DNA of 64,000 nt from Oscillospiraceae bacterium (lineage in GTDB: Bacteria; Bacillota; Clostridia; Oscillospirales; Oscillospiraceae), in NCBI GenBank assembly GCA_021770845.1, contig JAETQF010000001.1, forward strand, positions 1-64,000, in the 5' to 3' direction. Every line of letters begins with the position of its first letter. The first letter of the stretch is position 1. Position numbers and translations under genes: made by a program. A model generated the notes under the pieces. It did no database searches, was not told where the DNA came from, and worked only from the letters and a program-made list of their open reading frames with translations. Positions 1-64,000 of this stretch are shown one piece after another.

Positions 1-350
1 AGACGGCAGAGGTCAATGGCGTAAAGAGCGAAAAACAGCCTGAAAAGGCAGGACTGTGGCCTTTTACAGTCACAGTCCTGCGGTACATAAATACTTCGTT
101 GCGGCACCTCACTTCAATGCGCGCCGCCGTCCGGCATACGATACTCTGTTCCCGGATGTTCTTCATTTCCCGCACCTCATTCTTTCATCTGAAAAGCAGC
201 GGATTCGGCCGGCTCCGCCTTCCATTGAAGCCTATTATAAAAGGAATCGGATCTCCTGTCAACCGGAAGCGGGAAACTTTACCTCCGTTTCACGGGAATG
301 ACATTTGCCCCTTGCAATTTCCGGAAGAATGGGGTACACTATCCCAGACA

Positions 351-467
351 GGCAGAGTAGGAGCGTGTGTGTAAGGGGGCTGCGCCCCCATAGTGCCGGC
401 GGGACGGGGAGTTGTCCGCCGGACGAAACACCGAACGGTTGCAGTACGCGCTCCGCATCCCGCTGCC
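351..467 (+). promoter_or_regulatory. Putative tetrahydrofolate (THF) riboswitch upstream of folT
   Basis: GGCAG(AGUAG)...CUGCC closing stem, GGAGCG/CGCUCC helix, GCGGGA/UCCCGC possible pseudoknot, ACGAA and ..CGG.UGCA segments resembling the THF motif; lies just upstream of a folate ECF S-component gene. Confidence 0.72.
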
Positions 468-554
468 GCATGGCGGAATTGCGCCCGTGAGGCTTCCTTT
501 GTGCGGCATACCCGTTTTGGGTGCTGCCAAAAACACAAAAGGAGGTCTTTTTTC

Positions 555-1226
555 ATGTCCAAAACCCTGTATAAAACGCCCTTTTCCCGCGCCTACTGGC
601 GGGACGCCCTGACCGACTCCAAAAAGCTGCGCGTCCTGATCTTCTCCGCGCTGATGGTGGCGGCCTGCGTGGCGCTGGGCCGTCTGCCGTCCATCAAGAT
701 GGCCAGCGGCATCAAAATTTCGTGGGGCTTTCTGGGAAGGGCGCTGTGCGCCCTGGTGGGCGGGCCGGTGAACGCCCTGCTGTTCGGCTTCGTGGAGGAC
801 ACGGTGGGCTATTTCATGAATCCTGACGAAGGCTACAACCCGTTTTACATCTTTACCACGATGCTGGGGACATTTACCTATGCGCTGTTCCTCTACCGCT
901 CGGAGGTGACGGTGCTGCGGGTGTTTCTGGCCAAGCTGCTCACCAACGTTCAGAACGTATTCCTGCAGTCTCTGGGTTCCTACCTCTGGTATTCCAGCAA
1001 GGGGTATTGGGTTCTTGTGGGTGAGCGGGCGGTGAAAAACGCCATTATGCTGCCCATCCAGACGGTGATGCTTGTGGCGCTGTTTGCCGCGCTGCTGCCG
1101 GTGCTTCACCGCATGGGCTTCCTGCCCAACCAGGCGGCCCGGCTGAAGCTGTGGAAGCGCCCCGGCTGGCTGGATCGGCGCAAAGGAACGGAGGAGCCGG
1201 AGAAGGCCGTGACCTGGGAGGAATAG
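555..1226 (+). CDS. folT: Folate ECF transporter S component
   Basis: ORF 393..1226; start set at 555 after AAAGGAGG. Protein MSKTLYKTPFSRAYWRDALTDSKKLRVLIFSALMVAACVALGRLPSIKM... typical of folate-family ECF S components. Confidence 0.85.
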   Translation: MSKTLYKTPFSRAYWRDALTDSKKLRVLIFSALMVAACVALGRLPSIKMASGIKISWGFLGRALCALVGGPVNALLFGFVEDTVGYFMNPDEGYNPFYIFTTMLGTFTYALFLYRSEVTVLRVFLAKLLTNVQNVFLQSLGSYLWYSSKGYWVLVGERAVKNAIMLPIQTVMLVALFAALLPVLHRMGFLPNQAARLKLWKRPGWLDRRKGTEEPEKAVTWEE

Positions 1227-1287
1227 GCCGCCCCGCATAACACAGGCCATGTCCGCATACCTTCTGGTAATGAGAGGGGATGGGGAC

Positions 1288-2694
1288 ATGGCTTTTTTTG
1301 CGCGGTTGGGTGATTTCCTGTGGAGCGGGCTGCTGCTGGCGGCCTTTCTGCTGGTGGGGCTGTGGTATTCCTTTGCCACCGGGTTCTTCCCCCTGTTCGG
1401 CCTGCCCATCTGGTGGAAGACCACCGTGGGCTCCCTGTTCCATCGGAAGAACGGAAAAGGGGAGGGGAGAGGCGTCACCCAGTTCCAGGCCCTGTCCACC
1501 GCCCTGGCGGCCACCATCGGCACCGGCTCCATCGCCGGGGTGGCGGCCGCCATCGTGTACGGCGGGCCGGGCTCGGTGTTCTGGATGTGGATCTCCGCCC
1601 TGCTGGGCATGGCGGTGAGCTGCGGGGAAAAGACGCTGGCGGTGCGCCACCGGGAGAAGGGCCCCGACGGCCGCTGGCGGGGCGGGCCCATGGAGTACAT
1701 GAAAAACGGCCTGCGCCTGCCGGGGTTGGGAAAGCTCTTTGCGGTGCTCTGCGTGGCGGAGACGCTGGCGGGGGGCAACCTGGCCCAGGCCAACTCCATC
1801 GCCACGTCGCTGTCCGCCGCCGGGGGGCTGGATCGCCGGGCGGTGGGGGTGGTGCTGGCGGCAGTGACCGCCCTGGTGCTGGCGGGAGGCATCAAACGGA
1901 TCGGGCAGTTGTGCGAGCTGCTGGTGCCCGCCATGGCCCTGCTGTTCGTGGGGGGCGGGCTGGCGGTGATCGCCGTCCACTGGCAGGCGGTTCCGGAGGC
2001 CTTCCGGCAGATCTTTGCCTACGCCTTCGCCCCCCGGGCGGCGGCGGGGGGCTACGCCATGGGCATGGCCCTGCGGTACGGGGCGGCCCGGGGGATCTTC
2101 ACCAACGAGGCGGGGCTGGGTATGTCCGCCATCGCCCACGCCTGCGCCGACGTGGACGAGCCGGCGGAGCAGGGAATGTGGGGCATTTTCGAGGTGTTCT
2201 TCGCCACCATGGTGATCTGCACCGTCACCGCCCTGGTGATCCTCACCTCCGGGGTGTATGACGCGGCGCAGATGCTCCCCCTGGCAGAGGCGGGGGCGGT
2301 GCCCGAGGGGATGCTGGGCGCGCCGCTGACGGCGGCGGGCTTCGCCACCCTGTTCGGGGAGGCCGGGGAGTGGATCGTGGCGGTGAGCCTGATCCTGTTC
2401 GCCTTCACCTCCCTGGTGGGGGCGGGGTACTACGGGCGGCGGGGGCTGGAGACGCTGACCGGCTCCAAATTGGCCCTGGGGCTGTACCGGCTGGCCTTTC
2501 CGGCCTGCGTCATCCTGGGCGCGGTGGGCGATCTGACGGCGGTGTGGCAGCTGGTGGACGTGTTCAACGGCCTGCTGCTGGCGGTGAACCTGCCGGCGCT
2601 GCTGCTGCTGTCGCCGGAGGCGGTTCACCTGCTGCGGGTGTGGCTGGAGGGCCGGCGGGCGGCAAAATGGGCGGCCCGGGAAAATAGTGATTGA
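1288..2694 (+). CDS. Alanine/glycine:cation symporter (AGCS family)
   Basis: FQALSTALAATIGTGSIAGVAAAI and GGPMEYM motifs of AGCS transporters; start chosen at MAFFARLGDFLWSG. Confidence 0.9.
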   Translation: MAFFARLGDFLWSGLLLAAFLLVGLWYSFATGFFPLFGLPIWWKTTVGSLFHRKNGKGEGRGVTQFQALSTALAATIGTGSIAGVAAAIVYGGPGSVFWMWISALLGMAVSCGEKTLAVRHREKGPDGRWRGGPMEYMKNGLRLPGLGKLFAVLCVAETLAGGNLAQANSIATSLSAAGGLDRRAVGVVLAAVTALVLAGGIKRIGQLCELLVPAMALLFVGGGLAVIAVHWQAVPEAFRQIFAYAFAPRAAAGGYAMGMALRYGAARGIFTNEAGLGMSAIAHACADVDEPAEQGMWGIFEVFFATMVICTVTALVILTSGVYDAAQMLPLAEAGAVPEGMLGAPLTAAGFATLFGEAGEWIVAVSLILFAFTSLVGAGYYGRRGLETLTGSKLALGLYRLAFPACVILGAVGDLTAVWQLVDVFNGLLLAVNLPALLLLSPEAVHLLRVWLEGRRAAKWAARENSD

Positions 2695-2768
2695 CATTTT
2701 GTCAAACTGTCTGTATTCTGGATATACTGTACTGTGAAGCGATAAAGAGAGAAACGAGGACGAAGGAT

Positions 2769-4094
2769 ATGGAGCGCAAGAGCAAGCGATTTACCAGCAG
2801 CTGGGGCTTTGTGCTGGCGGCGGTGGGCTCCGCCGTGGGCATGGCCAACGTGTGGGGCTTCCCGGCCAAGATGGGCAGCTATGGCGGCAGCGCCTTCCTT
2901 ATTGCCTACCTGGTGTTCATTGTATTGTTCGGGTCGGTGGGGCTGGCGGCGGAGTACGCCGTGGGCCGCCGGGCCCGCACCGGCACGCTGGGGGCCTACC
3001 GGATGGCCTGGGCGGCCCGGAAACCCGCTTTGGGCAAGGCGGGGGGCGCGCTGGGCTGGCTGCCCCTGGCGGGCTCCATGTGCATCGCCATCGGCTACGC
3101 GGTGATCGTGGCCTATGTGCTGAAGGCGCTGGTGAACTCCCTGGACGGCACGCTGATGACGGCGGACACCGCCGTGTGGTTTGACTCCTTCGCCCTGTCC
3201 GGCTACTCCGTGATCCCCCTCCACGTGATCGTGGTGGCGGGGACGCTGCTCACCCTGCTGCTGGGCGCTCACAGCATCGAGCGCACCAACAAGATCATGA
3301 TGCCCCTGTTTTTCCTGATCTTCGTGGTGCTGGCGGTGCGGGTGGCTTTCCTGCCCGGTGCGGCGGAGGGCTACCGCTATATGTTCTTCCCCCGGTGGGA
3401 GGAGCTGCTGGATCCCATGGTGTGGGTGTGGGCCATGGGCCAGGCGTTTTTCTCCCTGTCCATCACGGGCAGCGGCATGATCGTCTATGGCGCCTATCTG
3501 GACAGTGGGGAGGACGTGGCCGCCCTGGCCCGGCGCACGGCGCTGTTCGACACCATCGCCGCCCTGGTGGCCGCCCTGGTGATCATCCCCGCCTGCTTTG
3601 CCTACGGGCTGGACGTGGGGGCGGGGCCGTCCCTGCTGTTTGTCACCCTGCCCCGGATCTTGCAGGACATCCCCCTGGGCCGTCTGTTCGCGGTGATTTT
3701 GTACGCCGCCATGATCTTCGCCGGGGTGAGCTCCCTGCAAAATATGTTCGAGGCGGTGGGCGAGTCCCTCCTCCACCGCTTTCCCAAGCTGGGGCGGAAG
3801 GCGGTGCTGGCCCTGCTGTGCGTGGTGTGCCTGGGGGTGGGGCTGAACATGGAGCAGCTCCCCCAGTGGGGGCCGTGGATGGACGTGGTGTCCATCTATA
3901 TCATCCCCATCGGGGCCACGCTGGGGGCGGTGTCCTGGTTCTGGATCCTCCCCCGGGAGGCCCTGCTGGACGAGGTGGGCCGGGGGGCGAAAAAGGCCCC
4001 GGGCCCCCTGTGGTACGCCCTGGGGCGGTACGTGTACGTGCCCTGCGCCATCGTGCTGTGCTGTGTGGCGCTGTTCCTGCAAGTGGCATTCTAA
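2769..4094 (+). CDS. Sodium-dependent transporter, NSS/SNF family
   Basis: MERKSKRFTSSWGFVLAAVGSAVGMANVWGFPAKMGSYGGSAFLIAYLVF: NSS TM1 signature. Confidence 0.92.
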   Translation: MERKSKRFTSSWGFVLAAVGSAVGMANVWGFPAKMGSYGGSAFLIAYLVFIVLFGSVGLAAEYAVGRRARTGTLGAYRMAWAARKPALGKAGGALGWLPLAGSMCIAIGYAVIVAYVLKALVNSLDGTLMTADTAVWFDSFALSGYSVIPLHVIVVAGTLLTLLLGAHSIERTNKIMMPLFFLIFVVLAVRVAFLPGAAEGYRYMFFPRWEELLDPMVWVWAMGQAFFSLSITGSGMIVYGAYLDSGEDVAALARRTALFDTIAALVAALVIIPACFAYGLDVGAGPSLLFVTLPRILQDIPLGRLFAVILYAAMIFAGVSSLQNMFEAVGESLLHRFPKLGRKAVLALLCVVCLGVGLNMEQLPQWGPWMDVVSIYIIPIGATLGAVSWFWILPREALLDEVGRGAKKAPGPLWYALGRYVYVPCAIVLCCVALFLQVAF

Positions 4095-4100
4095 AAAAGC

Positions 4101-4140
4101 AAAAAATCTCCCCCGTCCGGGCGGACGGGGGAGATTTTTT
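4101..4140. terminator. Bidirectional intrinsic terminator between convergent NSS genes
   Basis: AAAAAATCTCCCCCGTCCgggcGGACGGGGGAGATTTTTT; symmetric A/T tracts. Confidence 0.92.
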
Positions 4141-5492
4141 CACGGCAGCAGGCCCTGGATCAGGATCACCAGCACCAGGATGGGCAGCACAAACTGGAAC
4201 ACGGGCTTCAGCCCTCGGGGCATCTTGATCCCCTCCCCGGCGTTGGCCTCGGCCAGGTACTTGTCCCAGCCCCAGCCCCATTTGGTGACGCAAAACAGCA
4301 GGTACACCAGAGAGCCCAGGGGCAGCAGCAGGTTGGACACCAGGAAGTCCTCGAAGTCCAGCACGTCCCGGCCCAGGATGCGCACCCCGCTCCACAGGTT
4401 GTTGCCCAGCACGCAGGGCATACTGGCCAGGAGGATGAACACGCAGTTGATGATAGCGGCCTTTTTCCGGCTCCAGCCGAAGTTGTCGATGGCGTTGGCC
4501 TGGAGGTTTTCAAACACGGCGATGACGGTGGAGAAGCTGGCAAAGCTCATAAATAGGAAGAACAGCGCCCCCCAGAGCCGCCCCCCGGCCATGCCCAGGA
4601 ACACCTTGGGCAGGGTGTAGAAGATGAGGGACGGCCCCGCGTCCGGCTCCACCCCGAAGGAGAAGCAGGCGGGGAAGATGATCAGGCCCGCCATCAGCGC
4701 CACAAAGGTGTCCAGCGAGCAGATGCGCACCGCCTCGCTGGTGAGGGTGTGATCCCGTTTCATATAGCTGCCGAACACCTCCATAGCGGCGATGCCCAGG
4801 CTGAGGGTAAAGAACGCCTGGTTCATGGCGGCGGTGATCACGCTGCCCATCCCGGCGTCCATGGCCCGGCCCAGGTCGGGCAGGAGGTAGAACTTCACGC
4901 CCTCCAGCCCCCCGGGCAGGGTGAGGGAATGGACGGCCAGCACCGCGATGAGGGCCAGCAGGCCCAGCATCATCCACTTGGTGATCCGTTCCAGCCCGCT
5001 CTGGAGCTTGAAGCTGCACACCAGGAAGCCCGCCAGCACCGTAATGGCCATCCAGGCGGTCATCTCGCCGGGGCTGGCCCGCATGGCGTCGAACACGCCG
5101 TCCACCGCGGCGCCCTCCAGCCCTTCGAACACGCCGCCGGCGAACTTGAAGAAGTAGCCCAGCATCCAGCCGGACACGGTGGTGTAGTACATCATCAGCA
5201 GGCAGCAGCCCGCCACGCAGAACCAGCCGTGGAGGTGCCACTTGCTGCCGGCGGGCTCCAGGGCCTTATAGCCCAGCACGGCGCTTTTGCGGCTGGCCCG
5301 GCCCACCGCCAGCTCCATGGTGAGCACCGGCACCCCCATCACCACCAGGAACAGCAGGTAGAACAGCACGAACACCCCGCCGCCGTTCTGCCCGGTGACG
5401 TAGGGAAATTTCCATACGTTGCCGATGCCCACGGCGCACCCGGCGCTCACCAGCAGGAAGCCCAGCCGGGACTGAAAATGCTCCCGATCCAT
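4140..5492 (-). CDS. Sodium-dependent transporter, NSS/SNF family
   Basis: MDREHFQSRLGFLLVSAGCAVGIGNVWKFPYVTGQNGGGVFVLFYLLFL; start at 5492 inside ORF 4140..5555. Confidence 0.92.
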   Translation of the reverse strand: MDREHFQSRLGFLLVSAGCAVGIGNVWKFPYVTGQNGGGVFVLFYLLFLVVMGVPVLTMELAVGRASRKSAVLGYKALEPAGSKWHLHGWFCVAGCCLLMMYYTTVSGWMLGYFFKFAGGVFEGLEGAAVDGVFDAMRASPGEMTAWMAITVLAGFLVCSFKLQSGLERITKWMMLGLLALIAVLAVHSLTLPGGLEGVKFYLLPDLGRAMDAGMGSVITAAMNQAFFTLSLGIAAMEVFGSYMKRDHTLTSEAVRICSLDTFVALMAGLIIFPACFSFGVEPDAGPSLIFYTLPKVFLGMAGGRLWGALFFLFMSFASFSTVIAVFENLQANAIDNFGWSRKKAAIINCVFILLASMPCVLGNNLWSGVRILGRDVLDFEDFLVSNLLLPLGSLVYLLFCVTKWGWGWDKYLAEANAGEGIKMPRGLKPVFQFVLPILVLVILIQGLLP

Positions 5493-5526
5493 AAAAACAG
5501 TCCTCTCTCTTTGGAATGTGGTTCCC

Positions 5527-5555
5527 ATCATACCCAAACACGGGCAAAATGTCAA
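5527..5555 (-). promoter_or_regulatory. Sigma-A type promoter for the minus-strand NSS gene
   Basis: TTGACA - 17 nt - TATGAT on the minus strand. Confidence 0.7.
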
Positions 5556-5586
5556 GGTGCAGCGGCGTCCTTTTCCCCGGGCGGCG

Positions 5587-7131
5587 CTATCCGTACCAGG
5601 GGGTCAGCCCATCCTTGGTGAGCTCCAGCACCCGGGTGCACACCTGCTCCAAATACAGCCGGTCGTGGGACACGCTGACGATGGCCCCGGGGAACTGAGC
5701 CAGCACCTCCCGGATCACCGGGGCGGACAGGGGGGAGAAGTTGCGGGTGGGCTCGTCCAGTACCAGCACATTGGCCCCGTCCAGCACCATGGACAGGAAC
5801 AGCAGCTTGGCCCGCTGCCCGCCGGACAGGGCCGCCGCGGGGTGCTCCATCTCCTCCGCCTTGTACTTCATGCTGCCCAGCAGGGTGCGGGCCCGGGTGA
5901 CGTCGTCCTTATGCCCCGAGGGGGCCAGCAGCTCCACCGGCGTCCTGTTCCCCAGCAGCAGCTCGTTGTAATTCTGGGGCATATAGGCCGCCCGAATGTC
6001 GGTACGGGGCAGCAGCTCCTCCGCCGCCAGCTTCAGCAGGGTGGACTTGCCCGCCCCGTTGGCCCCCACGATGCCGATGTGCTCCGGGCCGTCCACCCAC
6101 AAACGCACGTCCCGGGCCAGCAGCCGCTCCCCGGCCTGCAGCTCGGGCAGATCCAGCCGCAGCACCGTCTTGCCCGCCGGCAGGGCGGCCTTATCCGCGT
6201 CGAAGGCGGTGAGGATGGCCTCCTCCCACTCGGGCAGGGCGGTCATGTTCTCCTTTTCCCGTTCAAACCGTTGTCCCATGGACAGCACCGTGTGCATCTT
6301 CTTTTTCAGCAGCCGCCCCTTGCCCGGGTTCTGCCGGGACACGGTGTTGAGCTGATGATCCACTGCGTCCCGGATCTGACGGTATTTTTCCATTTTGGCG
6401 GCGTACTCCGCCCGCTCCTTCCGGGCGGTCTGCTCCTGGTGGGCGAAGCCCGCCGCCCGCTGCTCCACATACTGGGCGTACCCCATCCGGGCCACCGTGC
6501 ACCGGGGAGCGGTGCGCCGCCGCAGCCGCTCCAGGTGGAGGATCAGATTGGCGGTGCACTCCAGCAGCGGCTCATCGTGGGAGATGTACAGCACTGGGAC
6601 TTTACAGTTTAGGAGGAACTGCTCCAGCCATTCGAGGGTGGACACGTCCAGATCGTTGGACGGCTCGTCCAGCAGCAGCACGTCCGGCTGATCCAGCGTC
6701 AGCAGGGCCAGCCGCAGCTTCACCCGCTCGCCGCCGGACAGGGTGGACATAGGCCGGTCATCCCAGAACAGGGAGGCGTCCAGCCCCACCTGGCGGGCGG
6801 CCCGATCCAACGCCCCGGGATCCGCCGGATCAAAGGCGGGGGCCCTCTGGCAGAACTCCCACACCGGGAGGGCCAGCTCGTCCGGGGACAGCTCCTGGGC
6901 CAGATAACCCTTGCGAAGGCCCTGATCCACGATCTCGCCCGTCCACTCGGCGTAAGGCTCCAGAGCGGCGGGGTCGTACAGCAGCCGCAGCAGGGTGGAT
7001 TTGCCGTTGCCCTCCTCGCCGATGACGGCGGCCCGGTCGCCGGGGGAGAGGGTGAAGGACAGCCCCTCGATCAGGGTGGTGAGATCCTTCTTATGGGTGA
7101 CGGTGAGGTGTTTCACCTGCAGCATACGCAT
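5587..7131 (-). CDS. ABC-F family ATP-binding protein (two ABC domains; possible ribosomal protection protein)
   Basis: Two Walker A motifs (GEEGNGKST, GANGAGKST) and LSGGERVKL / LSGGQRAKL signatures, no TM segments. Start MRMLQVKHL at 7131 after AAAGGAAG. Confidence 0.9.
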   Translation of the reverse strand: MRMLQVKHLTVTHKKDLTTLIEGLSFTLSPGDRAAVIGEEGNGKSTLLRLLYDPAALEPYAEWTGEIVDQGLRKGYLAQELSPDELALPVWEFCQRAPAFDPADPGALDRAARQVGLDASLFWDDRPMSTLSGGERVKLRLALLTLDQPDVLLLDEPSNDLDVSTLEWLEQFLLNCKVPVLYISHDEPLLECTANLILHLERLRRRTAPRCTVARMGYAQYVEQRAAGFAHQEQTARKERAEYAAKMEKYRQIRDAVDHQLNTVSRQNPGKGRLLKKKMHTVLSMGQRFEREKENMTALPEWEEAILTAFDADKAALPAGKTVLRLDLPELQAGERLLARDVRLWVDGPEHIGIVGANGAGKSTLLKLAAEELLPRTDIRAAYMPQNYNELLLGNRTPVELLAPSGHKDDVTRARTLLGSMKYKAEEMEHPAAALSGGQRAKLLFLSMVLDGANVLVLDEPTRNFSPLSAPVIREVLAQFPGAIVSVSHDRLYLEQVCTRVLELTKDGLTPWYG

Positions 7132-7144
7132 CTTCCTTTCCACG

Positions 7145-7178
7145 CAAAAAATCCGCCTTCCACAGCGGGAAGGCGGAT
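7145..7178 (-). terminator. Leader (attenuator) intrinsic terminator before the ABC-F gene
   Basis: Minus strand ATCCGCCTTCC-cgctgt-GGAAGGCGGAT followed by TTTTTT, 14 nt before the start codon. Confidence 0.85.
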
Positions 7179-7313
7179 CACATGACGAAAAGGCAGGGAC
7201 ATCGTGTGTCTGAGACACACGGCCCCCGGTCAAGCAAGCCGCTCTTCTCGCCATGAAAAATCCGATCCATGAGACATGGATCCAATTTATCAAATCACAG
7301 CTTGAAGTTCAAC

Positions 7314-7328
7314 TCACTTGTTGCGCAT
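7314..7328 (-). CDS. Putative 4-codon leader peptide MRNK*
   Basis: SD-like AAAGGGTG then ATG CGC AAC AAG TGA, about 23 nt after the predicted transcription start and upstream of the attenuator terminator. Confidence 0.5.
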   Translation of the reverse strand: MRNK

Positions 7329-7357
7329 CTTTTCACCCTTTTCCAGTTGATGGGGAC

Positions 7358-7386
7358 AGTATACCACAGGGGAGGAGGTCTGTCAA
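7358..7386 (-). promoter_or_regulatory. Sigma-A promoter for the ABC-F leader
   Basis: Minus strand TTGACA - 17 nt - TATACT; -35 overlaps the marR stop codon. Confidence 0.85.
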
Positions 7387-7820
7387 CCGTCCCCCTCCAG
7401 CTCCCGCCCGCAGTTTTGCTCCAGCCGCTCCAGGAGGCCGGCCAGCCGGGCCCAGTCCTCCGGGGAGATGCCCTGGGAGAGCTGCCGCTGAAATTCCAGG
7501 TAGGCCCGGTCGATGACCCGGCGCATCTCCTCGCCCCCCTCCGTGAGAAAGAGCCGGTACTGCCGGCGGTCAACCGGATCCTGCTCCCGGCGGAGGTGGC
7601 CCAGCTCCTCCAGCCGCCGGGCCCCCCGGGCCACGCTGGCCTTGTCCAAGGCGAAGAAGGCCACCACGTCCTCCTGGCTGGCGCCGGGGTGGCGGTCTGT
7701 GTAAAGGACGATGAGGTGCATGACCCCCACATACCCATGGGGGATGAGGACGGTGCGGCGCAGGGTTTTGATCCGCTGCCGGTTGATCCGCAGCAGGCTG
7801 GACAGCACGGGATCCGTCAT
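7383..7820 (-). CDS. MarR family transcriptional regulator
   Basis: Winged-helix region HPGASQEDVVAFFALDKASVARGARRLEELGHLRREQDPVDRRQYRLFLTEGGEE. Confidence 0.9.
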   Translation of the reverse strand: MTDPVLSSLLRINRQRIKTLRRTVLIPHGYVGVMHLIVLYTDRHPGASQEDVVAFFALDKASVARGARRLEELGHLRREQDPVDRRQYRLFLTEGGEEMRRVIDRAYLEFQRQLSQGISPEDWARLAGLLERLEQNCGRELEGDG

Positions 7821-9235
7821 GCCGTCTCACCTCCGGAGGGGGCGGAGGACTCCAGCGCCTGGGCGTCGGCGGCGGCCTGGATGCGGGCCTTTACCCGGCG
7901 GATCAGGGGCACCGCCAGGAACAGGGTGAGCAGATCCGCCACCGCCTGGACGGCGGCTATGCCGTTGGCCCCCCACAGCCAGGCCATGGGGTAGACGATG
8001 GGCAGGAAGCAGGTGCCCTGCCGGGAGGTGGACAGCAGCAGCGCCCCCCGGGCGTTGCCCAGCCCCGCGCAGAACATATTGACCACCGCCACCCAGCCGT
8101 GTATGGGCAGCACCAGGCACTGCAGCCGGATGCACAGCGCCCCCACCGCCAGCATCTCGGCGGACTGATCGGACTTGGCGAACAGGCCAATGAGGGGATC
8201 CGCCAGCGCCGCCAGGGTCAGCCCCATGGCCAGTGCCCCCAGAATGGCGGCCCGGGAGGCGAAGCGGTAGCTCTCCTTCACCCGGTCGTACCGCTGGGCC
8301 CCCCAGTTGAAGCCCGCCACCGGCTGGAACCCGGTGCCAAAGCCCAGGATCACGCCGAAGGGGAACATCATCACCTTGGTGGACACCCCCACCCCCGCCA
8401 GCACCGCGTCGGAGATCTGCCCCGCGATGTTGTTGAGCACGATGGCGGACACCACCGCCAGCCCCGAGCGGAACATGGAGGAGGAGCCCACGGAGACCAC
8501 CTGGGTGACGATATTCCAGGTGAGGCGGAAGCGGCGGACGGATAGGCGCAGCACGCTGCGCCGGGTGAGGTAGGGGAACACCAGAATGGCGAAGCTCACC
8601 AGCTTGGAGATAGCGGTGGCCAGGGACGCGCCCGCCACCCCCATGTCCAGATTGAAGATGAAGATGGGATCCAGAAAGCAGTTCAAAATGCCGCCGAAGC
8701 CCATGCCCACCATGGACAGCATGGCGCTGCCCTCCGCCCGGAGGCACTGGTTCATCACAAAGTTGGCCGCCATGAAGGGGGCCACCAGCAGCACGTAGGT
8801 GGCGTATTCCACGGCGAACTGCTCACAGGTTTCGGTGGCCCCCAGCAGCCGCACCATGGGGTGCAGGAAGCTCACCCCCAGCAGGGTGACCACCCCGCCG
8901 AAGATCATGGCGGTGAAGAAGGCGGTGGACAGCACCTGGCTGGCCTTGTCCTTATCCCGGGCCCCCAGCAGCCGGGAGATGTAGCTGGCCGCTCCCACTG
9001 CCAGCATGGAGCCCGCCATCATGATGATCTGATCCAGGGAGGCGTTGACGCTGATGGCGGCCTGGGCGCTCTCGCCCAGATCGCTGACAAAGTAGGTGTC
9101 CGCCAGATTGTAGATGGACGTGATCAGAAAGGAGATGATGGAGGGCAGGGCCATCTTGGTGATCACCCGGGGGAGGGAGCCCCGGAGCATCATATCTTCC
9201 CGCTGCTGCTGTTTTGCCTTGTCTGTGTCTGCCAT
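7817..9235 (-). CDS. MATE family efflux transporter
   Basis: MALPSIISFLITSIYNLADTYFVSDLG, 12-TM pattern; 4-nt overlap with the marR start. Confidence 0.93.
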   Translation of the reverse strand: MADTDKAKQQQREDMMLRGSLPRVITKMALPSIISFLITSIYNLADTYFVSDLGESAQAAISVNASLDQIIMMAGSMLAVGAASYISRLLGARDKDKASQVLSTAFFTAMIFGGVVTLLGVSFLHPMVRLLGATETCEQFAVEYATYVLLVAPFMAANFVMNQCLRAEGSAMLSMVGMGFGGILNCFLDPIFIFNLDMGVAGASLATAISKLVSFAILVFPYLTRRSVLRLSVRRFRLTWNIVTQVVSVGSSSMFRSGLAVVSAIVLNNIAGQISDAVLAGVGVSTKVMMFPFGVILGFGTGFQPVAGFNWGAQRYDRVKESYRFASRAAILGALAMGLTLAALADPLIGLFAKSDQSAEMLAVGALCIRLQCLVLPIHGWVAVVNMFCAGLGNARGALLLSTSRQGTCFLPIVYPMAWLWGANGIAAVQAVADLLTLFLAVPLIRRVKARIQAAADAQALESSAPSGGETA

Positions 9236-9288
9236 GGAAAGGAAGCCTCCGCTTTCGTTTCATCTGCAACTGTTTTATCTGACACCAT

Positions 9289-9317
9289 ATCATACCCTCA
9301 AACCTTGCCCTTGTCAA
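9289..9317 (-). promoter_or_regulatory. Sigma-A promoter for MATE-marR
   Basis: Minus strand TTGACA - 17 nt - TATGAT. Confidence 0.75.
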
Positions 9318-9323
9318 GGGACG

Positions 9324-9356
9324 AAAAAGTGGGCCGGATCCGCGGATCCGGCCCAC
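9324..9356 (-). terminator. Intrinsic terminator downstream of cutC (28-nt perfect palindrome)
   Basis: GTGGGCCGGATCCGCGGATCCGGCCCAC followed on the minus strand by TTTTT. Confidence 0.85.
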
Positions 9357-9366
9357 ACTTGGGGGA

Positions 9367-10119
9367 TTATTCCTTCAAACGGGACACCATCCCGCCGATG
9401 CAGCCGCTGTCGATGACCTTGAAGCGATCCTCCGGCGGATAGAGGCAGCCGCCATAGAAGATGGCCCGGTTATTGCGTACCGAGGGGTCGGCCAGCTCCC
9501 GGTGGGCGGCCAGGTGGATCTGGCCGCAGCCGGTTTCAGCGATGATCCGATCCATGTTCCGGGCGGTGATCCCCGCCCCGGGGAGGATCTCAATGCGCCC
9601 CGCGGCGTAGGTGATCATGTCCCGCACGGTGTCCGTGCCCAGGGACACGTCCGGCTCCTGCCCGCTGGTGAGCACCCGGGTGACGCCCAGGGCGATGAGC
9701 TGATCCAGTGCCGCCCGCCAGTCAGGCACCACGTCGATGGCCCGGTGGAACACCGACTCCTTCCCCGCGCCCCGGGCCAGCTCCGCCAGCACTTTGGTGC
9801 GCTCCACATCCAATGTGCCATCCTCGTGGAGGAAGCCGAACACCAGCCCGTCCGCCCCGTGGGCCAGCAGCAGTTTGGCGTCCTCCACCGCCGTGGCGAA
9901 CTCCGCGTCCGTGTAGCAGAAGCCGCCCTCCCGGGGGCGCACCATGGCCATGATCTTCATCCCCGTCTCCCGCTTGGCCACAATCAGCTCCCCCAGGGTG
10001 GGGGTGAGTCCCCCATGGAACAGATCACTGTTCAGCTCCGCCCGATCCGCCCCCGCCTTGTGGGCCTCGATCACGTCGTCCGCGCTTCCGCAGCAGACCT
10101 CCAGCAATACCCGGCTCAT
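9367..10119 (-). CDS. cutC: Copper homeostasis protein CutC family
   Basis: MSRVLLEVCCGSADDVIEAHKAGADRAELNSDLFHGGLTPTLG... through ITARNMDRII; CutC TIM-barrel family. Confidence 0.92.
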   Translation of the reverse strand: MSRVLLEVCCGSADDVIEAHKAGADRAELNSDLFHGGLTPTLGELIVAKRETGMKIMAMVRPREGGFCYTDAEFATAVEDAKLLLAHGADGLVFGFLHEDGTLDVERTKVLAELARGAGKESVFHRAIDVVPDWRAALDQLIALGVTRVLTSGQEPDVSLGTDTVRDMITYAAGRIEILPGAGITARNMDRIIAETGCGQIHLAAHRELADPSVRNNRAIFYGGCLYPPEDRFKVIDSGCIGGMVSRLKE

Positions 10120-10309
10120 GGGCCGCACCTCCATAAACGATGTTGAGTTCATTATAATGGGTCTCTCCGGGGCTGTCAAGAAAGGCCGGCCCATGCACCG
10201 CGCGCGGCCACTGCGGTGCCATTCACGCAGTAATTGAGGTCGTTGAGCAGATTTATCGCAGCATCACTGCGCACTTGTGATATAATAAACCAAAAAAGGA
10301 GGCGCGGGC

Positions 10310-12727
10310 ATGAATAGATGGATGGAGGAGGTATTGCCGCCCCTGTCAGGGGAGGAGCGCCGCGCGATGGAGTTTCTGAGGGATCACCTGCCCCAGAGCG
10401 ATCTGGACGGTTATCCGGCGGAGCTGTTCCTGCGCTTTGCCCGCCACGGGGTGTTTCTCCGGAAAACAGCCCCCTGGTGCGGGGCGCTGGACTGGCCGGT
10501 GTTTGCCCACTATGTGCTGTTTCCCCGGGTGAATGACGAGGATCTCTCCTTCCACCGGGAGATCTTCTTCGACGCCCTCTGGCCCCGGGTGAAGGATCTG
10601 CCCGACGGGGAGGCCCGGGTGCAGGAGGTAAACCGCTGGTGCCGGGAGCGGGCCATCTATCAGGCCCAGGACGAGCGCACCGCCTCCCCGCTGACGGTGT
10701 ACCGCTGCGGCAGCGGGCGGTGCGGGGAGGAGTCCGCCTTCCTGGTGTCCGCCCTGCGCAGCGTGGGCATTCCGGCCCGGCAGGTGTACGCCCCCCGGTG
10801 GTCTCACTGCGACGACAACCACGCCTGGGTGGAGGCGCTGTGCCATGGGCGCTGGCGGTTTTTGGGGGCCTGCGAGCCGGAGCCGGAGCTGGATCGGGGC
10901 TGGTTCACCACCGCCGCCTCCCGGGCGGTGCTGGTGCACAGCCGGGTGTTCGGCGGGACGGAGGGCCTGCCGGAGGAGGAGACGCTGGGGACGGTGGACG
11001 GCGTGACCTGGCTGAACCAGACCGCCCGGTACGGGGACGCGCAAACCCGCCTGTTCCAGGTAAAGGCGGACGGACGGCCCGCGGCGGGGGCGGAGCTCCA
11101 CCTGCAAATCCTCAACGAGGCGGCGTACCGCACCATCGCCGTGCTCGCGGCGGACTGGCAGGGGGAGGCCCGGGCCGCCTTGGGAAAGGGCAGCGTCCAT
11201 GTACTGGCCCGCCTGGGGGATCGGTGGGGGGAGGGGGACTGCGGCCCGGAGGGGCTTGCCCTGGAGCTGAGCCCCGCGGCGGCGGGGGACAGCCCCTGGA
11301 CGGACTTCGACTTTCGCGCCCCGGCGGACAGCCGGCCCGCCCCCGCCGTCCTCAGTGCGGAGGACAAGGCGCGGCGGGCGCGGGTGCGGGAGCGGGCGGA
11401 CGGGATCCGGCAGGCCCGCCTGGCCGGGCTCTCCGCCCCCGGGCGGCCGGAGTGGGAGGATCTGCGGCAAAAGGCCCTGGGGAACTGGGGGGAGCTGGAG
11501 CGGTTCCTCAGCGGGGAGGGGGCCCAGGCCCGGGAGCGGCTGGTGCGCACCCTCTCGGACAAGGATTTCCGGGATGTGACCTTTGCTGTACTGGAGGATC
11601 ACTTTACATATCTGCCGCCCGGTCGGGCGGACGTGCCGGAGGAAGTTTACTGGGCTTACACCGCCTGCCCCCGGGTGGCGCTGGAGCGGCTCACCCCCTG
11701 GCGGGGCTTTTTGAAGGGCTGGCTGCGGGGCCGGACGGACGATCCCGTCCAGCTCTGGCGGGAGCTGGGGGCGCTGCCGGAGGAGAAGGCGGGCAATTAC
11801 CACCGGCTGTGGCAGACGCCCCGGGCCGCGCTGGAGACAGGGGCGTGCGGCGAAAAGAGCCGGCGCCTGCTGTGGGTCGCGGCCCTGCGGACGCTGGGCA
11901 TACCCGCCCGGCTGCGGCCTCTGGACGGCGCGCCGGAGTACTGGGCGGAGGGGGGCTTCCGCCCCGTGGCTCCGGAACAGGCGGGGACGCTGCGCCTGAG
12001 CCGCTCCGGAGGAGAACACCTAACGATGGGCCGGGACTGGAGCCTGTCCCGGTGGACGGCGGAGGGCTGGCGGCGGCTGTCCCCGGAGGAGAGCTGGGGG
12101 GACGGCGAGCTGTCCCTGGCCTTGGCGCCGGGGCGGTACAGGCTGATCACCACGGTGCGCCTGCCCGGCGGCGATCAGCTGGCCTCCCGGCGCGAGGTGG
12201 AGCTGCGGGCGGGGGAGGAGCGGGCGCTGGCCCTGCGCTTCCGGCCCTGTTCGGCGGCGGATCTGCTCACCCGCCAGACCCTGCCCGCCCTGTTCGCCCG
12301 GACGCTGGAGGGGGAACGGGTGCCCGACCTGTTCCGAATGGGGACGGGGCCGGTGCTCGCCCTGTGGCTGGAGGAGGGGGCGGAGCCCACCGAGCACGTG
12401 CTGAACGAGCTGCTGGCCCGCCGGGAGGCTCTGCCCATACCGGTGCTGTTCCTGATCCGGGGGCGGGACAGCCTGACCCAGCCTACCCTGGCCCGGGCGC
12501 TGGCGGAGCTGGACGGCAGGGCGCTGCTGGACGACTGGGCATACGATATAGAGGCGGTATCCCGGCGGCTGGGCCGGGAGCCGGACGATCCGCCCCTCAT
12601 GGTGCTGTGCGACGGGGCGGGGACAGCCCTGTACAGCGCCAGCGGCTATCGGGTGGGGGCGGTGGATCTGCTGCTGCGGGCAGCGGGGGTTTCCCTTGAC
12701 AAATCGTGGGAGAACCCGGTAAAATAA
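10310..12727 (+). CDS. Large transglutaminase-like domain protein
   Basis: CGEESAFLVSALRSVGIPARQVYAPRWSHCDDNHAWVEALCHGRWRFLGACEPE: transglutaminase-like C/H motifs; second related segment ACGEKSRRLLWVAALRTLGIPARL. Confidence 0.8.
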   Translation: MNRWMEEVLPPLSGEERRAMEFLRDHLPQSDLDGYPAELFLRFARHGVFLRKTAPWCGALDWPVFAHYVLFPRVNDEDLSFHREIFFDALWPRVKDLPDGEARVQEVNRWCRERAIYQAQDERTASPLTVYRCGSGRCGEESAFLVSALRSVGIPARQVYAPRWSHCDDNHAWVEALCHGRWRFLGACEPEPELDRGWFTTAASRAVLVHSRVFGGTEGLPEEETLGTVDGVTWLNQTARYGDAQTRLFQVKADGRPAAGAELHLQILNEAAYRTIAVLAADWQGEARAALGKGSVHVLARLGDRWGEGDCGPEGLALELSPAAAGDSPWTDFDFRAPADSRPAPAVLSAEDKARRARVRERADGIRQARLAGLSAPGRPEWEDLRQKALGNWGELERFLSGEGAQARERLVRTLSDKDFRDVTFAVLEDHFTYLPPGRADVPEEVYWAYTACPRVALERLTPWRGFLKGWLRGRTDDPVQLWRELGALPEEKAGNYHRLWQTPRAALETGACGEKSRRLLWVAALRTLGIPARLRPLDGAPEYWAEGGFRPVAPEQAGTLRLSRSGGEHLTMGRDWSLSRWTAEGWRRLSPEESWGDGELSLALAPGRYRLITTVRLPGGDQLASRREVELRAGEERALALRFRPCSAADLLTRQTLPALFARTLEGERVPDLFRMGTGPVLALWLEEGAEPTEHVLNELLARREALPIPVLFLIRGRDSLTQPTLARALAELDGRALLDDWAYDIEAVSRRLGREPDDPPLMVLCDGAGTALYSASGYRVGAVDLLLRAAGVSLDKSWENPVK

Positions 12728-12802
12728 CCCTGTAAAGGATCGCTGGATCCAGCGCCGTCGGAGCGGGCGCTCTTGCCCGCGCCGGGAAAGGAAGGATCAG
12801 GT

Positions 12803-13438
12803 ATGAAAATTGTGACCATCAGCCGGGAGTTCGGTAGCGGCGGCCGGGAGCTGGGAAAGCGGCTGGCCGATCTGCTGGGGTTCGATTACTATGACCGGGA
12901 GATCATCACCGCCATCGCCCAGGCCCAGGGCATGGACGAGGGATATGTGGAAAAGGCCCTGGAGGATCACGCGTGGCAGCACATCCCCCTGACCTATGGG
13001 CGCTCCTTCAGCAGCAGCGCCATCATGCAGTCCACCCAGACCAGCCTGCTCATCGAGCAGAAGCGGGTGCTGGACGGCATCGCCAGGGCGGGGAAGGACT
13101 GCGTGATTGTGGGCCGGGACGCCGACGTGCTGCTGGCGGATCAGAAGCCGTTCAGCATTTTCGTGTGCGCCAGCATGGACGCCAAGGTGCGCCGCTGCAT
13201 GGAGCGGGCGGCGGAGGGGGAGAACCTCACCCGCAGGGCCCTGGAGCAGAACATCCGCCGGGTGGACAAGGCCCGGGCCCGGAGCCGGGAGATGATCTCG
13301 GACACCCGCTGGGGCCAGGGCAGCAGCTACTGCATGACGGTGAACACCACCGGCTGGGATCTGAAGGAGCTGACGGTGGCGGTGGCGGACTTCCTGCGCC
13401 GCTGGTACGGCCGGGGCCAGGGAGAGGCAGAAGGGTGA
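12803..13438 (+). CDS. Cytidylate kinase-like family protein
   Basis: MKIVTISREFGSGGRELGKRLADLLGFDYYDREII. Confidence 0.88.
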   Translation: MKIVTISREFGSGGRELGKRLADLLGFDYYDREIITAIAQAQGMDEGYVEKALEDHAWQHIPLTYGRSFSSSAIMQSTQTSLLIEQKRVLDGIARAGKDCVIVGRDADVLLADQKPFSIFVCASMDAKVRRCMERAAEGENLTRRALEQNIRRVDKARARSREMISDTRWGQGSSYCMTVNTTGWDLKELTVAVADFLRRWYGRGQGEAEG

Positions 13439-13446
13439 GAGATGGC

Positions 13447-14886
13447 ATGAAGCTGATGAGGAGAGGCAAGGCCTTTGTGATACCGATGCTCCTGGCTGCC
13501 ATCGCCGTATTGCTGGGGATCTTATCCGCGATCCAGATGAATCAAAACAAAAAGCAGGTCAGCCAGACAACGGCCATCCTGCTGGATCAGATCTGCCAGC
13601 TGATTGACAGCAATCAGGCGAAGGAAACCGTACTTGTGGAATCGCTCAAGGAGGATTACGTCACAAGGGCCATGGCCGTCTCCTATATCATCGACTGCAA
13701 GCCTGAGATTGAGGACAACATTGAGGAGCTGCTGAAAATTGCCGCCATGATCAAGGTGGACGAGATCCATCTTTTTAATGAAAACGGAGTGATCTACCGG
13801 GGGACGGAGCCGCGGTATTACGGCTATTCGTTTGACTCCGGGGTACAGATGAGCTATTTCAGGCCCATGCTTTCCGACAAGAGTATGTCCATGTGCCAGG
13901 ATCTGACGGCCAACACCGCCGAAGGAAAAATGATGATGTACGCCATCTGCTGGAATGAAGCGGGGACGCGGATGCTGCAGGTGGGCATTGAGCCCAAGCG
14001 GCTGATGGAGGAGCTCCGGGTGAGCAGCATTCAGGAGATCATGCAGGAGATGCCCACCTATCTGGGGGTCACCATGGTGGTGGCGGACGAGAACTCCGGC
14101 GAAATCCAGGGGGCCACCTCTACGCAGCTGGTGGGGAAAACCCTGGAGGGGATTGGGATCGATCTGGCCAGGGGAAAGCTGGAGAAAATGCTGGAGGGGA
14201 GCGTTGACGGGAAGCAGTCCTATTTCAAGGCCCTCAGTCATAGAGGGTATGTTGTGGCCGTCATACAGGAGAAAAGCGTTGTGCACAAGGATGTGCCGCT
14301 GATTTTGTGCATTGTGGCCATCTACTTTGCCATAGCGGTGGGGGCGTCCCTGTTTTTCATCCTGAAGATAGCGGCCAATTGGGACAGCGCCCTGAAAAAC
14401 GCGAAAACGGACGCCTTGACAGGACTGCTGAACCGCAGGGGATATGACGACAGTATGCTGGCCCACGGCAATACCCCGCTGAAGGATAACTTTGTCTATG
14501 TGTCCATGGATTTGAACGGCCTGAAGCAGGTCAACGACGCCTTTGGACACGAGGCGGGGGACAAGCTCATCAAAAGCGCGGCCTCCTGTATCGAAAAATG
14601 CTTTGCGGACTATGGGGAGCTGTTCCGGGTGGGCGGCGATGAGTTTGTGGCCATGATAGAGGCCGACGACCAGCAGCTGAAGGCAATCAAGGACAAATTT
14701 GAGGAAATGATAACATACTGGAACCTCCATCTTGCCAAGGGGCTGTCGGTGTCCTGCGGCTACGCGCAGCACAGGGAGTTCCCGGAGAAAAAGCTGGAGG
14801 AGCTGGTAAAAATTGCGGATATGAGAATGTATCAGGCAAAGCAGCGGCACTACAAATCCAAAGGGGTGGATCGGAGAAGGGGATGA
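13447..14886 (+). CDS. Membrane-anchored diguanylate cyclase (GGDEF domain)
   Basis: DALTGLLNRRGYD...FRVGGDEFVAMIEADD; two N-terminal TM segments flanking an extracytoplasmic region. Confidence 0.92.
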   Translation: MKLMRRGKAFVIPMLLAAIAVLLGILSAIQMNQNKKQVSQTTAILLDQICQLIDSNQAKETVLVESLKEDYVTRAMAVSYIIDCKPEIEDNIEELLKIAAMIKVDEIHLFNENGVIYRGTEPRYYGYSFDSGVQMSYFRPMLSDKSMSMCQDLTANTAEGKMMMYAICWNEAGTRMLQVGIEPKRLMEELRVSSIQEIMQEMPTYLGVTMVVADENSGEIQGATSTQLVGKTLEGIGIDLARGKLEKMLEGSVDGKQSYFKALSHRGYVVAVIQEKSVVHKDVPLILCIVAIYFAIAVGASLFFILKIAANWDSALKNAKTDALTGLLNRRGYDDSMLAHGNTPLKDNFVYVSMDLNGLKQVNDAFGHEAGDKLIKSAASCIEKCFADYGELFRVGGDEFVAMIEADDQQLKAIKDKFEEMITYWNLHLAKGLSVSCGYAQHREFPEKKLEELVKIADMRMYQAKQRHYKSKGVDRRRG

Positions 14887-15106
14887 CCGCCCCGCCGTAA
14901 CGTCTCAGCCAAACGGGCCATGCTCCGGACAGGCGGCCAGCGCCGGCCGGGGCGGGCCTGTTTTGCGCCTTGGCGGGCGGGGGCGGCGCTCCCGCCTTTT
15001 GCGCCGCGGGGAAATGCCGGGTAGACAGGGCGGGTGGAACGTGCTATAATCGATCTGACAAAATAGTGCACAACTCGGCAAACTGCCGCATTTGGAGGTG
15101 CGTCCC

Positions 15107-15772
15107 ATGAGGATCAAACGATACTGCGCCCTGTTCCTGGCCGCGCTGCTGGCCCTGGCTCTTGGCGGCTGCAGGGCCGCGCCCACCGGGGGCGGCTCCA
15201 AAACCATTGCCCCCGTGGAGCTGACGAAGGAGGAGACGGCGCTGGCCCAGCTGCTGAATGTGAATATGGACGGCTACCGGATCTTCGACTACCAAGTGGG
15301 CAAGGCCGGGGACGGCGGGGTGAAAAGCGTCCAGATCACCCTCTATGAGCTGAAGAACGGGGAGTGGGCCCCGGTGAGCCAGAACCGCCGCGCCCTGTCC
15401 GATCCGGATGGTCGGATCGCCCTGGGGTTCAGCAAGATCCCCGAGGGGGTGGAACTGACCCTCCAGAGCGAGACAATGCTGGGCACCAGTACGCTGGAGA
15501 CGGTGCCGGGGGACAACGCCTCCAGTATGACCTACGCCACCTCGGTGCTGACGGGCAGCGCCCCCATCGAGCTGGACAAGGAGACCCCGCTGGTGGTGCA
15601 GATCGCCACCACCAAGAGCGAGATCAGCTCCTACGACGTGAAATATTTTGAGATGCCCCGGGAGTACGACAAGCACGGCTATGAGCACGTGTACGCCATC
15701 ACCGCGCTGTTCAGCGAAAAGACGGTCTACGAGCTGGCGGACAGCGCCGCCCCCGAGGGGGAGCAGAAGTAA
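15107..15772 (+). CDS. Putative lipoprotein, unknown function
   Basis: Signal peptide with lipobox LALGGC; rest unrecognised. Confidence 0.7.
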   Translation: MRIKRYCALFLAALLALALGGCRAAPTGGGSKTIAPVELTKEETALAQLLNVNMDGYRIFDYQVGKAGDGGVKSVQITLYELKNGEWAPVSQNRRALSDPDGRIALGFSKIPEGVELTLQSETMLGTSTLETVPGDNASSMTYATSVLTGSAPIELDKETPLVVQIATTKSEISSYDVKYFEMPREYDKHGYEHVYAITALFSEKTVYELADSAAPEGEQK

Positions 15773-15783
15773 ACAGATCCGGA

Positions 15784-15819
15784 AAACCGGGGCCTGCCGT
15801 GCGGCGGGCCCCGGTTTTT
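15784..15819. terminator. Intrinsic terminator
   Basis: AACCGGGGCC...GGCCCCGGTTTTT hairpin between convergent genes. Confidence 0.8.
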
Positions 15820-15828
15820 GCGTCCGGC

Positions 15829-17406
15829 TCATTTGGCCTTGATCCGGCGCACCTCCAGATAGTAGTGCTCCACCGCCGGATCCAGGGTGACGGTGTCCAC
15901 CCCGTTTTCCCAGTCGAAGCCGAAGTTCTGGCGGACGATCTCCACGCCGTCCGTGTTGACGGCCTTGGCGGTCTGGGCGGCAATGTCCAGATTGGTGCCC
16001 AGCTTTGTCACCAGGTCGTAGCCGTAGATGCCCATGTTTTTCGATCCGGTACAGGCGTGGTCGAAGCTGGCCTCCTTGAGCATTTGGGCCTCCACCGTGA
16101 CGCTGCCCCCGGCGGGGATGGTGACCTCCGCCTCCAGATAGAACACCCGCTGGATCACGTGGGGATACAGATCCTCCAGTGAGGTGAAGTCATAACGGGC
16201 CTCCGGATCGTCCAGCAGGATGCCGGTGTCCAGCAGGCAGTCCTTCATCATGCCAAAGTACAGCTCGAAATCCGGGTCGTCCGCCATGCTGCCGTAGTGG
16301 TTCCAGTCCGTCGCCCCGTAGCGCCGCTCCGCCACCGTGCGCAGGGCGCTGTCCAGATCCGTCTCGTACTGCCGCAGGCCGGCCCCGATGTCCACACCCC
16401 ACTCCAGATAGTCGGTGCTGTCCGGCCCACCGGTGGACACGCCCACCAGCCGGAAGCTGTCCAGCGGATCCCCAATGACAAGGAGGTAATGGCGTTCGGC
16501 CCGATCCCGTTCGTAGATGGCGGGATCCCTTGAGGAGCCCTCCGCCGGGGGCTGGGGAGCGTCGAAGCCCTGCCGCATCTGGCCGCTGTCCCGGTCGTAC
16601 TTTCCGCTGTTAAAGCCGTAGGACAGCACCGTGGTCTTGCTGTAGTCCAGCTCCATCTCCGCATGGATATTGGGGTTGTAATTGCCGCTAACCTTGTTTT
16701 CAACCCCCGGCTCCACCCAGGCGTTGGTGATCTCGTACACCGTCACCGGGACGCCGGACAGGTCGGGCCAGTCCTCCAGCGCCCCGGCCTGATAGCGCCC
16801 GTCGGACAGCAGCTTCCGGTATTCCTCCCAGCTGTCCGGACTGTTCAGGCTGGGCAGGCCGCCGGACCGCCCCACGGCAAGCTGTGAGTACTGCCCGGTG
16901 AGCAGAGTAGTTTGAAGCTCCGCCCCGTCCGCCGTCAGGGTGGGCAGGTATCTCCTGTCGTACAGGCTCTCGGCAAAGGGGTAGAGCAGGGTGACGGTCT
17001 TGTCCTCCCCGGTGGGGTTGGCGAGGGTGTAGGAATCGGTCACCGGGAGGCCATAGTAGAGCCGGTTGAAGTCCCCGGCCATCCACCCCCCAAAGTCATA
17101 GGTGATTGTCCGCTCCGCCGTCAAACCGTCCCCGCCCTCCACCGTGGTGAGGGGGAACACCGGCCCGGCGTAGGACATGAATGTGGAGCCCTCATTGTGT
17201 CCGCCGCCCCCTCCGCTGCGGCCGCCGATGGGCAGCTTCCCGCTGAACACCCCCGCGCCCAGACCCACCACCAGCGCCGCCGCCGCCGCGACGGAGCCGA
17301 ACTTCAGCCAGCGCACCTTGCTTTTGGCGGGCTTTATCTCGATGGCCTCCACGATCAGCTCGTCCCTGACCCCCGTGATGGCGTCATACAGCATTTCCCT
17401 GGTCAT
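15829..17406 (-). CDS. Membrane protein, probable cognate anti-sigma partner
   Basis: MTREMLYDAITGVRDELIVEAIEIKPAKSKVRWLKFGSVAAAAALVVGLGAGVF: cytoplasmic N-terminus, one TM, large outer domain; start overlaps the ECF sigma stop by 4 nt. Confidence 0.7.
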   Translation of the reverse strand: MTREMLYDAITGVRDELIVEAIEIKPAKSKVRWLKFGSVAAAAALVVGLGAGVFSGKLPIGGRSGGGGGHNEGSTFMSYAGPVFPLTTVEGGDGLTAERTITYDFGGWMAGDFNRLYYGLPVTDSYTLANPTGEDKTVTLLYPFAESLYDRRYLPTLTADGAELQTTLLTGQYSQLAVGRSGGLPSLNSPDSWEEYRKLLSDGRYQAGALEDWPDLSGVPVTVYEITNAWVEPGVENKVSGNYNPNIHAEMELDYSKTTVLSYGFNSGKYDRDSGQMRQGFDAPQPPAEGSSRDPAIYERDRAERHYLLVIGDPLDSFRLVGVSTGGPDSTDYLEWGVDIGAGLRQYETDLDSALRTVAERRYGATDWNHYGSMADDPDFELYFGMMKDCLLDTGILLDDPEARYDFTSLEDLYPHVIQRVFYLEAEVTIPAGGSVTVEAQMLKEASFDHACTGSKNMGIYGYDLVTKLGTNLDIAAQTAKAVNTDGVEIVRQNFGFDWENGVDTVTLDPAVEHYYLEVRRIKAK

Positions 17407-17960
17407 ACCGCAAATCCCTCCTGTTCCAAGTCCCGTTTCAGGCTTTTCCGCAGCCGCTGGAGCCGTTTGGCCATCTGGTTGGGGCTGACGCCCCAGGCCC
17501 TGGCCAGCGCCTGCACCTCCTGCCCGTACCAGTACCGCCGGAGGAACACCGCCCGGTCGTCCCGGGGCAGGCCCTCCAGCCAGCCCTCCACCCGGCGGGT
17601 GAGTTCCCGGCCCTCCACGGTGCGCTCCACGTCCTGGGGATCCGGCAGGCATTCCTCCAGCCCGGACAGCAGGCTTTCCAGACCTGTGTACCGCTTTTGC
17701 GCCCGCTCCCGCCGCCAGCGGCTGATGGACAGGTTGCGCACGATCCGCCCCAGGAAGGGCGGCAGGCGGTCGGGCCGCTGGGGCGGCATGGCGTTCCAGG
17801 CGTGGTGGTAGCTGTCGCTGACACACTCCTCCGCATCCTCCCGGACGGACAGGATGTTCTGGGCGATGGCCCGGCAGTAGGGGCCGTACTTTTTGCCGGT
17901 CTCCGCGATGGCGTTTTCGTCCCGGCTCCAATACAGCGCGACAATGGCGGCGTCTTCCAT
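17403..17960 (-). CDS. ECF-type RNA polymerase sigma factor (sigma-70 family)
   Basis: YCRAIAQNILSVREDAEECVSDSYHHAWNAMPP (region 2) and LARAWGVSPNQMAKRLQRLRKSLKRDL (region 4). Confidence 0.92.
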   Translation of the reverse strand: MEDAAIVALYWSRDENAIAETGKKYGPYCRAIAQNILSVREDAEECVSDSYHHAWNAMPPQRPDRLPPFLGRIVRNLSISRWRRERAQKRYTGLESLLSGLEECLPDPQDVERTVEGRELTRRVEGWLEGLPRDDRAVFLRRYWYGQEVQALARAWGVSPNQMAKRLQRLRKSLKRDLEQEGFAV

Positions 17961-17991
17961 ATGCTCAACCTCCTCTCACCTATAAAAACGC

Positions 17992-18030
17992 AGACGGGAA
18001 GGGAATATGCCCCCGTGGCGCAAGTTTTTT
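17992..18030 (-). promoter_or_regulatory. Possible ECF autoregulatory promoter
   Basis: Minus strand AAAAAACTTGCGCC ... CGTCT upstream of GGTGAGAGGAGG. Confidence 0.4.
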
Positions 18031-18065
18031 TCATTTTATCACAGGCTGGGCCCAGCCACAACCTC

Positions 18066-18094
18066 TTGCCTCTGCCGGCAGAATGTAGTACAAT
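18066..18094 (+). promoter_or_regulatory. Sigma-A promoter for the SWIM-HEAT-MoxR-DUF5682-VWA operon
   Basis: TTGCCT - 17 nt - TACAAT. Confidence 0.6.
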
Positions 18095-18131
18095 ATGGCT
18101 GATTTATTCTCCATAGGAAGGAGTAATCCTC

Positions 18132-19574
18132 GTGGATTTGACCGAACAATTCATCCTTCTTCAGGCCCCCAACCCCGCGGCGGCGGAAAACGGCCGGAAG
18201 CTGTCGAAAAAGGGCAGCTTTTCCGCCCACCACCGGACAGAAGACGGCACCCTCTATTGGGCGGAGTGCGCGGGCAGCGGCAAGAACCCCTACCGGGTGT
18301 CCATCGACTTCACCAACCGGGACGCGCCCACCTGCCGGTGCTCCTGCCCCAGCAGGCAGTTTCCCTGCAAGCACGCTCTGGGGCTGATGTTCGAGATCCT
18401 GGGGGCGAAGCCCTTCGAGACGGCGGACATCCCCCAGGACATCGCCGACAAGCGGGCCAAGCAGGCCGCCCGGGCGGCGAAAAAGGAGGGGGCCGCAGGC
18501 GAGCCCCCCAAGCCCAAAAAGCCCAACGCCGCCGCCCGAAAGAAAAAGCTGGCCCGGCAGCTGGAGGGGCTGGACATGGCGGAGAAGATGGTGGACGAGC
18601 TGCTGACCTCCGGCCTGGGCACCCTGGCGGGCAGCTCCGCCCAGACCTTCGACAAGCTGGCCAAAGAGCTGGGCAGCAGCTACCTCACCGGGCCCCAGAC
18701 GGCCTTTACCCGGGTGGCCCTGGCGGTGCGGGCGGTGCAGAAGGATCCCGCCCAGGCGGACGCGGCCTACAACCAGGCCCTGCGGCTGATGGTGGCGCTG
18801 CGCTCCACCATCAAAAAGGGGCGGGTGTTCCTGGAGGGCAAGCTGGAGGCCGGGGATTTCTCCGCCGAGGACTCCGCCCTCTTTGAGGCCCTGGGCGGCG
18901 TGTGGACGCTGGAGGAGCTGGGGGCCATCGGTTCCGTCAGAGAGAACGCGAAGCTGGTGCAGCTCTCTTTTGACGTGTCCCTCGACCAGGCCAAGAAGGA
19001 GTATGTGGAGCGGGGCTGGTGGCTGGACGTGGACAGCGGCGAGATCTGGCAGACGCTGAACCTGCGCCCCTTGAAGGCGCTGAAATACGTGAAGGGGGAG
19101 GACAGCCGGTTCGGGCTGCTGGAAGTCCCCGCCCTGTACATCTACCCCGGGGAGGGGGATCGGCGGGTGCGCTGGGAGAGCGCGTCCACCCGGCCCCTGA
19201 CGGCCCGGGAGCAGGCGGCCCTGTCCAGGCTGGCCCAGCCCGGTGTGGCGGAGGCGGCCAAGCTGGTGAAGGGGAAGATCAAGAACACCCTGGCCCCCAA
19301 GTTCCTGGCGGCGCTGCTGCCCGTGGGGAGCATTGGGAGGATTGGGGAGGACTACGTACTGGAGGATCCGGCGGGGGCCCGGATCGCCCTGCGGGACAGG
19401 GCGGAGGACGGGGTGGATCACGCCTGTACAGAGCGGCTGGGGATGCTGCCCCGGAAAATCCCGGCGGGCAGCGCCCTGTTCGGGCTGATGTTCTACGATG
19501 GGCGGGACAAGGCCCTGTGCCTCCACCCCTGCAGCGTGGTGACGCCGGACGAGATCCTCCGGCTGCAATATTGA
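18132..19574 (+). CDS. SWIM zinc-finger protein
   Basis: PTCRCSCPSRQFPCKHALGLMFEI: CxC...CxH SWIM motif. GTG start after GGAAGGAG. Confidence 0.88.
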   Translation: MDLTEQFILLQAPNPAAAENGRKLSKKGSFSAHHRTEDGTLYWAECAGSGKNPYRVSIDFTNRDAPTCRCSCPSRQFPCKHALGLMFEILGAKPFETADIPQDIADKRAKQAARAAKKEGAAGEPPKPKKPNAAARKKKLARQLEGLDMAEKMVDELLTSGLGTLAGSSAQTFDKLAKELGSSYLTGPQTAFTRVALAVRAVQKDPAQADAAYNQALRLMVALRSTIKKGRVFLEGKLEAGDFSAEDSALFEALGGVWTLEELGAIGSVRENAKLVQLSFDVSLDQAKKEYVERGWWLDVDSGEIWQTLNLRPLKALKYVKGEDSRFGLLEVPALYIYPGEGDRRVRWESASTRPLTAREQAALSRLAQPGVAEAAKLVKGKIKNTLAPKFLAALLPVGSIGRIGEDYVLEDPAGARIALRDRAEDGVDHACTERLGMLPRKIPAGSALFGLMFYDGRDKALCLHPCSVVTPDEILRLQY

Positions 19575-19586
19575 GGAGGTGCGGGG

Positions 19587-21497
19587 ATGAACTTACAGCC
19601 TCTTTACGATGTGAAGGAGCGGCTGGAATACGCCGCCATTGCGGGGGTGTCCCTGCTGGGGGAGGACTTCCGGCTCCAGCGGGCGGCGGAGGGGCTGAAG
19701 CCCCTGGCCGCGGCCAGCCCGGTGTTCGGCAAGATCGACGGCGGGCTGACGAAGCTGCTGGCCGCGCCGCCGGAGCAGCGGGCGGGCCTGCTGCTGGACG
19801 TGCTGGCCCTGGTGGACGCGGTGGCCTACACCCAGGCCAAGACCGGTGTGGAGGGGGAGCTGAAGCCTCTGCCCGCCGGGGGCGGGACATACCACCAGAT
19901 TTCCTATGGGCAGATCAACCCCCTGCTCACCGCCCTGACCACCACCGGGGGCGGGCGGATGGAGATCATCCAGTCCGCCTGGGAGAACCACCCCGAGTTC
20001 TTTGAGGATTACCGGGTGCTGCCGGCGGTGGCGGCGGGGCTGGGCGACAGCTACGGCGAGATCGCGGAGCTGAACGCCAAAATTTTGAAACAGGTGGGGC
20101 CGTCTGTCGTCCCGGTGCTGAAGCAGGGCTTCGACCCGGCGGGGAAGAAGGAGATGGCCCGCCGGGTGGAGGTCATCGCCGCCGTGGAGGGGGCGGAGGC
20201 CGCCCCCTGGCTGCGGGAGGTGCTGCCCGACGCCAAGAAGGACGTGCGTGCGGCGGTGATCACCGCCCTGGGGATGGCGGCGGAGAACGCCGCCCTGCTG
20301 CTGGATCTGGCCAAGTCCGAGCGGGGGGCCAACCGGGACGCGGCGCTGGAGGCCCTGGCCAAGCAGGATGGGGCGGAGATCGCGGCCTTCTGGGCGCAGG
20401 AGCTGGAAGCCCACAGCCAGTCGGTGAAGTTTTTGCAGCCCTCCAACGCGGACTGGGCCTCCGATCTGGTGGCCCGGAGGCTGTGGGACAGGATGGAGGA
20501 GATACTGGCGCGGAAAGAGTCCCTGACCAATCCGGCGGTGATCGAGCTTCGCCAGTGGTTTTCCGCGGCCTTGGGCAAGTCCTCCCCCTCTATGTTGGAT
20601 TTCTGGCGCTGGACAGACGCCAGGCTGGCGGACATCGACCATCTGCGGGGGGAAAAGGAACAGCGCCTGGGCTTTGGGCGGGAGGTGGCGGCCCTGCTGC
20701 TGGAGAGCCTGTGCGCGGCTGGGCCGGGGCCGCTGTGCGGCCTGTGCCTGGAGCTGTGGGAAAGGCACCCAAAGGAGCCCCGTTACCTGTCCCACGCGGT
20801 GGTGGCGGCGCTGATGACCCGCTCGGCGGCGGAGGTCTATGATACCTTCTCCCCCTATGTGCTCACCATTAAGCCCCTGCTGGGCGGCGAGCAGAAAAAG
20901 GCGTTCCACAACGCTGTTCTCCGGGCGCTGGGGCGGGTGTGCAGAAAAGAAGACGGAACTTACTGTATTGACAACGTCTGGCCCACCGCCCAGCCAATCG
21001 ACTCCCAGTGGTTCAAGCGGCTCACCCGCGCCGTGTGGAAAACCACAGGAGAGACGCGCCAGTATGCCCAATACGCTGCCGGGGAGAGCATTGACCAGTT
21101 CGACATGATCCTGATGCGTCTGGCCAACACCGGCGATGAGGAGACGCGCAGGCAGCTGATTCCCTACCTTCGGGAGCGGATGCTGGAGACCGGCCTGCCC
21201 TACAGCTACAGCCGGTTCCTGCTTCAGCTGGGCGGAGGCCCCCGGGGCGTGCTGGGGGATACCATGGTAAAGCGGGCAGGCGCACATTACATTTATGATA
21301 CCTGGAACCTGATGTCGGAGGCATCCAAAACTCTACCCTCCGGCGAGGTGGCCGACCTGCTGGAGGAAGTCCTGCGCTCCAACGCCATCCGCAAGGAGGA
21401 CGCGGCCCTGGCCCAGCGGGTCATCCCCTGGACGGTGGAGCAGCTCCGGGCGGGCCAGCCCTTCCCGGAGTGGGACGACTGGTGGAAAATGCGGTAG
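19587..21497 (+). CDS. HEAT-repeat-like protein (possibly DUF5691-type)
   Basis: Alpha-helical repeats (DVRAAVITALGMAAENAALLLDLAKSERGANRDAALEALAKQDG); position between SWIM and MoxR genes. Confidence 0.65.
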   Translation: MNLQPLYDVKERLEYAAIAGVSLLGEDFRLQRAAEGLKPLAAASPVFGKIDGGLTKLLAAPPEQRAGLLLDVLALVDAVAYTQAKTGVEGELKPLPAGGGTYHQISYGQINPLLTALTTTGGGRMEIIQSAWENHPEFFEDYRVLPAVAAGLGDSYGEIAELNAKILKQVGPSVVPVLKQGFDPAGKKEMARRVEVIAAVEGAEAAPWLREVLPDAKKDVRAAVITALGMAAENAALLLDLAKSERGANRDAALEALAKQDGAEIAAFWAQELEAHSQSVKFLQPSNADWASDLVARRLWDRMEEILARKESLTNPAVIELRQWFSAALGKSSPSMLDFWRWTDARLADIDHLRGEKEQRLGFGREVAALLLESLCAAGPGPLCGLCLELWERHPKEPRYLSHAVVAALMTRSAAEVYDTFSPYVLTIKPLLGGEQKKAFHNAVLRALGRVCRKEDGTYCIDNVWPTAQPIDSQWFKRLTRAVWKTTGETRQYAQYAAGESIDQFDMILMRLANTGDEETRRQLIPYLRERMLETGLPYSYSRFLLQLGGGPRGVLGDTMVKRAGAHYIYDTWNLMSEASKTLPSGEVADLLEEVLRSNAIRKEDAALAQRVIPWTVEQLRAGQPFPEWDDWWKMR

Positions 21498-22604
21498 ATG
21501 GAGGAATATGACATGGCAGACAAAAACGTACAGCGCCTCCCGGCGGAGGAGCTTTATCAGACCGAGCTGGACGCGCTGATTTCGGCGGAGACGGAGCCCA
21601 TCCCCACCGGCTGGCGGATGTCCCCCCGGTCGGTACTGACCTACCTGACGGGGAACACCAAGGTCAAAGGGGTGGACATCACCCCCAAGTACATGGGCAG
21701 CAAGCGGCTGGTGGAGATCGCCATCGCCACGCTGGTGACGGACCGCGCCCTGCTGCTCATCGGCGAGCCGGGGACGGCCAAGTCCTGGCTCAGTGAGCAC
21801 CTGGCCGCCGCCGTCAACGGGGACTCCACCAAGGTGGTTCAGGGCACGGCGGGCACCACCGAGGAACAGATCCGCTACTCCTGGAACTATGCCATGCTCA
21901 TCGCCAAGGGGCCCTGCCCGGAGGCCATGGTGAAAAGCCCGGTGTACCGGGCCATGGAGACTGGCTCCATCGCCCGGGTGGAGGAGATCTCCCGCTGCGC
22001 CAGCGAGGTACAGGACGCGCTGATCTCCATCCTGTCGGAAAAGCGGCTCAGCGTGCCCGAGCTGGGGCTGGAGGTGCCCGCCGCCAAGGGCTTCTCCGTG
22101 ATTGCCACCGCCAACACCCGGGACAAGGGCGTCAACGATATGTCGGCGGCGCTGAAGCGGCGGTTTAATATCGTTGTCCTGCCCACCCCGTCGGATATGG
22201 AGACGGAGATGGACATTGTGCGCACCCGGGTGGCCCAGCTGTCCAGCGGTCTGGATCTCAACGCCCGCCAGCCGGGGGAGGACACGGTGGAGAAGGTGGT
22301 CACCATCTTCCGGGAGCTGCGGGCCGGGGCCACCCTGGACGGCAAGCAGAAGCTGAAAACCACCTCCGGCGTGCTGTCTACCGCCGAGGCCATCTCCCTG
22401 CTGGCCAACTCCATGGCCCTGGCCGGGAGCTTCGGGGACGGGCGGATCTCGGACAGCGATCTGGCCGCCGCCCTCCAGGGGGCCGTGGTGAAGGACGAGG
22501 AGCACGACAAGGTGACTTGGAAGGAGTACCTGGAGAACGTGATGAAGAAGCGGGGGCACGAGTGGTTGCCGCTGTACCGCGCCTGCCGGGAGCTGAACGG
22601 GTGA
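21498..22604 (+). CDS. MoxR family AAA+ ATPase
   Basis: LLLIGEPGTAKSWLSEHLAAAV Walker A, IARVEEISR Walker B region, ATANTRDKGVNDMSAALKRRF. Confidence 0.92.
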   Translation: MEEYDMADKNVQRLPAEELYQTELDALISAETEPIPTGWRMSPRSVLTYLTGNTKVKGVDITPKYMGSKRLVEIAIATLVTDRALLLIGEPGTAKSWLSEHLAAAVNGDSTKVVQGTAGTTEEQIRYSWNYAMLIAKGPCPEAMVKSPVYRAMETGSIARVEEISRCASEVQDALISILSEKRLSVPELGLEVPAAKGFSVIATANTRDKGVNDMSAALKRRFNIVVLPTPSDMETEMDIVRTRVAQLSSGLDLNARQPGEDTVEKVVTIFRELRAGATLDGKQKLKTTSGVLSTAEAISLLANSMALAGSFGDGRISDSDLAAALQGAVVKDEEHDKVTWKEYLENVMKKRGHEWLPLYRACRELNG

Positions 22605-24913
22605 TGAGCGGGCCGGCGTTATTCGGCGTCCGCCACCTGTCCCCGGCGGCGGCGTACCATCTGCGCCGGGCGCTGGACGAGGCAAAGCCGGAGCTGGTGC
22701 TGGTGGAGGGCCCCAGCGACCTCAACGGCCAGATGGAGTGGCTGTGCCACCCAGACACCCGGTTCCCGGCGGCCATTTTGGCCTATACCAAGGAGCCGCC
22801 GGTGCGGACGGTTTTGTGGCCTTTTGCTGTCTACTCCCCGGAGACCCAGGCGATTTTGTGGGCCCACGAGCACGGGGTGGAGTGCCGGTTTATGGATCTG
22901 CCGTCGTCCGTTTTTCTGGGATTTCGGGAGGCGGAATCCGTAGGGGCCGGTGTCCTCACCGGCCTGTCCGAACCCGAAAATTCCCCCGCCGCAGGGGCCG
23001 ATGAGGACATCGGCCCCTACACCGCCGAATCCATCTACCGCCGGCTGGAAACGCTGACCGGGGAGGATCACGACACCTTCTGGGAGCGCACCTTTGAGCA
23101 GCTGGAGGGGGAGGACTTCCAGGCCGTCAACAACACCTTCGGGCGGCAGCTCCGGGCGGCGTCCCTGGAGAGCGGGCGGGATCTGGCGGAGACCGTGGTG
23201 CGGGAGGCGTATATGAAGCGGGTCATGGCCCAGGCTGTTGCCTCCGGCGTGCCCGCGGAGAAGATCTTCTGCGTGTGCGGCTCCTTCCATGTGGCGGGGC
23301 TGGAGGAAAACCGGCCCATGACCGATGAAGAAGAAAAAGCCCTGCCCAAGGCGGACTGCTGCGCCACGCTGATGCCCTATTCCTACTACCGGCTGTCCTC
23401 CCGCTCCGGCTACGGGGCGGGGAACAAGGCCCCGGCCTACTTCGAGCTGCTGTGGGACGCACTGAACCGGGGCGGTGTGGGGGAGGGGGCCTATCTCTAC
23501 CTGACGCGGCTGGCCGCCGCCCACCGGAAGGCGGGCAACCTGGTGTCCTCCGCCGAAGTCATTGAGGCGGTGCGGCTGGCCGATACCCTGGCCGCCATGC
23601 GGGGGAGCAAGTATCCCACCTTGTCAGATTTGCGGGACGCCTCCGTCACCACCATGGGCCACGGCAGCTTCTCCGAGCTGGCCGTCGCGGCGGCGGACAC
23701 CGAGATCGGCAAGAAGATCGGCTTCCTGCCGGAGGGGGTGGCCCGCACCTCGGTGCAGGAGGACTTCTACCGGCAGCTCAAGGAGCTGCGGCTGGAGAAG
23801 TACCGCACCGCCGAATTACAGCGGCTGGATCTGGATCTGCGGGAGAAGCTGAACGTGAAGTCCCAGCAGGCGGCGCTGGGCGATCTGCGGCGGTCGTTTT
23901 TCCTCCACCGGCTGCGGGTGCTGGGGGTGCAGTTTGCCAACCTGCTCCCCTCCCGGCAGGACGGGGCCAACTGGGGGGAGTACTGGGAGCTGCGCTGGAC
24001 AACCGAGGCGGAGATCGAGATCGTGGAGTCCGCCCTCATGGGGGACACCGTCGAGGGGGCGGCGGCCTTTGCCCTGAAGGAGCGGGCGGACAACAGCAGC
24101 TCCATCGCCCAGGCGGCGGCCATCTTCCAGGACGCCTTTTTGTGCGGGATGCCCGGGGCCGCGGCCCACGCGCTGTCGGTTTTGCAGGGGCTCAGCGTGG
24201 ACTCCGCCGCCATCTCGGAGGTGGCGGAGACGGCCTCCCGGCTGTCGCTGGTGGTGCGGTACGGCGATTTGCGGCGGTTTGACCCGGCCCCGGTGGTGCC
24301 GCTGATCAAGCAGCTCTATCTGCGCTCGTGCCTGACGCTGGAAAGCGCCTGCGTGTGCGATAGCAAAGCCGCGTCTGCTGTTACCCAGGCGATGGACAGG
24401 ATAAACACTTTACAGCTAAACCACGAATTTCTGGAGGAGGATCGGTGGCTCAAGCTGCTGACCAGCATCTCGGATCGGGACGATCTCAACACCCACTGCT
24501 CCGGCTTCGCCATGGCCATTCTGCTGGAGCGGGGCAAAGCGGACGAGGAGCTGCTGTCCCGGGAGGTGGCCCGGCGGCTGTCCCCCGGGGTGCCCGCCGA
24601 CCTGGGGGCGGGGTGGTTCGAGGGGCTGGCGGGCAAGAACCGCTATGCCCTCATCGCCCGGCTGTCCCTGTGGCGGCAGCTGGATCAGTACCTCAGCGGG
24701 CTGGACGACGAGACCTTCCGGCGGGCACTGGTGTTCCTGCGGCGGGCCTTCGCCGACTTTTCCCCCTCGGAAAAGAACGACATCGCGGAGAACCTGGGGG
24801 AGATCTGGGGGGTCAACGCCCGGCAGGCGGCGGAGATCCTGATGAACGACGTGACCGAGGCGGAGCAGGCGGTGCTGGACAGCCTGGACGAATTCGACTT
24901 TGACGATATTTAG
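22604..24913 (+). CDS. DUF5682-like protein
   Basis: LFGVRHLSPAAAYHLRRALDEAKPELVLVEGPSDLNG ... KIFCVCGSFHVAGLEEN; starts on the moxR stop codon (TGATG). Confidence 0.75.
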   Translation: MSGPALFGVRHLSPAAAYHLRRALDEAKPELVLVEGPSDLNGQMEWLCHPDTRFPAAILAYTKEPPVRTVLWPFAVYSPETQAILWAHEHGVECRFMDLPSSVFLGFREAESVGAGVLTGLSEPENSPAAGADEDIGPYTAESIYRRLETLTGEDHDTFWERTFEQLEGEDFQAVNNTFGRQLRAASLESGRDLAETVVREAYMKRVMAQAVASGVPAEKIFCVCGSFHVAGLEENRPMTDEEEKALPKADCCATLMPYSYYRLSSRSGYGAGNKAPAYFELLWDALNRGGVGEGAYLYLTRLAAAHRKAGNLVSSAEVIEAVRLADTLAAMRGSKYPTLSDLRDASVTTMGHGSFSELAVAAADTEIGKKIGFLPEGVARTSVQEDFYRQLKELRLEKYRTAELQRLDLDLREKLNVKSQQAALGDLRRSFFLHRLRVLGVQFANLLPSRQDGANWGEYWELRWTTEAEIEIVESALMGDTVEGAAAFALKERADNSSSIAQAAAIFQDAFLCGMPGAAAHALSVLQGLSVDSAAISEVAETASRLSLVVRYGDLRRFDPAPVVPLIKQLYLRSCLTLESACVCDSKAASAVTQAMDRINTLQLNHEFLEEDRWLKLLTSISDRDDLNTHCSGFAMAILLERGKADEELLSREVARRLSPGVPADLGAGWFEGLAGKNRYALIARLSLWRQLDQYLSGLDDETFRRALVFLRRAFADFSPSEKNDIAENLGEIWGVNARQAAEILMNDVTEAEQAVLDSLDEFDFDDI

Positions 24914-24925
24914 GAGGTGCGGGCC

Positions 24926-26101
24926 ATGGCGCAGACCGAACAGCTCTCCCGCTGGCGGCTGATTTTAGGCGCGGAGACAGAGGACTCCTTCACCGGCATG
25001 GGGGCCGGGGGCCTGTCCCAGGAGGAGCTGCTCATGGATGGGGCGCTGGGGGCCATCTACGGCGGGCCCGGTGAGAGCTTCGGAAGCGGCGGCGGGGCAT
25101 CTGGCGGGGCGGGGAAGGGCCCGTCCTCCCCGGTGATCTCCAAGTGGCTGGGGGATCTGCGCTCCCTGTTCGACCCGGAGATGGTGGCGGTGGTGCAGAA
25201 CGACGCCATCGAGCGTAAAGGGCTGAAGCAGCTGCTCCTGGAGCCCGAGCTGCTGGAGGGGCTGGAGCCGGATCTGAATCTGGCGTCCACGCTGCTGATG
25301 CTCAAGGATCAGATCCCCAAGAAGTCCAAGGAGTCCGCCCGGAAGTTCATCCGCAAAATTGTGGAGGAGATCAACCGCCTGCTGGAAAATGACGTGCGCC
25401 GGGCGGTGACGGCGGCCCTGAACCGCCGGGCCCACGCCCCTCTGCCGTCGGCGGCGGCCATCGACTTCCCCTATACCATCCGGCGGAACCTGCAAAACTA
25501 CAGCCCGGAGCTGAAAGCAGTCATCCCGGAGCGGGTATGGTTTTTTGACCGCTCCAGCAAGATCAACCGCTGGCACATCATTCTGGATATCGACCAGAGC
25601 GGCTCCATGGGGCAGTCCATCCTCTATTCTTCGGTGATGGCCTGTGTGCTGGCCTCCATGTCCGCCGTCAAGACCAGTGTGGTGGCCTTCGATACCCAGA
25701 TCATGGACTTGACGCCCCTGTGTGCCGACCCGGTGGATCTGCTGTTCGGCTTCCAGATGGGGGGCGGCACCGACATCGCCAAATCCATCGCCTACTGTCA
25801 GGGGCTCATTGAGGCCCCGGCGAAAACCCTGTTTTTCCTCATCTCCGACCTGTGTGAGGGAGGCAACCGGGCGGCCCTGCTGCGCCGGGTGGAGGAGCTG
25901 AAAAGCTCCGGGGTGAACGTGGTGGTGCTGCTGGCCATCGCCGACGGGGGCAAGCCCTTCTACGACCCGGAGACTGCCCGGCGGATCGCCAATCTGGGCG
26001 TTCCCTGCTTCGCCTGCGCCCCGGAGCGGCTGCCCGAGCTGCTGGAGCGGTGCCTCAAGGGCCAGAGCCTGGAGGGGCTGGTGGCGAAGGGCAAGGCGTA
26101 G
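24926..26101 (+). CDS. VWA domain protein (CoxE/ViaA-like partner of MoxR)
   Basis: IILDIDQSGSMGQSILYSSVMACVLASM (MIDAS DxSxS) and MGGGTDIAKSIAYC. Confidence 0.9.
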   Translation: MAQTEQLSRWRLILGAETEDSFTGMGAGGLSQEELLMDGALGAIYGGPGESFGSGGGASGGAGKGPSSPVISKWLGDLRSLFDPEMVAVVQNDAIERKGLKQLLLEPELLEGLEPDLNLASTLLMLKDQIPKKSKESARKFIRKIVEEINRLLENDVRRAVTAALNRRAHAPLPSAAAIDFPYTIRRNLQNYSPELKAVIPERVWFFDRSSKINRWHIILDIDQSGSMGQSILYSSVMACVLASMSAVKTSVVAFDTQIMDLTPLCADPVDLLFGFQMGGGTDIAKSIAYCQGLIEAPAKTLFFLISDLCEGGNRAALLRRVEELKSSGVNVVVLLAIADGGKPFYDPETARRIANLGVPCFACAPERLPELLERCLKGQSLEGLVAKGKA

Positions 26102-26129
26102 CCGATAAGCTGGCAAAGAAAATTCGCCC

Positions 26130-26158
26130 TTGACAAGTTGGTTTACTTGTTGTAGACT
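26130..26158 (+). promoter_or_regulatory. Promoter for blaI-like/M56 operon
   Basis: TTGACA - 17 nt - TAGACT. Confidence 0.7.
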
Positions 26159-26184
26159 GGAGATGGACTACAGAATGTAAACCA
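26139..26184 (+). promoter_or_regulatory. Tandem/dyad BlaI-type operator
   Basis: TGGTTTACttgttGTAG-N12-CTACagaatGTAAACCA: two TAC-N5-GTA sites arranged in a larger symmetric dyad over the -10 and leader. Confidence 0.65.
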
Positions 26185-26194
26185 AACTGGAGGG

Positions 26195-26560
26195 ATGAAT
26201 ATGACGCAGTACAGGCTGGGCGAGGTGGAGGCCGCCTTTGCCGCCCTGATCTGGGACAATGAGCCGGTGGCGTCCAACCGGCTGGTGGAGCTGTGCGCCC
26301 AAAGGCTGGACTGGAAGAAGTCCACCACCTATACGGTGCTGCGGCGGCTGTGCCAGAAGGGGATCTTTCAAAACGAGGGCGGGGTGGTGACCTCTCTGAT
26401 TGGCCGGGAGGAGTTCGCCGCCCGGCAGAGCGAGGAATTTGTAGACCAGGCCTTTGACGGATCCCTGCCCAAGTTCCTGACGGCCTTTGCCAGCCGGAAG
26501 AAGCTGAGCGCCGCTGAGATCGAGCAGCTCCAACGGCTCATTGACGAGAGCAGGGGGTGA
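26195..26560 (+). CDS. BlaI/MecI/CopY family transcriptional repressor
   Basis: MTQYRLGEVEAAFAALIWDNEPVASNRLVELCAQRLDWKKSTTYTVLRRLCQKGIF. Confidence 0.9.
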   Translation: MNMTQYRLGEVEAAFAALIWDNEPVASNRLVELCAQRLDWKKSTTYTVLRRLCQKGIFQNEGGVVTSLIGREEFAARQSEEFVDQAFDGSLPKFLTAFASRKKLSAAEIEQLQRLIDESRG

Positions 26561-26564
26561 GGGC

Positions 26565-28568
26565 GTGCGCGACCTGTTCCTGACGGTGCTGAACATGAGC
26601 CTGACGGCCAGCTATATCATCCTGGTGGTGCTGTTGGCTCGGCTGATCCTGCGAAAGGCCCCGAAAATATTCTCTTATGCCCTATGGGCGGTGGTGCTGC
26701 TGCGGCTGCTGTGTCCGTTTATCATCCCCAGCCCTGTAAGCGCGGTGCCCTCCAGCCAGCCGATTCCGCCGGAGATGGTGGACTCGCCCAAATTTTACAT
26801 TGATTCCGGCGTGCCCGCCATTGACGAGCCTGTGAATGATTATTTGGGCGACCATTATTTTGAGGGCGTCGCCCGCGCCCCCGCCGGGTTCAAGGCGGAT
26901 TTTCTGAGCGCCGCCGGGGCGGCGTGGGTGGTAGGAGCCGTCCTCCTGCTGGGGTACAGCGTAGTATCTATGCTTCGCTTGCGGCGCAGACTGGTGGGCT
27001 GGATACCGCTGGAGGGGGAGAAAAACGTCCGGCTGGCGGATCACATCCCGTCCCCCTTTGTGCTGGGAGTGATCCGGCCCAAAATCTATCTGCCCTCCGG
27101 ATTGCCGGAAGGGGAGCGGGACTATATCCTCCTCCATGAGCGCACCCACATCCGCCGGGGGGATCACATCCTCCGGGCGCTGGCGTGGCTGGCGCTGGCT
27201 GTCCACTGGTTCAATCCGCTGGTGTGGCTGGCGTTCCATCTGGCGGGGAAGGACATGGAGATGTCCTGCGACGAGGCGGTGCTGGAGCGGATGGGCCGGG
27301 ACATCCGGGCGGACTACTCCACCTCCCTGCTGCGTCTGTCCCAGGGCGGGAGGCTGCCGGCGGGGCCTCTGGCCTTCGGCGGCAGCGGCTTCCAGAGCCG
27401 CATCAAGAACGTCTTGAAGTACAAAAAACCTGCCTTCTGGGTGGCGCCGCTGGCCCTCGTCGGGGTGCTGGGCCTGTGGGTGGCCCTGGCCACCAATCCC
27501 GGCTACTCCTCGGGGCCGGGGAGACCGATAGACTTTGTATACCACGAGCCCGGCCCGGCGGAGATCTGGGTGGACTCCATTGTGATCGATGGGATGGCGT
27601 GGGATGAGTGCCGAGAGATCCGGCTAAACGAGTACCCCGGCGTCACCTTCCGGTTGTACCCGGGGAAGCTCACCGCCGTCCGAAACGGGGAGGAAGTAAC
27701 GCTATTTGATGGTATGCCCATTGGGGACACCTATCTATGCGACCTGGACGGGGACGGCAGACGGGAGATCTGCTCCCAGGTGTGCATCGGATCGGGCATT
27801 GGGGACGAGCGTATCCGGGTGATCCGGTGGTTACACGAATCCGGATCCTTCTCCCTGCTGGAGCTAAAGGATCGCATGACGCATGACTATTACCTGGGAC
27901 AGGTGGGGGATCAGCTCACGGTGGAGGAGCGGGACTATTTGGGCGGGGCGCGCACCCGCTACGGCCGGTTGATTCTGACGGAGAACGGGCTGGACATCGG
28001 ATCGGACGGCGGGGCAGGAGAAGCCCCTGATCTACCCGCCGCTGAGCTGACCTTCACCCTGAACACCGCCGGGGAGGAGCACAGCGTCCGGATGGACGGC
28101 AACGTGGGGAATGTGACGCTGGAACAGGGGGCCTTCTGGCATCCGGCGTCGTGGTCGGCATCGGGGCAGGACTACCCTTACGGATACCTGTCCATGGTAT
28201 ACCCGGGGTTTGCCGGTGAGATCGAGGGGAGCATCTACGCCCGGTGGACGGACGGGGGCCGCCGCTCGGTGACGGTGGACACCAGGATGATGGCCATGCT
28301 CAGAAACTACACGCAAACCGGCTGGTGGGAGTTCACCGTGGAGCTGGACAGCGGGACGGTGACGGCAATGACGGGCCATCCCCTGTTAGAGGATGCTGGC
28401 GCGGAACTGCTCTATTGTCCCGCGTCCATCTCCGACGAGGAGGCGGTGGAGACGGCCCGGATCGCCGCCAAGCTGCTGGCAGCGGGGGAGGAGTATTACC
28501 AAGCCTGGCTGGCGGAGAACGGGCGGGCCTTGCCCGCGGAACCATCAGACCGGCCCGGCGCGGAATAA
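26565..28568 (+). CDS. M56 (BlaR1/MecR1-like) membrane metallopeptidase with non-PBP-like C-terminal region
   Basis: LLHERTHIRRGDHILRALAWLALAVHWFNPLVWLAF (HExxH) and DMEMSCDEAVL; GTG start assumed. Confidence 0.85.
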   Translation: MRDLFLTVLNMSLTASYIILVVLLARLILRKAPKIFSYALWAVVLLRLLCPFIIPSPVSAVPSSQPIPPEMVDSPKFYIDSGVPAIDEPVNDYLGDHYFEGVARAPAGFKADFLSAAGAAWVVGAVLLLGYSVVSMLRLRRRLVGWIPLEGEKNVRLADHIPSPFVLGVIRPKIYLPSGLPEGERDYILLHERTHIRRGDHILRALAWLALAVHWFNPLVWLAFHLAGKDMEMSCDEAVLERMGRDIRADYSTSLLRLSQGGRLPAGPLAFGGSGFQSRIKNVLKYKKPAFWVAPLALVGVLGLWVALATNPGYSSGPGRPIDFVYHEPGPAEIWVDSIVIDGMAWDECREIRLNEYPGVTFRLYPGKLTAVRNGEEVTLFDGMPIGDTYLCDLDGDGRREICSQVCIGSGIGDERIRVIRWLHESGSFSLLELKDRMTHDYYLGQVGDQLTVEERDYLGGARTRYGRLILTENGLDIGSDGGAGEAPDLPAAELTFTLNTAGEEHSVRMDGNVGNVTLEQGAFWHPASWSASGQDYPYGYLSMVYPGFAGEIEGSIYARWTDGGRRSVTVDTRMMAMLRNYTQTGWWEFTVELDSGTVTAMTGHPLLEDAGAELLYCPASISDEEAVETARIAAKLLAAGEEYYQAWLAENGRALPAEPSDRPGAE

Positions 28569-28630
28569 TTACAGTTGCCTGAAAGCCCCATTTGTGGTAT
28601 CATGCAAAAAGCGGAAAGGATGTGCATGAT

Positions 28631-29104
28631 ATGGCAATCGAGGCAGTAAAAGAATATTTTGCCCAATTTGGACTGGCGGATCGGGTGCGGGAGTTCGACG
28701 TGTCCAGCGCCACGGTGGAGCTGGCGGCCCAGGCGCTGGGGTGCCAGCCCTGCCGGATCGCGAAAACGCTGTCCTTCCTGGTGGACGGGCGGGCGGTTCT
28801 GATTGTGGCCGCCGGGGACGCCAAGATCGACAACCCCAAGTATAAGGCCCAGTTCGGAACCAAGGCGAAGATGCTCACCCCCGACGAGGTGGTGGAGCTG
28901 GTGGGCCACGCGGTGGGCGGCGTGTGCCCCTTCGGGATCAAGGAGGGGGCGGCGGTCTACCTGGATCGCTCCCTGAAGCGGTTTGAGACGGTGTTCCCCG
29001 CCTGCGGCAGCAGCAACAGCGCCATCGAGCTGTCCATAGAGGAGCTGGAGCGGTACTCCGGCTATACGTCCTGGGTGGACGTGTGCAAGGGCTGGGAGAG
29101 CTGA
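28631..29104 (+). CDS. YbaK/EbsC family aminoacyl-tRNA deacylase-like protein
   Basis: CRIAKTLSFLVDGRAVLIVAAGDAKIDNPKYKAQFG, VGGVCPFGI. Confidence 0.88.
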   Translation: MAIEAVKEYFAQFGLADRVREFDVSSATVELAAQALGCQPCRIAKTLSFLVDGRAVLIVAAGDAKIDNPKYKAQFGTKAKMLTPDEVVELVGHAVGGVCPFGIKEGAAVYLDRSLKRFETVFPACGSSNSAIELSIEELERYSGYTSWVDVCKGWES

Positions 29105-29116
29105 CAGAACACAAGG

Positions 29117-29156
29117 AACCGGGGCAGACGGGAAAACCGTCTGCCCCGGTTTTTGT
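29117..29156. terminator. Intrinsic terminator
   Basis: AACCGGGGCAGACGGgaaaaCCGTCTGCCCCGGTTTTTG. Confidence 0.92.
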
Positions 29157-29165
29157 ACGGGTTGA

Positions 29166-29975
29166 TCAGCGGCCGGCCTTCCGCTCCGCCTTTTTGCGGA
29201 GCAGCTCCTCCCGGGCCAGCTGGGCGGCGGCCACGATGTCCTCGTGGCGAACCGTGTAGCGGCGGTTGACGGACATCTTGCTGTACCGGCTGCGGAAGCG
29301 GCGGCTGTACCGCTCCAGCTGGGCGATCTGGTCGCCGTACCGCTGGCGCAGGGCGGAGGATTTGTCCTCCAGCATATCGGACAGCTCCGCCTTGCCCAGG
29401 GAGAGCTGGAGCTGGAGCTCCTCCCCCAGGGTGGTGACGCCCACCACCAGCCGAGACACCAGGGCCAGATGGCGGATGGTGAACACCGCGTCCACAATCA
29501 GCACCGTGAGCAGGACACCGCCCAGGGTGTATTTGAGCACCGGGGGGATATCGGCGAACAGATCCTCCACCGGCGGGTGGATATAGAAGATCACCACATA
29601 GGACAGCACCCCCCACACCAGCGCCACCCACAGGCAGATCCGGCCCTTCAGGTTAAAGCGGAAGTGGGAGTAGTCCCAGTATTTCACGTGGGTGGTGGTC
29701 TCCAGCAGCCAGGCCACAAAATACTCCCAGGAGCTCATCACCACCACGGCCACCACGTAGAACAGCACAAGATTCGATTTCAATGGGGTGAAAAACAGGA
29801 TCATCAGCAGCACGCCCGTGCCGTAGATGGGGCAGATGGGGCCGTACAGGAAGCCCCGGGGCACCAGCCGCCGCTCGCAGATGGAGCAGTAGCAGGTCTC
29901 CATCACCCACCCCAGGAAGGAGTAGAAGATAAAGTAGAGGAACAGATCCACGATGGAATAGCCCAGGATGGTCAA
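29166..29975 (-). CDS. Putative ABC transporter permease (CmpB-type membrane protein)
   Basis: YSFLGWVMETCYCSICERRLVPRGFLYGPICPIYGTGVLL. Confidence 0.75.
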   Translation of the reverse strand: MTILGYSIVDLFLYFIFYSFLGWVMETCYCSICERRLVPRGFLYGPICPIYGTGVLLMILFFTPLKSNLVLFYVVAVVVMSSWEYFVAWLLETTTHVKYWDYSHFRFNLKGRICLWVALVWGVLSYVVIFYIHPPVEDLFADIPPVLKYTLGGVLLTVLIVDAVFTIRHLALVSRLVVGVTTLGEELQLQLSLGKAELSDMLEDKSSALRQRYGDQIAQLERYSRRFRSRYSKMSVNRRYTVRHEDIVAAAQLAREELLRKKAERKAGR

Positions 29976-29987
29976 AAGGGTTCCCTC

Positions 29988-30506
29988 CTAATCTTGTTCG
30001 GCAAGCAGGACGCCGAGGATCCCGTTGTATATCCGGTCGGGGTGCTGGAGAAACTGCTGTGCGATGCGCTGCCCGTCCTCCTCGGAGGAAGCCAGCAGGG
30101 TCAGGGAGAACAGGCTGCCCTGATCGTCGTCCATGGCGAGGCACACGTCGAAGCCCTGGGGCTGGGGCCGCACCTCCGCCCGCACCTGGGCCCTGCGCTT
30201 CAGCGCCTGGTTCAGAGGGGCCATGCGCTGGTCGCACCGGCGGCGCACCACGGGGGACAGGCTGCTCTCCCCGGCGGCGCAGGTGCGGCGGCCCTTGCCG
30301 GTGATGGAATAGAACTCCTCCTCCTGGGCGATGTGGCCGCTGTCCAGCAGCTCGGACGCCGCCTCGGCGAACTGGAAGTAGTCCACGCCGCTGTCGCACA
30401 TGGACAGGTCGGTGAGGGTGGCGAAATCGATGGGGGCGGCGGCGCGATCCAAAATGTAGAGCACCAGCAGCTTGATGTCCAGCTTGTCATGGATAAACCC
30501 GGCCAT
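29988..30506 (-). CDS. DUF4364 family protein
   Basis: HDKLDIKLLVLYILDRAAAPIDFATLTDLSMCDSGVDYFQFAEAASELLDSGHI. Confidence 0.75.
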   Translation of the reverse strand: MAGFIHDKLDIKLLVLYILDRAAAPIDFATLTDLSMCDSGVDYFQFAEAASELLDSGHIAQEEEFYSITGKGRRTCAAGESSLSPVVRRRCDQRMAPLNQALKRRAQVRAEVRPQPQGFDVCLAMDDDQGSLFSLTLLASSEEDGQRIAQQFLQHPDRIYNGILGVLLAEQD

Positions 30507-30611
30507 ATGCACCAGCTCCTCTCCCGGGCAGGGCGCGGCAGGCGCCGCGCAAAGGACAAGGAACATTATAGCCGATCCCGGCGGTAAAGACAAGCAGAAT
30601 TTGTCTGTCGC

Positions 30612-31142
30612 TCAGGCCCGGGTGACAAGGGCCTGGTAGAGCTGCACCAGATAGGCCCAGGTGGGGCGATCCAGCACGCCGGTGACGGGCAGGCCCGCCA
30701 GCTTCTGAAGGACGCGGAGGTTGGCGGGGGTTTCGCCGTCGTTGCAGCTGCTCATTTTGCAGGGGATAAAGTTGTTCATCACCTTGCTGAGGGAGACGAT
30801 CATGGCCTGGACAATGAGTATGGGAGGGCACTCCTCCCCCTCGCCGGCGGTGTAGGTGCCGCAGGGCATGACGTTCAGCGGGGGAGGGAAGCCGTATTGC
30901 AGCTCGGTCTCATAGTAGGCCTCCCGGATGGCGTCCCAGGTGCCCAGATCCACCACCCCGGTCACCGGGGGGTGGTACTCCCGCTGAAACACCATGACGG
31001 CCTCCAGGGTGCGCTCCCCGAAGATGCCGTCCACCGTCAGCCGGATCAGCTTGGGGTTATGGATGGCCAGCTGGTTGAGCATATATTGCAGGGATCGGAT
31101 GGGCTGGCCGTTGAGCTCCGATCCGTTTGCCGTGTTGTTCAT
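30612..31142 (-). CDS. Peptidoglycan-binding domain protein
   Basis: IRLTVDGIFGERTLEAVMVFQREYHPPVTGVVDLGTWDAI; alternative start at 31163 overlaps the upstream gene. Confidence 0.8.
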   Translation of the reverse strand: MNNTANGSELNGQPIRSLQYMLNQLAIHNPKLIRLTVDGIFGERTLEAVMVFQREYHPPVTGVVDLGTWDAIREAYYETELQYGFPPPLNVMPCGTYTAGEGEECPPILIVQAMIVSLSKVMNNFIPCKMSSCNDGETPANLRVLQKLAGLPVTGVLDRPTWAYLVQLYQALVTRA

Positions 31143-31159
31143 AGGGAAGATCCTTCCTT

Positions 31160-32344
31160 TCATGCGTTGGAGTTTCCAAATGTGAGATTGTAGCCCGGGA
31201 ACTGGCCGGCGGCCACGGAGTTTTGGATGTCCTGGGCGCTGGTGGGCAGGTTGGCCCCGGCCAGGGCGGTGCGGGCGATGCCCAGATACTCGTTGTACAG
31301 CCGCTGCCAGGTCTGCTGATCCACCACGCCGGTGGCGGGCAGGCCCAGGCGGGTCTGGGCGGCCTCCACCGCCTCCCGGGTGCGGGGGCCGAAGATGCCG
31401 TCGATGGCCAGGGGCGGCACGCCGGAATTGAACTGGGCGATGATGGAGATAAAATACTGAAGGGCGGACACGGCCAGGCCGGTGCTGCCCTCCCGGAGGG
31501 TGACCCCGGCGGCGGGGCCCTGGATCTGGGTGAAGGGCTGGCCCTCGCTCACCAGCTCGGACAGCTTCTTCACCGCCCCGTGGAGGGATACCAGCTTATA
31601 CCAGGTGCCCTGGCCCACGATGCCGTCGGGGGTGAGGTTGAAAATGGACTGGAATTTTTTGACCGCCGCCTCGGTCTGGCTGCCGAACACGCCGTCTACC
31701 GGGCGGATGCGGGGGATGGCGGGGTAATTCTGCCCGATCCGGTTGAGCATGACCTGGAGCACGGTGACATAGTCGCCGGAGGAGCCGACCTGCAGGGGAT
31801 AGCCGGGGTAGGAGTAGGAGATGTCCCGGATGGGGGTGTTGGACACCAGCTCGATGTTGTCGCCGTAGTAGTGGCGCAGGATATCCATGGTGGAGCTGCC
31901 CTGCCGGGCCAGCCGCTCGCTGCCCCATTGGGACAGGCCGTCGCAGGTGACGGTGGTGCCGTTGCAGAACTTGGCGGCCAGAGGCTCCACAAAGCCCTGC
32001 CGCCGGATATAGGTGTTGAACAGCTCATCCACCAGCCGATCAACGTTTTCAAAGGTGCTGCGCCCCTTGATAAACTTCTGATCGTTGACGGTGGAGGAGG
32101 TGATGTCGAAGTCATAGCCCCGGCTGGGGTAGTATTCGGTGTAGATCCGGTTCAGGGCAAAGGAGATCTGGGCCAGAATATTGGCCCGCAGCGCCGCCTC
32201 CGGCCAGGTGGGGTAGATCTCGCTGGAGGCCACATTTTTGATATAGTCAATGAAGGGCACCGTCACATTTTCTGCCCACTGGTTGGCCGGGCCCAGGTGC
32301 ACGGTGATCGTCTGTGGTATGTAGGGCGTGACTGAGATAGGCAT
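31160..32344 (-). CDS. SpoIID-like plus peptidoglycan-binding repeat protein
   Basis: YIKNVASSEIYPTWPEAALRANILAQISFALNRIYTEYYPSRGYDFDITSSTVNDQ and two PG-binding repeats (DGVFGSQTEAAVKKFQ, DGIFGPRTREAVEAAQ). Confidence 0.82.
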   Translation of the reverse strand: MPISVTPYIPQTITVHLGPANQWAENVTVPFIDYIKNVASSEIYPTWPEAALRANILAQISFALNRIYTEYYPSRGYDFDITSSTVNDQKFIKGRSTFENVDRLVDELFNTYIRRQGFVEPLAAKFCNGTTVTCDGLSQWGSERLARQGSSTMDILRHYYGDNIELVSNTPIRDISYSYPGYPLQVGSSGDYVTVLQVMLNRIGQNYPAIPRIRPVDGVFGSQTEAAVKKFQSIFNLTPDGIVGQGTWYKLVSLHGAVKKLSELVSEGQPFTQIQGPAAGVTLREGSTGLAVSALQYFISIIAQFNSGVPPLAIDGIFGPRTREAVEAAQTRLGLPATGVVDQQTWQRLYNEYLGIARTALAGANLPTSAQDIQNSVAAGQFPGYNLTFGNSNA

Positions 32345-32374
32345 AGGAACCTCCTTACTTGGCGCTGGAGCGGC

Positions 32375-32764
32375 TCACAGCGGCTGTGGCGTGACCACCA
32401 CCGGACTGGCGATATCATCCCCGTTGGAGGGCTGGGGGAGGGGCACCAGGGGCACGTTCTGCACCGTCTCCACTCCGGGAAACACCTGGAGCTTTTCAAA
32501 GGTGGCCAGATAGTAGTCCGGGTGTTCCACCACCAGGGCGTAGTCGGAGAAGGGCGCGGCCCCGCCGGGGGATTCGCTGAGGGACAGATCGGGGGCCGGC
32601 AGCTGGAAGGGCTTGGTGGCGCCGCTGCTGTCCGTCGTCTGGATGGAGAGCACGTTTCGGCGGCCGTCCTCACTGGGGCCGGAGATGATCACCGTGGCAC
32701 CGGCGACGGGAAGCTGGGCCTGGGAGGTAAACGCGCGAACGGTCAAAGAGCCGGTTTGGGGCAT
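32375..32764 (-). CDS. Small beta-sandwich (carboxypeptidase-regulatory-like) protein
   Basis: GSLTVRAFTSQAQLPVAGATVIISGP...; ATG after GGAGGAA. Confidence 0.55.
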   Translation of the reverse strand: MPQTGSLTVRAFTSQAQLPVAGATVIISGPSEDGRRNVLSIQTTDSSGATKPFQLPAPDLSLSESPGGAAPFSDYALVVEHPDYYLATFEKLQVFPGVETVQNVPLVPLPQPSNGDDIASPVVVTPQPL

Positions 32765-33000
32765 GGACAATTCCTCCTTTTGGGGATTGTGGGAAGTCCG
32801 CGATGGCAGGCCCCGCCTGGGGCGGGTTCCGGCTTCCCTGATTCAGCTTATGTAAAAAGGAGAAAAGGGTGCGCGCTGACGAAAAAACCGGCGGATTCAT
32901 GAGACGCGCTGGAAAATCGGCAAAATTTTTCTGCTTTTAATTTGCCATAGCCGGCACATAATGAGGAACGGGGAAGTGAAAAAAAGCAGGAGGCATAACG

Positions 33001-33381
33001 ATGAAACAGAGAAGGTTTGCTTTGGCAATGGCCCTGGTGTTCGTCCTGGCCCTGGCGGGCTGCTCCGCCAACCGGGAGGAGAACTCCAGCCCGGTGGAGC
33101 CCACCCACACCATGCCCCAGGAGGAGCACAGCCCCGGCATGAACGGCGGGAACAATGGCAACGACGCCATGGATGGCGGCGGCGCAGGGGGCACCAACGA
33201 TCAGAACAATGACGGCCGTCCCGACAGCTCTGCCGGGGTCGGCGGCCAGGATGGGAACAGCGTGATGGACGACATCGGCGACGCCGCGGGGGATCTGGCC
33301 CGGGGCGCGGGCGATGTGGTGCGGGGCGCAGGCGACGCCATCGGCGACGCGGCCAACGACGTCGGCCGGGCGATGCGGTAA
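33001..33381 (+). CDS. Small Asn/Asp/Gly-rich lipoprotein
   Basis: Lipobox VLALAGCSAN; low-complexity middle and GAGDxxRGAGD-like C-terminus. Confidence 0.7.
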   Translation: MKQRRFALAMALVFVLALAGCSANREENSSPVEPTHTMPQEEHSPGMNGGNNGNDAMDGGGAGGTNDQNNDGRPDSSAGVGGQDGNSVMDDIGDAAGDLARGAGDVVRGAGDAIGDAANDVGRAMR

Positions 33382-33622
33382 GCAAAACAGGGCGGCCGGG
33401 TAATCCCGACCGCCCTGGAGCTTTATAGCCCGCTCCATAGCCGCCCATTTGAGCGGCCTGCGCGTTATGATATTCGGCGAAAGGGAGGCGCTGACGGTGG
33501 CGGCCGACGCCGCTAAAGCAGCTGCGGGCTGCGCCCCCACCAGCATCAGGGCGCACAGAGGCGCTCCCGTCCATCTCATGGCATACCGTTTATGATATTC
33601 CCCAAAAAAGTTGCTGTCTATG

Positions 33623-34489
33623 TTACCGGGAGAGGGGCTCCGCCGACCACTCCCGGACGAGGCCGCTGTACGCGTCGATCTCAAATTCGTATTCCATGCC
33701 GTTGTAGATGAGCTTACCCTCATATTTGAGCGCACCGTCGTCGTAGTCGGTTTCAAACTCGCGAATATCGGCGTCAGCTGCGCCTGGAACCCGGGCCAAA
33801 ACCATCTGGCGGGCCTGCTCGGCAGTGATGGCGCCGGTGCCGCTCTGATGATGCGGATCATATTCCGCGTCATAGTCATAGCAGATCACCGCGCCGGTGT
33901 ACGCGTCGATTTCATAGTCGTATTCTTCGTGGCCGGAAGTGAAAAACTCCACGTCATACACCCACCGGCCGTCGTCAAAATCCAGCTTGGTGCGGATGTG
34001 GGACGCCTGCTCCGCGGTCAGCCCGGCGTGGGCCAGAGCCACCCGCATGGCCTCCTCCTCGCCGATATAGGCCCGGGGCTCGGCGCCCGCCTGGGAGGGC
34101 TGGGCGGCTGTGGGAGCCTGGGTGGCGTCAGGGGCAGGGGAGGGGGAGGCTTCAGGATTCTGAGGCGCGGTGGTTTGGGGCGGAGCCGGCTGGTCTGCGC
34201 CGGCGTCAGGCCCCTGGGCGCTGATCACCACGCCGGTGAGGGCGTCTACATCGTACTGGTAGCTCTGCCCGTGTGCCTCAAAACAGATCTGATAGTAATC
34301 GAGGCCGTTGCGGGTGCCCATATCCGTGCTGCGAAAGCTGACCTCCGCCGCCGTCAGGGAAGCGGCCTCCAGCGCCTTCTGTTTTGCCGTTTCGGCCCCA
34401 ATGTAGCCCATTTGGCTCTCGGGCTGGGCGCATCCGGCGAAAAGCAGGAGGGCCAGACCTGCCGCGCACAAAAGAACAGTTCGTTTCAT
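33623..34489 (-). CDS. PepSY-domain lipoprotein
   Basis: Lipobox LLLFAGCAQPE; repeated YIGxExAxxxAL...YDVDAYTGAVI units. Confidence 0.85.
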   Translation of the reverse strand: MKRTVLLCAAGLALLLFAGCAQPESQMGYIGAETAKQKALEAASLTAAEVSFRSTDMGTRNGLDYYQICFEAHGQSYQYDVDALTGVVISAQGPDAGADQPAPPQTTAPQNPEASPSPAPDATQAPTAAQPSQAGAEPRAYIGEEEAMRVALAHAGLTAEQASHIRTKLDFDDGRWVYDVEFFTSGHEEYDYEIDAYTGAVICYDYDAEYDPHHQSGTGAITAEQARQMVLARVPGAADADIREFETDYDDGALKYEGKLIYNGMEYEFEIDAYSGLVREWSAEPLSR

Positions 34490-34602
34490 AGCGGTCTCCT
34501 TTCTTGGTTCTGAGCACAGTCTACCGCGCCAACATGAAATCTACATGAAATTCAAAGAAAAAATTTGAGGTTTTTTCGCGGAGCCGAACAGGGGGCTGGG
34601 CC

Positions 34603-35967
34603 CTATGCCCTTGCCTGGGCGGAGGAATCGGGCGCGGGCAGGTGAAGGGTGAAGGAGCTGCCCACTTGGGGGACGCTCTCCAGCGTCATATAGCCGCCGT
34701 GGAGTTGGGCGATCTGCCGCACAATGGACAGGCCCAGCCCCGTGCCCCCCTCGCCGCTCCGGGCGGGATCCGCCCGGTAAAACCGCTGCCAGACCTTCTC
34801 CTGCTGCTCGGGAGGAATTCCCATGCCGTTATCCCGCACCTCCAGCAGGATTTCCCCGCCGCTCTGCCGGACAGAGATCCACACGCAGCCGTCCGGTTTG
34901 CCGTATTTGAACCCGTTTTCCACCAGGTTCTGCACCAGCCTGGACAGCAGCGCCGGATCTGCCGCGGCGGTGACGTCCTCCTGCAGATCCAAAATCAGGC
35001 GGTGGGGGTCGCAGCCCTGCTCCTCGCACAGGGAGCGGAGCAGCCCGTTCAGGTGTACCGGCTCCAGCCGGGCGGTCTCCGTCCCCTGCTCCAGCCTGGT
35101 CATGCTCAAAAGCTGGGAGATGAGCTGGGACATCCGATCCGCCTGCCGGTGGATCATGGCGATGGTCTCCCGCCGATCCTCCGGGGTCTCGTCGTACTTT
35201 TCCGCGTATTCGCAGGCCCCCTTGATGATGGATACCGGGGTGCGAAGCTCGTGGGAGGCGTCCGCCGCGAACTGCTGCTCCGACTCAAAGGATTTTTCCA
35301 GCCGCTGAAACAGCTGGTCAAAGGTGGCCGCCAGCTGGGAAAATTCATCCCGGCCGGGGGGCAGTCCAATCCGCCGGGACAGATCCTGGGCCTCGTTGAT
35401 GGAGGCCGCGGCGGACATGATGCTGTCCAGGGGGCGGAACGCCCGGCCGGCGATCCAGTAGCTGCCCAGGGCGGCCAGCGCCATGAACGCGGGCATGACG
35501 ATCAGCGCCACCCGCAGCAGGGAGGCGGTGAGCTGGCGGTTTTCCGGAACCTCCATCAGCCCGCGGAGCCACAACCCGTTGTCCCAGCCCATGGCAAGCC
35601 AGAGATCCAGCACCAGGTATTGTCCGACCCCGACGTTCACCACCCGGGTGATCCCGTTCTGAAAGTCCTCCTCAATGGAAAAGGATACGGGGATCTGGCC
35701 GGCCAGAAGGGCCTTATCCCGGCTGTAGATCAGGGTGGAGATGCCGTTTTGATAAAAGCTGAACCCGTCCCCCAGTGCCAGCCGGCCATTGGCCATGGCG
35801 GTCTGGGACAGGTTGCTCCGCACGGTCTGGGACAGCTGGGTCATGGCGGCCTGCACCGCTACCACCTTGCTGATGGACAGCAGGAAGGCCAGCAGCAGCG
35901 CCGCCAGCAGCCCCGTCAGCAGGGTGAGCCAGATCGCGATGCGGAGCTTGACTGAGAGGGGCCTCAT
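34603..35967 (-). CDS. Sensor histidine kinase
   Basis: FAADASHELRTPVSIIKGACEYAE (H-box), GEGGTGLGLSIVRQI. Confidence 0.95.
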   Translation of the reverse strand: MRPLSVKLRIAIWLTLLTGLLAALLLAFLLSISKVVAVQAAMTQLSQTVRSNLSQTAMANGRLALGDGFSFYQNGISTLIYSRDKALLAGQIPVSFSIEEDFQNGITRVVNVGVGQYLVLDLWLAMGWDNGLWLRGLMEVPENRQLTASLLRVALIVMPAFMALAALGSYWIAGRAFRPLDSIMSAAASINEAQDLSRRIGLPPGRDEFSQLAATFDQLFQRLEKSFESEQQFAADASHELRTPVSIIKGACEYAEKYDETPEDRRETIAMIHRQADRMSQLISQLLSMTRLEQGTETARLEPVHLNGLLRSLCEEQGCDPHRLILDLQEDVTAAADPALLSRLVQNLVENGFKYGKPDGCVWISVRQSGGEILLEVRDNGMGIPPEQQEKVWQRFYRADPARSGEGGTGLGLSIVRQIAQLHGGYMTLESVPQVGSSFTLHLPAPDSSAQARA

Positions 35968-36653
35968 GACTCATCTCCTCCATGCTCCGCCCGAAGCACC
36001 CAGCCGGAGCCGCGGATGGTGTGAATCAGCTTTTTCCGGCCGTCGCCGTCGATCTTTTTCCGCAGGCGGCTGATATATGCGTCGATGTTGTTGGAGCTGC
36101 CGGAATATTCGTAGTTCCAGATCTGGTTTTCCATCTGGCTCCGGGAGAGCACAATGCCCTGATTACGGATCATGTACTCCAAAAGGGAGAACTCCTTGGG
36201 CAGGAGGGGGATCTCCACCCCGCCCCGATGGGCGGTGCGGCGTTCGATGTCCACCACCAGATCGTCGAGGGAAAACTGGTTTTTCCGATTGCCGGTGCGC
36301 TTCCGGGTCAGGGCACGGATCCGGGCCAGCAGCTCGTCAAAGGCGAAGGGCTTGATCAGGTAGTCGTCCGCCCCCAGATCCAGCCCCTTGACCCGGTCGG
36401 ACACCGCGTCCTTGGCGGTGAGGAGCAGCACAGGGACGTCCACGTCCCGTTCCCGGAGCAGCTTCAGCAGAGAATAGCCGTCCAGCTTGGGCATCATCAC
36501 ATCCAGCAGGATGGCGTCATATTCCGCGCCCAGCAGATAGCTGAGGGCCTCCTCGCCGTCAAAGCAGCTGTCCACGCTGTAGCCGGCCCGCCTCAGCGTC
36601 TTTTCAATCAAGCGGTTCATGTCCCGCGCGTCTTCCACCACCAGAATTTTCAA
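35964..36653 (-). CDS. OmpR/PhoB-family response regulator
   Basis: KILVVEDARDMNRLIEKTL, DAILLDVMMPKLDGYSLL, winged-helix C-terminus; TTG start at 36653 fits the RBS GGAGGT. Confidence 0.93.
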   Translation of the reverse strand: MKILVVEDARDMNRLIEKTLRRAGYSVDSCFDGEEALSYLLGAEYDAILLDVMMPKLDGYSLLKLLRERDVDVPVLLLTAKDAVSDRVKGLDLGADDYLIKPFAFDELLARIRALTRKRTGNRKNQFSLDDLVVDIERRTAHRGGVEIPLLPKEFSLLEYMIRNQGIVLSRSQMENQIWNYEYSGSSNNIDAYISRLRKKIDGDGRKKLIHTIRGSGWVLRAEHGGDES

Positions 36654-36855
36654 GCGTGACACCTCCGGATAGGGGAATAGGCCGCCGTTTTCTTCGCCGG
36701 CGGCCGGGTTAGGGCAATTTCATTATAGCCGCAATCGAATAATTTGCAAGTGCTGTACGCCGACGTAAAGCAAAATCCGTATTGCCGACAATTTGAGCCC
36801 CAGGGGTTTGTCCCTGGGGCTCGACTTATACGCGGCAAGGCGCTGGAGCGGGTTG

Positions 36856-37683
36856 TCAGCAGTTTCCTGTGTAGACGTGGGCCAGCCAGGCGCGGGCCTC
36901 CTCCGCCAGCCGGTATACCTGCTCCACCGGGGTGGGGAGGCGATCCCGCATCTGATACCGGGGAAAAAACCGGGACAGATGCAGGGGAATGTCCGGGCGC
37001 ACCGAGGCCAGCCACTTGGCCAGAGCGCGGATCTCCTCCACGCTGTCGTTTTCACCGGGAACCAGCAGAGTGGTGACCTCCACATGGCACCGCTCCGCCG
37101 CCAGGGTGATGGAGCGTTTCACCGCGTCCAGGTCGCCGCCCAGGCGGCGGTACCACGCTGGGGTGAAGCCCTTCAGATCGATGTTGGCCGCGTCAAGAAG
37201 GGGGAGAAGCTCCCGCCAGGGCCGTTCCGCAATGGTGCCGTTGGTGACCAGCACGTTGACCATGCCCCGGCCATGGACGAGAGCGGCGCAGTCCCGGACG
37301 TACTCGTACCCCACCAGCGGCTCGTTGTAGGTGTAGGCCACGCCGATATTGCCCTGCGGGATCAACGCCTCCGCCTTGTCTGCCAGCTGCTCCGGGGACA
37401 CGTCCACGGTCTGAATCGCGCCGTCCCCGGCCATGGAGATCTCGTGGTTCTGGCAGAAGGGACAGCGCAGATTGCAGCCGAAGCTGCCCACAGAGAGGAT
37501 CAGGCTTCCGGGCCGGAAACGGCGCAGGGGCTTTTTTTCAATGGGATCCAGGGCCAGGCTGGTGAGCCTGCCGTAATTCAGCGGCACGACGACCCCATCC
37601 CGGCAGACTCTGGCCCGGCAGAAGCCGGTTTGACCCTCCTCCAGCCGGCAGCGGTGAAAGCAGAGCTCACAGTTGGCGCTCAT
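36856..37683 (-). CDS. amrS: AmmeMemoRadiSam system radical SAM enzyme
   Basis: GSFGCNLRCPFCQNHEIS (CxxxCxxC), VTNGT, DLKGFTPAWYR; adjacent to Memo-AMMECR1 fusion. Confidence 0.92.
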   Translation of the reverse strand: MSANCELCFHRCRLEEGQTGFCRARVCRDGVVVPLNYGRLTSLALDPIEKKPLRRFRPGSLILSVGSFGCNLRCPFCQNHEISMAGDGAIQTVDVSPEQLADKAEALIPQGNIGVAYTYNEPLVGYEYVRDCAALVHGRGMVNVLVTNGTIAERPWRELLPLLDAANIDLKGFTPAWYRRLGGDLDAVKRSITLAAERCHVEVTTLLVPGENDSVEEIRALAKWLASVRPDIPLHLSRFFPRYQMRDRLPTPVEQVYRLAEEARAWLAHVYTGNC

Positions 37684-39068
37684 GTGTGCCGCACCACCTC
37701 AAACCGCTCCAGGGTATAGGCTTCCCGGGAGCTGATGCCACCCTTCTGGCGGGCAATATCGATCTGCTGCTCCACCGTGTCCACGCCCTCCAGATCGGGG
37801 AGGAGCAGCCCCCGGCGGCTGCCGTGGGACACGATGACGCCGTACCGCTTCACATCCAGCTGAGCAGGGGAGGAGATGGGCTCCGGCTTCCCCAGCACGT
37901 CTACGCTGTACTCCAGCTGATCCAGCTCGTTGGCAGTGACGGGCGGGAAGCGGGGATCCCGGGCCCCGGCGGATACGGCGTTCTGCGCGATCTCCCAGGC
38001 CACGCTGGCGGTGGTGGGGCCGGTGGTGCCGATGCAGCCCCGGAGCTGCCCGTGGGCGTGGAGGGAGACGAAGGCTCCGGCGGCCCTGTCCGTCAGATCC
38101 CGGGGCAGGCCGTCCGGCAGAGTGCGCAGCCGCTGACCGGTGCGGACATAGGTCTCCAGGGACAACCGGGCCAGCCGCACCCAGGGATCCTCAGCGGCCT
38201 TGCGCTCCGCCAGGCGGGCGCGTTCCAGCTCCTCACACTGGGCGGCAAAGCGGCGGCTCCCATCCGGGCCGGTGACGGTGAAAACGGCCACCCCATAGCC
38301 CACGCCGGTGGCCCCCTCATAGCTGAGCAGCTCCGGCTCCACGGCCAGCCCGTCCAGCGCCCCGGCCATCATCTGGAAGGAGCGCAGGCCGCACTCCGCC
38401 GCCCGGTCGCACAGGGCGGGATCCATGGTAAGAAATTGCAGAAAGTCCCCGGACTTCATGGCGGCAGTCACCCGGCGGTCGAATACCGGGCCCTCCGGGG
38501 CGTAGCCGTAGGGGCCGTCGTCCCTCAGCTTGTGGGACAGATCGCCGCTGGCGATATACACGGCCCTGCGGCCCAGCTTGTCCACGGCGGCGGCAATGCA
38601 GCGGCCCAGCTGATAATGGTATAAAGGAGAAAAACCTGACAGACCGAGGCGGAGAATGGGACAGCTTACGCCCGCCTCCCGGAGAAAGTACAGAGGCAGA
38701 AAGACGCCGTGATCCAGGGAGGGATCGCGCTCCCCCAGCGTTCCGGCCTGGAGGCCCGCCGCCTCCGCCTGGACGATCACCTCCTGCCGCAGCGCGGCGT
38801 CGTAGCTTACCTCCAGCCGGGTTTGGGGCGCGCCAAAGGCCGCCATGCTGCCGGAGGCGCCGGCGCCGGGGGAGATGTGGAAGTAGTCGGCATACAGGAT
38901 TGTGTGGGGAGAGGAGATCACCAGAACCTCCGGCCTCCAGTCCGCCGCCTGCTTTGCGGCGGCACGGTAGGCGTCGATGGTGGCCTGCACCTGCCGTTCC
39001 TGGCCCCGGCCAACGGTGGGAATGATGAGAGGCGGATGGGGGACGATGACGGCTCCGATCATTGGCAT
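37680..39068 (-). CDS. AmmeMemoRadiSam Memo (LigB-like) - AMMECR1 fusion
   Basis: VIVPHPPLIIPTVGRGQE...ISSPHTILYADYFHISPG...ASGDLSHKL (Memo) then GAFVSLHAHGQLRGCIGT...DPRFPPVTANELDQLEYSVDVL (AMMECR1). Confidence 0.92.
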   Translation of the reverse strand: MPMIGAVIVPHPPLIIPTVGRGQERQVQATIDAYRAAAKQAADWRPEVLVISSPHTILYADYFHISPGAGASGSMAAFGAPQTRLEVSYDAALRQEVIVQAEAAGLQAGTLGERDPSLDHGVFLPLYFLREAGVSCPILRLGLSGFSPLYHYQLGRCIAAAVDKLGRRAVYIASGDLSHKLRDDGPYGYAPEGPVFDRRVTAAMKSGDFLQFLTMDPALCDRAAECGLRSFQMMAGALDGLAVEPELLSYEGATGVGYGVAVFTVTGPDGSRRFAAQCEELERARLAERKAAEDPWVRLARLSLETYVRTGQRLRTLPDGLPRDLTDRAAGAFVSLHAHGQLRGCIGTTGPTTASVAWEIAQNAVSAGARDPRFPPVTANELDQLEYSVDVLGKPEPISSPAQLDVKRYGVIVSHGSRRGLLLPDLEGVDTVEQQIDIARQKGGISSREAYTLERFEVVRHT

Positions 39069-39110
39069 GGGGATCGCTCCTTCCAAAACGTTATGGCAAG
39101 GAAATACGCT

Positions 39111-39524
39111 TTACAGAACCATCACCAGCGTCCCCGCGCCGATCAAAATGCACCCAATGACAGACTTGGGCGTGAACTTCTCGTGGAGAAATAACGCCGC
39201 CATTACCAGGGTAATGACCACGCTCAGCTTGTCGATGGGCACCACCTTGGATACCTCGCCCATCTGGATGGCCCGGTAGTAGCACAGCCAGGACGCGCCG
39301 GTGGCCAGCCCGGACAGGATGAGAAACAGCCAGCTTTTCCGGCTGATCTCGGAGATGCCGCCCTGGGCGTTGGTGAGGAACACCATTCCCCAGGCCATGG
39401 CCACCACGACCACGGTGCGGATGGCGGTGGCCAGATTGGAGTTGACGCCGTCAATGCCCACCTTGGCCAGAATGGAGGTGAGGGCGGCGAATACGGCGGA
39501 GAGCAGGGCGAAGATGAACCACAT
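39111..39524 (-). CDS. EamA/DMT-type transporter
   Basis: MWFIFALLSAVFAALTSILAKVGIDGVNSNLATAIRT...; single EamA repeat length. Confidence 0.85.
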   Translation of the reverse strand: MWFIFALLSAVFAALTSILAKVGIDGVNSNLATAIRTVVVVAMAWGMVFLTNAQGGISEISRKSWLFLILSGLATGASWLCYYRAIQMGEVSKVVPIDKLSVVITLVMAALFLHEKFTPKSVIGCILIGAGTLVMVL

Positions 39525-39580
39525 CGTGACGACCTCCTTGCAAAATTTCTGATGCCGTTTTGCGCGGGCTGTGGGTGCGC

Positions 39581-41167
39581 TCACAAGTTTGCGAACATAT
39601 CCATCTGCTTTTGAAGCTCGCCCACGATCTCCTGATTGGCGTCCATCCGCCCCGTGATCCCCTCCATGTCGTCCACCAGGACGCGGGTGCTGCCGGCCGC
39701 GCCGCTGATGCCGGAGGCGGCCCCGTCTATGGAGCCGGAAATGCTGGAGATGGACACGGCGATCTGATCGATGGCGGTTTTGAGCCGCTCCACCCGGTGG
39801 TTGAATTCCTCCATTGCATGGCCGATGTAGTCCGAATCCTCCCGGTACTGCTGGCCGGCCCGGACAGACCGATCCAGCTGATCCGCAATGACCTGGCTCA
39901 GATATTCGGCCAGCTCACGGGCGCTGCCGGCCAGATAGTCCACCGCCCCCGTGACCACGCCGCTGACCTCCTGGATGTGGTTGGCGGTCTCCGCGCAGGA
40001 GTCGGCCAGCTTGTGAACCTCCTGGGCCACCATGGAGAACCCGGCGCCTGCCGTCCCGGCCCGGGCGGCCTCAATGGAGGCGTTGATGGCGATGAGGTTG
40101 GTGGAGGAGGAGATGTTGAGGATATCCTCGGTCAGCGCACGGATCTGCTCTACGCTGTGGCTCTTTTCAATGGCCTGATCCAGCACGGCCATGATGTCCG
40201 CCGTCTTGTCCCGGATCAGCTCCGTCTCCGCGCAGGCGGTGCGCTCCATATCCTCGGCGCGATCCCGCATTTCAGCCGAGTAGGCCGTGATGGTGGAGCA
40301 CTCCTCCGCCATGCTCTGGGTATCCCCCTGGGTGCCGGCGGCGCTGGCGGTGATGGCCGCGGCGCTGCCCGCGATCTCCTCCAGGGCGGCGGAGAGCTGC
40401 TCCGTCAGCCCGGAGAGGCTCCGCACGCTGTCGTTGGAGTTCTTCGTCCGCCGGCGAACCTCACCCACCACGCCGCTGATGCGATCGGAGCTGTTTTGAA
40501 GGGTGCTCATGGTGTCCCGGATGGGGGTGAGGACATACCGCCGGATGATCCGGAAGGCCGCCGCCACCAGGAAAACGCCCACGATCAGGGTGATCGCGCT
40601 GGTGACCAGGGAGATGACGTAGACCAGGGTGAGCCGCCCCCGGGCCTCCTTTGCCTGGGTGCTGACGGAGGCGGAGAGCGTGTCAATGCCCGACTCCGCC
40701 GCCTGGCCCCAGCGGGCCACGTCCCCGTTGGCGGTGGCGTAGGCCTCCTGGGTTTTGCTGTCGGCGCTGGCGCAGACAAGGTAGACCAGGGCGTGCTTGA
40801 ATTCCTCGTAGCTGCTGAGGAGAGACTCATAGGTGTCCCGATCCTCGCTGGAGACGAAGCCCTCGTAGGCGGCCAGCTTCTCGTCCAGGGCGGCCTCCTC
40901 CGCTTTGATCTCCTGCACCAGCCGGATCATGGTGGCGTGATCCGCGGCGACAATGTGGGACAGGGCCAGACGGTGGATGTCCATGACGGAGCGCCTGATA
41001 TCCTCTAATTGTTCCTCACTGACCATGCTCTTGTCAACGATGCTCCCCGCGTTGGCATGGACGTTATTGATGCTGAATACCGCCAGAATATTGGACAGCA
41101 GGGTGATCAGGCCCAGCAGGATAATGGGCAGAATCAAACGCTGCTGAAGGGTCAGCCTGCCTTTCAT
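39581..41167 (-). CDS. Methyl-accepting chemotaxis protein
   Basis: Two TMs with helical-bundle sensor, then NLIAINASIEAARAGTAGAGFSMVAQEVHKLAD hairpin signature. Confidence 0.93.
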   Translation of the reverse strand: MKGRLTLQQRLILPIILLGLITLLSNILAVFSINNVHANAGSIVDKSMVSEEQLEDIRRSVMDIHRLALSHIVAADHATMIRLVQEIKAEEAALDEKLAAYEGFVSSEDRDTYESLLSSYEEFKHALVYLVCASADSKTQEAYATANGDVARWGQAAESGIDTLSASVSTQAKEARGRLTLVYVISLVTSAITLIVGVFLVAAAFRIIRRYVLTPIRDTMSTLQNSSDRISGVVGEVRRRTKNSNDSVRSLSGLTEQLSAALEEIAGSAAAITASAAGTQGDTQSMAEECSTITAYSAEMRDRAEDMERTACAETELIRDKTADIMAVLDQAIEKSHSVEQIRALTEDILNISSSTNLIAINASIEAARAGTAGAGFSMVAQEVHKLADSCAETANHIQEVSGVVTGAVDYLAGSARELAEYLSQVIADQLDRSVRAGQQYREDSDYIGHAMEEFNHRVERLKTAIDQIAVSISSISGSIDGAASGISGAAGSTRVLVDDMEGITGRMDANQEIVGELQKQMDMFANL

Positions 41168-41194
41168 GGAACTTCCTCCCGACTATAAATGTAC

Positions 41195-42430
41195 TTACCG
41201 CTGGGTAACGCCTTCCACCATCCGATCCAGTTGGCTCTGAAGGGATGCGCCGGAGGGGTTCCCCTGGGCCATGCTGGTGGCGAACTCGGTGACAGGATCC
41301 CAGAACTTCCCGCCTACCCGCTGAAGCTGGGAGTAGTTGGACTGGGCCAGCAGGGCCGAGATAGCGGGGGAGGACTGAACCTCCGGAGAGTTGGCCGCGT
41401 TGACGTTGGCCGGGCCCTGGCCCCGCACCTCGAAGCGCAGGCGCTGGTTTTCCTCGCTGGTGATCCATTCCGCCAGCCGCGCCGCCCAGTCCGGGTGCTT
41501 GGAGTAGGCGTTCACGCCGATGAGCTTGCAGCCGGAGAAGGACGCCATTTGGATCTGCTGTCCCGCGCAGGTAAACGTGGGCAGCTTGGCCGCGCCCATG
41601 TTGCCGCCCCAGACCTTCTGTACAGCCACCGCGTTCCAGACGCCGCTGATGCCGGCGATCACCGTGCCATCCCGCACCCCGGCGAGAAATTCCCCGTCCT
41701 GACAGTTGAGGAAGGCGGGGCTGGCCGCGATATCCAGCATCGCCTGGGCCACGTCGGCGCCCCGGATGGGGCCGTCAGTGCTGTTCCAGGTGCAGTAGTT
41801 TGTCAGCCCGTCCTCGTTGAGCCCTACCTCCAGCCCGGTGTTGCCGAAGAAGGCGTAGACATACCACGCCGAGGACCAGTCCATCGTCACCAGCCGCTCA
41901 GCCTGGGCCGCTGCCTCCAGCATACGCTCCAGGCTTTGGATATCTTCATCGGTGAAATATGCCTTATTGTAGTACAGGAAATAACCGTTATCCGCCGTAA
42001 GCGGGTAGGCGTACAGGGTGCCCCCCACGCTGGCCGCTTCCACCGCGGCGGGCAGGGAGGAGTCGCGTATGCCCGCCTCGTCCGGGATCGGATCCAGCCC
42101 GCCGGCGGCGGCCAGGGCGGCCACCTGATCATCGGCGAAGGCGAACACATCCGCGCCGCCCTCCAGATTACCCAGCAGCACGTCCTTGCAGTTGGATTCG
42201 CTCTGGGCCTGGTAGGTGATGCGGAAGTCGGCCTGTCCGGCGTAATGGGCCTGGAACGAGGCGAACATCTGCGTGAGCAGCGCCTCGTCCTCCTCCGCGC
42301 CCCATACGGTCAGCGCCACAGTGTCCATTACAGGCTGGCTCTCGTCTGGAAGCGGCGGCTGGCTGTCGCAGGCGGACAGCAGGCACAAGAGGCAGAGAGA
42401 TAATGTGAAACGAAAAAGCCATTTTGCCAT
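41195..42430 (-). CDS. Extracellular solute-binding lipoprotein
   Basis: Lipobox LCLLSACDSQPP; family-1-like SBP sequence (VTMDWSSAWYVYAFFGNTGLEVG...). Confidence 0.85.
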   Translation of the reverse strand: MAKWLFRFTLSLCLLCLLSACDSQPPLPDESQPVMDTVALTVWGAEEDEALLTQMFASFQAHYAGQADFRITYQAQSESNCKDVLLGNLEGGADVFAFADDQVAALAAAGGLDPIPDEAGIRDSSLPAAVEAASVGGTLYAYPLTADNGYFLYYNKAYFTDEDIQSLERMLEAAAQAERLVTMDWSSAWYVYAFFGNTGLEVGLNEDGLTNYCTWNSTDGPIRGADVAQAMLDIAASPAFLNCQDGEFLAGVRDGTVIAGISGVWNAVAVQKVWGGNMGAAKLPTFTCAGQQIQMASFSGCKLIGVNAYSKHPDWAARLAEWITSEENQRLRFEVRGQGPANVNAANSPEVQSSPAISALLAQSNYSQLQRVGGKFWDPVTEFATSMAQGNPSGASLQSQLDRMVEGVTQR

Positions 42431-42463
42431 GGTTTTCCAGTCCTCCCATCATTTTGCGGAAAC

Positions 42464-42492
42464 ATTATAGCATCCCTGGAGCGGGATTTCAA
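42464..42492 (-). promoter_or_regulatory. Sigma-A promoter upstream of the SBP-MCP cluster
   Basis: Minus strand TTGAAA - 17 nt - TATAAT. Confidence 0.75.
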
Positions 42493-42563
42493 CCACAACA
42501 AAACGATGCCGGCCAGATTTTTCTGGGAACGGCGGCGTGCGTTGTATTCCTCCGAAGCAATGC

Positions 42564-42602
42564 AAAAAAAGGCGGCGGATTTAAGAGCTTAAAACCGCCG
42601 CA
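42564..42602 (-). terminator. Intrinsic terminator downstream of sigK
   Basis: Minus strand GCGGCGGttttaagctcttaaatCCGCCGC followed by CTTTTTTT. Confidence 0.85.
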
Positions 42603-42670
42603 GATATGGGGATCCGGCACAGGGATCCGGCAGATAGTTTTACTGTTTGACCGTCAATGTTATCTGAGGT

Positions 42671-43360
42671 TCAGCATTTATCATATTCAATCCGCAGCTT
42701 TTCCAGGGCCTTTTTCTCAATGCGGGATACATAGGAGCGGGAAATCCCGCACAGCGACGCGATCTCCCGCTGGGTGAGGGGAGGCTGATCGTTCAGCCCG
42801 TAGCGCAGGCGGATGATGTGGGCCTCCCGGCCGGTCAGGCAGGCGTCCACGCACCGGCGCACCTTGGCGCAGGCATCCCGGAGATCCAGCTCCTCCAGCA
42901 TATTGTCGTCCACCCGAACCACGTCGATGAGAGACAGCGAGCCGTTTTCCCCGTCGCTGTCCAGGGAATCGGAGAGGGAGAGCTCCCCCTGGAGCTTGCG
43001 CTGTGAGCGGAAGTACATCAGGATTTCATTCTCAATGCACCGGCTGGCATAGGTGGCAAGCCGCACATTTTTGTCCGGCTTGAAGGTGGATACCCCTTTG
43101 ATCAGGCCAATGGTTCCGATGGAGATCAGATCGTCCTGGTCGCCGTTGGGGGTATAGTATTTCTTGACAATGTGCGCCACCAGCCGCAGATTGTGCTCAA
43201 TCAGCTCGTCCCGTGCGTCCGTATCCCCCCGGGCCATCCGCTCCAGGCAGTCCTGCTCCTCCTCCCGGGTGAGGGCCCGGGGAAAAGAGCCCGTATTTCC
43301 CGCCAGCCGCAGGGTAAAAAATAGTCCGTTTAACGTTAATAACAGCCATGCCGTCCACAT
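42671..43360 (-). CDS. sigK: RNA polymerase sporulation sigma factor SigK
   Basis: SFPRALTREEEQDCLERMARGDTDARDELIEHNLRLVAHIVKKYY...DLISIGTIGLIKG...LATYASRCIENEILMYFR; ATG at 43360 fits GGAGGTGG. Confidence 0.88.
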   Translation of the reverse strand: MWTAWLLLTLNGLFFTLRLAGNTGSFPRALTREEEQDCLERMARGDTDARDELIEHNLRLVAHIVKKYYTPNGDQDDLISIGTIGLIKGVSTFKPDKNVRLATYASRCIENEILMYFRSQRKLQGELSLSDSLDSDGENGSLSLIDVVRVDDNMLEELDLRDACAKVRRCVDACLTGREAHIIRLRYGLNDQPPLTQREIASLCGISRSYVSRIEKKALEKLRIEYDKC

Positions 43361-43378
43361 GGATACCACCTCCGCTTA

Positions 43379-43408
43379 ACTGTATGCGGGAGCGGCGTGT
43401 CCATATTA
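43379..43408 (-). promoter_or_regulatory. Possible sigma-E type promoter for sigK
   Basis: Minus strand TAATATG - 15 nt - CATACAGT. Confidence 0.45.
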
Positions 43409-43429
43409 AAGGGGGAGCGGCGGCAGGCA

Positions 43430-43466
43430 AAAATGCGCCGCGCCTGAGTTGTTCAAGCGCGGCGCA
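43430..43466 (-). terminator. Intrinsic terminator downstream of ppdK
   Basis: TGCGCCGCGC...GCGCGGCGCA hairpin with TTTTT on the minus strand. Confidence 0.8.
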
Positions 43467-43496
43467 GATTTATTGTTCAGCTTCTGACAAGGAATA

Positions 43497-46127
43497 TCAC
43501 TTGTCAGAAGCAATGGCCGCCTGGGCGGCGCTCAGCCGGGCAATGGGCACCCGGAAGGGAGAGCAGGACACATAGTCCAGTCCGATTTTGTGGAAGAACT
43601 CCACGGAGGAGGGGTCACCGCCGTGCTCGCCGCAGACGCCCACGTGGATGTCAGGATGGGTGGAGCGGCCCCAGCGGGTGGCGTTAGCGATCAGGCGGCC
43701 CACGCCATGCTGATCCAGCTTGGCAAAGGGATCCTGCTCATAAATCTTTTTATCATAGTAGGCGCCCAGGAACTTGCCCGCGTCGTCCCGGCTGAAGCCG
43801 AACACCAGCTGGGTCAGGTCGTTGGAGCCGAAGGAGAAGAAGTCGGAGATGGGGGCGATGTCATCGGCGGTCATGGCGGCCCGGGGGGTCTCGATCATGT
43901 TGCCCACCTTGTAGGTCATGCTGGAGCCCGCGGCCTCCAGCAGCTCATCGGCCACGCTGGTGACAATGTCCTTTACATAGGCGAACTCCTTCAGCTCGCC
44001 CACCAGGGGGATCATGATCTCGGGGACAATCGTCCACTCCGGATGACGGGCCTGAACGGCCAGGGCGGCCTTGATGACAGCCTTGGTCTGCATCCTGGCG
44101 ATCTCAGGGAAGGTGACGCTCAGGCGGCAGCCGCGGTGGCCCATCATGGGGTTGAACTCGTGAAGGGCGGCGATGATGGCCTTGATCTCGGCCACGGTCT
44201 TGCCCATGTCGGCGGCCAGCTTCTCAATGTCGGCCTCCTCGGTGGGGACGAACTCGTGCAGCGGGGGATCCAGGAAGCGGATGGTGACGGGCAGGCCCTC
44301 CATGGCCTCATAGATGCCCTCAAAATCGGACTGCTGCATGGGCTCCAGCTTGGCAAGAGCCTTTTCCCGTTGTTCCACGGTGTCGGAGCAGATCATCTCC
44401 CGGATGGCGGGGATGCGATCCTCGTCAAAGAACATATGCTCGGTGCGGCACAGGCCGATGCCCTGGGCGCCGAACTTCTTGGCCTGGGCGGCATCGTGGC
44501 GAGTGTCGGCGTTGGTGCGTACCTCCAGGCGGCGGTACTTGTCCGCCCAGGCCATCACCCGGCCAAACTCGCCGCCGATGGAGGCGGGGACGGTGGGAAT
44601 GGCGCCATCGTAGATTTTGCCGGTGGAGCCGTCCAGAGAGATCCAGTCGCCCTCGTGGAAGGTCTTGCCCGCCAGGGTGAACTGCTTGTTGGCCTCGTCC
44701 ATTTTGATCTCGCCGCAGCCGGACACGCAGCACTTGCCCATGCCCCGGGCCACCACGGCGGCGTGGGAGGTCATGCCGCCCCGCACAGTGAGGATGCCCT
44801 GGGCGGCCTTCATGCCCTCAATGTCCTCGGGGGAGGTCTCCAGCCGAACCAGTACCACCTTCTCACCCCGGGCGGCCCACTCCTTGGCCTCCTCGGCGGA
44901 GAACACGATGCGGCCGGAGGCGGCGCCGGGGGAGGCGCCCAGGGCGCCGGCCAGCACGGGGGCCTCCTTCAGGGCCTTGCCGTCAAACTGGGGGTGGAGC
45001 AGGGTGTCCAGAGAGCGGGGCTCGATCATGGCCACCGCCTTCTTCTCGTCGATCATGCCCTCGTCCACCAGGTCGCAGGCGATTTTCAGGGCGGCGGCGG
45101 GGGTGCGCTTGCCGTTGCGGGTCTGGAGCATATACAGCTTGCCGTGCTCCACGGTGAACTCCATATCCTGCATATCCCGGTAGTGATCCTCCAGGGTCTT
45201 GCACACCTGCTCAAACTGGGCGAAGGCCTCGGGGAACTTGTCCGCCATCTCGCTGATGGGCATGGGGGTGCGCACGCCGGCCACCACGTCCTCGCCCTGG
45301 GCGTTGGTCAAAAACTCGCCGAACAGCTTTTTCTCGCCGGTGGCGGGGTTGCGGGTGAAGGCCACGCCGGTGCCGCAGTCGTCGCCCATGTTGCCAAAGG
45401 CCATGGACTGCACGTTGACGGCGGTGCCCCAGGAGTAGGGAATGTCGTTGTCCCGGCGGTAGACGTTGGCCCGGGGGTTGTCCCAGGAGCGGAACACGGC
45501 CTGGATGGCGCCCATCAGCTGCTCCTTGGGGTCGGCGGGGAAGTCGGCGCCGATTTTATCCTTATATTCCGCCTTGAACTGGCCGGCCAGTTCCTTCAGA
45601 TCGTCGGCGGTGAGCTCCACGTCCTGGGTGACGCCCTTCTTCTCCTTCATCTGGTCGATGAGCTGCTCGAAGTACTTCTTGCCCACCTCCATCACCACGT
45701 CGGAGTACATCTGGATGAACCGGCGGTAGCAGTCCCAGGCCCAGCGGGGGTTGCCGGATTTGGCGGACAGCACCGCCACCACGTCCTCATTCAGGCCCAG
45801 GTTCAGGATGGTATCCATCATGCCGGGCATAGAGGCCCGGGCGCCGGAGCGGACGGAGACAAGCAGGGGGTTCTCCTGATCGCCGAATTTCTTGCCGGTG
45901 ATGGACTCCAGCTTGTCGATATACGCCATGATCTCGGCCTGGATGTCATCGCCAATTTTACGCCCGTCGTCGTAGTAGCGGGTGCAGGCCTCGGTGGTGA
46001 TGGTGAAGCCCTGGGGGACGGGCAGACCGATGTTGGTCATCTCCGCCAGGTTTGCCCCTTTGCCGCCCAGAAGCTCCCGCATATTGGCGTTGCCCTCTGA
46101 GAACAGGTAGACGTACTTGTGATCCAT
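43497..46127 (-). CDS. ppdK: Pyruvate, phosphate dikinase
   Basis: MDHKYVYLFSEGNANMRELLGGKGANLAEMTNIGLPVPQGFTITTEAC...GGMTSHAAVVARGMGKCCVSG. Confidence 0.97.
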   Translation of the reverse strand: MDHKYVYLFSEGNANMRELLGGKGANLAEMTNIGLPVPQGFTITTEACTRYYDDGRKIGDDIQAEIMAYIDKLESITGKKFGDQENPLLVSVRSGARASMPGMMDTILNLGLNEDVVAVLSAKSGNPRWAWDCYRRFIQMYSDVVMEVGKKYFEQLIDQMKEKKGVTQDVELTADDLKELAGQFKAEYKDKIGADFPADPKEQLMGAIQAVFRSWDNPRANVYRRDNDIPYSWGTAVNVQSMAFGNMGDDCGTGVAFTRNPATGEKKLFGEFLTNAQGEDVVAGVRTPMPISEMADKFPEAFAQFEQVCKTLEDHYRDMQDMEFTVEHGKLYMLQTRNGKRTPAAALKIACDLVDEGMIDEKKAVAMIEPRSLDTLLHPQFDGKALKEAPVLAGALGASPGAASGRIVFSAEEAKEWAARGEKVVLVRLETSPEDIEGMKAAQGILTVRGGMTSHAAVVARGMGKCCVSGCGEIKMDEANKQFTLAGKTFHEGDWISLDGSTGKIYDGAIPTVPASIGGEFGRVMAWADKYRRLEVRTNADTRHDAAQAKKFGAQGIGLCRTEHMFFDEDRIPAIREMICSDTVEQREKALAKLEPMQQSDFEGIYEAMEGLPVTIRFLDPPLHEFVPTEEADIEKLAADMGKTVAEIKAIIAALHEFNPMMGHRGCRLSVTFPEIARMQTKAVIKAALAVQARHPEWTIVPEIMIPLVGELKEFAYVKDIVTSVADELLEAAGSSMTYKVGNMIETPRAAMTADDIAPISDFFSFGSNDLTQLVFGFSRDDAGKFLGAYYDKKIYEQDPFAKLDQHGVGRLIANATRWGRSTHPDIHVGVCGEHGGDPSSVEFFHKIGLDYVSCSPFRVPIARLSAAQAAIASDK

Positions 46128-46192
46128 TGCGACATACCTCCAAAATAAACTTCAAGATGTGAAATGAAATATTTCCTGCAAATCGCTCTATT

Positions 46193-46221
46193 ATTTTAAA
46201 CAGGGTATCCGGGATTGTCAA
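46193..46221 (-). promoter_or_regulatory. Sigma-A promoter for ppdK
   Basis: Minus strand TTGACA - 17 nt - TAAAAT. Confidence 0.75.
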
Positions 46222-46411
46222 GTAAAAAGAGGCCGGAATTTTATTGTTTTTCACCAGGAAACTATGTTTTTTGCCTATAATTCCAGCATTTGGGGATGTG
46301 CGCCGCCCTGAGAGGCAAGCAAACCCAAATGTGAAATTTTACAAAAAACAGGAATCCATGGGGTGTGAACCTGATTTATGAGCCGAAATTTTGCATGGGA
46401 GCAGAAATTCA

Positions 46412-46439
46412 TTGACAAAAACAGCCCTTATGATATACT
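46412..46439 (+). promoter_or_regulatory. Sigma-A promoter for glnA
   Basis: TTGACA - 16 nt - TATACT. Confidence 0.7.
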
Positions 46440-46548
46440 GAACTCATATTTTGAGAGGTGGACGACGTTTCGGGGCTGATGGCTGGAGCGCCGCCTCCCG
46501 GTTTGGGGCAAACGCCCCGCCGGGGCCGCCGGGAAAGAGGAACGGAAC

Positions 46549-47880
46549 ATGGGCTATACCAAAGAGGACATCATCCGCATTGTGCGGGAGGAGGACGTAA
46601 AATTTATCCGGATGCAGTTTACGGATATCTTCGGCCAGCTGAAGAACGTGGCCATCACCGCCTCCCAGGTGGAGCGGGCGGTGAACAACGAGATCATGCT
46701 GGACGGATCCTCCATCGAGGGCTTTGTCCGCATCAACGAGTCCGATCAGTACCTGTACCCCGACCTGGACAGCTTTGTCATCTTTCCCTGGGAGCCCCAG
46801 GAGGCCAAGGTGGCCCGGCTGATCTGCGACGTGCACAATCCGGACGGCTCCTCCTTTGTGGGCGATCCCCGGGGGGTGCTGGAGCGGGTGCTGGAGCGGG
46901 CCCGGGCTATGGGCTACGACACCTTCAACGTGGGCCCGGAGGCGGAGTTCTTCCTGTTCCAGACCGACGACGAGGGCAAGCCCACCACCAAAACCAACGA
47001 CGAGGCGGGCTATTTTGACTTGGGCCCCCTGGATCACGGCGAGCCAACCCGGCGGCGGATCTGCCTGGCCCTGGAGCAGATGGGGTATGAGATCGAGGCG
47101 TCCCACCATGAGGTGGCCCCGGGCCAGCACGAGATCGATTTCAAGTACGCCCCCGCCCTGGAGTGCGCCGACAAGATCATGACCTTTAAGCTGGCGGTGA
47201 AAACCATCGCCCAGCGGGACAATCTCCACGCCACCTTCATGCCCAAGCCCATCTACGGCCTGGCCGGGAACGGGATGCACACCAATATGTCCCTGTACCG
47301 GGACGGGAGAAACGTGTTCTTCGACGAGAAGGGGGAGAAGGGCCTGTCCCGGGAGTGCTACGCCTTTATCGCGGGCATACTCCGCCACATGAAGGGGATG
47401 GCGGCCATCACCAACCCCCTGGTGAACTCCTACAAGCGGCTGGTGCCCGGCTTCGAGGCGCCCTGCTACATGGCCTGGTCAGCCTCCAACCGCTCCACCC
47501 TGATCCGCATCCCGGCCAGCCGGGGGCAGGGCACCCGGGTGGAGCTGCGGTGCCCCGATCCGGCCTGCAACCCCTACCTGTCCCTGGCGGTGTGCCTGGC
47601 GGCGGGGCTGGACGGCATCGCCAAGGGCATGACCCCGCCCCCGGAGGTGACGGAGAATATCTTCGCCATGACCCCCGCCACCCGGAAGCGCCGGGGGGTG
47701 GAGGCCCTGCCCGGCTCTCTGGAGGAGGCCCTGGCGGCCATGAAGAAGGACAAGCTGGTGATGGCCACCCTGGGCCAGCACGTGTCCAGCCAGTATATCG
47801 CCGGCAAGGAGGCGGAATGGCGGGAATACTGCACCCGCGTTTCCAGTTGGGAGCGGGATAAGTACATCATCAATTATTAA
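46549..47880 (+). CDS. glnA: Glutamine synthetase type I
   Basis: VKFIRMQFTDIFGQLKN, MLDGSSIEGFVRI, HATFMPKPIYGLAGNGMHTNMSL. Confidence 0.97.
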   Translation: MGYTKEDIIRIVREEDVKFIRMQFTDIFGQLKNVAITASQVERAVNNEIMLDGSSIEGFVRINESDQYLYPDLDSFVIFPWEPQEAKVARLICDVHNPDGSSFVGDPRGVLERVLERARAMGYDTFNVGPEAEFFLFQTDDEGKPTTKTNDEAGYFDLGPLDHGEPTRRRICLALEQMGYEIEASHHEVAPGQHEIDFKYAPALECADKIMTFKLAVKTIAQRDNLHATFMPKPIYGLAGNGMHTNMSLYRDGRNVFFDEKGEKGLSRECYAFIAGILRHMKGMAAITNPLVNSYKRLVPGFEAPCYMAWSASNRSTLIRIPASRGQGTRVELRCPDPACNPYLSLAVCLAAGLDGIAKGMTPPPEVTENIFAMTPATRKRRGVEALPGSLEEALAAMKKDKLVMATLGQHVSSQYIAGKEAEWREYCTRVSSWERDKYIINY

Positions 47881-47898
47881 CTCATAACGGCCAAGCCG

Positions 47899-47939
47899 AA
47901 GCGCATACGCTCCTCTGAAGGAGGGGAGCGTATGCGCTT
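47899..47939 (+). promoter_or_regulatory. Hairpin enclosing dapF SD and start codon
   Basis: AAGCGCATACGCTCC - tctgaaggagg - GGAGCGTATGCGCTT: perfect 15-bp stem; SD in loop, ATG in 3' arm. Confidence 0.85.
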
Positions 47940-48726
47940 TACCAAAATGCACGGCCTGGGCAACGACTATATCTTCCTCAACTGCATGGAGGGGATGCCG
48001 GAGGATCCGGGGGGGCTGTCCCGCCGGCTGTCCAACCGCCACTTCGGCGTGGGCGGGGACGGGATCATCTGCGTTTGTCCATCCCGGCGGGCAGACTTCC
48101 GGATGCGGATGTTCAACGCCGACGGCTCGGAGGGGGCCATGTGCGGCAACGGCATCCGGTGCTTCGGGAAATACGTCTACGATAAGCGGCTGACGGATCG
48201 GGCCCACCTCACCATAGAGACGGCGGCGGGGGATCGGGAGCTGGCCCTGCTGATCGGCTGCGGGACGGTGACCGGGGCGGTGGTTGGCATGGGCATACCG
48301 GAGCTGGGGGAGCCCACCGCAATTACAATAAAGGGAAATACCTATACAGTCTATCCGGTGTCCATGGGCAATCCCCACGGGGTGATCGAGACGGCGGATC
48401 CCGGCGCCCTGAAGCTGGCGGAGCTGGGCCCGCTGGTGGAGAGCCACCCGGCGTTCCCCGGGCGGATCAATGTGGAATTCGTCCGGGTGGTGAACCGGGG
48501 GGAGCTGCGGATGCGGGTCTGGGAACGGGGCAGCGGCGAGACGATGGCCTGCGGCACCGGGGCCTGCGCCTCGGCGGCGGCCATGGCCGCCCAGGGAAAG
48601 CTGAACCGGGAGGCGGTAATCCACCTGGCCGGAGGGGATTTGAGCGTCCGCTGGGACGAAAAAACCGGCCATATGTTTATGACCGGCCCGGCGGTCACCG
48701 TCTTTGATGGCGAAGTTGCCGATTGA
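47932..48726 (+). CDS. dapF: Diaminopimelate epimerase
   Basis: MRFTKMHGLGNDYIF, GSEGAMCGNGIRC, GETMACGTGACASAAA. Confidence 0.96.
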   Translation: MRFTKMHGLGNDYIFLNCMEGMPEDPGGLSRRLSNRHFGVGGDGIICVCPSRRADFRMRMFNADGSEGAMCGNGIRCFGKYVYDKRLTDRAHLTIETAAGDRELALLIGCGTVTGAVVGMGIPELGEPTAITIKGNTYTVYPVSMGNPHGVIETADPGALKLAELGPLVESHPAFPGRINVEFVRVVNRGELRMRVWERGSGETMACGTGACASAAAMAAQGKLNREAVIHLAGGDLSVRWDEKTGHMFMTGPAVTVFDGEVAD

Positions 48727-48785
48727 CCGGGGCGTTTTCCCTGTGATACAATGGTTTAACCAGATAAAGTGAAGGAGTGGTCATT

Positions 48786-50003
48786 ATGGCCCGCGTCAAC
48801 CAGAATTTCAAAAAACTTCCCGGAGGATACCTGTTTCCCGAGATAGGCCGCCGGGTGCGGGCCTTTTCCGCCCAGAACCCGCCCCTGCCCCTGATCCGCC
48901 TGGGCATCGGGGACGTGACCCTGCCCCTGGCCCCCGCGGTGGTGGACGCCATGGTGAAGGCGTCCCGGGAGATGGGGGTGAAGGAGACCTTCCGGGGCTA
49001 CTGCGAGGAGACCTGCTGCGCCTACGACTTCCTGCGCTTCGCCATCCGGGACGATTATAAGACCCGAGGGGTGTACATCGCGGACGACGAGATCTTTGTG
49101 TCTGACGGGGCCAAGAGCGACTGCGGCAGCATTGGGGACATCTTCTCGGTGGACAACGTGGTGGCGGTGTGCGACCCGGTCTATCCCGTCTACGTGGACA
49201 CCAACGCCATGGCAGGCCGCGCCGGGGACTTCGACGGGGAGCGGTGGACGGAGCTTGTCTATCTGCCCTGCACGGCGGAGAACGGCTTTTTTCCCGATCT
49301 GCCTGCAGGCAAGGCTCCGGATCTTATCTACATTTGTTCTCCCAACAACCCCACCGGGGCGGCGGCCACCTATGAGCAGCTCAAGGTGTGGGTGGACTAC
49401 GCCAACGCCCACGGCAGCGTGATCCTGTTCGACTCCGCCTATGAGGCGTTCATCCGGGAGGAGGGCATCCCCCACAGCATCTTCGAGGTGGAGGGGGCCA
49501 AGACCTGCGCCATTGAGTTCCGCTCCTTCTCCAAGTCCGCCGGATTCACCGGCAACCGCTGCGCCTACACCGTCATACCCAAAGCACTGGAGCGGGACGG
49601 CGTGTCCCTGCGGGATCTGTGGAACCGCCGCCAGGGGAGCAAGTTCAACGGCGTGCCCTACGTCATCCAGCGGGCAGCGGAGGCGGCCCTGTCGCCCCAG
49701 GGCAAGGCCCAGACCAAGGCCGCCATTGACTACTACTTGAAGAACGCCCAGGTGATCCGGGACGGCCTGTCCGCCGCGGGGCTGACGGTATACGGCGGGG
49801 TGAACGCTCCCTACCTGTGGGTGAAAACCCCCAACAATGCCCCCTCCTGGGACTTCTTTGATGTGCTGCTGAAACGGGCCTGCGTGGTGACTACCCCCGG
49901 GGCGGGCTTCGGCCCCAGCGGGGAGGGTTACGTCCGGGTCACCGCCTTCGGGGACGCAGACGCCACCCGGGAGGCCGTCCAGCGGATTGTATCCGTCCTG
50001 TAA
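48786..50003 (+). CDS. dapL: LL-diaminopimelate aminotransferase
   Basis: NFKKLPGGYLFPEIGRRVRAFSAQNP...ICSPNNPTGAAATYEQLK...EFRSFSKSAGFTGNRCAYTV. Confidence 0.95.
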   Translation: MARVNQNFKKLPGGYLFPEIGRRVRAFSAQNPPLPLIRLGIGDVTLPLAPAVVDAMVKASREMGVKETFRGYCEETCCAYDFLRFAIRDDYKTRGVYIADDEIFVSDGAKSDCGSIGDIFSVDNVVAVCDPVYPVYVDTNAMAGRAGDFDGERWTELVYLPCTAENGFFPDLPAGKAPDLIYICSPNNPTGAAATYEQLKVWVDYANAHGSVILFDSAYEAFIREEGIPHSIFEVEGAKTCAIEFRSFSKSAGFTGNRCAYTVIPKALERDGVSLRDLWNRRQGSKFNGVPYVIQRAAEAALSPQGKAQTKAAIDYYLKNAQVIRDGLSAAGLTVYGGVNAPYLWVKTPNNAPSWDFFDVLLKRACVVTTPGAGFGPSGEGYVRVTAFGDADATREAVQRIVSVL

Positions 50004-50020
50004 CAGCAAAAAACAAAGCA

Positions 50021-50081
50021 AACCGGCTCATTGAAAGCAAGTGGAAAGTAATTCCACTTGTCAAAAATGGGCCGGTTTTTT
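50021..50081 (+). terminator. Nested two-stem terminator downstream of dapL
   Basis: Outer AACCGGCTCATT/AATGGGCCGGTT (one G-U) and inner CAAGTGGAA/TTCCACTTG, then TTTTTT. Confidence 0.75.
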
Positions 50082-50133
50082 CATGCCTGAATGGGCTCAA
50101 AACCGGCCCGCCCCTAAAAATTTTCCAACCCGG

Positions 50134-50162
50134 TCATATCGTGGGACACGCCCTCATAGAAA
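50134..50162 (+). promoter_or_regulatory. Possible sigma-E type promoter for spoIIIA
   Basis: TCATATC - 14 nt - CATAGAAA. Confidence 0.5.
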
Positions 50163-50189
50163 TGGGGTAACGAGTAAGGCGGTGACTTT

Positions 50190-51092
50190 ATGGACAAGCG
50201 ATATCCCTGGGAGCAGGCGGCGGCGGTGCTGCCGGAGCCCCTGCGGGCGGGCCTGCGGGGGCTGGGAGCGGACAGGCTGTCCGATCTGGAGGAGGTGCGG
50301 CTCCGCCGGGGCTTCCCCATGACGGCCCTGCTGCCGGGGGGAGAAGTGGACACGGACACGCCCCCCATCGGGGAGGAGGAGCTGCGCCAGGTGCTGGAGA
50401 ACGCCACCCAGTCATCGGCCCACACGGCGCTGGATCGGGTGCGGCAGGGCTTTGTCACCCTGCGGGGCGGGCACCGGGTAGGGCTGTGCGGCTCAGTGGT
50501 GCGCCGGGACGGCGGGATCGTCACCCTGCGGGAGCTGTCCTCTCTGTCCATCCGAGTGGCCCGCCCGGTGGTGGGACAGGCCGGGGCGCTGCTGCCCCAG
50601 CTCAGGGAGGCCGGGGCCTTTGCCAGCACCCTGATCCTGGCCCCGCCGGGGGCGGGCAAGACCACCCTGCTGCGGGAGCTGGTGCGGGGCCTGTCCGACG
50701 GGGAGGGGGGCGCGCCCCTGCGGGTGGGGGTGGCGGACGAGCGCGGGGAGATCGCCGCCCTGTGGCAGGGGGAGCCCCAGCTCTACGTGGGCCGCCACAC
50801 CGACGTGCTGGACGGCTGCTCCAAGGCGGAGGGGCTGTCCATGCTCATTCGGGGGATGAACCCCCAGGCGGTGGCGGTGGACGAGATCACCGACCCCGCC
50901 GACGTGCGGGCGGTGGCAGAGGCGGCGGGCTGCGGCGCGGCGCTGCTGGCCACCGCCCACGGCGGCGGGCCGGAGGATCTCCGCCGCAGGCCGGTGTACC
51001 GGGCGCTGCTGTCGGCGGGGGTGTTCCGACGGCTGGTGGTGCTGGAGCGCCGGGACGGACGGCGGACGGCCCGGGTGGAGGCGTTGCCGTGA
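50190..51092 (+). CDS. spoIIIAA: Stage III sporulation protein AA
   Basis: LILAPPGAGKTTLLRELVRGLSDG...VADERGEIAALWQG; first gene of the IIIA set. Confidence 0.95.
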   Translation: MDKRYPWEQAAAVLPEPLRAGLRGLGADRLSDLEEVRLRRGFPMTALLPGGEVDTDTPPIGEEELRQVLENATQSSAHTALDRVRQGFVTLRGGHRVGLCGSVVRRDGGIVTLRELSSLSIRVARPVVGQAGALLPQLREAGAFASTLILAPPGAGKTTLLRELVRGLSDGEGGAPLRVGVADERGEIAALWQGEPQLYVGRHTDVLDGCSKAEGLSMLIRGMNPQAVAVDEITDPADVRAVAEAAGCGAALLATAHGGGPEDLRRRPVYRALLSAGVFRRLVVLERRDGRRTARVEALP

Positions 51093-51601
51093 TCCGGGCG
51101 GCGGGGGCGTGCCTGCTGATGGCAGGCTGCGGGGCCCTGGGCCTGGGGGCGGTGGGCCGGCTGGACGGCCGGGTGCGGGATCTGCGGGAGCTGTCGGCGG
51201 GGCTGGACATCCTCCAGCGGGAGCTGGGCTGGCGGCTGTCCCCTCTGCCCGGGGCGCTGGAGACGGCGGCGGCGGGCGTCCACGGACGGGCCGCCCGGTT
51301 CTTCTCCTTCTGTGCCCAGGGTGCGGGGGTGTTGGACGGCGCGCCCTTTCGGTCGCTGTGGCAGGAGGGGCTGGAGCGGTGCCCCCTGGCGCTGGATCGG
51401 GAGGATCGGGCGCTGGTGGAGCAGCTGGGCCCCATACTGGGCCGGTACGACGGGGACAGCCAGCGGCAGGCCGTGGAAGGTGTTGTGGCGGGGCTGGCCC
51501 GGCGGCGGGAGCAGGCGGAGGAGGAGCGGCGGCGGCTGGGCCGGGTGTACGGCGTGCTGGGGGTGACGGCGGGGCTGTTCCTCACCATCCTGCTGATTTG
51601 A
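51089..51601 (+). CDS. spoIIIAB: Stage III sporulation protein AB
   Basis: GTG start at 51089; VIRAAGACLLMAGCGALGLGAVGRLDGRVRDLRELSAGLDILQRELGWRLSPLPGAL. Confidence 0.9.
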   Translation: MIRAAGACLLMAGCGALGLGAVGRLDGRVRDLRELSAGLDILQRELGWRLSPLPGALETAAAGVHGRAARFFSFCAQGAGVLDGAPFRSLWQEGLERCPLALDREDRALVEQLGPILGRYDGDSQRQAVEGVVAGLARRREQAEEERRRLGRVYGVLGVTAGLFLTILLI

Positions 51602-51618
51602 ACCAAGGAGGAGTCAAT

Positions 51619-51813
51619 GTGAACGTGGATCTGATTTTCAAAATTGCCGCCATCGGCATTCTGGTGTCGGTGCTCAACCAGGTGCTGACCCGCTCGGGCC
51701 GGGACGAGATGGCCACCATGACCACCCTGGTGGCGCTGGTGGTGGTGCTCATGATCGTGGTGCAGGAGATCAGCAGCCTGTTCGACCTGGTGAAGAACCT
51801 GTTCGGGCTGTGA
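51619..51813 (+). CDS. spoIIIAC: Stage III sporulation protein AC
   Basis: VNVDLIFKIAAIGILVSVLNQVLTRSGRDEMA; short two-TM protein. Confidence 0.93.
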   Translation: MNVDLIFKIAAIGILVSVLNQVLTRSGRDEMATMTTLVALVVVLMIVVQEISSLFDLVKNLFGL

Positions 51814-52196
51814 GCGACATGATAAAGGTGGCGGCGGCGGCCATCGCCGCCGCGGTGTGCACGGTGGTGGTGCGAAAGCAGGCTCCGGAGCTGGGGCTGG
51901 TGCTGGGCATATGTGCCGGGGCGGTGATTCTGCTGTACTGCTCCGGGGCCCTCCAGGCGGTGATGGAGCTGATGGACAAGCTGATGGAGGCCGGGGGGCT
52001 GTCCCCCCAGGTGGTGGGGCCGGTGGTAAAGACGGCGGGGGTGGCTATCGTCACCCGGCTGTCCTCCGACTTCTGCCGGGACGCGGGAGAGGGGGGGCTG
52101 GCCTCGGCGGTGGAGCTGGCGGGGACGGCCCTGGCCCTGGTGGCGGTGCTGCCGCTGATGACGGCGGTGGTGGATACCCTGACGGGGCTGATCTGA
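51810..52196 (+). CDS. spoIIIAD: Stage III sporulation protein AD
   Basis: IIIAC/AD family; GPVVKTAGVAIVTRLSSDFCRDAGEGGLASAVELAGT. Confidence 0.93.
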   Translation: MSDMIKVAAAAIAAAVCTVVVRKQAPELGLVLGICAGAVILLYCSGALQAVMELMDKLMEAGGLSPQVVGPVVKTAGVAIVTRLSSDFCRDAGEGGLASAVELAGTALALVAVLPLMTAVVDTLTGLI

Positions 52197-52208
52197 GGGG
52201 GCGGCGGG

Positions 52209-53312
52209 ATGAAAGGAAAACTGCTGTTCGCGCTGTTGCCCCTGCTGTTGGTTCTGCTCTGCCTGCCGGCGCGGGCATCCAGCATTGGGGAGGTTCGCAT
52301 CGTCCAGGAGGAGGACTTCGGCCTGGACGAGCTGGAGCGGGCCGCAGCGGAGCAGGGGGGAACGGCGGAGTACGGCGCGGCCCTGGACGACGGGCTGGCG
52401 GAGCTGGTGGACACCGGCACCCGGGAGCTGGGGGGTATCCTCCGCCGGGCGGTGCGCTCGGGGGTGCTGATCCTGGTGATCCTGCTGTTCTGCGGACTGG
52501 TGGAGACGGTGCAGGAGGGCGCGGGAGGGACGGCTGCCCGCTCGGTATCCCTGGCGGGGACGCTGGCGGTGACGGCGGTGGCGGTGGCGGACGTGAACGC
52601 CCTGCTGGGCATGGGCACGGGGGCCATCGCCAGGATGACCTCCTTTGCCAATGTGCTCCTGCCCACGGCGGCGGCGGTGACGGCGGCCACCGGGGCCATC
52701 ACCGGGGCGGCGGCCCGGCAGCTGGCGGCGGCCCTCTTTTCCGATCTGCTGGTGAACCTGATCAACGGCCTGCTGGTGCCCCTGCTGTACGGCTACATCG
52801 CCGCGTCGGTGGCCCAGGCGGCGGTGGGGGAGGGCAGGCTGAAGCGGCTGGCGGATCTGCTGAAGTGGACGGTGACCACGGTGCTGACGGTGGTGACTCT
52901 GGCCTTTGTGGGCTACCTGACGGCCAGCGGGGTGGTGGCGGGGACGGCGGACGCCGCCACGGTAAAGGCCGCCAAGCTGGCCATATCCGGGGCCATCCCG
53001 GTGGTGGGCGGAATTTTGTCCGACGCGGCGGAGACGGTGCTGGCGTCGGCAGGAGTATTGAAGGGGACGGTGGGGGTGTTCGGTATGGTGACCATTCTGG
53101 GGATCTGCCTGATCCCCCTCTTGCAGCTCTCGGTGCACTATCTGGCCTATAAGCTGACGGCGGCTCTGGCCGCCGCCATGGGGGACGGGCCGGTGTGCGC
53201 CCTGGTGGATCGGCTGGGGAGCGCCTTCGGGCTGGTGCTGGGCATGACGGGGGCGTGCTGCCTGCTGCTGCTCATCGCGCTGGTGTCCTGCGTGTCGGTG
53301 GCCGCCCTATGA
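52209..53312 (+). CDS. spoIIIAE: Stage III sporulation protein AE
   Basis: Multi-TM protein in the canonical position; AISGAIPVVGGILSDAAETVLASAGVLKGTVG. Confidence 0.93.
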   Translation: MKGKLLFALLPLLLVLLCLPARASSIGEVRIVQEEDFGLDELERAAAEQGGTAEYGAALDDGLAELVDTGTRELGGILRRAVRSGVLILVILLFCGLVETVQEGAGGTAARSVSLAGTLAVTAVAVADVNALLGMGTGAIARMTSFANVLLPTAAAVTAATGAITGAAARQLAAALFSDLLVNLINGLLVPLLYGYIAASVAQAAVGEGRLKRLADLLKWTVTTVLTVVTLAFVGYLTASGVVAGTADAATVKAAKLAISGAIPVVGGILSDAAETVLASAGVLKGTVGVFGMVTILGICLIPLLQLSVHYLAYKLTAALAAAMGDGPVCALVDRLGSAFGLVLGMTGACCLLLLIALVSCVSVAAL

Positions 53313-53797
53313 CGGCCCTGCGGCAGTGGCTGCTGGGGGTGGCCTGCACCGCCCTGGTGCTGGCGGCGGCGGAGGGGCTGGCCCCCAAGGGCAGCGTGAA
53401 AAAGGTGTGCCGTCTGGCGGGAGGGCTGGCCCTGCTGCTGGCGGCGGTGGGGCCGCTGCTCCGGCTGGACAGCGGGCTCATCGCCCGGGCGGCGGAGGAG
53501 TACCGGGCCGCGTCCCAAAGCTGTGAGGCGGGCCTGGCGGAAAAAAGCAATTTGCTGTATCAAACCATCATAGAGGACAACACCGCCGCATATATTGTGG
53601 ACAAGGCGGAGGAACTGGGCATCCTCTGTCAGGCGGAGGTGACCTGTTCCAATGACGAAAACGGCGTGCCCTGCCCTTGGGAGGTCACCGCCCGGGGCGT
53701 CTGGACGGAGGAGCGGCAAGCCGCGCTCAGCCGCCTGCTGGAGGACGACCTGGGTGTGCCTCCCCAGCGGCAGCACTTTGAGGAGGAACTGCCATGA
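53309..53797 (+). CDS. spoIIIAF: Stage III sporulation protein AF
   Basis: MTALRQWLLGVACTALVLAAAEGLAPKGSVKKVCRLAGGLALLLAAVGPLL; position. Confidence 0.88.
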   Translation: MTALRQWLLGVACTALVLAAAEGLAPKGSVKKVCRLAGGLALLLAAVGPLLRLDSGLIARAAEEYRAASQSCEAGLAEKSNLLYQTIIEDNTAAYIVDKAEELGILCQAEVTCSNDENGVPCPWEVTARGVWTEERQAALSRLLEDDLGVPPQRQHFEEELP

Positions 53798-54315
53798 AGC
53801 TCCAGTGGAAGCCCGAGCCGGGGGCGGTGTGGAAGCTGCTGAACCAGTACAAATATGTGCTGCTCGTCATCGCCGCCGGGCTCCTTTTGCTGCTGTGGCC
53901 CGCGGGGGACGGCGAGCAGAGGCCGGACACAGGCGTCCAGGAGACGGCCCGGGAGGACTTCGACCTGGAGGCCCTGGAGGAGAAGCTGTCCCGCACCCTG
54001 TCCCAGGTGGAGGGGGCGGGGCAGGTGACGGTGACCCTGACGGTCAAGAGCGGCATGGAGCGGGTGCTGGCCTCCGACCGCACCACCTCCGTCACCGACC
54101 GGGGCAGCAGCGTTGCGGAGGAGACGGTGCTGGTGAACTCCGGCGGAAGCCAGGAGGCGGTGCTGCTCAGCCGGAACTACCCCACCTTTCAGGGGGCGCT
54201 GGTGGTGTGCCAGGGGGGAGACAACGCGGAGATCCGGCTGCTGCTGACCCAGGCGGTGTCGTCCCTCACCGGGCTGGGGGCGGATCGGGTCACGGTCTGC
54301 AAGGGTACAGGGTAA
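53794..54315 (+). CDS. spoIIIAG: Stage III sporulation protein AG
   Basis: LEEKLSRTLSQVEGAGQVTVTLTVKSGMERVLA; position. Confidence 0.9.
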   Translation: MKLQWKPEPGAVWKLLNQYKYVLLVIAAGLLLLLWPAGDGEQRPDTGVQETAREDFDLEALEEKLSRTLSQVEGAGQVTVTLTVKSGMERVLASDRTTSVTDRGSSVAEETVLVNSGGSQEAVLLSRNYPTFQGALVVCQGGDNAEIRLLLTQAVSSLTGLGADRVTVCKGTG

Positions 54316-54361
54316 ACGCTATTATTTGCGTGGAACAAAATTTAAAGTGGAGGGCAGAGCA

Positions 54362-54985
54362 ATGAGTGTGTGGAAACGTAACGCGGTGGTTGTGGCCATC
54401 GTCCTGTTCGTGGGGGCGGCGGTGTACCTCAACTGGTCGTACAGCAAGGAGTCGGCGGACGGCGGCAAGGACGGCGAGGGCGGCAAGCTGCTGGGCCAGA
54501 CGACCCTGGTCAACGGGGAGGAGGACGGCAAGGGCGCCGCCGGCAAGCCTGGGGAGACAAACCCCGGCGCCCAGGCCAGCGCCGATCCCAGCGCCGTCCC
54601 CAGCCAGGAGCCTGGGAGCACAACGTCCACGGGCTATTTCGCGTCCGCCCGGCTGAACCGGCAGCAGGCCCGGGACAGCGCCCTGGAGCTGCTCCAGCAG
54701 GCCGCCGCCGACGAGAACGCCCAGCAGACCATGCTGGACGAGGCCAACGCGTCTATCCAGGCCATGGCCGCTCTCACCCTGTCTGAGGCCAAGGTGGAGA
54801 ACCTGGTGACCGCCAAGGGCTACGGCGACTGCGTGTGCTTCATCAACAAGGACAGCGCCAGCGTGGTGGTTTCCTCCACCGCCGAGGGCCTGAATGAGAC
54901 GGACATCGCCAAGATCGCCGAGATCGTCATGGAGGAGACCGGCCTGACCCCCACCAAGGTGACTATCATTGAGGCGGAGCCGTAA
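54362..54985 (+). CDS. spoIIIAH: Stage III sporulation protein AH
   Basis: ASARLNRQQARDSALELLQQAAADENAQQTMLDEANASIQAMA; position. Confidence 0.9.
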   Translation: MSVWKRNAVVVAIVLFVGAAVYLNWSYSKESADGGKDGEGGKLLGQTTLVNGEEDGKGAAGKPGETNPGAQASADPSAVPSQEPGSTTSTGYFASARLNRQQARDSALELLQQAAADENAQQTMLDEANASIQAMAALTLSEAKVENLVTAKGYGDCVCFINKDSASVVVSSTAEGLNETDIAKIAEIVMEETGLTPTKVTIIEAEP

Positions 54986-55017
54986 AAGAGGAGGCGCGGC
55001 CCCGCGAAAAATCGGGA

Positions 55018-55046
55018 TTGTAATTTTGCCGCCGGGGTGATATAAT
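55018..55046 (+). promoter_or_regulatory. Sigma-A promoter for the Asp23/Gls24 gene
   Basis: TTGTAA - 17 nt - TATAAT. Confidence 0.65.
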
Positions 55047-55079
55047 ACCTTCAGCTTGGAAAAAGGAGCGTGAGGCGTC

Positions 55080-55448
55080 ATGGCCGAAGGCAGGGAATAT
55101 ATCTCCCACGAGAGCGAGCTGGGCAGCGTCAGCATATCCGAGGAGGTGCTGGCCGTCATCGCGGCGGCCGCCGCGGTAGAGGTGGAGGGCGTAAGCTGTC
55201 TGGGCTCCGGCCTGAGCAGCGACGGGGCCGCCACGGCCAACCGCAAGGCCCTGACCCGCGGGGTACGCCTGTGGGTGGAGGAGGAGAAGGTGACCGTGGA
55301 GCTGTCCATCCTGGTGCGGTACGGCTATGTGGTCACCGACGTGGCCCGGGCGGTGCAGGACGCGGTGTTCAGCGCGGTGGAAAATACCAGCGGGCTGAGC
55401 GTGGCCTGCGTCAATGTGGCCGTGGTGGGCGTGACCTTCCAGAAATAA
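55080..55448 (+). CDS. Asp23/Gls24 family envelope stress protein
   Basis: ISEEVLAVIAAAAAVEVEGVSCLGSG...VAVVGVTFQK. Confidence 0.9.
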   Translation: MAEGREYISHESELGSVSISEEVLAVIAAAAAVEVEGVSCLGSGLSSDGAATANRKALTRGVRLWVEEEKVTVELSILVRYGYVVTDVARAVQDAVFSAVENTSGLSVACVNVAVVGVTFQK

Positions 55449-55461
55449 CGGGACGTTCCCC

Positions 55462-55495
55462 AGAGCCGGGCCGGTTTGGCCCGGCTCTTTTCCCT
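55462..55495 (+). terminator. Intrinsic terminator
   Basis: AGAGCCGGGCCggtttGGCCCGGCTCTTTTCCC. Confidence 0.75.
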
Positions 55496-55630
55496 CTTTT
55501 TTCCTGAGGCGGAAAAAAGGGGTTTTCTTTTTGGCCGGCGGCGTGTATAATATGTTAGATATACACAATGGTGTGTTATGCCCATAGAGAGAAAAGCCGG
55601 CGGGCTCCGCCGGGAAAGGATGATATCCCC

Positions 55631-56086
55631 ATGAACAGAAGTACCGCCCGTGAGATTGCCGTCCACCTCGCTTTTATGCTGGCCTTCTCCAGCGAGAGCG
55701 CGGAGGAGCTGCTGGCCCGGGAGTTGACCCCGGAGGCCTTCGCCCTGCGGGCCAAGGACGAGCCGCTGTACGCCGAATTTCCCGGGGAAGGGGAGCTGGC
55801 CTATATCACCCGGTTGACCCGGGGGGTGGGCGGCCACGGGGCCGAGTTGGACGGTTACATTGAGAAATACGCCAAGGGGTGGCGGTTCTCCCGGATTGAC
55901 CGGGTGGCCTCCGCCATCATGCGGGTGACCATGTTCGAGATCCTGTATATGCCCGATGTGCCCAACAAGGTGGCCATCAACGAGGCGGTGGAGATCGGGA
56001 AGAAGTACCTGGACGACGACGTGGTGAAGTTTATCAACGGCATTTTGGGCTCCTTTGTGCGCTCCGAGCTGCCGGAGCAGGGGTGA
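55631..56086 (+). CDS. nusB: Transcription antitermination factor NusB
   Basis: NRSTAREIAVHLAFML...RIDRVASAIMRVTMFEILYMPDVPNKVAINEAVEIGKKY. Confidence 0.93.
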   Translation: MNRSTAREIAVHLAFMLAFSSESAEELLARELTPEAFALRAKDEPLYAEFPGEGELAYITRLTRGVGGHGAELDGYIEKYAKGWRFSRIDRVASAIMRVTMFEILYMPDVPNKVAINEAVEIGKKYLDDDVVKFINGILGSFVRSELPEQG

Positions 56087-57036
56087 GCGGCATGGGAATA
56101 CAGTGCCTGGGCTTTGACACCAGCAATTACACCACCTCCGCCGCGGTGTTCGGCGGCGGGACGGCGGAGAACCGGGGCAGGCTGCTGACGGTGCCCGAGG
56201 GGGCCCTGGGCCTGCGGCAGAGCGACGCGCTGTTCCAGCACGTGAAGCGGCTGCACCTGATGGTGGAGCAGCTGCGCCAGGAGGGGGCCCTGGATCAGAT
56301 CGCCGCGGTGGGAGCCTCCACCCGGCCCCGGGAGGTGGAGGGCTCCTATATGCCCTGCTTCCTGGTGGGGGAGGGGGAGGGCCGCGCCCTGGCGGCGGCC
56401 CTGGGCGTGCCCTTCTGCCCGTGCTCGCACCAGCAGGGCCACGTGGCGGCGGCGGCCTGGTCGGCGGGCCGGGAGGATCTGCTGGACAAGCCCCACCTGG
56501 CCTGGCATCTGTCCGGCGGCACCACCGAGCTGCTGCGGGTGGAGCCGGAGGGCCACACCGTCCGGGCGGAGGTGGTGGGCGGCACCAGCGACATCGCCGC
56601 GGGCCAGCTGGTGGATCGGGCGGGGGTGCTGCTGGGTCTGCCCTTCCCGGCGGGCAAGGCGCTGGACGCGCTGTACCCCGAGGCGGACGATACCAGCTTC
56701 TTCCGGGTGAAGCTGAACGGCCTGACCTTCTCCCTGTCCGGCATGGAGAACAAGGTGAAGGAGCTGGCGGAGAAGGGCGAAACGCCCGCCAACATCGCCC
56801 GGTTTACCATTGACACCATCCTGAACGTGCTGGTGCGGGCCACCCGGGAGGCCCAGAAGAAGTGGCCCGGCCTGCCGGTGCTGTGCTCCGGCGGGGTGGC
56901 CTCCAACCGGCAGATCCGGGCGGCCATGGAGCGGGAGTGCGGCTCGGTGTTCGCCCAGCCCCAGTACGCCACTGACAACGCCCTGGGGGTAGCCATCCTC
57001 ACCCACCGGGCGCTGGAGCGGGGGGCGGCGGAATGA
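56083..57036 (+). CDS. TsaD/Kae1-like (peptidase M22 family) paralogue
   Basis: CLGFDTSNYTTSAAV, HQQGH (HxxxH), LHLSGGTTELL-like segment, CSGGVASNRQIR. GTG start (ATG alternative at 56092). Confidence 0.82.
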   Translation: MSGMGIQCLGFDTSNYTTSAAVFGGGTAENRGRLLTVPEGALGLRQSDALFQHVKRLHLMVEQLRQEGALDQIAAVGASTRPREVEGSYMPCFLVGEGEGRALAAALGVPFCPCSHQQGHVAAAAWSAGREDLLDKPHLAWHLSGGTTELLRVEPEGHTVRAEVVGGTSDIAAGQLVDRAGVLLGLPFPAGKALDALYPEADDTSFFRVKLNGLTFSLSGMENKVKELAEKGETPANIARFTIDTILNVLVRATREAQKKWPGLPVLCSGGVASNRQIRAAMERECGSVFAQPQYATDNALGVAILTHRALERGAAE

Positions 57037-58319
57037 ATCTGGCCAACCTGCCTGTCTATACCGTGTCCCAGGTAAACGGCTACCTCAAGAGGCTGATGGA
57101 CGGGGACGAGATGCTCACCGGCCTGCTGGTGCGGGGGGAGATCTCCAACTATAAATGTTATCCCTCGGGGCACCACTACTTCTCCCTGAAGGACGGGGAG
57201 GGGGCCCTGCGGTGCGTCCTGTTCCGGGGGGAGGCGGCGCGGCTGCGGTTCCGTCCGGCTAACGGGATGCGGGTGGTGGCCTTTGGCCGGGTGTCGGTGT
57301 ACCCCCGGGACGGGGCTTACCAGCTCTACTGCCAGGAGCTGATGCAGGACGGCCGGGGGGCGCTGGACGAGGCCTTCGAGCGTCTGCGCCGCCGCCTGGA
57401 GGAGGAGGGCCTGTTCGACGAGGCCAACAAGCAGCCCCTGCCCGCCTATCCGGGGAAGATCGCCCTGGTCACCTCCCCGGCGGGGGCGGCGGTGCGGGAT
57501 ATGCTGCGGATCCTGAAGGCGCGGTGGCCGCTGGCGGAGGTGCTGGTGGCCCCCGTCCGGGTGCAGGGCACAGAGGCGGCGGAGGAGATCGCCGCCGCCA
57601 TTCACCGGCTGAACAACCGGGCGGATATCGACCTCATCATCGCCGGCCGGGGCGGGGGCTCCACGGAGGATCTGTGGGCGTTCAACGAGGAGGTGGTGGC
57701 CCGGGCCATCAGCCTGTCCAACATCCCGGTGATTTCCGCTGTGGGCCATGAGCCCGACGTGACGATTGCGGATTATGTGGCGGATCTGCGGGCGGCCACC
57801 CCCTCCAACGGGGCGGAGCTGGCCGTCCCCGATCAGGGGGCGGAGCGGGCGCGGGTGGCCCAGCTGGATCGGCGGCTGGCCCGGGCCCTCCGCGTCCGGC
57901 TGGAGGCTGCTCGACGGGAGCTGGAGCGGCTGAAGGGAAGCCGGGCGCTGGAAAACGTCAAGGTGCCCATCCAGGATCGGCGGCTGCTGGTGGACGATCT
58001 GCGCCGCCGGATGGGGCTGGCCCTGAGCCATGAGACGGAGCGGGCCCGCCGCCGGCTGGACGCTCAGGCGGGGCGGCTGCCCCAGGCCCTGAGGGCCCGC
58101 ACGGCGGAACAGCGGGGGCGGCTGGGCCGCCTGGCCGCGGGGCTGGACGCGCTGAGCCCGCTGAAGGTGCTGGGCCGGGGCTACGCCATCGCACGGAGGG
58201 GGGAGAACGTGGTGTCCTCCATCGCCCAGGCGGAGCCGGGAGATCGGCTGGAGGTGCTGGTATCCGACGGCGCGCTGAGCTGCTTGATCGAGGAAAAGGA
58301 GGAGCGGACATGGCAGTAA
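57033..58319 (+). CDS. xseA: Exodeoxyribonuclease VII large subunit
   Basis: YTVSQVNGYLKRLMDGDEMLTGLLVRGEISNYKCYPSGHHYFSLKD. Confidence 0.96.
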   Translation: MNLANLPVYTVSQVNGYLKRLMDGDEMLTGLLVRGEISNYKCYPSGHHYFSLKDGEGALRCVLFRGEAARLRFRPANGMRVVAFGRVSVYPRDGAYQLYCQELMQDGRGALDEAFERLRRRLEEEGLFDEANKQPLPAYPGKIALVTSPAGAAVRDMLRILKARWPLAEVLVAPVRVQGTEAAEEIAAAIHRLNNRADIDLIIAGRGGGSTEDLWAFNEEVVARAISLSNIPVISAVGHEPDVTIADYVADLRAATPSNGAELAVPDQGAERARVAQLDRRLARALRVRLEAARRELERLKGSRALENVKVPIQDRRLLVDDLRRRMGLALSHETERARRRLDAQAGRLPQALRARTAEQRGRLGRLAAGLDALSPLKVLGRGYAIARRGENVVSSIAQAEPGDRLEVLVSDGALSCLIEEKEERTWQ

Positions 58320-58534
58320 AAAAACCGTCCTTTGAGCAGGCGCTGGGCCGTTTGGAGGAGATTGTGGGCCTGCTGGAGCGGGGCGAGTGCGGGCTGGATC
58401 AGTCCCTGAAGCTGTTTGAGGAGGGGGCTAAGCTGGCCGGCCAGTGCGAGGAGCTGCTGGACAAGGCGGAGCAGAAGGTGAACCTCCTGCTGGCCAACGG
58501 CGAGGAAGCGCCCTTTGAGGAGGCGGACGGTTGA
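58310..58534 (+). CDS. xseB: Exodeoxyribonuclease VII small subunit
   Basis: SFEQALGRLEEIVGLLERGECGLDQSLKLFEEGAKL. Confidence 0.96.
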   Translation: MAVKKPSFEQALGRLEEIVGLLERGECGLDQSLKLFEEGAKLAGQCEELLDKAEQKVNLLLANGEEAPFEEADG

Positions 58535-59418
58535 TGGACTACCGGGCGGAATACCAGGCGGCGCTGGCCCTGGTGGAAGGGGAGCTGGCGGGCTGCTTTG
58601 CAGAGGAGGGGCCCCCGCGGGAGCTGCTGGAGGCCATGCGGTACAGCCTGCTGGCCGGGGGCAAGCGGGTGCGGCCCATACTGACCCTGAAATTCTGCGA
58701 GGCCCTGTGCGGGGAGATGGAACCGGCGCTGGACTATGCCTGTGCAGTGGAAATGCTTCATACCTATTCCCTGATTCATGACGACCTGCCCTGCATGGAC
58801 GACGACGACCTCCGCCGAGGCAAGCCCACCTGCCATGTGAAATATGGGGAATGGCTGGCCCTGCTGGCGGGGGACGCCCTCCAGGCGGCAGCCTTTGAGC
58901 GGCTGGCCTCCTCCGGGAGAACCTCCCCGGCGGCCAACGGGAGGGCCTGCGGGGTGCTGGCCCGGGCGGCGGGGGCCTCCGGTATGTGCGGGGGGCAGTA
59001 CCTGGATCTGCTGGACGAGGGGAAACGGGTGGACGAGGAGCAGATCACCCGCATCCACCGCTGGAAAACCTCCGCCCTGCTGGAGGGGGCCTGCCTGCTG
59101 GGGCTGACGGCTTCCCTGGTGGAGCCCTCGCGGCCGCAGTGGGCGGCGGCGGAGCGGTACGCCAGAGAGCTGGGGCTGGCCTTCCAGATCCGGGACGATA
59201 TGCTGGACGTGACCTCCACCGCCGAGGAGCTGGGCAAGCCCATCGGCTCCGACGCGGACAGCGGAAAGGCCACCTTTGTGTCGCTGTACGGGCTGGAGGC
59301 GTGCGGCCGGCTGGTGGAGGAGCACACCCGGATGGCGCAGGAGAGCGTGACCGGCGCCTTCCGGAACACGGACTTCCTGTGCGAGCTGGCCCGGTCGCTG
59401 GCGGAGCGGACGCGTTGA
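58531..59418 (+). CDS. ispA: Polyprenyl (farnesyl) diphosphate synthase
   Basis: SLLAGGKRVRPIL, HDDLPCMDDDDLRRGKPT, FQIRDDMLD. Confidence 0.94.
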   Translation: MMDYRAEYQAALALVEGELAGCFAEEGPPRELLEAMRYSLLAGGKRVRPILTLKFCEALCGEMEPALDYACAVEMLHTYSLIHDDLPCMDDDDLRRGKPTCHVKYGEWLALLAGDALQAAAFERLASSGRTSPAANGRACGVLARAAGASGMCGGQYLDLLDEGKRVDEEQITRIHRWKTSALLEGACLLGLTASLVEPSRPQWAAAERYARELGLAFQIRDDMLDVTSTAEELGKPIGSDADSGKATFVSLYGLEACGRLVEEHTRMAQESVTGAFRNTDFLCELARSLAERTR

Positions 59419-59496
59419 CCGGCAAGCCGGGGCGCTGAGCGCGGCCGGCGGATCCAGGCGTCAATCTTAACTTAAAATAGGACGAGGGGTGGGCCC

Positions 59497-59937
59497 ATGG
59501 TGAATAAGATCCTGCTGATCGCGGTGGCGGCCTGGGCGATAGCCCAGGTGCTGAAGCTGTTGATTGCCACGGCGGTCTATCATAAATTCGATCTCACCTA
59601 TCTGACCACCGGCGGCGGTATGCCCAGCTCCCACTCGGCGCTGGTGTGCGCCTGCGCGGTGGGCACGGCCTTTGTGACGGGTCTGGACTCCCCGGCGTTC
59701 GCCGTTGCCGCGGTGCTGGCCTTCATCGTCATGTACGACGCCGCCCACGTGCGGCTGGAGACGGGGAAGCAGGCCAAGGTGCTCAACCAGCTCATGCGCA
59801 ACCTGGGGGAGGGCAGGCCGGAGACCTTTGAGGCGGATCTCAAAGAGCTCATCGGCCATACGCCCTTCCAGGTGGCGGTGGGGGCGGTGCTGGGCGTGCT
59901 CATCGGCGTGATCGGCGGCCTGCTTGCCCTGGTGTGA
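59497..59937 (+). CDS. Divergent PAP2 family protein
   Basis: TTGGGMPSSHSALVCACAVGTAFVTG...YDAAHVRLETGKQAKVLNQL. Confidence 0.9.
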   Translation: MVNKILLIAVAAWAIAQVLKLLIATAVYHKFDLTYLTTGGGMPSSHSALVCACAVGTAFVTGLDSPAFAVAAVLAFIVMYDAAHVRLETGKQAKVLNQLMRNLGEGRPETFEADLKELIGHTPFQVAVGAVLGVLIGVIGGLLALV

Positions 59938-59958
59938 CGATAGAAAGGAGGTGCGTCC

Positions 59959-61794
59959 ATGATTCCGGAGCGGCTCAATGAGATCACCGATCTGCAGGCC
60001 CGTATGCTGTGCGATCAGCTGCGGGAGCGGATTGTGGACAGCGTTTCCAAGACAGGAGGGCACTTGGCCTCCAGCCTGGGGGTGGTGGAGGCCACGGTGG
60101 CTGTCCATCGGGTGTTTGATCTGGAGACGGACAGGCTGGTATTTGACGTGGGCCACCAGTGCTATGCCCACAAGATCCTCACCCAGCGGGGCGGGCAGAT
60201 GGACACCCTGCGGAAGCTGGGGGGGCTGTCCGGCTTCCCCAAGCCCCGGGAGCACCGGGCGGACGCGTTTATCGCGGGCCACGCCTCCAACGCGGTGTCA
60301 GTGGCCCTGGGCATGGCCCGGGCCAGGACGCTGAACCGGGAGAGCTACTGCGTGCTGGCCATGCTGGGGGATGGAGCCATGACCGGCGGGCTGGCATACG
60401 AGGGGCTGTCCGACGCGGGACAGAGCGGGGAACAGCTGGTGGTCATCCTCAACGACAACGGGATGTCCATTACCAAGAACGTGGGCGGCGTGGCCCGGCA
60501 CCTGGCCCAGCAGCGGCTGAAGCCCCAGTACCTCCAATTTAAAAAGGTATACCGCAGGGTCACCGGGGCCACCGCGGCGGGCCGGGGGCTGTACCGGTTC
60601 ACCCACCGGGCGAAGCAGGCGGTGAAGGACGCGGTGCTCCACTGCAGTATGTTCGAGGACATGGGCTTTACTTATCTGGGCCCGGTGGACGGCCATGATG
60701 TGAATTATCTCACCCGGCTGCTCCGGTACGCCAAGGATCTGAACTGCCCCGTCCTGCTCCACATCAAAACTGTAAAGGGAAAAGGCTATCCACCGGCGGA
60801 GAAGGAGCCGGATCGGTTCCACGGGGTCGGCCCCTTTGACCGGGAGACCGGCGTGCCGCTGGGCGGCCACGGGGAGAGCTTTTCCTCGGTGTTTGGACAG
60901 ACGATGTGCGAGTTGGCCCGGGAGCGGGGAGATGTGGCGGCGATCACCGCCGCCATGCGCAGCGGCACGGGGCTGGATCGGTTTGCGGAGGAATATCCGG
61001 ATCGCTTCTTTGATGTGGGCATCGCGGAGGGCCACGCGGTAGCCATGGCCGCGGGGATGGCCAAGCAGCGGGCGGTGCCGGTGGCGGCGATTTATTCCAC
61101 CTTTTTGCAGCGGGCCTATGATATGCTGATCCACGATGTGGCCATTCAGGGGCTCCATGTGGTGCTCTGCGTGGATCGGGCGGGGCTGTCCGGGGAGGAC
61201 GGAGAGACCCACCACGGCGTGTTTGACGTGGCCTATCTCAGCACGGTGCCCGGAATGAAGATCTACTGCCCCGCCAGCTTCGCGGAGCTGCGGGCCATGC
61301 TGCGGTACGCGGTGGAGAAGTGCCGGGGCCCGGTGGCGGTGCGCTACCCTAAGGGAGGCGAGGGAGCCTTCCAGGCCCTGTGCGGCGTGGAGGGGGCCAG
61401 CGTCCTCCGCCCGGGCACGGACGTGACCATCGCCGCCTACGGCACCATGATCAACGAGGCGCTGGCGGCGGCGGAGCTGCTGGCGGAGAAGGGGGCGTCC
61501 ACCCAGGTGATCAAGTGGAACAGCATTGCCCCGTTGGATGTGGACACCGTGGCCGCCTGCGCCCAAAAGACCGGGCGGCTGGTGGTGGCGGAGGAGTGCA
61601 TGGACGCGGGCTGTGTGGGCCGCCGGGTGGCCGCGGAGCTTGCCCTGAGGGGCGTTTCCGGGGTGAAGCTGGCCCTGGTGAACCTGGGGGAGCGCTTCGT
61701 CCAGCACGGCACCGTGGCGGAGCTGCGGCAGCTGTGCGGGATCGACGGGGCCTCCATTGCCCGCCGCGGGCTGGAGGTGATGGAGCGTGGCTAA
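59959..61794 (+). CDS. dxs: 1-deoxy-D-xylulose-5-phosphate synthase
   Basis: GHQCYAHKILTQR, GDGAMTGGLAYEGLSDAG, LNDNGMSITKNVGG. Confidence 0.97.
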   Translation: MIPERLNEITDLQARMLCDQLRERIVDSVSKTGGHLASSLGVVEATVAVHRVFDLETDRLVFDVGHQCYAHKILTQRGGQMDTLRKLGGLSGFPKPREHRADAFIAGHASNAVSVALGMARARTLNRESYCVLAMLGDGAMTGGLAYEGLSDAGQSGEQLVVILNDNGMSITKNVGGVARHLAQQRLKPQYLQFKKVYRRVTGATAAGRGLYRFTHRAKQAVKDAVLHCSMFEDMGFTYLGPVDGHDVNYLTRLLRYAKDLNCPVLLHIKTVKGKGYPPAEKEPDRFHGVGPFDRETGVPLGGHGESFSSVFGQTMCELARERGDVAAITAAMRSGTGLDRFAEEYPDRFFDVGIAEGHAVAMAAGMAKQRAVPVAAIYSTFLQRAYDMLIHDVAIQGLHVVLCVDRAGLSGEDGETHHGVFDVAYLSTVPGMKIYCPASFAELRAMLRYAVEKCRGPVAVRYPKGGEGAFQALCGVEGASVLRPGTDVTIAAYGTMINEALAAAELLAEKGASTQVIKWNSIAPLDVDTVAACAQKTGRLVVAEECMDAGCVGRRVAAELALRGVSGVKLALVNLGERFVQHGTVAELRQLCGIDGASIARRGLEVMERG

Positions 61795-62410
61795 AAAACG
61801 GCTGGATGTGCTGCTGACGGAGCGGGGGCTGGCGGAGAGCCGGCAGAAGGCCCAGGCCGTGATCATGGCGGGCCAGGTCTATTCCGGGGAGCGGCGGCTG
61901 GACAAAGCGGGGCTGGCGCTGGAGGAGGACACGCCTCTGGAGATCCGGGGGCAGACCCTGCGCTATGTGAGCCGGGGCGGGCTGAAGCTGGAGAAGGCCA
62001 TGGCGGCGTTCCCCATCACCCTGGCGGGAAAGACCGCCGCCGACATCGGCGCGTCCACCGGGGGCTTCACCGACTGTATGCTGCAAAACGGGGCGGCCCG
62101 GGTGTACGCCGTGGACGTGGGCTACGGCCAGCTGGCCTGGGCCATCCGGAACGACCCGAGGGTGGTGTGCCTGGAGCGCACCAACGCCCGGTACCTCACG
62201 GCGGAGCAGATCCCGGAGCCGCTGGACTTTGCCTCCATTGACGTATCCTTCATCTCCCTGGGGCTGATTCTGCCTGCCCTGCGCCCTCTGTTGAAGGAGG
62301 AGGGCGAGGTGGCGGCCCTGGTGAAGCCCCAGTTTGAGGCGGGCCGGGAAAAGGTGGGCAAAAAAGGGGTGGTGCGGGATCCCGCCGTCCACCTGGAGGT
62401 GCTGGTCTGA
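61787..62410 (+). pseudogene. tlyA: TlyA family rRNA methyltransferase/hemolysin-like, apparently disrupted 3' end
   Basis: S4 domain then DIGASTGGFTDCMLQNGAARVYAVDVGYGQL...ALVKPQFEAGREKVGKKGVVRDPAVHLEVLV* stops early; no SPIxGPxGNxE segment; tail-like peptide continues in another frame to about 62492. Confidence 0.7.
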
Positions 62411-62494
62411 GGACTGGGGCCGGATCGGATGGAGATTTTGATCTGCGGGAGCTGGTGCGCCAATCCCATGAGACGCTGAAAGAGGGGGAATAAC

Positions 62495-63361
62495 ATGAAG
62501 GTGGTGCTCAGCCCAAACCCGTACCGGGATCGGGGGCTTCGCGCGGCCCAGTTTGCCCGCCGGGTGCTGGAGCGCAGCGGGGTGGAGACGATAATATGCC
62601 TGCCCTTTGAGCTGGACGAGGGGAGCCGCCTGGAGCTGCCCGCCGATCAGCCGCTGGGCCGCCTGGCCCAGGAGTTGGAGGGGGCGGACGTGCTGGTGTG
62701 CTTCGGCGGGGACGGCACCATCCTTCACGCCGCTCGGGAGGCCACCGCCCGGAATGTGCCCGTGCTGGGGGTGAATCTGGGCAGCATCGGCTTCATGGCG
62801 GAGCTGGAGCACAACGAGCTGTCCCTGCTGTCCCGGCTGGCCGGAGGGCGGTTCGGCGTGGAGCGGCGGATGATGCTGGACGTGACGGTGCGGCGGGAGG
62901 GCCGCCCGGTGTTCACCGAGACGGCGCTGAACGACGCGGTGGTGACCAAGGGGGCGGTGGCCCGGGTGCTGGATCTGGAGGTGACGGGGGATCGGGTGGT
63001 GATCTCGTCCTTCTCCGGGGATGGGCTGGTGGCGGCTACCCCCACCGGATCCACCGCCTACTCCATGGCGGCGGGGGGGCCCATCGTGGAGCCCACGGCG
63101 GAGAACATCATCATCTCGCCCATCTGCGCCCACTCCCTCCACGCCAAGCCCTTTGTGCTGGACAGCGCCCGCGCTGTGGGCATACGGGTGGCCCCGGGGA
63201 GCAAAAAGACCGCCTATCTCTCGGTGGACGGAGGGCGGGCCTTTCGGGTGCAGCCCGGGGACTGGGTGGAGTGCCGCCGATCCCGGCAGGTCACCCGGCT
63301 GGTGAAGCTCACCGGGCGCAGCTTTTATGAGCGGATCAATCAAAAATTAGGCAAGGCGTAA
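62495..63361 (+). CDS. nadK: NAD(+) kinase
   Basis: LVCFGGDGTILHAAR, GVNLGSIGFMAEL, PTGSTAYSMAAGGPIVEP. Confidence 0.96.
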   Translation: MKVVLSPNPYRDRGLRAAQFARRVLERSGVETIICLPFELDEGSRLELPADQPLGRLAQELEGADVLVCFGGDGTILHAAREATARNVPVLGVNLGSIGFMAELEHNELSLLSRLAGGRFGVERRMMLDVTVRREGRPVFTETALNDAVVTKGAVARVLDLEVTGDRVVISSFSGDGLVAATPTGSTAYSMAAGGPIVEPTAENIIISPICAHSLHAKPFVLDSARAVGIRVAPGSKKTAYLSVDGGRAFRVQPGDWVECRRSRQVTRLVKLTGRSFYERINQKLGKA

Positions 63362-63413
63362 CGCCCGGACGGGACAGGACGGGCCCGGCGGTTCACGCTG
63401 AAATAAGGGGGAT

Positions 63414-64000
63414 ATGAGGATGCTCTCCTTGCTTCACATTGAAAATATCGCGGTGATCTCCCAGGCGGACATCGCCTTTGACGAGGGCTTCAACGTGCTC
63501 ACCGGCGAGACGGGAGCGGGCAAATCCATCGTGATCGACGCCATCGGGGCCATCATGGGGGAGCGCACCAGCCGGGATCTGATCCGCACCGGGGCGAAGT
63601 CCGCCCGGGTGTCGGCGGTGTTCCGGGATCTGCCCAACCTGGCATGGTTTGAGCGGCAGGGCGTGGCCCCGGACGAGAACGGGGAGCTGCTCATTGAGCG
63701 GGCCATCCAGGGGGACGGGAAGAACGTGTGCCGGGTGAACGGCAGGCCCCTGCTGGTGACCCAGCTGCGGGAGCTGGGGTGCCAGCTGCTGAACATACAC
63801 GGCCAGCACGACGGGCAGCAGCTTCTGGACGAGGAGTGCCACCTGGACTATCTGGACAGCTTCGGCGGTACAGGGGAGCGGAGGGCGGCCTATGCCGGGG
63901 CCTATGAGAAAGTGCGGGCCCTGAGCCGGGAGCGGGACGAGCTCCAGATGGACGACGCGGAAAAGGCCCGCCGGATCGACACCCTGACCTACCAGATCGA
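63414..64000 (+). CDS. recN: DNA repair protein RecN, 5' part (runs off window)
   Basis: Translated from sequence: MRMLSLLHIENIAVISQADIAFDEGFNVLTGETGAGKSIVIDAIGAIMGER...NIHGQHDGQQLLDE; open at window edge so absent from the ORF track. Confidence 0.93.
   Translation, partial: MRMLSLLHIENIAVISQADIAFDEGFNVLTGETGAGKSIVIDAIGAIMGERTSRDLIRTGAKSARVSAVFRDLPNLAWFERQGVAPDENGELLIERAIQGDGKNVCRVNGRPLLVTQLRELGCQLLNIHGQHDGQQLLDEECHLDYLDSFGGTGERRAAYAGAYEKVRALSRERDELQMDDAEKARRIDTLTYQI

Follow-up and report, generated by a model that had tools for sequence, protein, structure and literature searches.

A YehL-type MoxR operon in an Oscillospiraceae bacterium: five co-inherited genes and a predicted TraB/TIKI-type domain in the DUF5682 protein

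The window, by which we mean the whole 64,000-nt stretch of DNA that was analysed (contig JAETQF010000001.1, Oscillospiraceae bacterium), carries a set of five genes at 18132–26101, all on the plus strand, encoding SWIM, HEAT-like, MoxR AAA+, DUF5682 and VWA proteins. The genes and the site at their head are as follows.

18066..18094, plus strand: promoter-like TTGCCT-N17-TACAAT (pattern scan, 9/12 consensus matches)
18132..19574, plus strand: gene 1, SWIM zinc-finger protein of 480 aa, whose GTG start codon follows AGGAG (Pfam SWIM PF04434, 3.6e-8)
19587..21497, plus strand: gene 2, HEAT-repeat-like protein, 636 aa (Pfam HEAT_2, 9.6e-5, below the Pfam cut-off)
21498..22604, plus strand: gene 3, YehL-type MoxR AAA+ ATPase, 368 aa (AAA_5, 4.3e-39)
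22604..24913, plus strand: gene 4, DUF5682 (YehM-like) protein, 769 aa, ATG start (PF18934, 1.9e-153)
24926 (or 24917)..26101, plus strand: gene 5, VWA (CoxE-like, YehP-like) protein, 391 aa (VWA_CoxE, 7.9e-44)

The gaps between successive genes are 12, 0, −1 and then 3 or 12 nt, the last depending on the start chosen for the VWA gene, and the tight packing on one strand claimed in the preliminary description was thus found at all positions. The ATG of the DUF5682 gene overlaps the MoxR stop by one base; a 798-aa reading of its open frame starts 29 codons too early and was rejected in favour of the ATG at 22604. The same description placed a promoter at the head of the genes. The site is indeed present, but it matches the consensus at only 9 of 12 positions, and chance alone would give ∼1.4 sites of this quality in the region scanned. 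A site with a better consensus match, TTGACA-N17-TAGACT at 26130–26158, lies ahead of blaI, where a promoter had also been proposed, and no terminator-like site was listed for the vwa-blaI interval. From the arrangement of the genes, a single transcription unit for all five is plausible. The downstream neighbours are BlaI/BlaR1 genes and the upstream neighbour is a divergent sigma-70-like gene (17403–17960, minus strand). The latter is followed (region 15829–17960, minus strand) by a gene for a protein of 538 aa, perhaps a sigma regulator, for which Pfam gave no convincing match.

MoxR ATPases fall into seven subfamilies defined by sequence and gene context, one of which is YehL (PMC3893208). 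We placed the MoxR protein of the window by pairwise comparison with YehL and RavA, together with gene context. It is 40% identical to E. coli YehL over the full length (E 2e-83), whereas the match to RavA, another E. coli MoxR, covers 120 residues at 19% identity (E 0.008), and its context with DUF5682 and VWA (and SWIM) genes fits the YehL subfamily. Besides the AAA_5 match (134 bits) it shows a partial bpMoxR match of 28.5 bits against a cut-off of 27. The motifs of the ATPase and of the VWA protein that bear on activity are these.

21762..21785, plus strand: Walker A GEPGTAKS, residues 89–96 of MoxR (conserved in 88 sequences)
25592..25609, plus strand: MIDAS DQSGSM, residues 223–228 of the VWA protein (kept by at least 97% of the 74 sequences compared)

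MoxR keeps the GxPGTAKS motif as well as the sensor motifs, and its family has EE instead of DE in Walker B. The VWA protein keeps DQSGSM-GGG(T)-(S/T)D; it consists of its own domain only, and its full-length relatives are uniform at 376–404 aa. An ATP-dependent MoxR-VWA module, as first suggested for the locus, is supported.

The closest described counterpart of the operon is the yehL-yehM-yehP-yehQ cluster of E. coli K-12 (with yehF, yehI and yehK), which is homologous to it: DUF5682 aligns with YehM over the full length at 24% identity, and the VWA protein shares 34% identity with YehP. The two share MoxR, DUF5682 and VWA, and the E. coli cluster has a SWIM gene too. They differ in that E. 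coli has DUF4132 (YehI) and WGR (YehF) in place of HEAT; its cluster starts with the WGR gene, includes DUF4132 genes and has the SWIM gene last, not first. A different arrangement, SWIM-DUF5691-AAA-DUF5682-VWA, was found in Deinococcus, Rhizobium and Methylosinus. Here the gene order and four of the five families are those of the window, whereas the second gene encodes DUF5691, whose profile shows no significant similarity to that of the HEAT protein. These operons are annotated, but no description of them was found in the literature searched, nor any paper there naming DUF5682 or DUF5691; the VWA gene of the Methylosinus operon looks broken. Judged by sequence, the operon extends the known YehL-type MoxR operon and is not a new kind. 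It is real, conserved and under-described, as had been proposed, although its identity had been missed. Nearly all E. coli carry an intact yehLMP (5184 of 5426 genomes, ∼95% of complete genomes). Strain KFu022 (L170:12752–16400) carries an internal deletion that joins the WGR gene to the VWA gene with loss of most of the yeh operon, and its yehQ is frameshifted.

To assess conservation beyond E. coli, public genomes were scanned with MoxR. At least 578 relatives were found, of which the best 80 were kept, and among these 80 nearly all complete loci have the order SWIM-HEAT-MoxR-DUF5682-VWA. Their hosts are mostly Lachnospiraceae and Oscillospiraceae, but also Treponema and a Desulfovibrio bin. 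Across the 56 loci in which all five proteins are full-length, pairwise protein distances correlate between genes at r = 0.79–0.95. As shared ancestry alone gives some correlation, a second, unbiased test used genomes chosen by DUF5682 alone. In these 13 genomes VWA was adjacent or fused in all 13, and MoxR and SWIM were each present in 11. The two without MoxR are a contig end and a lone DUF5682-VWA fusion. Six of the 13 have the layout of the window and five are arranged as MoxR-DUF5682-VWA-(DUF4132)-SWIM, like E. coli. The five-gene set is real and co-inherited, and the co-conservation that the preliminary description had named as a check is strong in both samples. The operon is patchy in Bacillota, being present in 8 of 399 genomes over the cut-off and in 5 of 20 close relatives.

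Several genes of the set also occur as fusions. The DUF5682-VWA fusion just mentioned (L020:7445–10426) has no MoxR within the 12 kb of sequence examined, and could be useful for learning what this pair does alone. In Hymenobacter (L106) a SWIM-like N-terminal region is fused to DUF5691. Together, the two fusions suggest physical partnership. Some operons carry additional genes. An RtcB RNA-ligase gene (L094:3484–4692 and L100:13383–14591) separates DUF5682 from VWA in two operons that are nearly the same; we rejected the reading of these as two insertion events and counted them once, since the MoxR proteins are nearly identical. In L100 this gap also holds a gene for an HSDR_N_2 domain protein, of which L092 has a homologue at the same place. 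Toxin-antitoxin-like pairs lie inside two further operons, HepT-like plus nucleotidyltransferase at L055:2792–3530 (HepT below cut-off) and RelB plus PIN at L083:3707–4483.

The main new result concerns DUF5682, in which we identified a predicted TraB/PrgY (TIKI)-type domain with a two-His/two-Glu motif set at the N-terminus.

22604..23428, plus strand: TraB/PrgY (TIKI)-type N-terminal domain, residues 1–275 (profile, Pfam cross-match, fold search)
22634..22636, plus strand: His11 in GxRH, putative active-site residue (without variation among 47 sequences and retained across phyla)
22706..22708, plus strand: Glu35 in (V/I)EGP, putative active-site residue (motif conservation)
23204..23206, plus strand: Glu201 of the REAxM motif (motif conservation)
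23288..23290, plus strand: His229 in GxxH, putative active-site residue (motif conservation)

The assignment is based on three independent routes. The profile of the N-domain matched that of 21 PrgY/TraB proteins with a probability of 94.6% (hhalign, P 6.5e-8, score 61.9), compared to maximum scores of 20.4 for 40 column-shuffled controls, 11.7 for the reversed profile and 22.3 for the other operon proteins, and the motifs GxRH, EGP, REAxM and GxxH aligned in register with TraB's own. The Pfam DUF5682 HMM, run over 399 genomes, matched two TraB genes (E 2e-4 and 3e-4). Finally, when the predicted DUF5682 structure (pLDDT 85.7 for the whole chain) was compared with BFVD, the sole Foldseek match of probability 1.00 was a TraB family protein, itself a predicted viral structure (E 0.019, TMt 0.44). 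A fold search of the whole chain against the PDB returned helical-repeat matches only, which swamped the search, and the GumN-type TraB profile alone matched weakly (9%), so that the match is to PrgY/TraB proper. The four motifs are kept, with few exceptions, in E. coli, Deinococcus, Rhizobium, Hymenobacter and Fusobacterium. Compared to the rest of the TraB/PrgY/TIKI superfamily, DUF5682 differs by a fused, mainly helical part of ∼500 aa following the N-domain and by being tied to an AAA+ operon. TIKI enzymes have a 2His/2Glu catalytic centre, and some of them are metal-dependent while others are not (PMC6254334). Its TraB/TIKI-type N-domain makes DUF5682 a likely enzyme, in line with the role first suggested for it, although it might instead serve as an adaptor or be catalytically inactive. 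Identity as an erythromycin esterase was also considered and rejected, as that profile, built from only two sequences, gave no match.

The remaining two proteins may be recognition parts. Their relevant regions are given below.

18291..18392, plus strand: SWIM zinc finger, residues 54–87 of the SWIM protein (CxC...CxH invariant)
18936..19562, plus strand: predicted tandem OB-fold region, residues 269–477 of the SWIM protein (AlphaFold2 pLDDT 89)
20427..21494, plus strand: residues 281–636 of the HEAT protein, its hypervariable C-terminal part (column identity, 42 sequences)

The best PDB matches of the SWIM protein model are HIN domains (E 6e-4) and RPA70 (E 6e-3), which bind DNA through tandem OB folds. 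About half of the length is covered, which from the strand pattern of the model would be the C-terminal half, so that tandem OB folds probably make up the C-terminal end of the SWIM protein. As the superposition gives low TM-scores (0.36 by target), the nucleic-acid binding proposed earlier for this protein is consistent with the model but stays a suggestion. A profile search of PDB sequences with the SWIM protein found nothing. Its N-terminal half is homologous to the SWIM protein of the Deinococcus, Rhizobium and Methylosinus operons (hhalign 99.7%), and sequence and profile comparison with E. coli YehQ revealed no similarity beyond having a SWIM zinc finger.

The second gene, originally described as encoding a helical-repeat protein, was confirmed to encode a HEAT protein by a match of its family profile to HEAT/alphaRep structures at 9e-12. 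It is present in one to four tandem copies in the relatives and is the fastest evolving of the set, with a mean identity of 32% compared to 80% for MoxR. Column identity is 0.34–0.57 in residues 1–280 and 0.12–0.24 in residues 281–636, a pattern that would suit a protein with one constant half for docking and one variable half for recognition. Profile comparison of the HEAT protein with DUF5691 and DUF4132 showed no significant similarity, and we therefore call the three positional equivalents only. Two operon layouts exist, in which the helical partner is HEAT, DUF5691 or DUF4132.

Other MoxR-VWA pairs offer a guide to function. NorQ-NorD, CoxD-CoxE and RavA-ViaA share with the operon the MoxR AAA+ ATPase and a VWA protein with MIDAS, but come without a DUF5682, SWIM or HEAT partner, and in sequence the MoxR and VWA proteins of the window show only marginal similarity to RavA and ViaA. 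In NorQ-NorD, the VWA protein reaches with a finger into the pore of MoxR, and a linker is twisted by ATP turnover so that metal can be inserted into the target (PMC13036017), and the MIDAS of NorD is thought to bind the target (PMC9976466). By this analogy, a MoxR hexamer with its VWA partner would form an ATP-driven remodeller, and the protein that it remodels or licenses would be DUF5682, as a dedicated client or partner. Loading, opening or maturation by MoxR-VWA would then allow the hydrolase-like domain to act only when licensed. More weakly, the SWIM/OB protein may bind nucleic acid, and recognition of the target might fall to the variable HEAT protein or to whichever of DUF5691 and DUF4132 occupies its slot, in which case the machine could respond to a nucleic-acid-linked or other cellular signal and not be constantly active. 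We give an even chance to the general form of this model, in which MoxR-VWA acts as a remodeller for loading or gating the DUF5682 hydrolase and SWIM and HEAT are recognition parts. A more specific form is possible but doubtful: an AAA+-gated hydrolase system in which the SWIM/OB sensor and the hypervariable, duplicating HEAT protein trigger the MoxR-VWA motor, which switches on DUF5682 as a TIKI-type protease or esterase in an inducible conflict or stress response, with a second layout in nearly all E. coli.

The YehL subfamily was known already; new here are the TraB/TIKI-type N-domain predicted in DUF5682, the probable OB folds of SWIM, the hypervariable HEAT in one to four copies and the two layouts. 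If the domain assignment is true, a MoxR-VWA pair would here, to our knowledge, be linked to a TIKI-type enzyme for the first time. The predicted domain gives YehM a class of chemistry and named residues (the equivalents of H11, E35, E201 and H229), and the variable HEAT/DUF5691/DUF4132 slot makes target recognition testable. The YehL operon is intact in the great majority of E. coli, yet no function for it was found in the literature searched.

A conflict role was one of the possibilities named in the preliminary description. An anti-phage or other conflict system, in which HEAT (and SWIM/OB) sense the invader, MoxR-VWA relays the signal and the TIKI-type hydrolase is the effector, would agree with the patchiness in Bacillota (8/399 and 5/20), the fast-evolving, duplicated HEAT gene and the toxin-antitoxin-like, RtcB and HSDR_N genes inside some operons. 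MoxR-vWA ternary systems are also proposed conflict systems (PMC7159879), sharing the MoxR-VWA core plus a third component with the operon. Their third components and effector domains are different, however: Pfam matches in the five proteins include no VMAP, inactive STAND, FtsH or beta-propeller component, the 391-aa VWA protein has no variable C-terminal effector fused to its own domain, and DUF5682, SWIM and YehL are not mentioned in PMC7159879. A PADLOC scan of the five proteins fitted no model, with weak partial matches only (SWIM to DpdE/PDC-S62, MoxR to mad8). Instead of the enrichment in defence islands that had been suggested as a check, 21 PADLOC families were matched per 100 flanking proteins compared to 54 per 100 control proteins, where ORFs were crudely called and counts are of families, not proteins. 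Furthermore, yehLMP is near-core in E. coli (5184 of 5426 genomes) and the search of viral_contigs found no locus, leaving one unverified 'phage' contig. This 14-kb 'Bacteriophage sp.' record (L110, MT835988.1) carries MoxR-DUF5682-VWA and is probably bacterial DNA. Taken together, a defence role is not supported, and we consider this reading unlikely.

Slightly less probable still is a module for DNA damage or nucleic-acid stress, a special case of the remodeller model in which SWIM/OB, WGR and DUF4132 would recognise damaged nucleic acid and MoxR-VWA-DUF5682 would remodel or cut bound proteins. The predicted OB folds and SWIM, and the WGR gene of the E. coli cluster, are consistent with it. 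In D. radiodurans, depletion of DdrO strongly induces a DUF4132 gene (PMC8533742) that may or may not belong to such an operon; the layout of the window is without WGR or DUF4132.

The E. coli yeh cluster presumably lies in the molR region by map position. This old molybdate link (molR is named in PMC8533742) would fit a maturation module like NorQD or CoxDE, where a metalloenzyme would receive its metal or cofactor from MoxR-VWA and DUF5682 would be client or metal carrier. The VWA protein belongs to VWA_CoxE, NorQD inserts iron (PMC13036017) and some TIKI enzymes, but not others, need metal; this role is nonetheless quite improbable, as no respiratory or molybdenum enzyme recurs beside the operon, the frequent flank families being unrelated, and molybdate genes were unchanged in the Deinococcus study (PMC8533742).

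Two sets of records from the survey deserve mention. One DUF5682 match (L172, G367:C158) spans 1397 open-frame residues with one in-frame TAG, and the loci L103 and L107 come from PLSDB plasmid records of 2.1 and 11.9 Mb that look like chromosomes.
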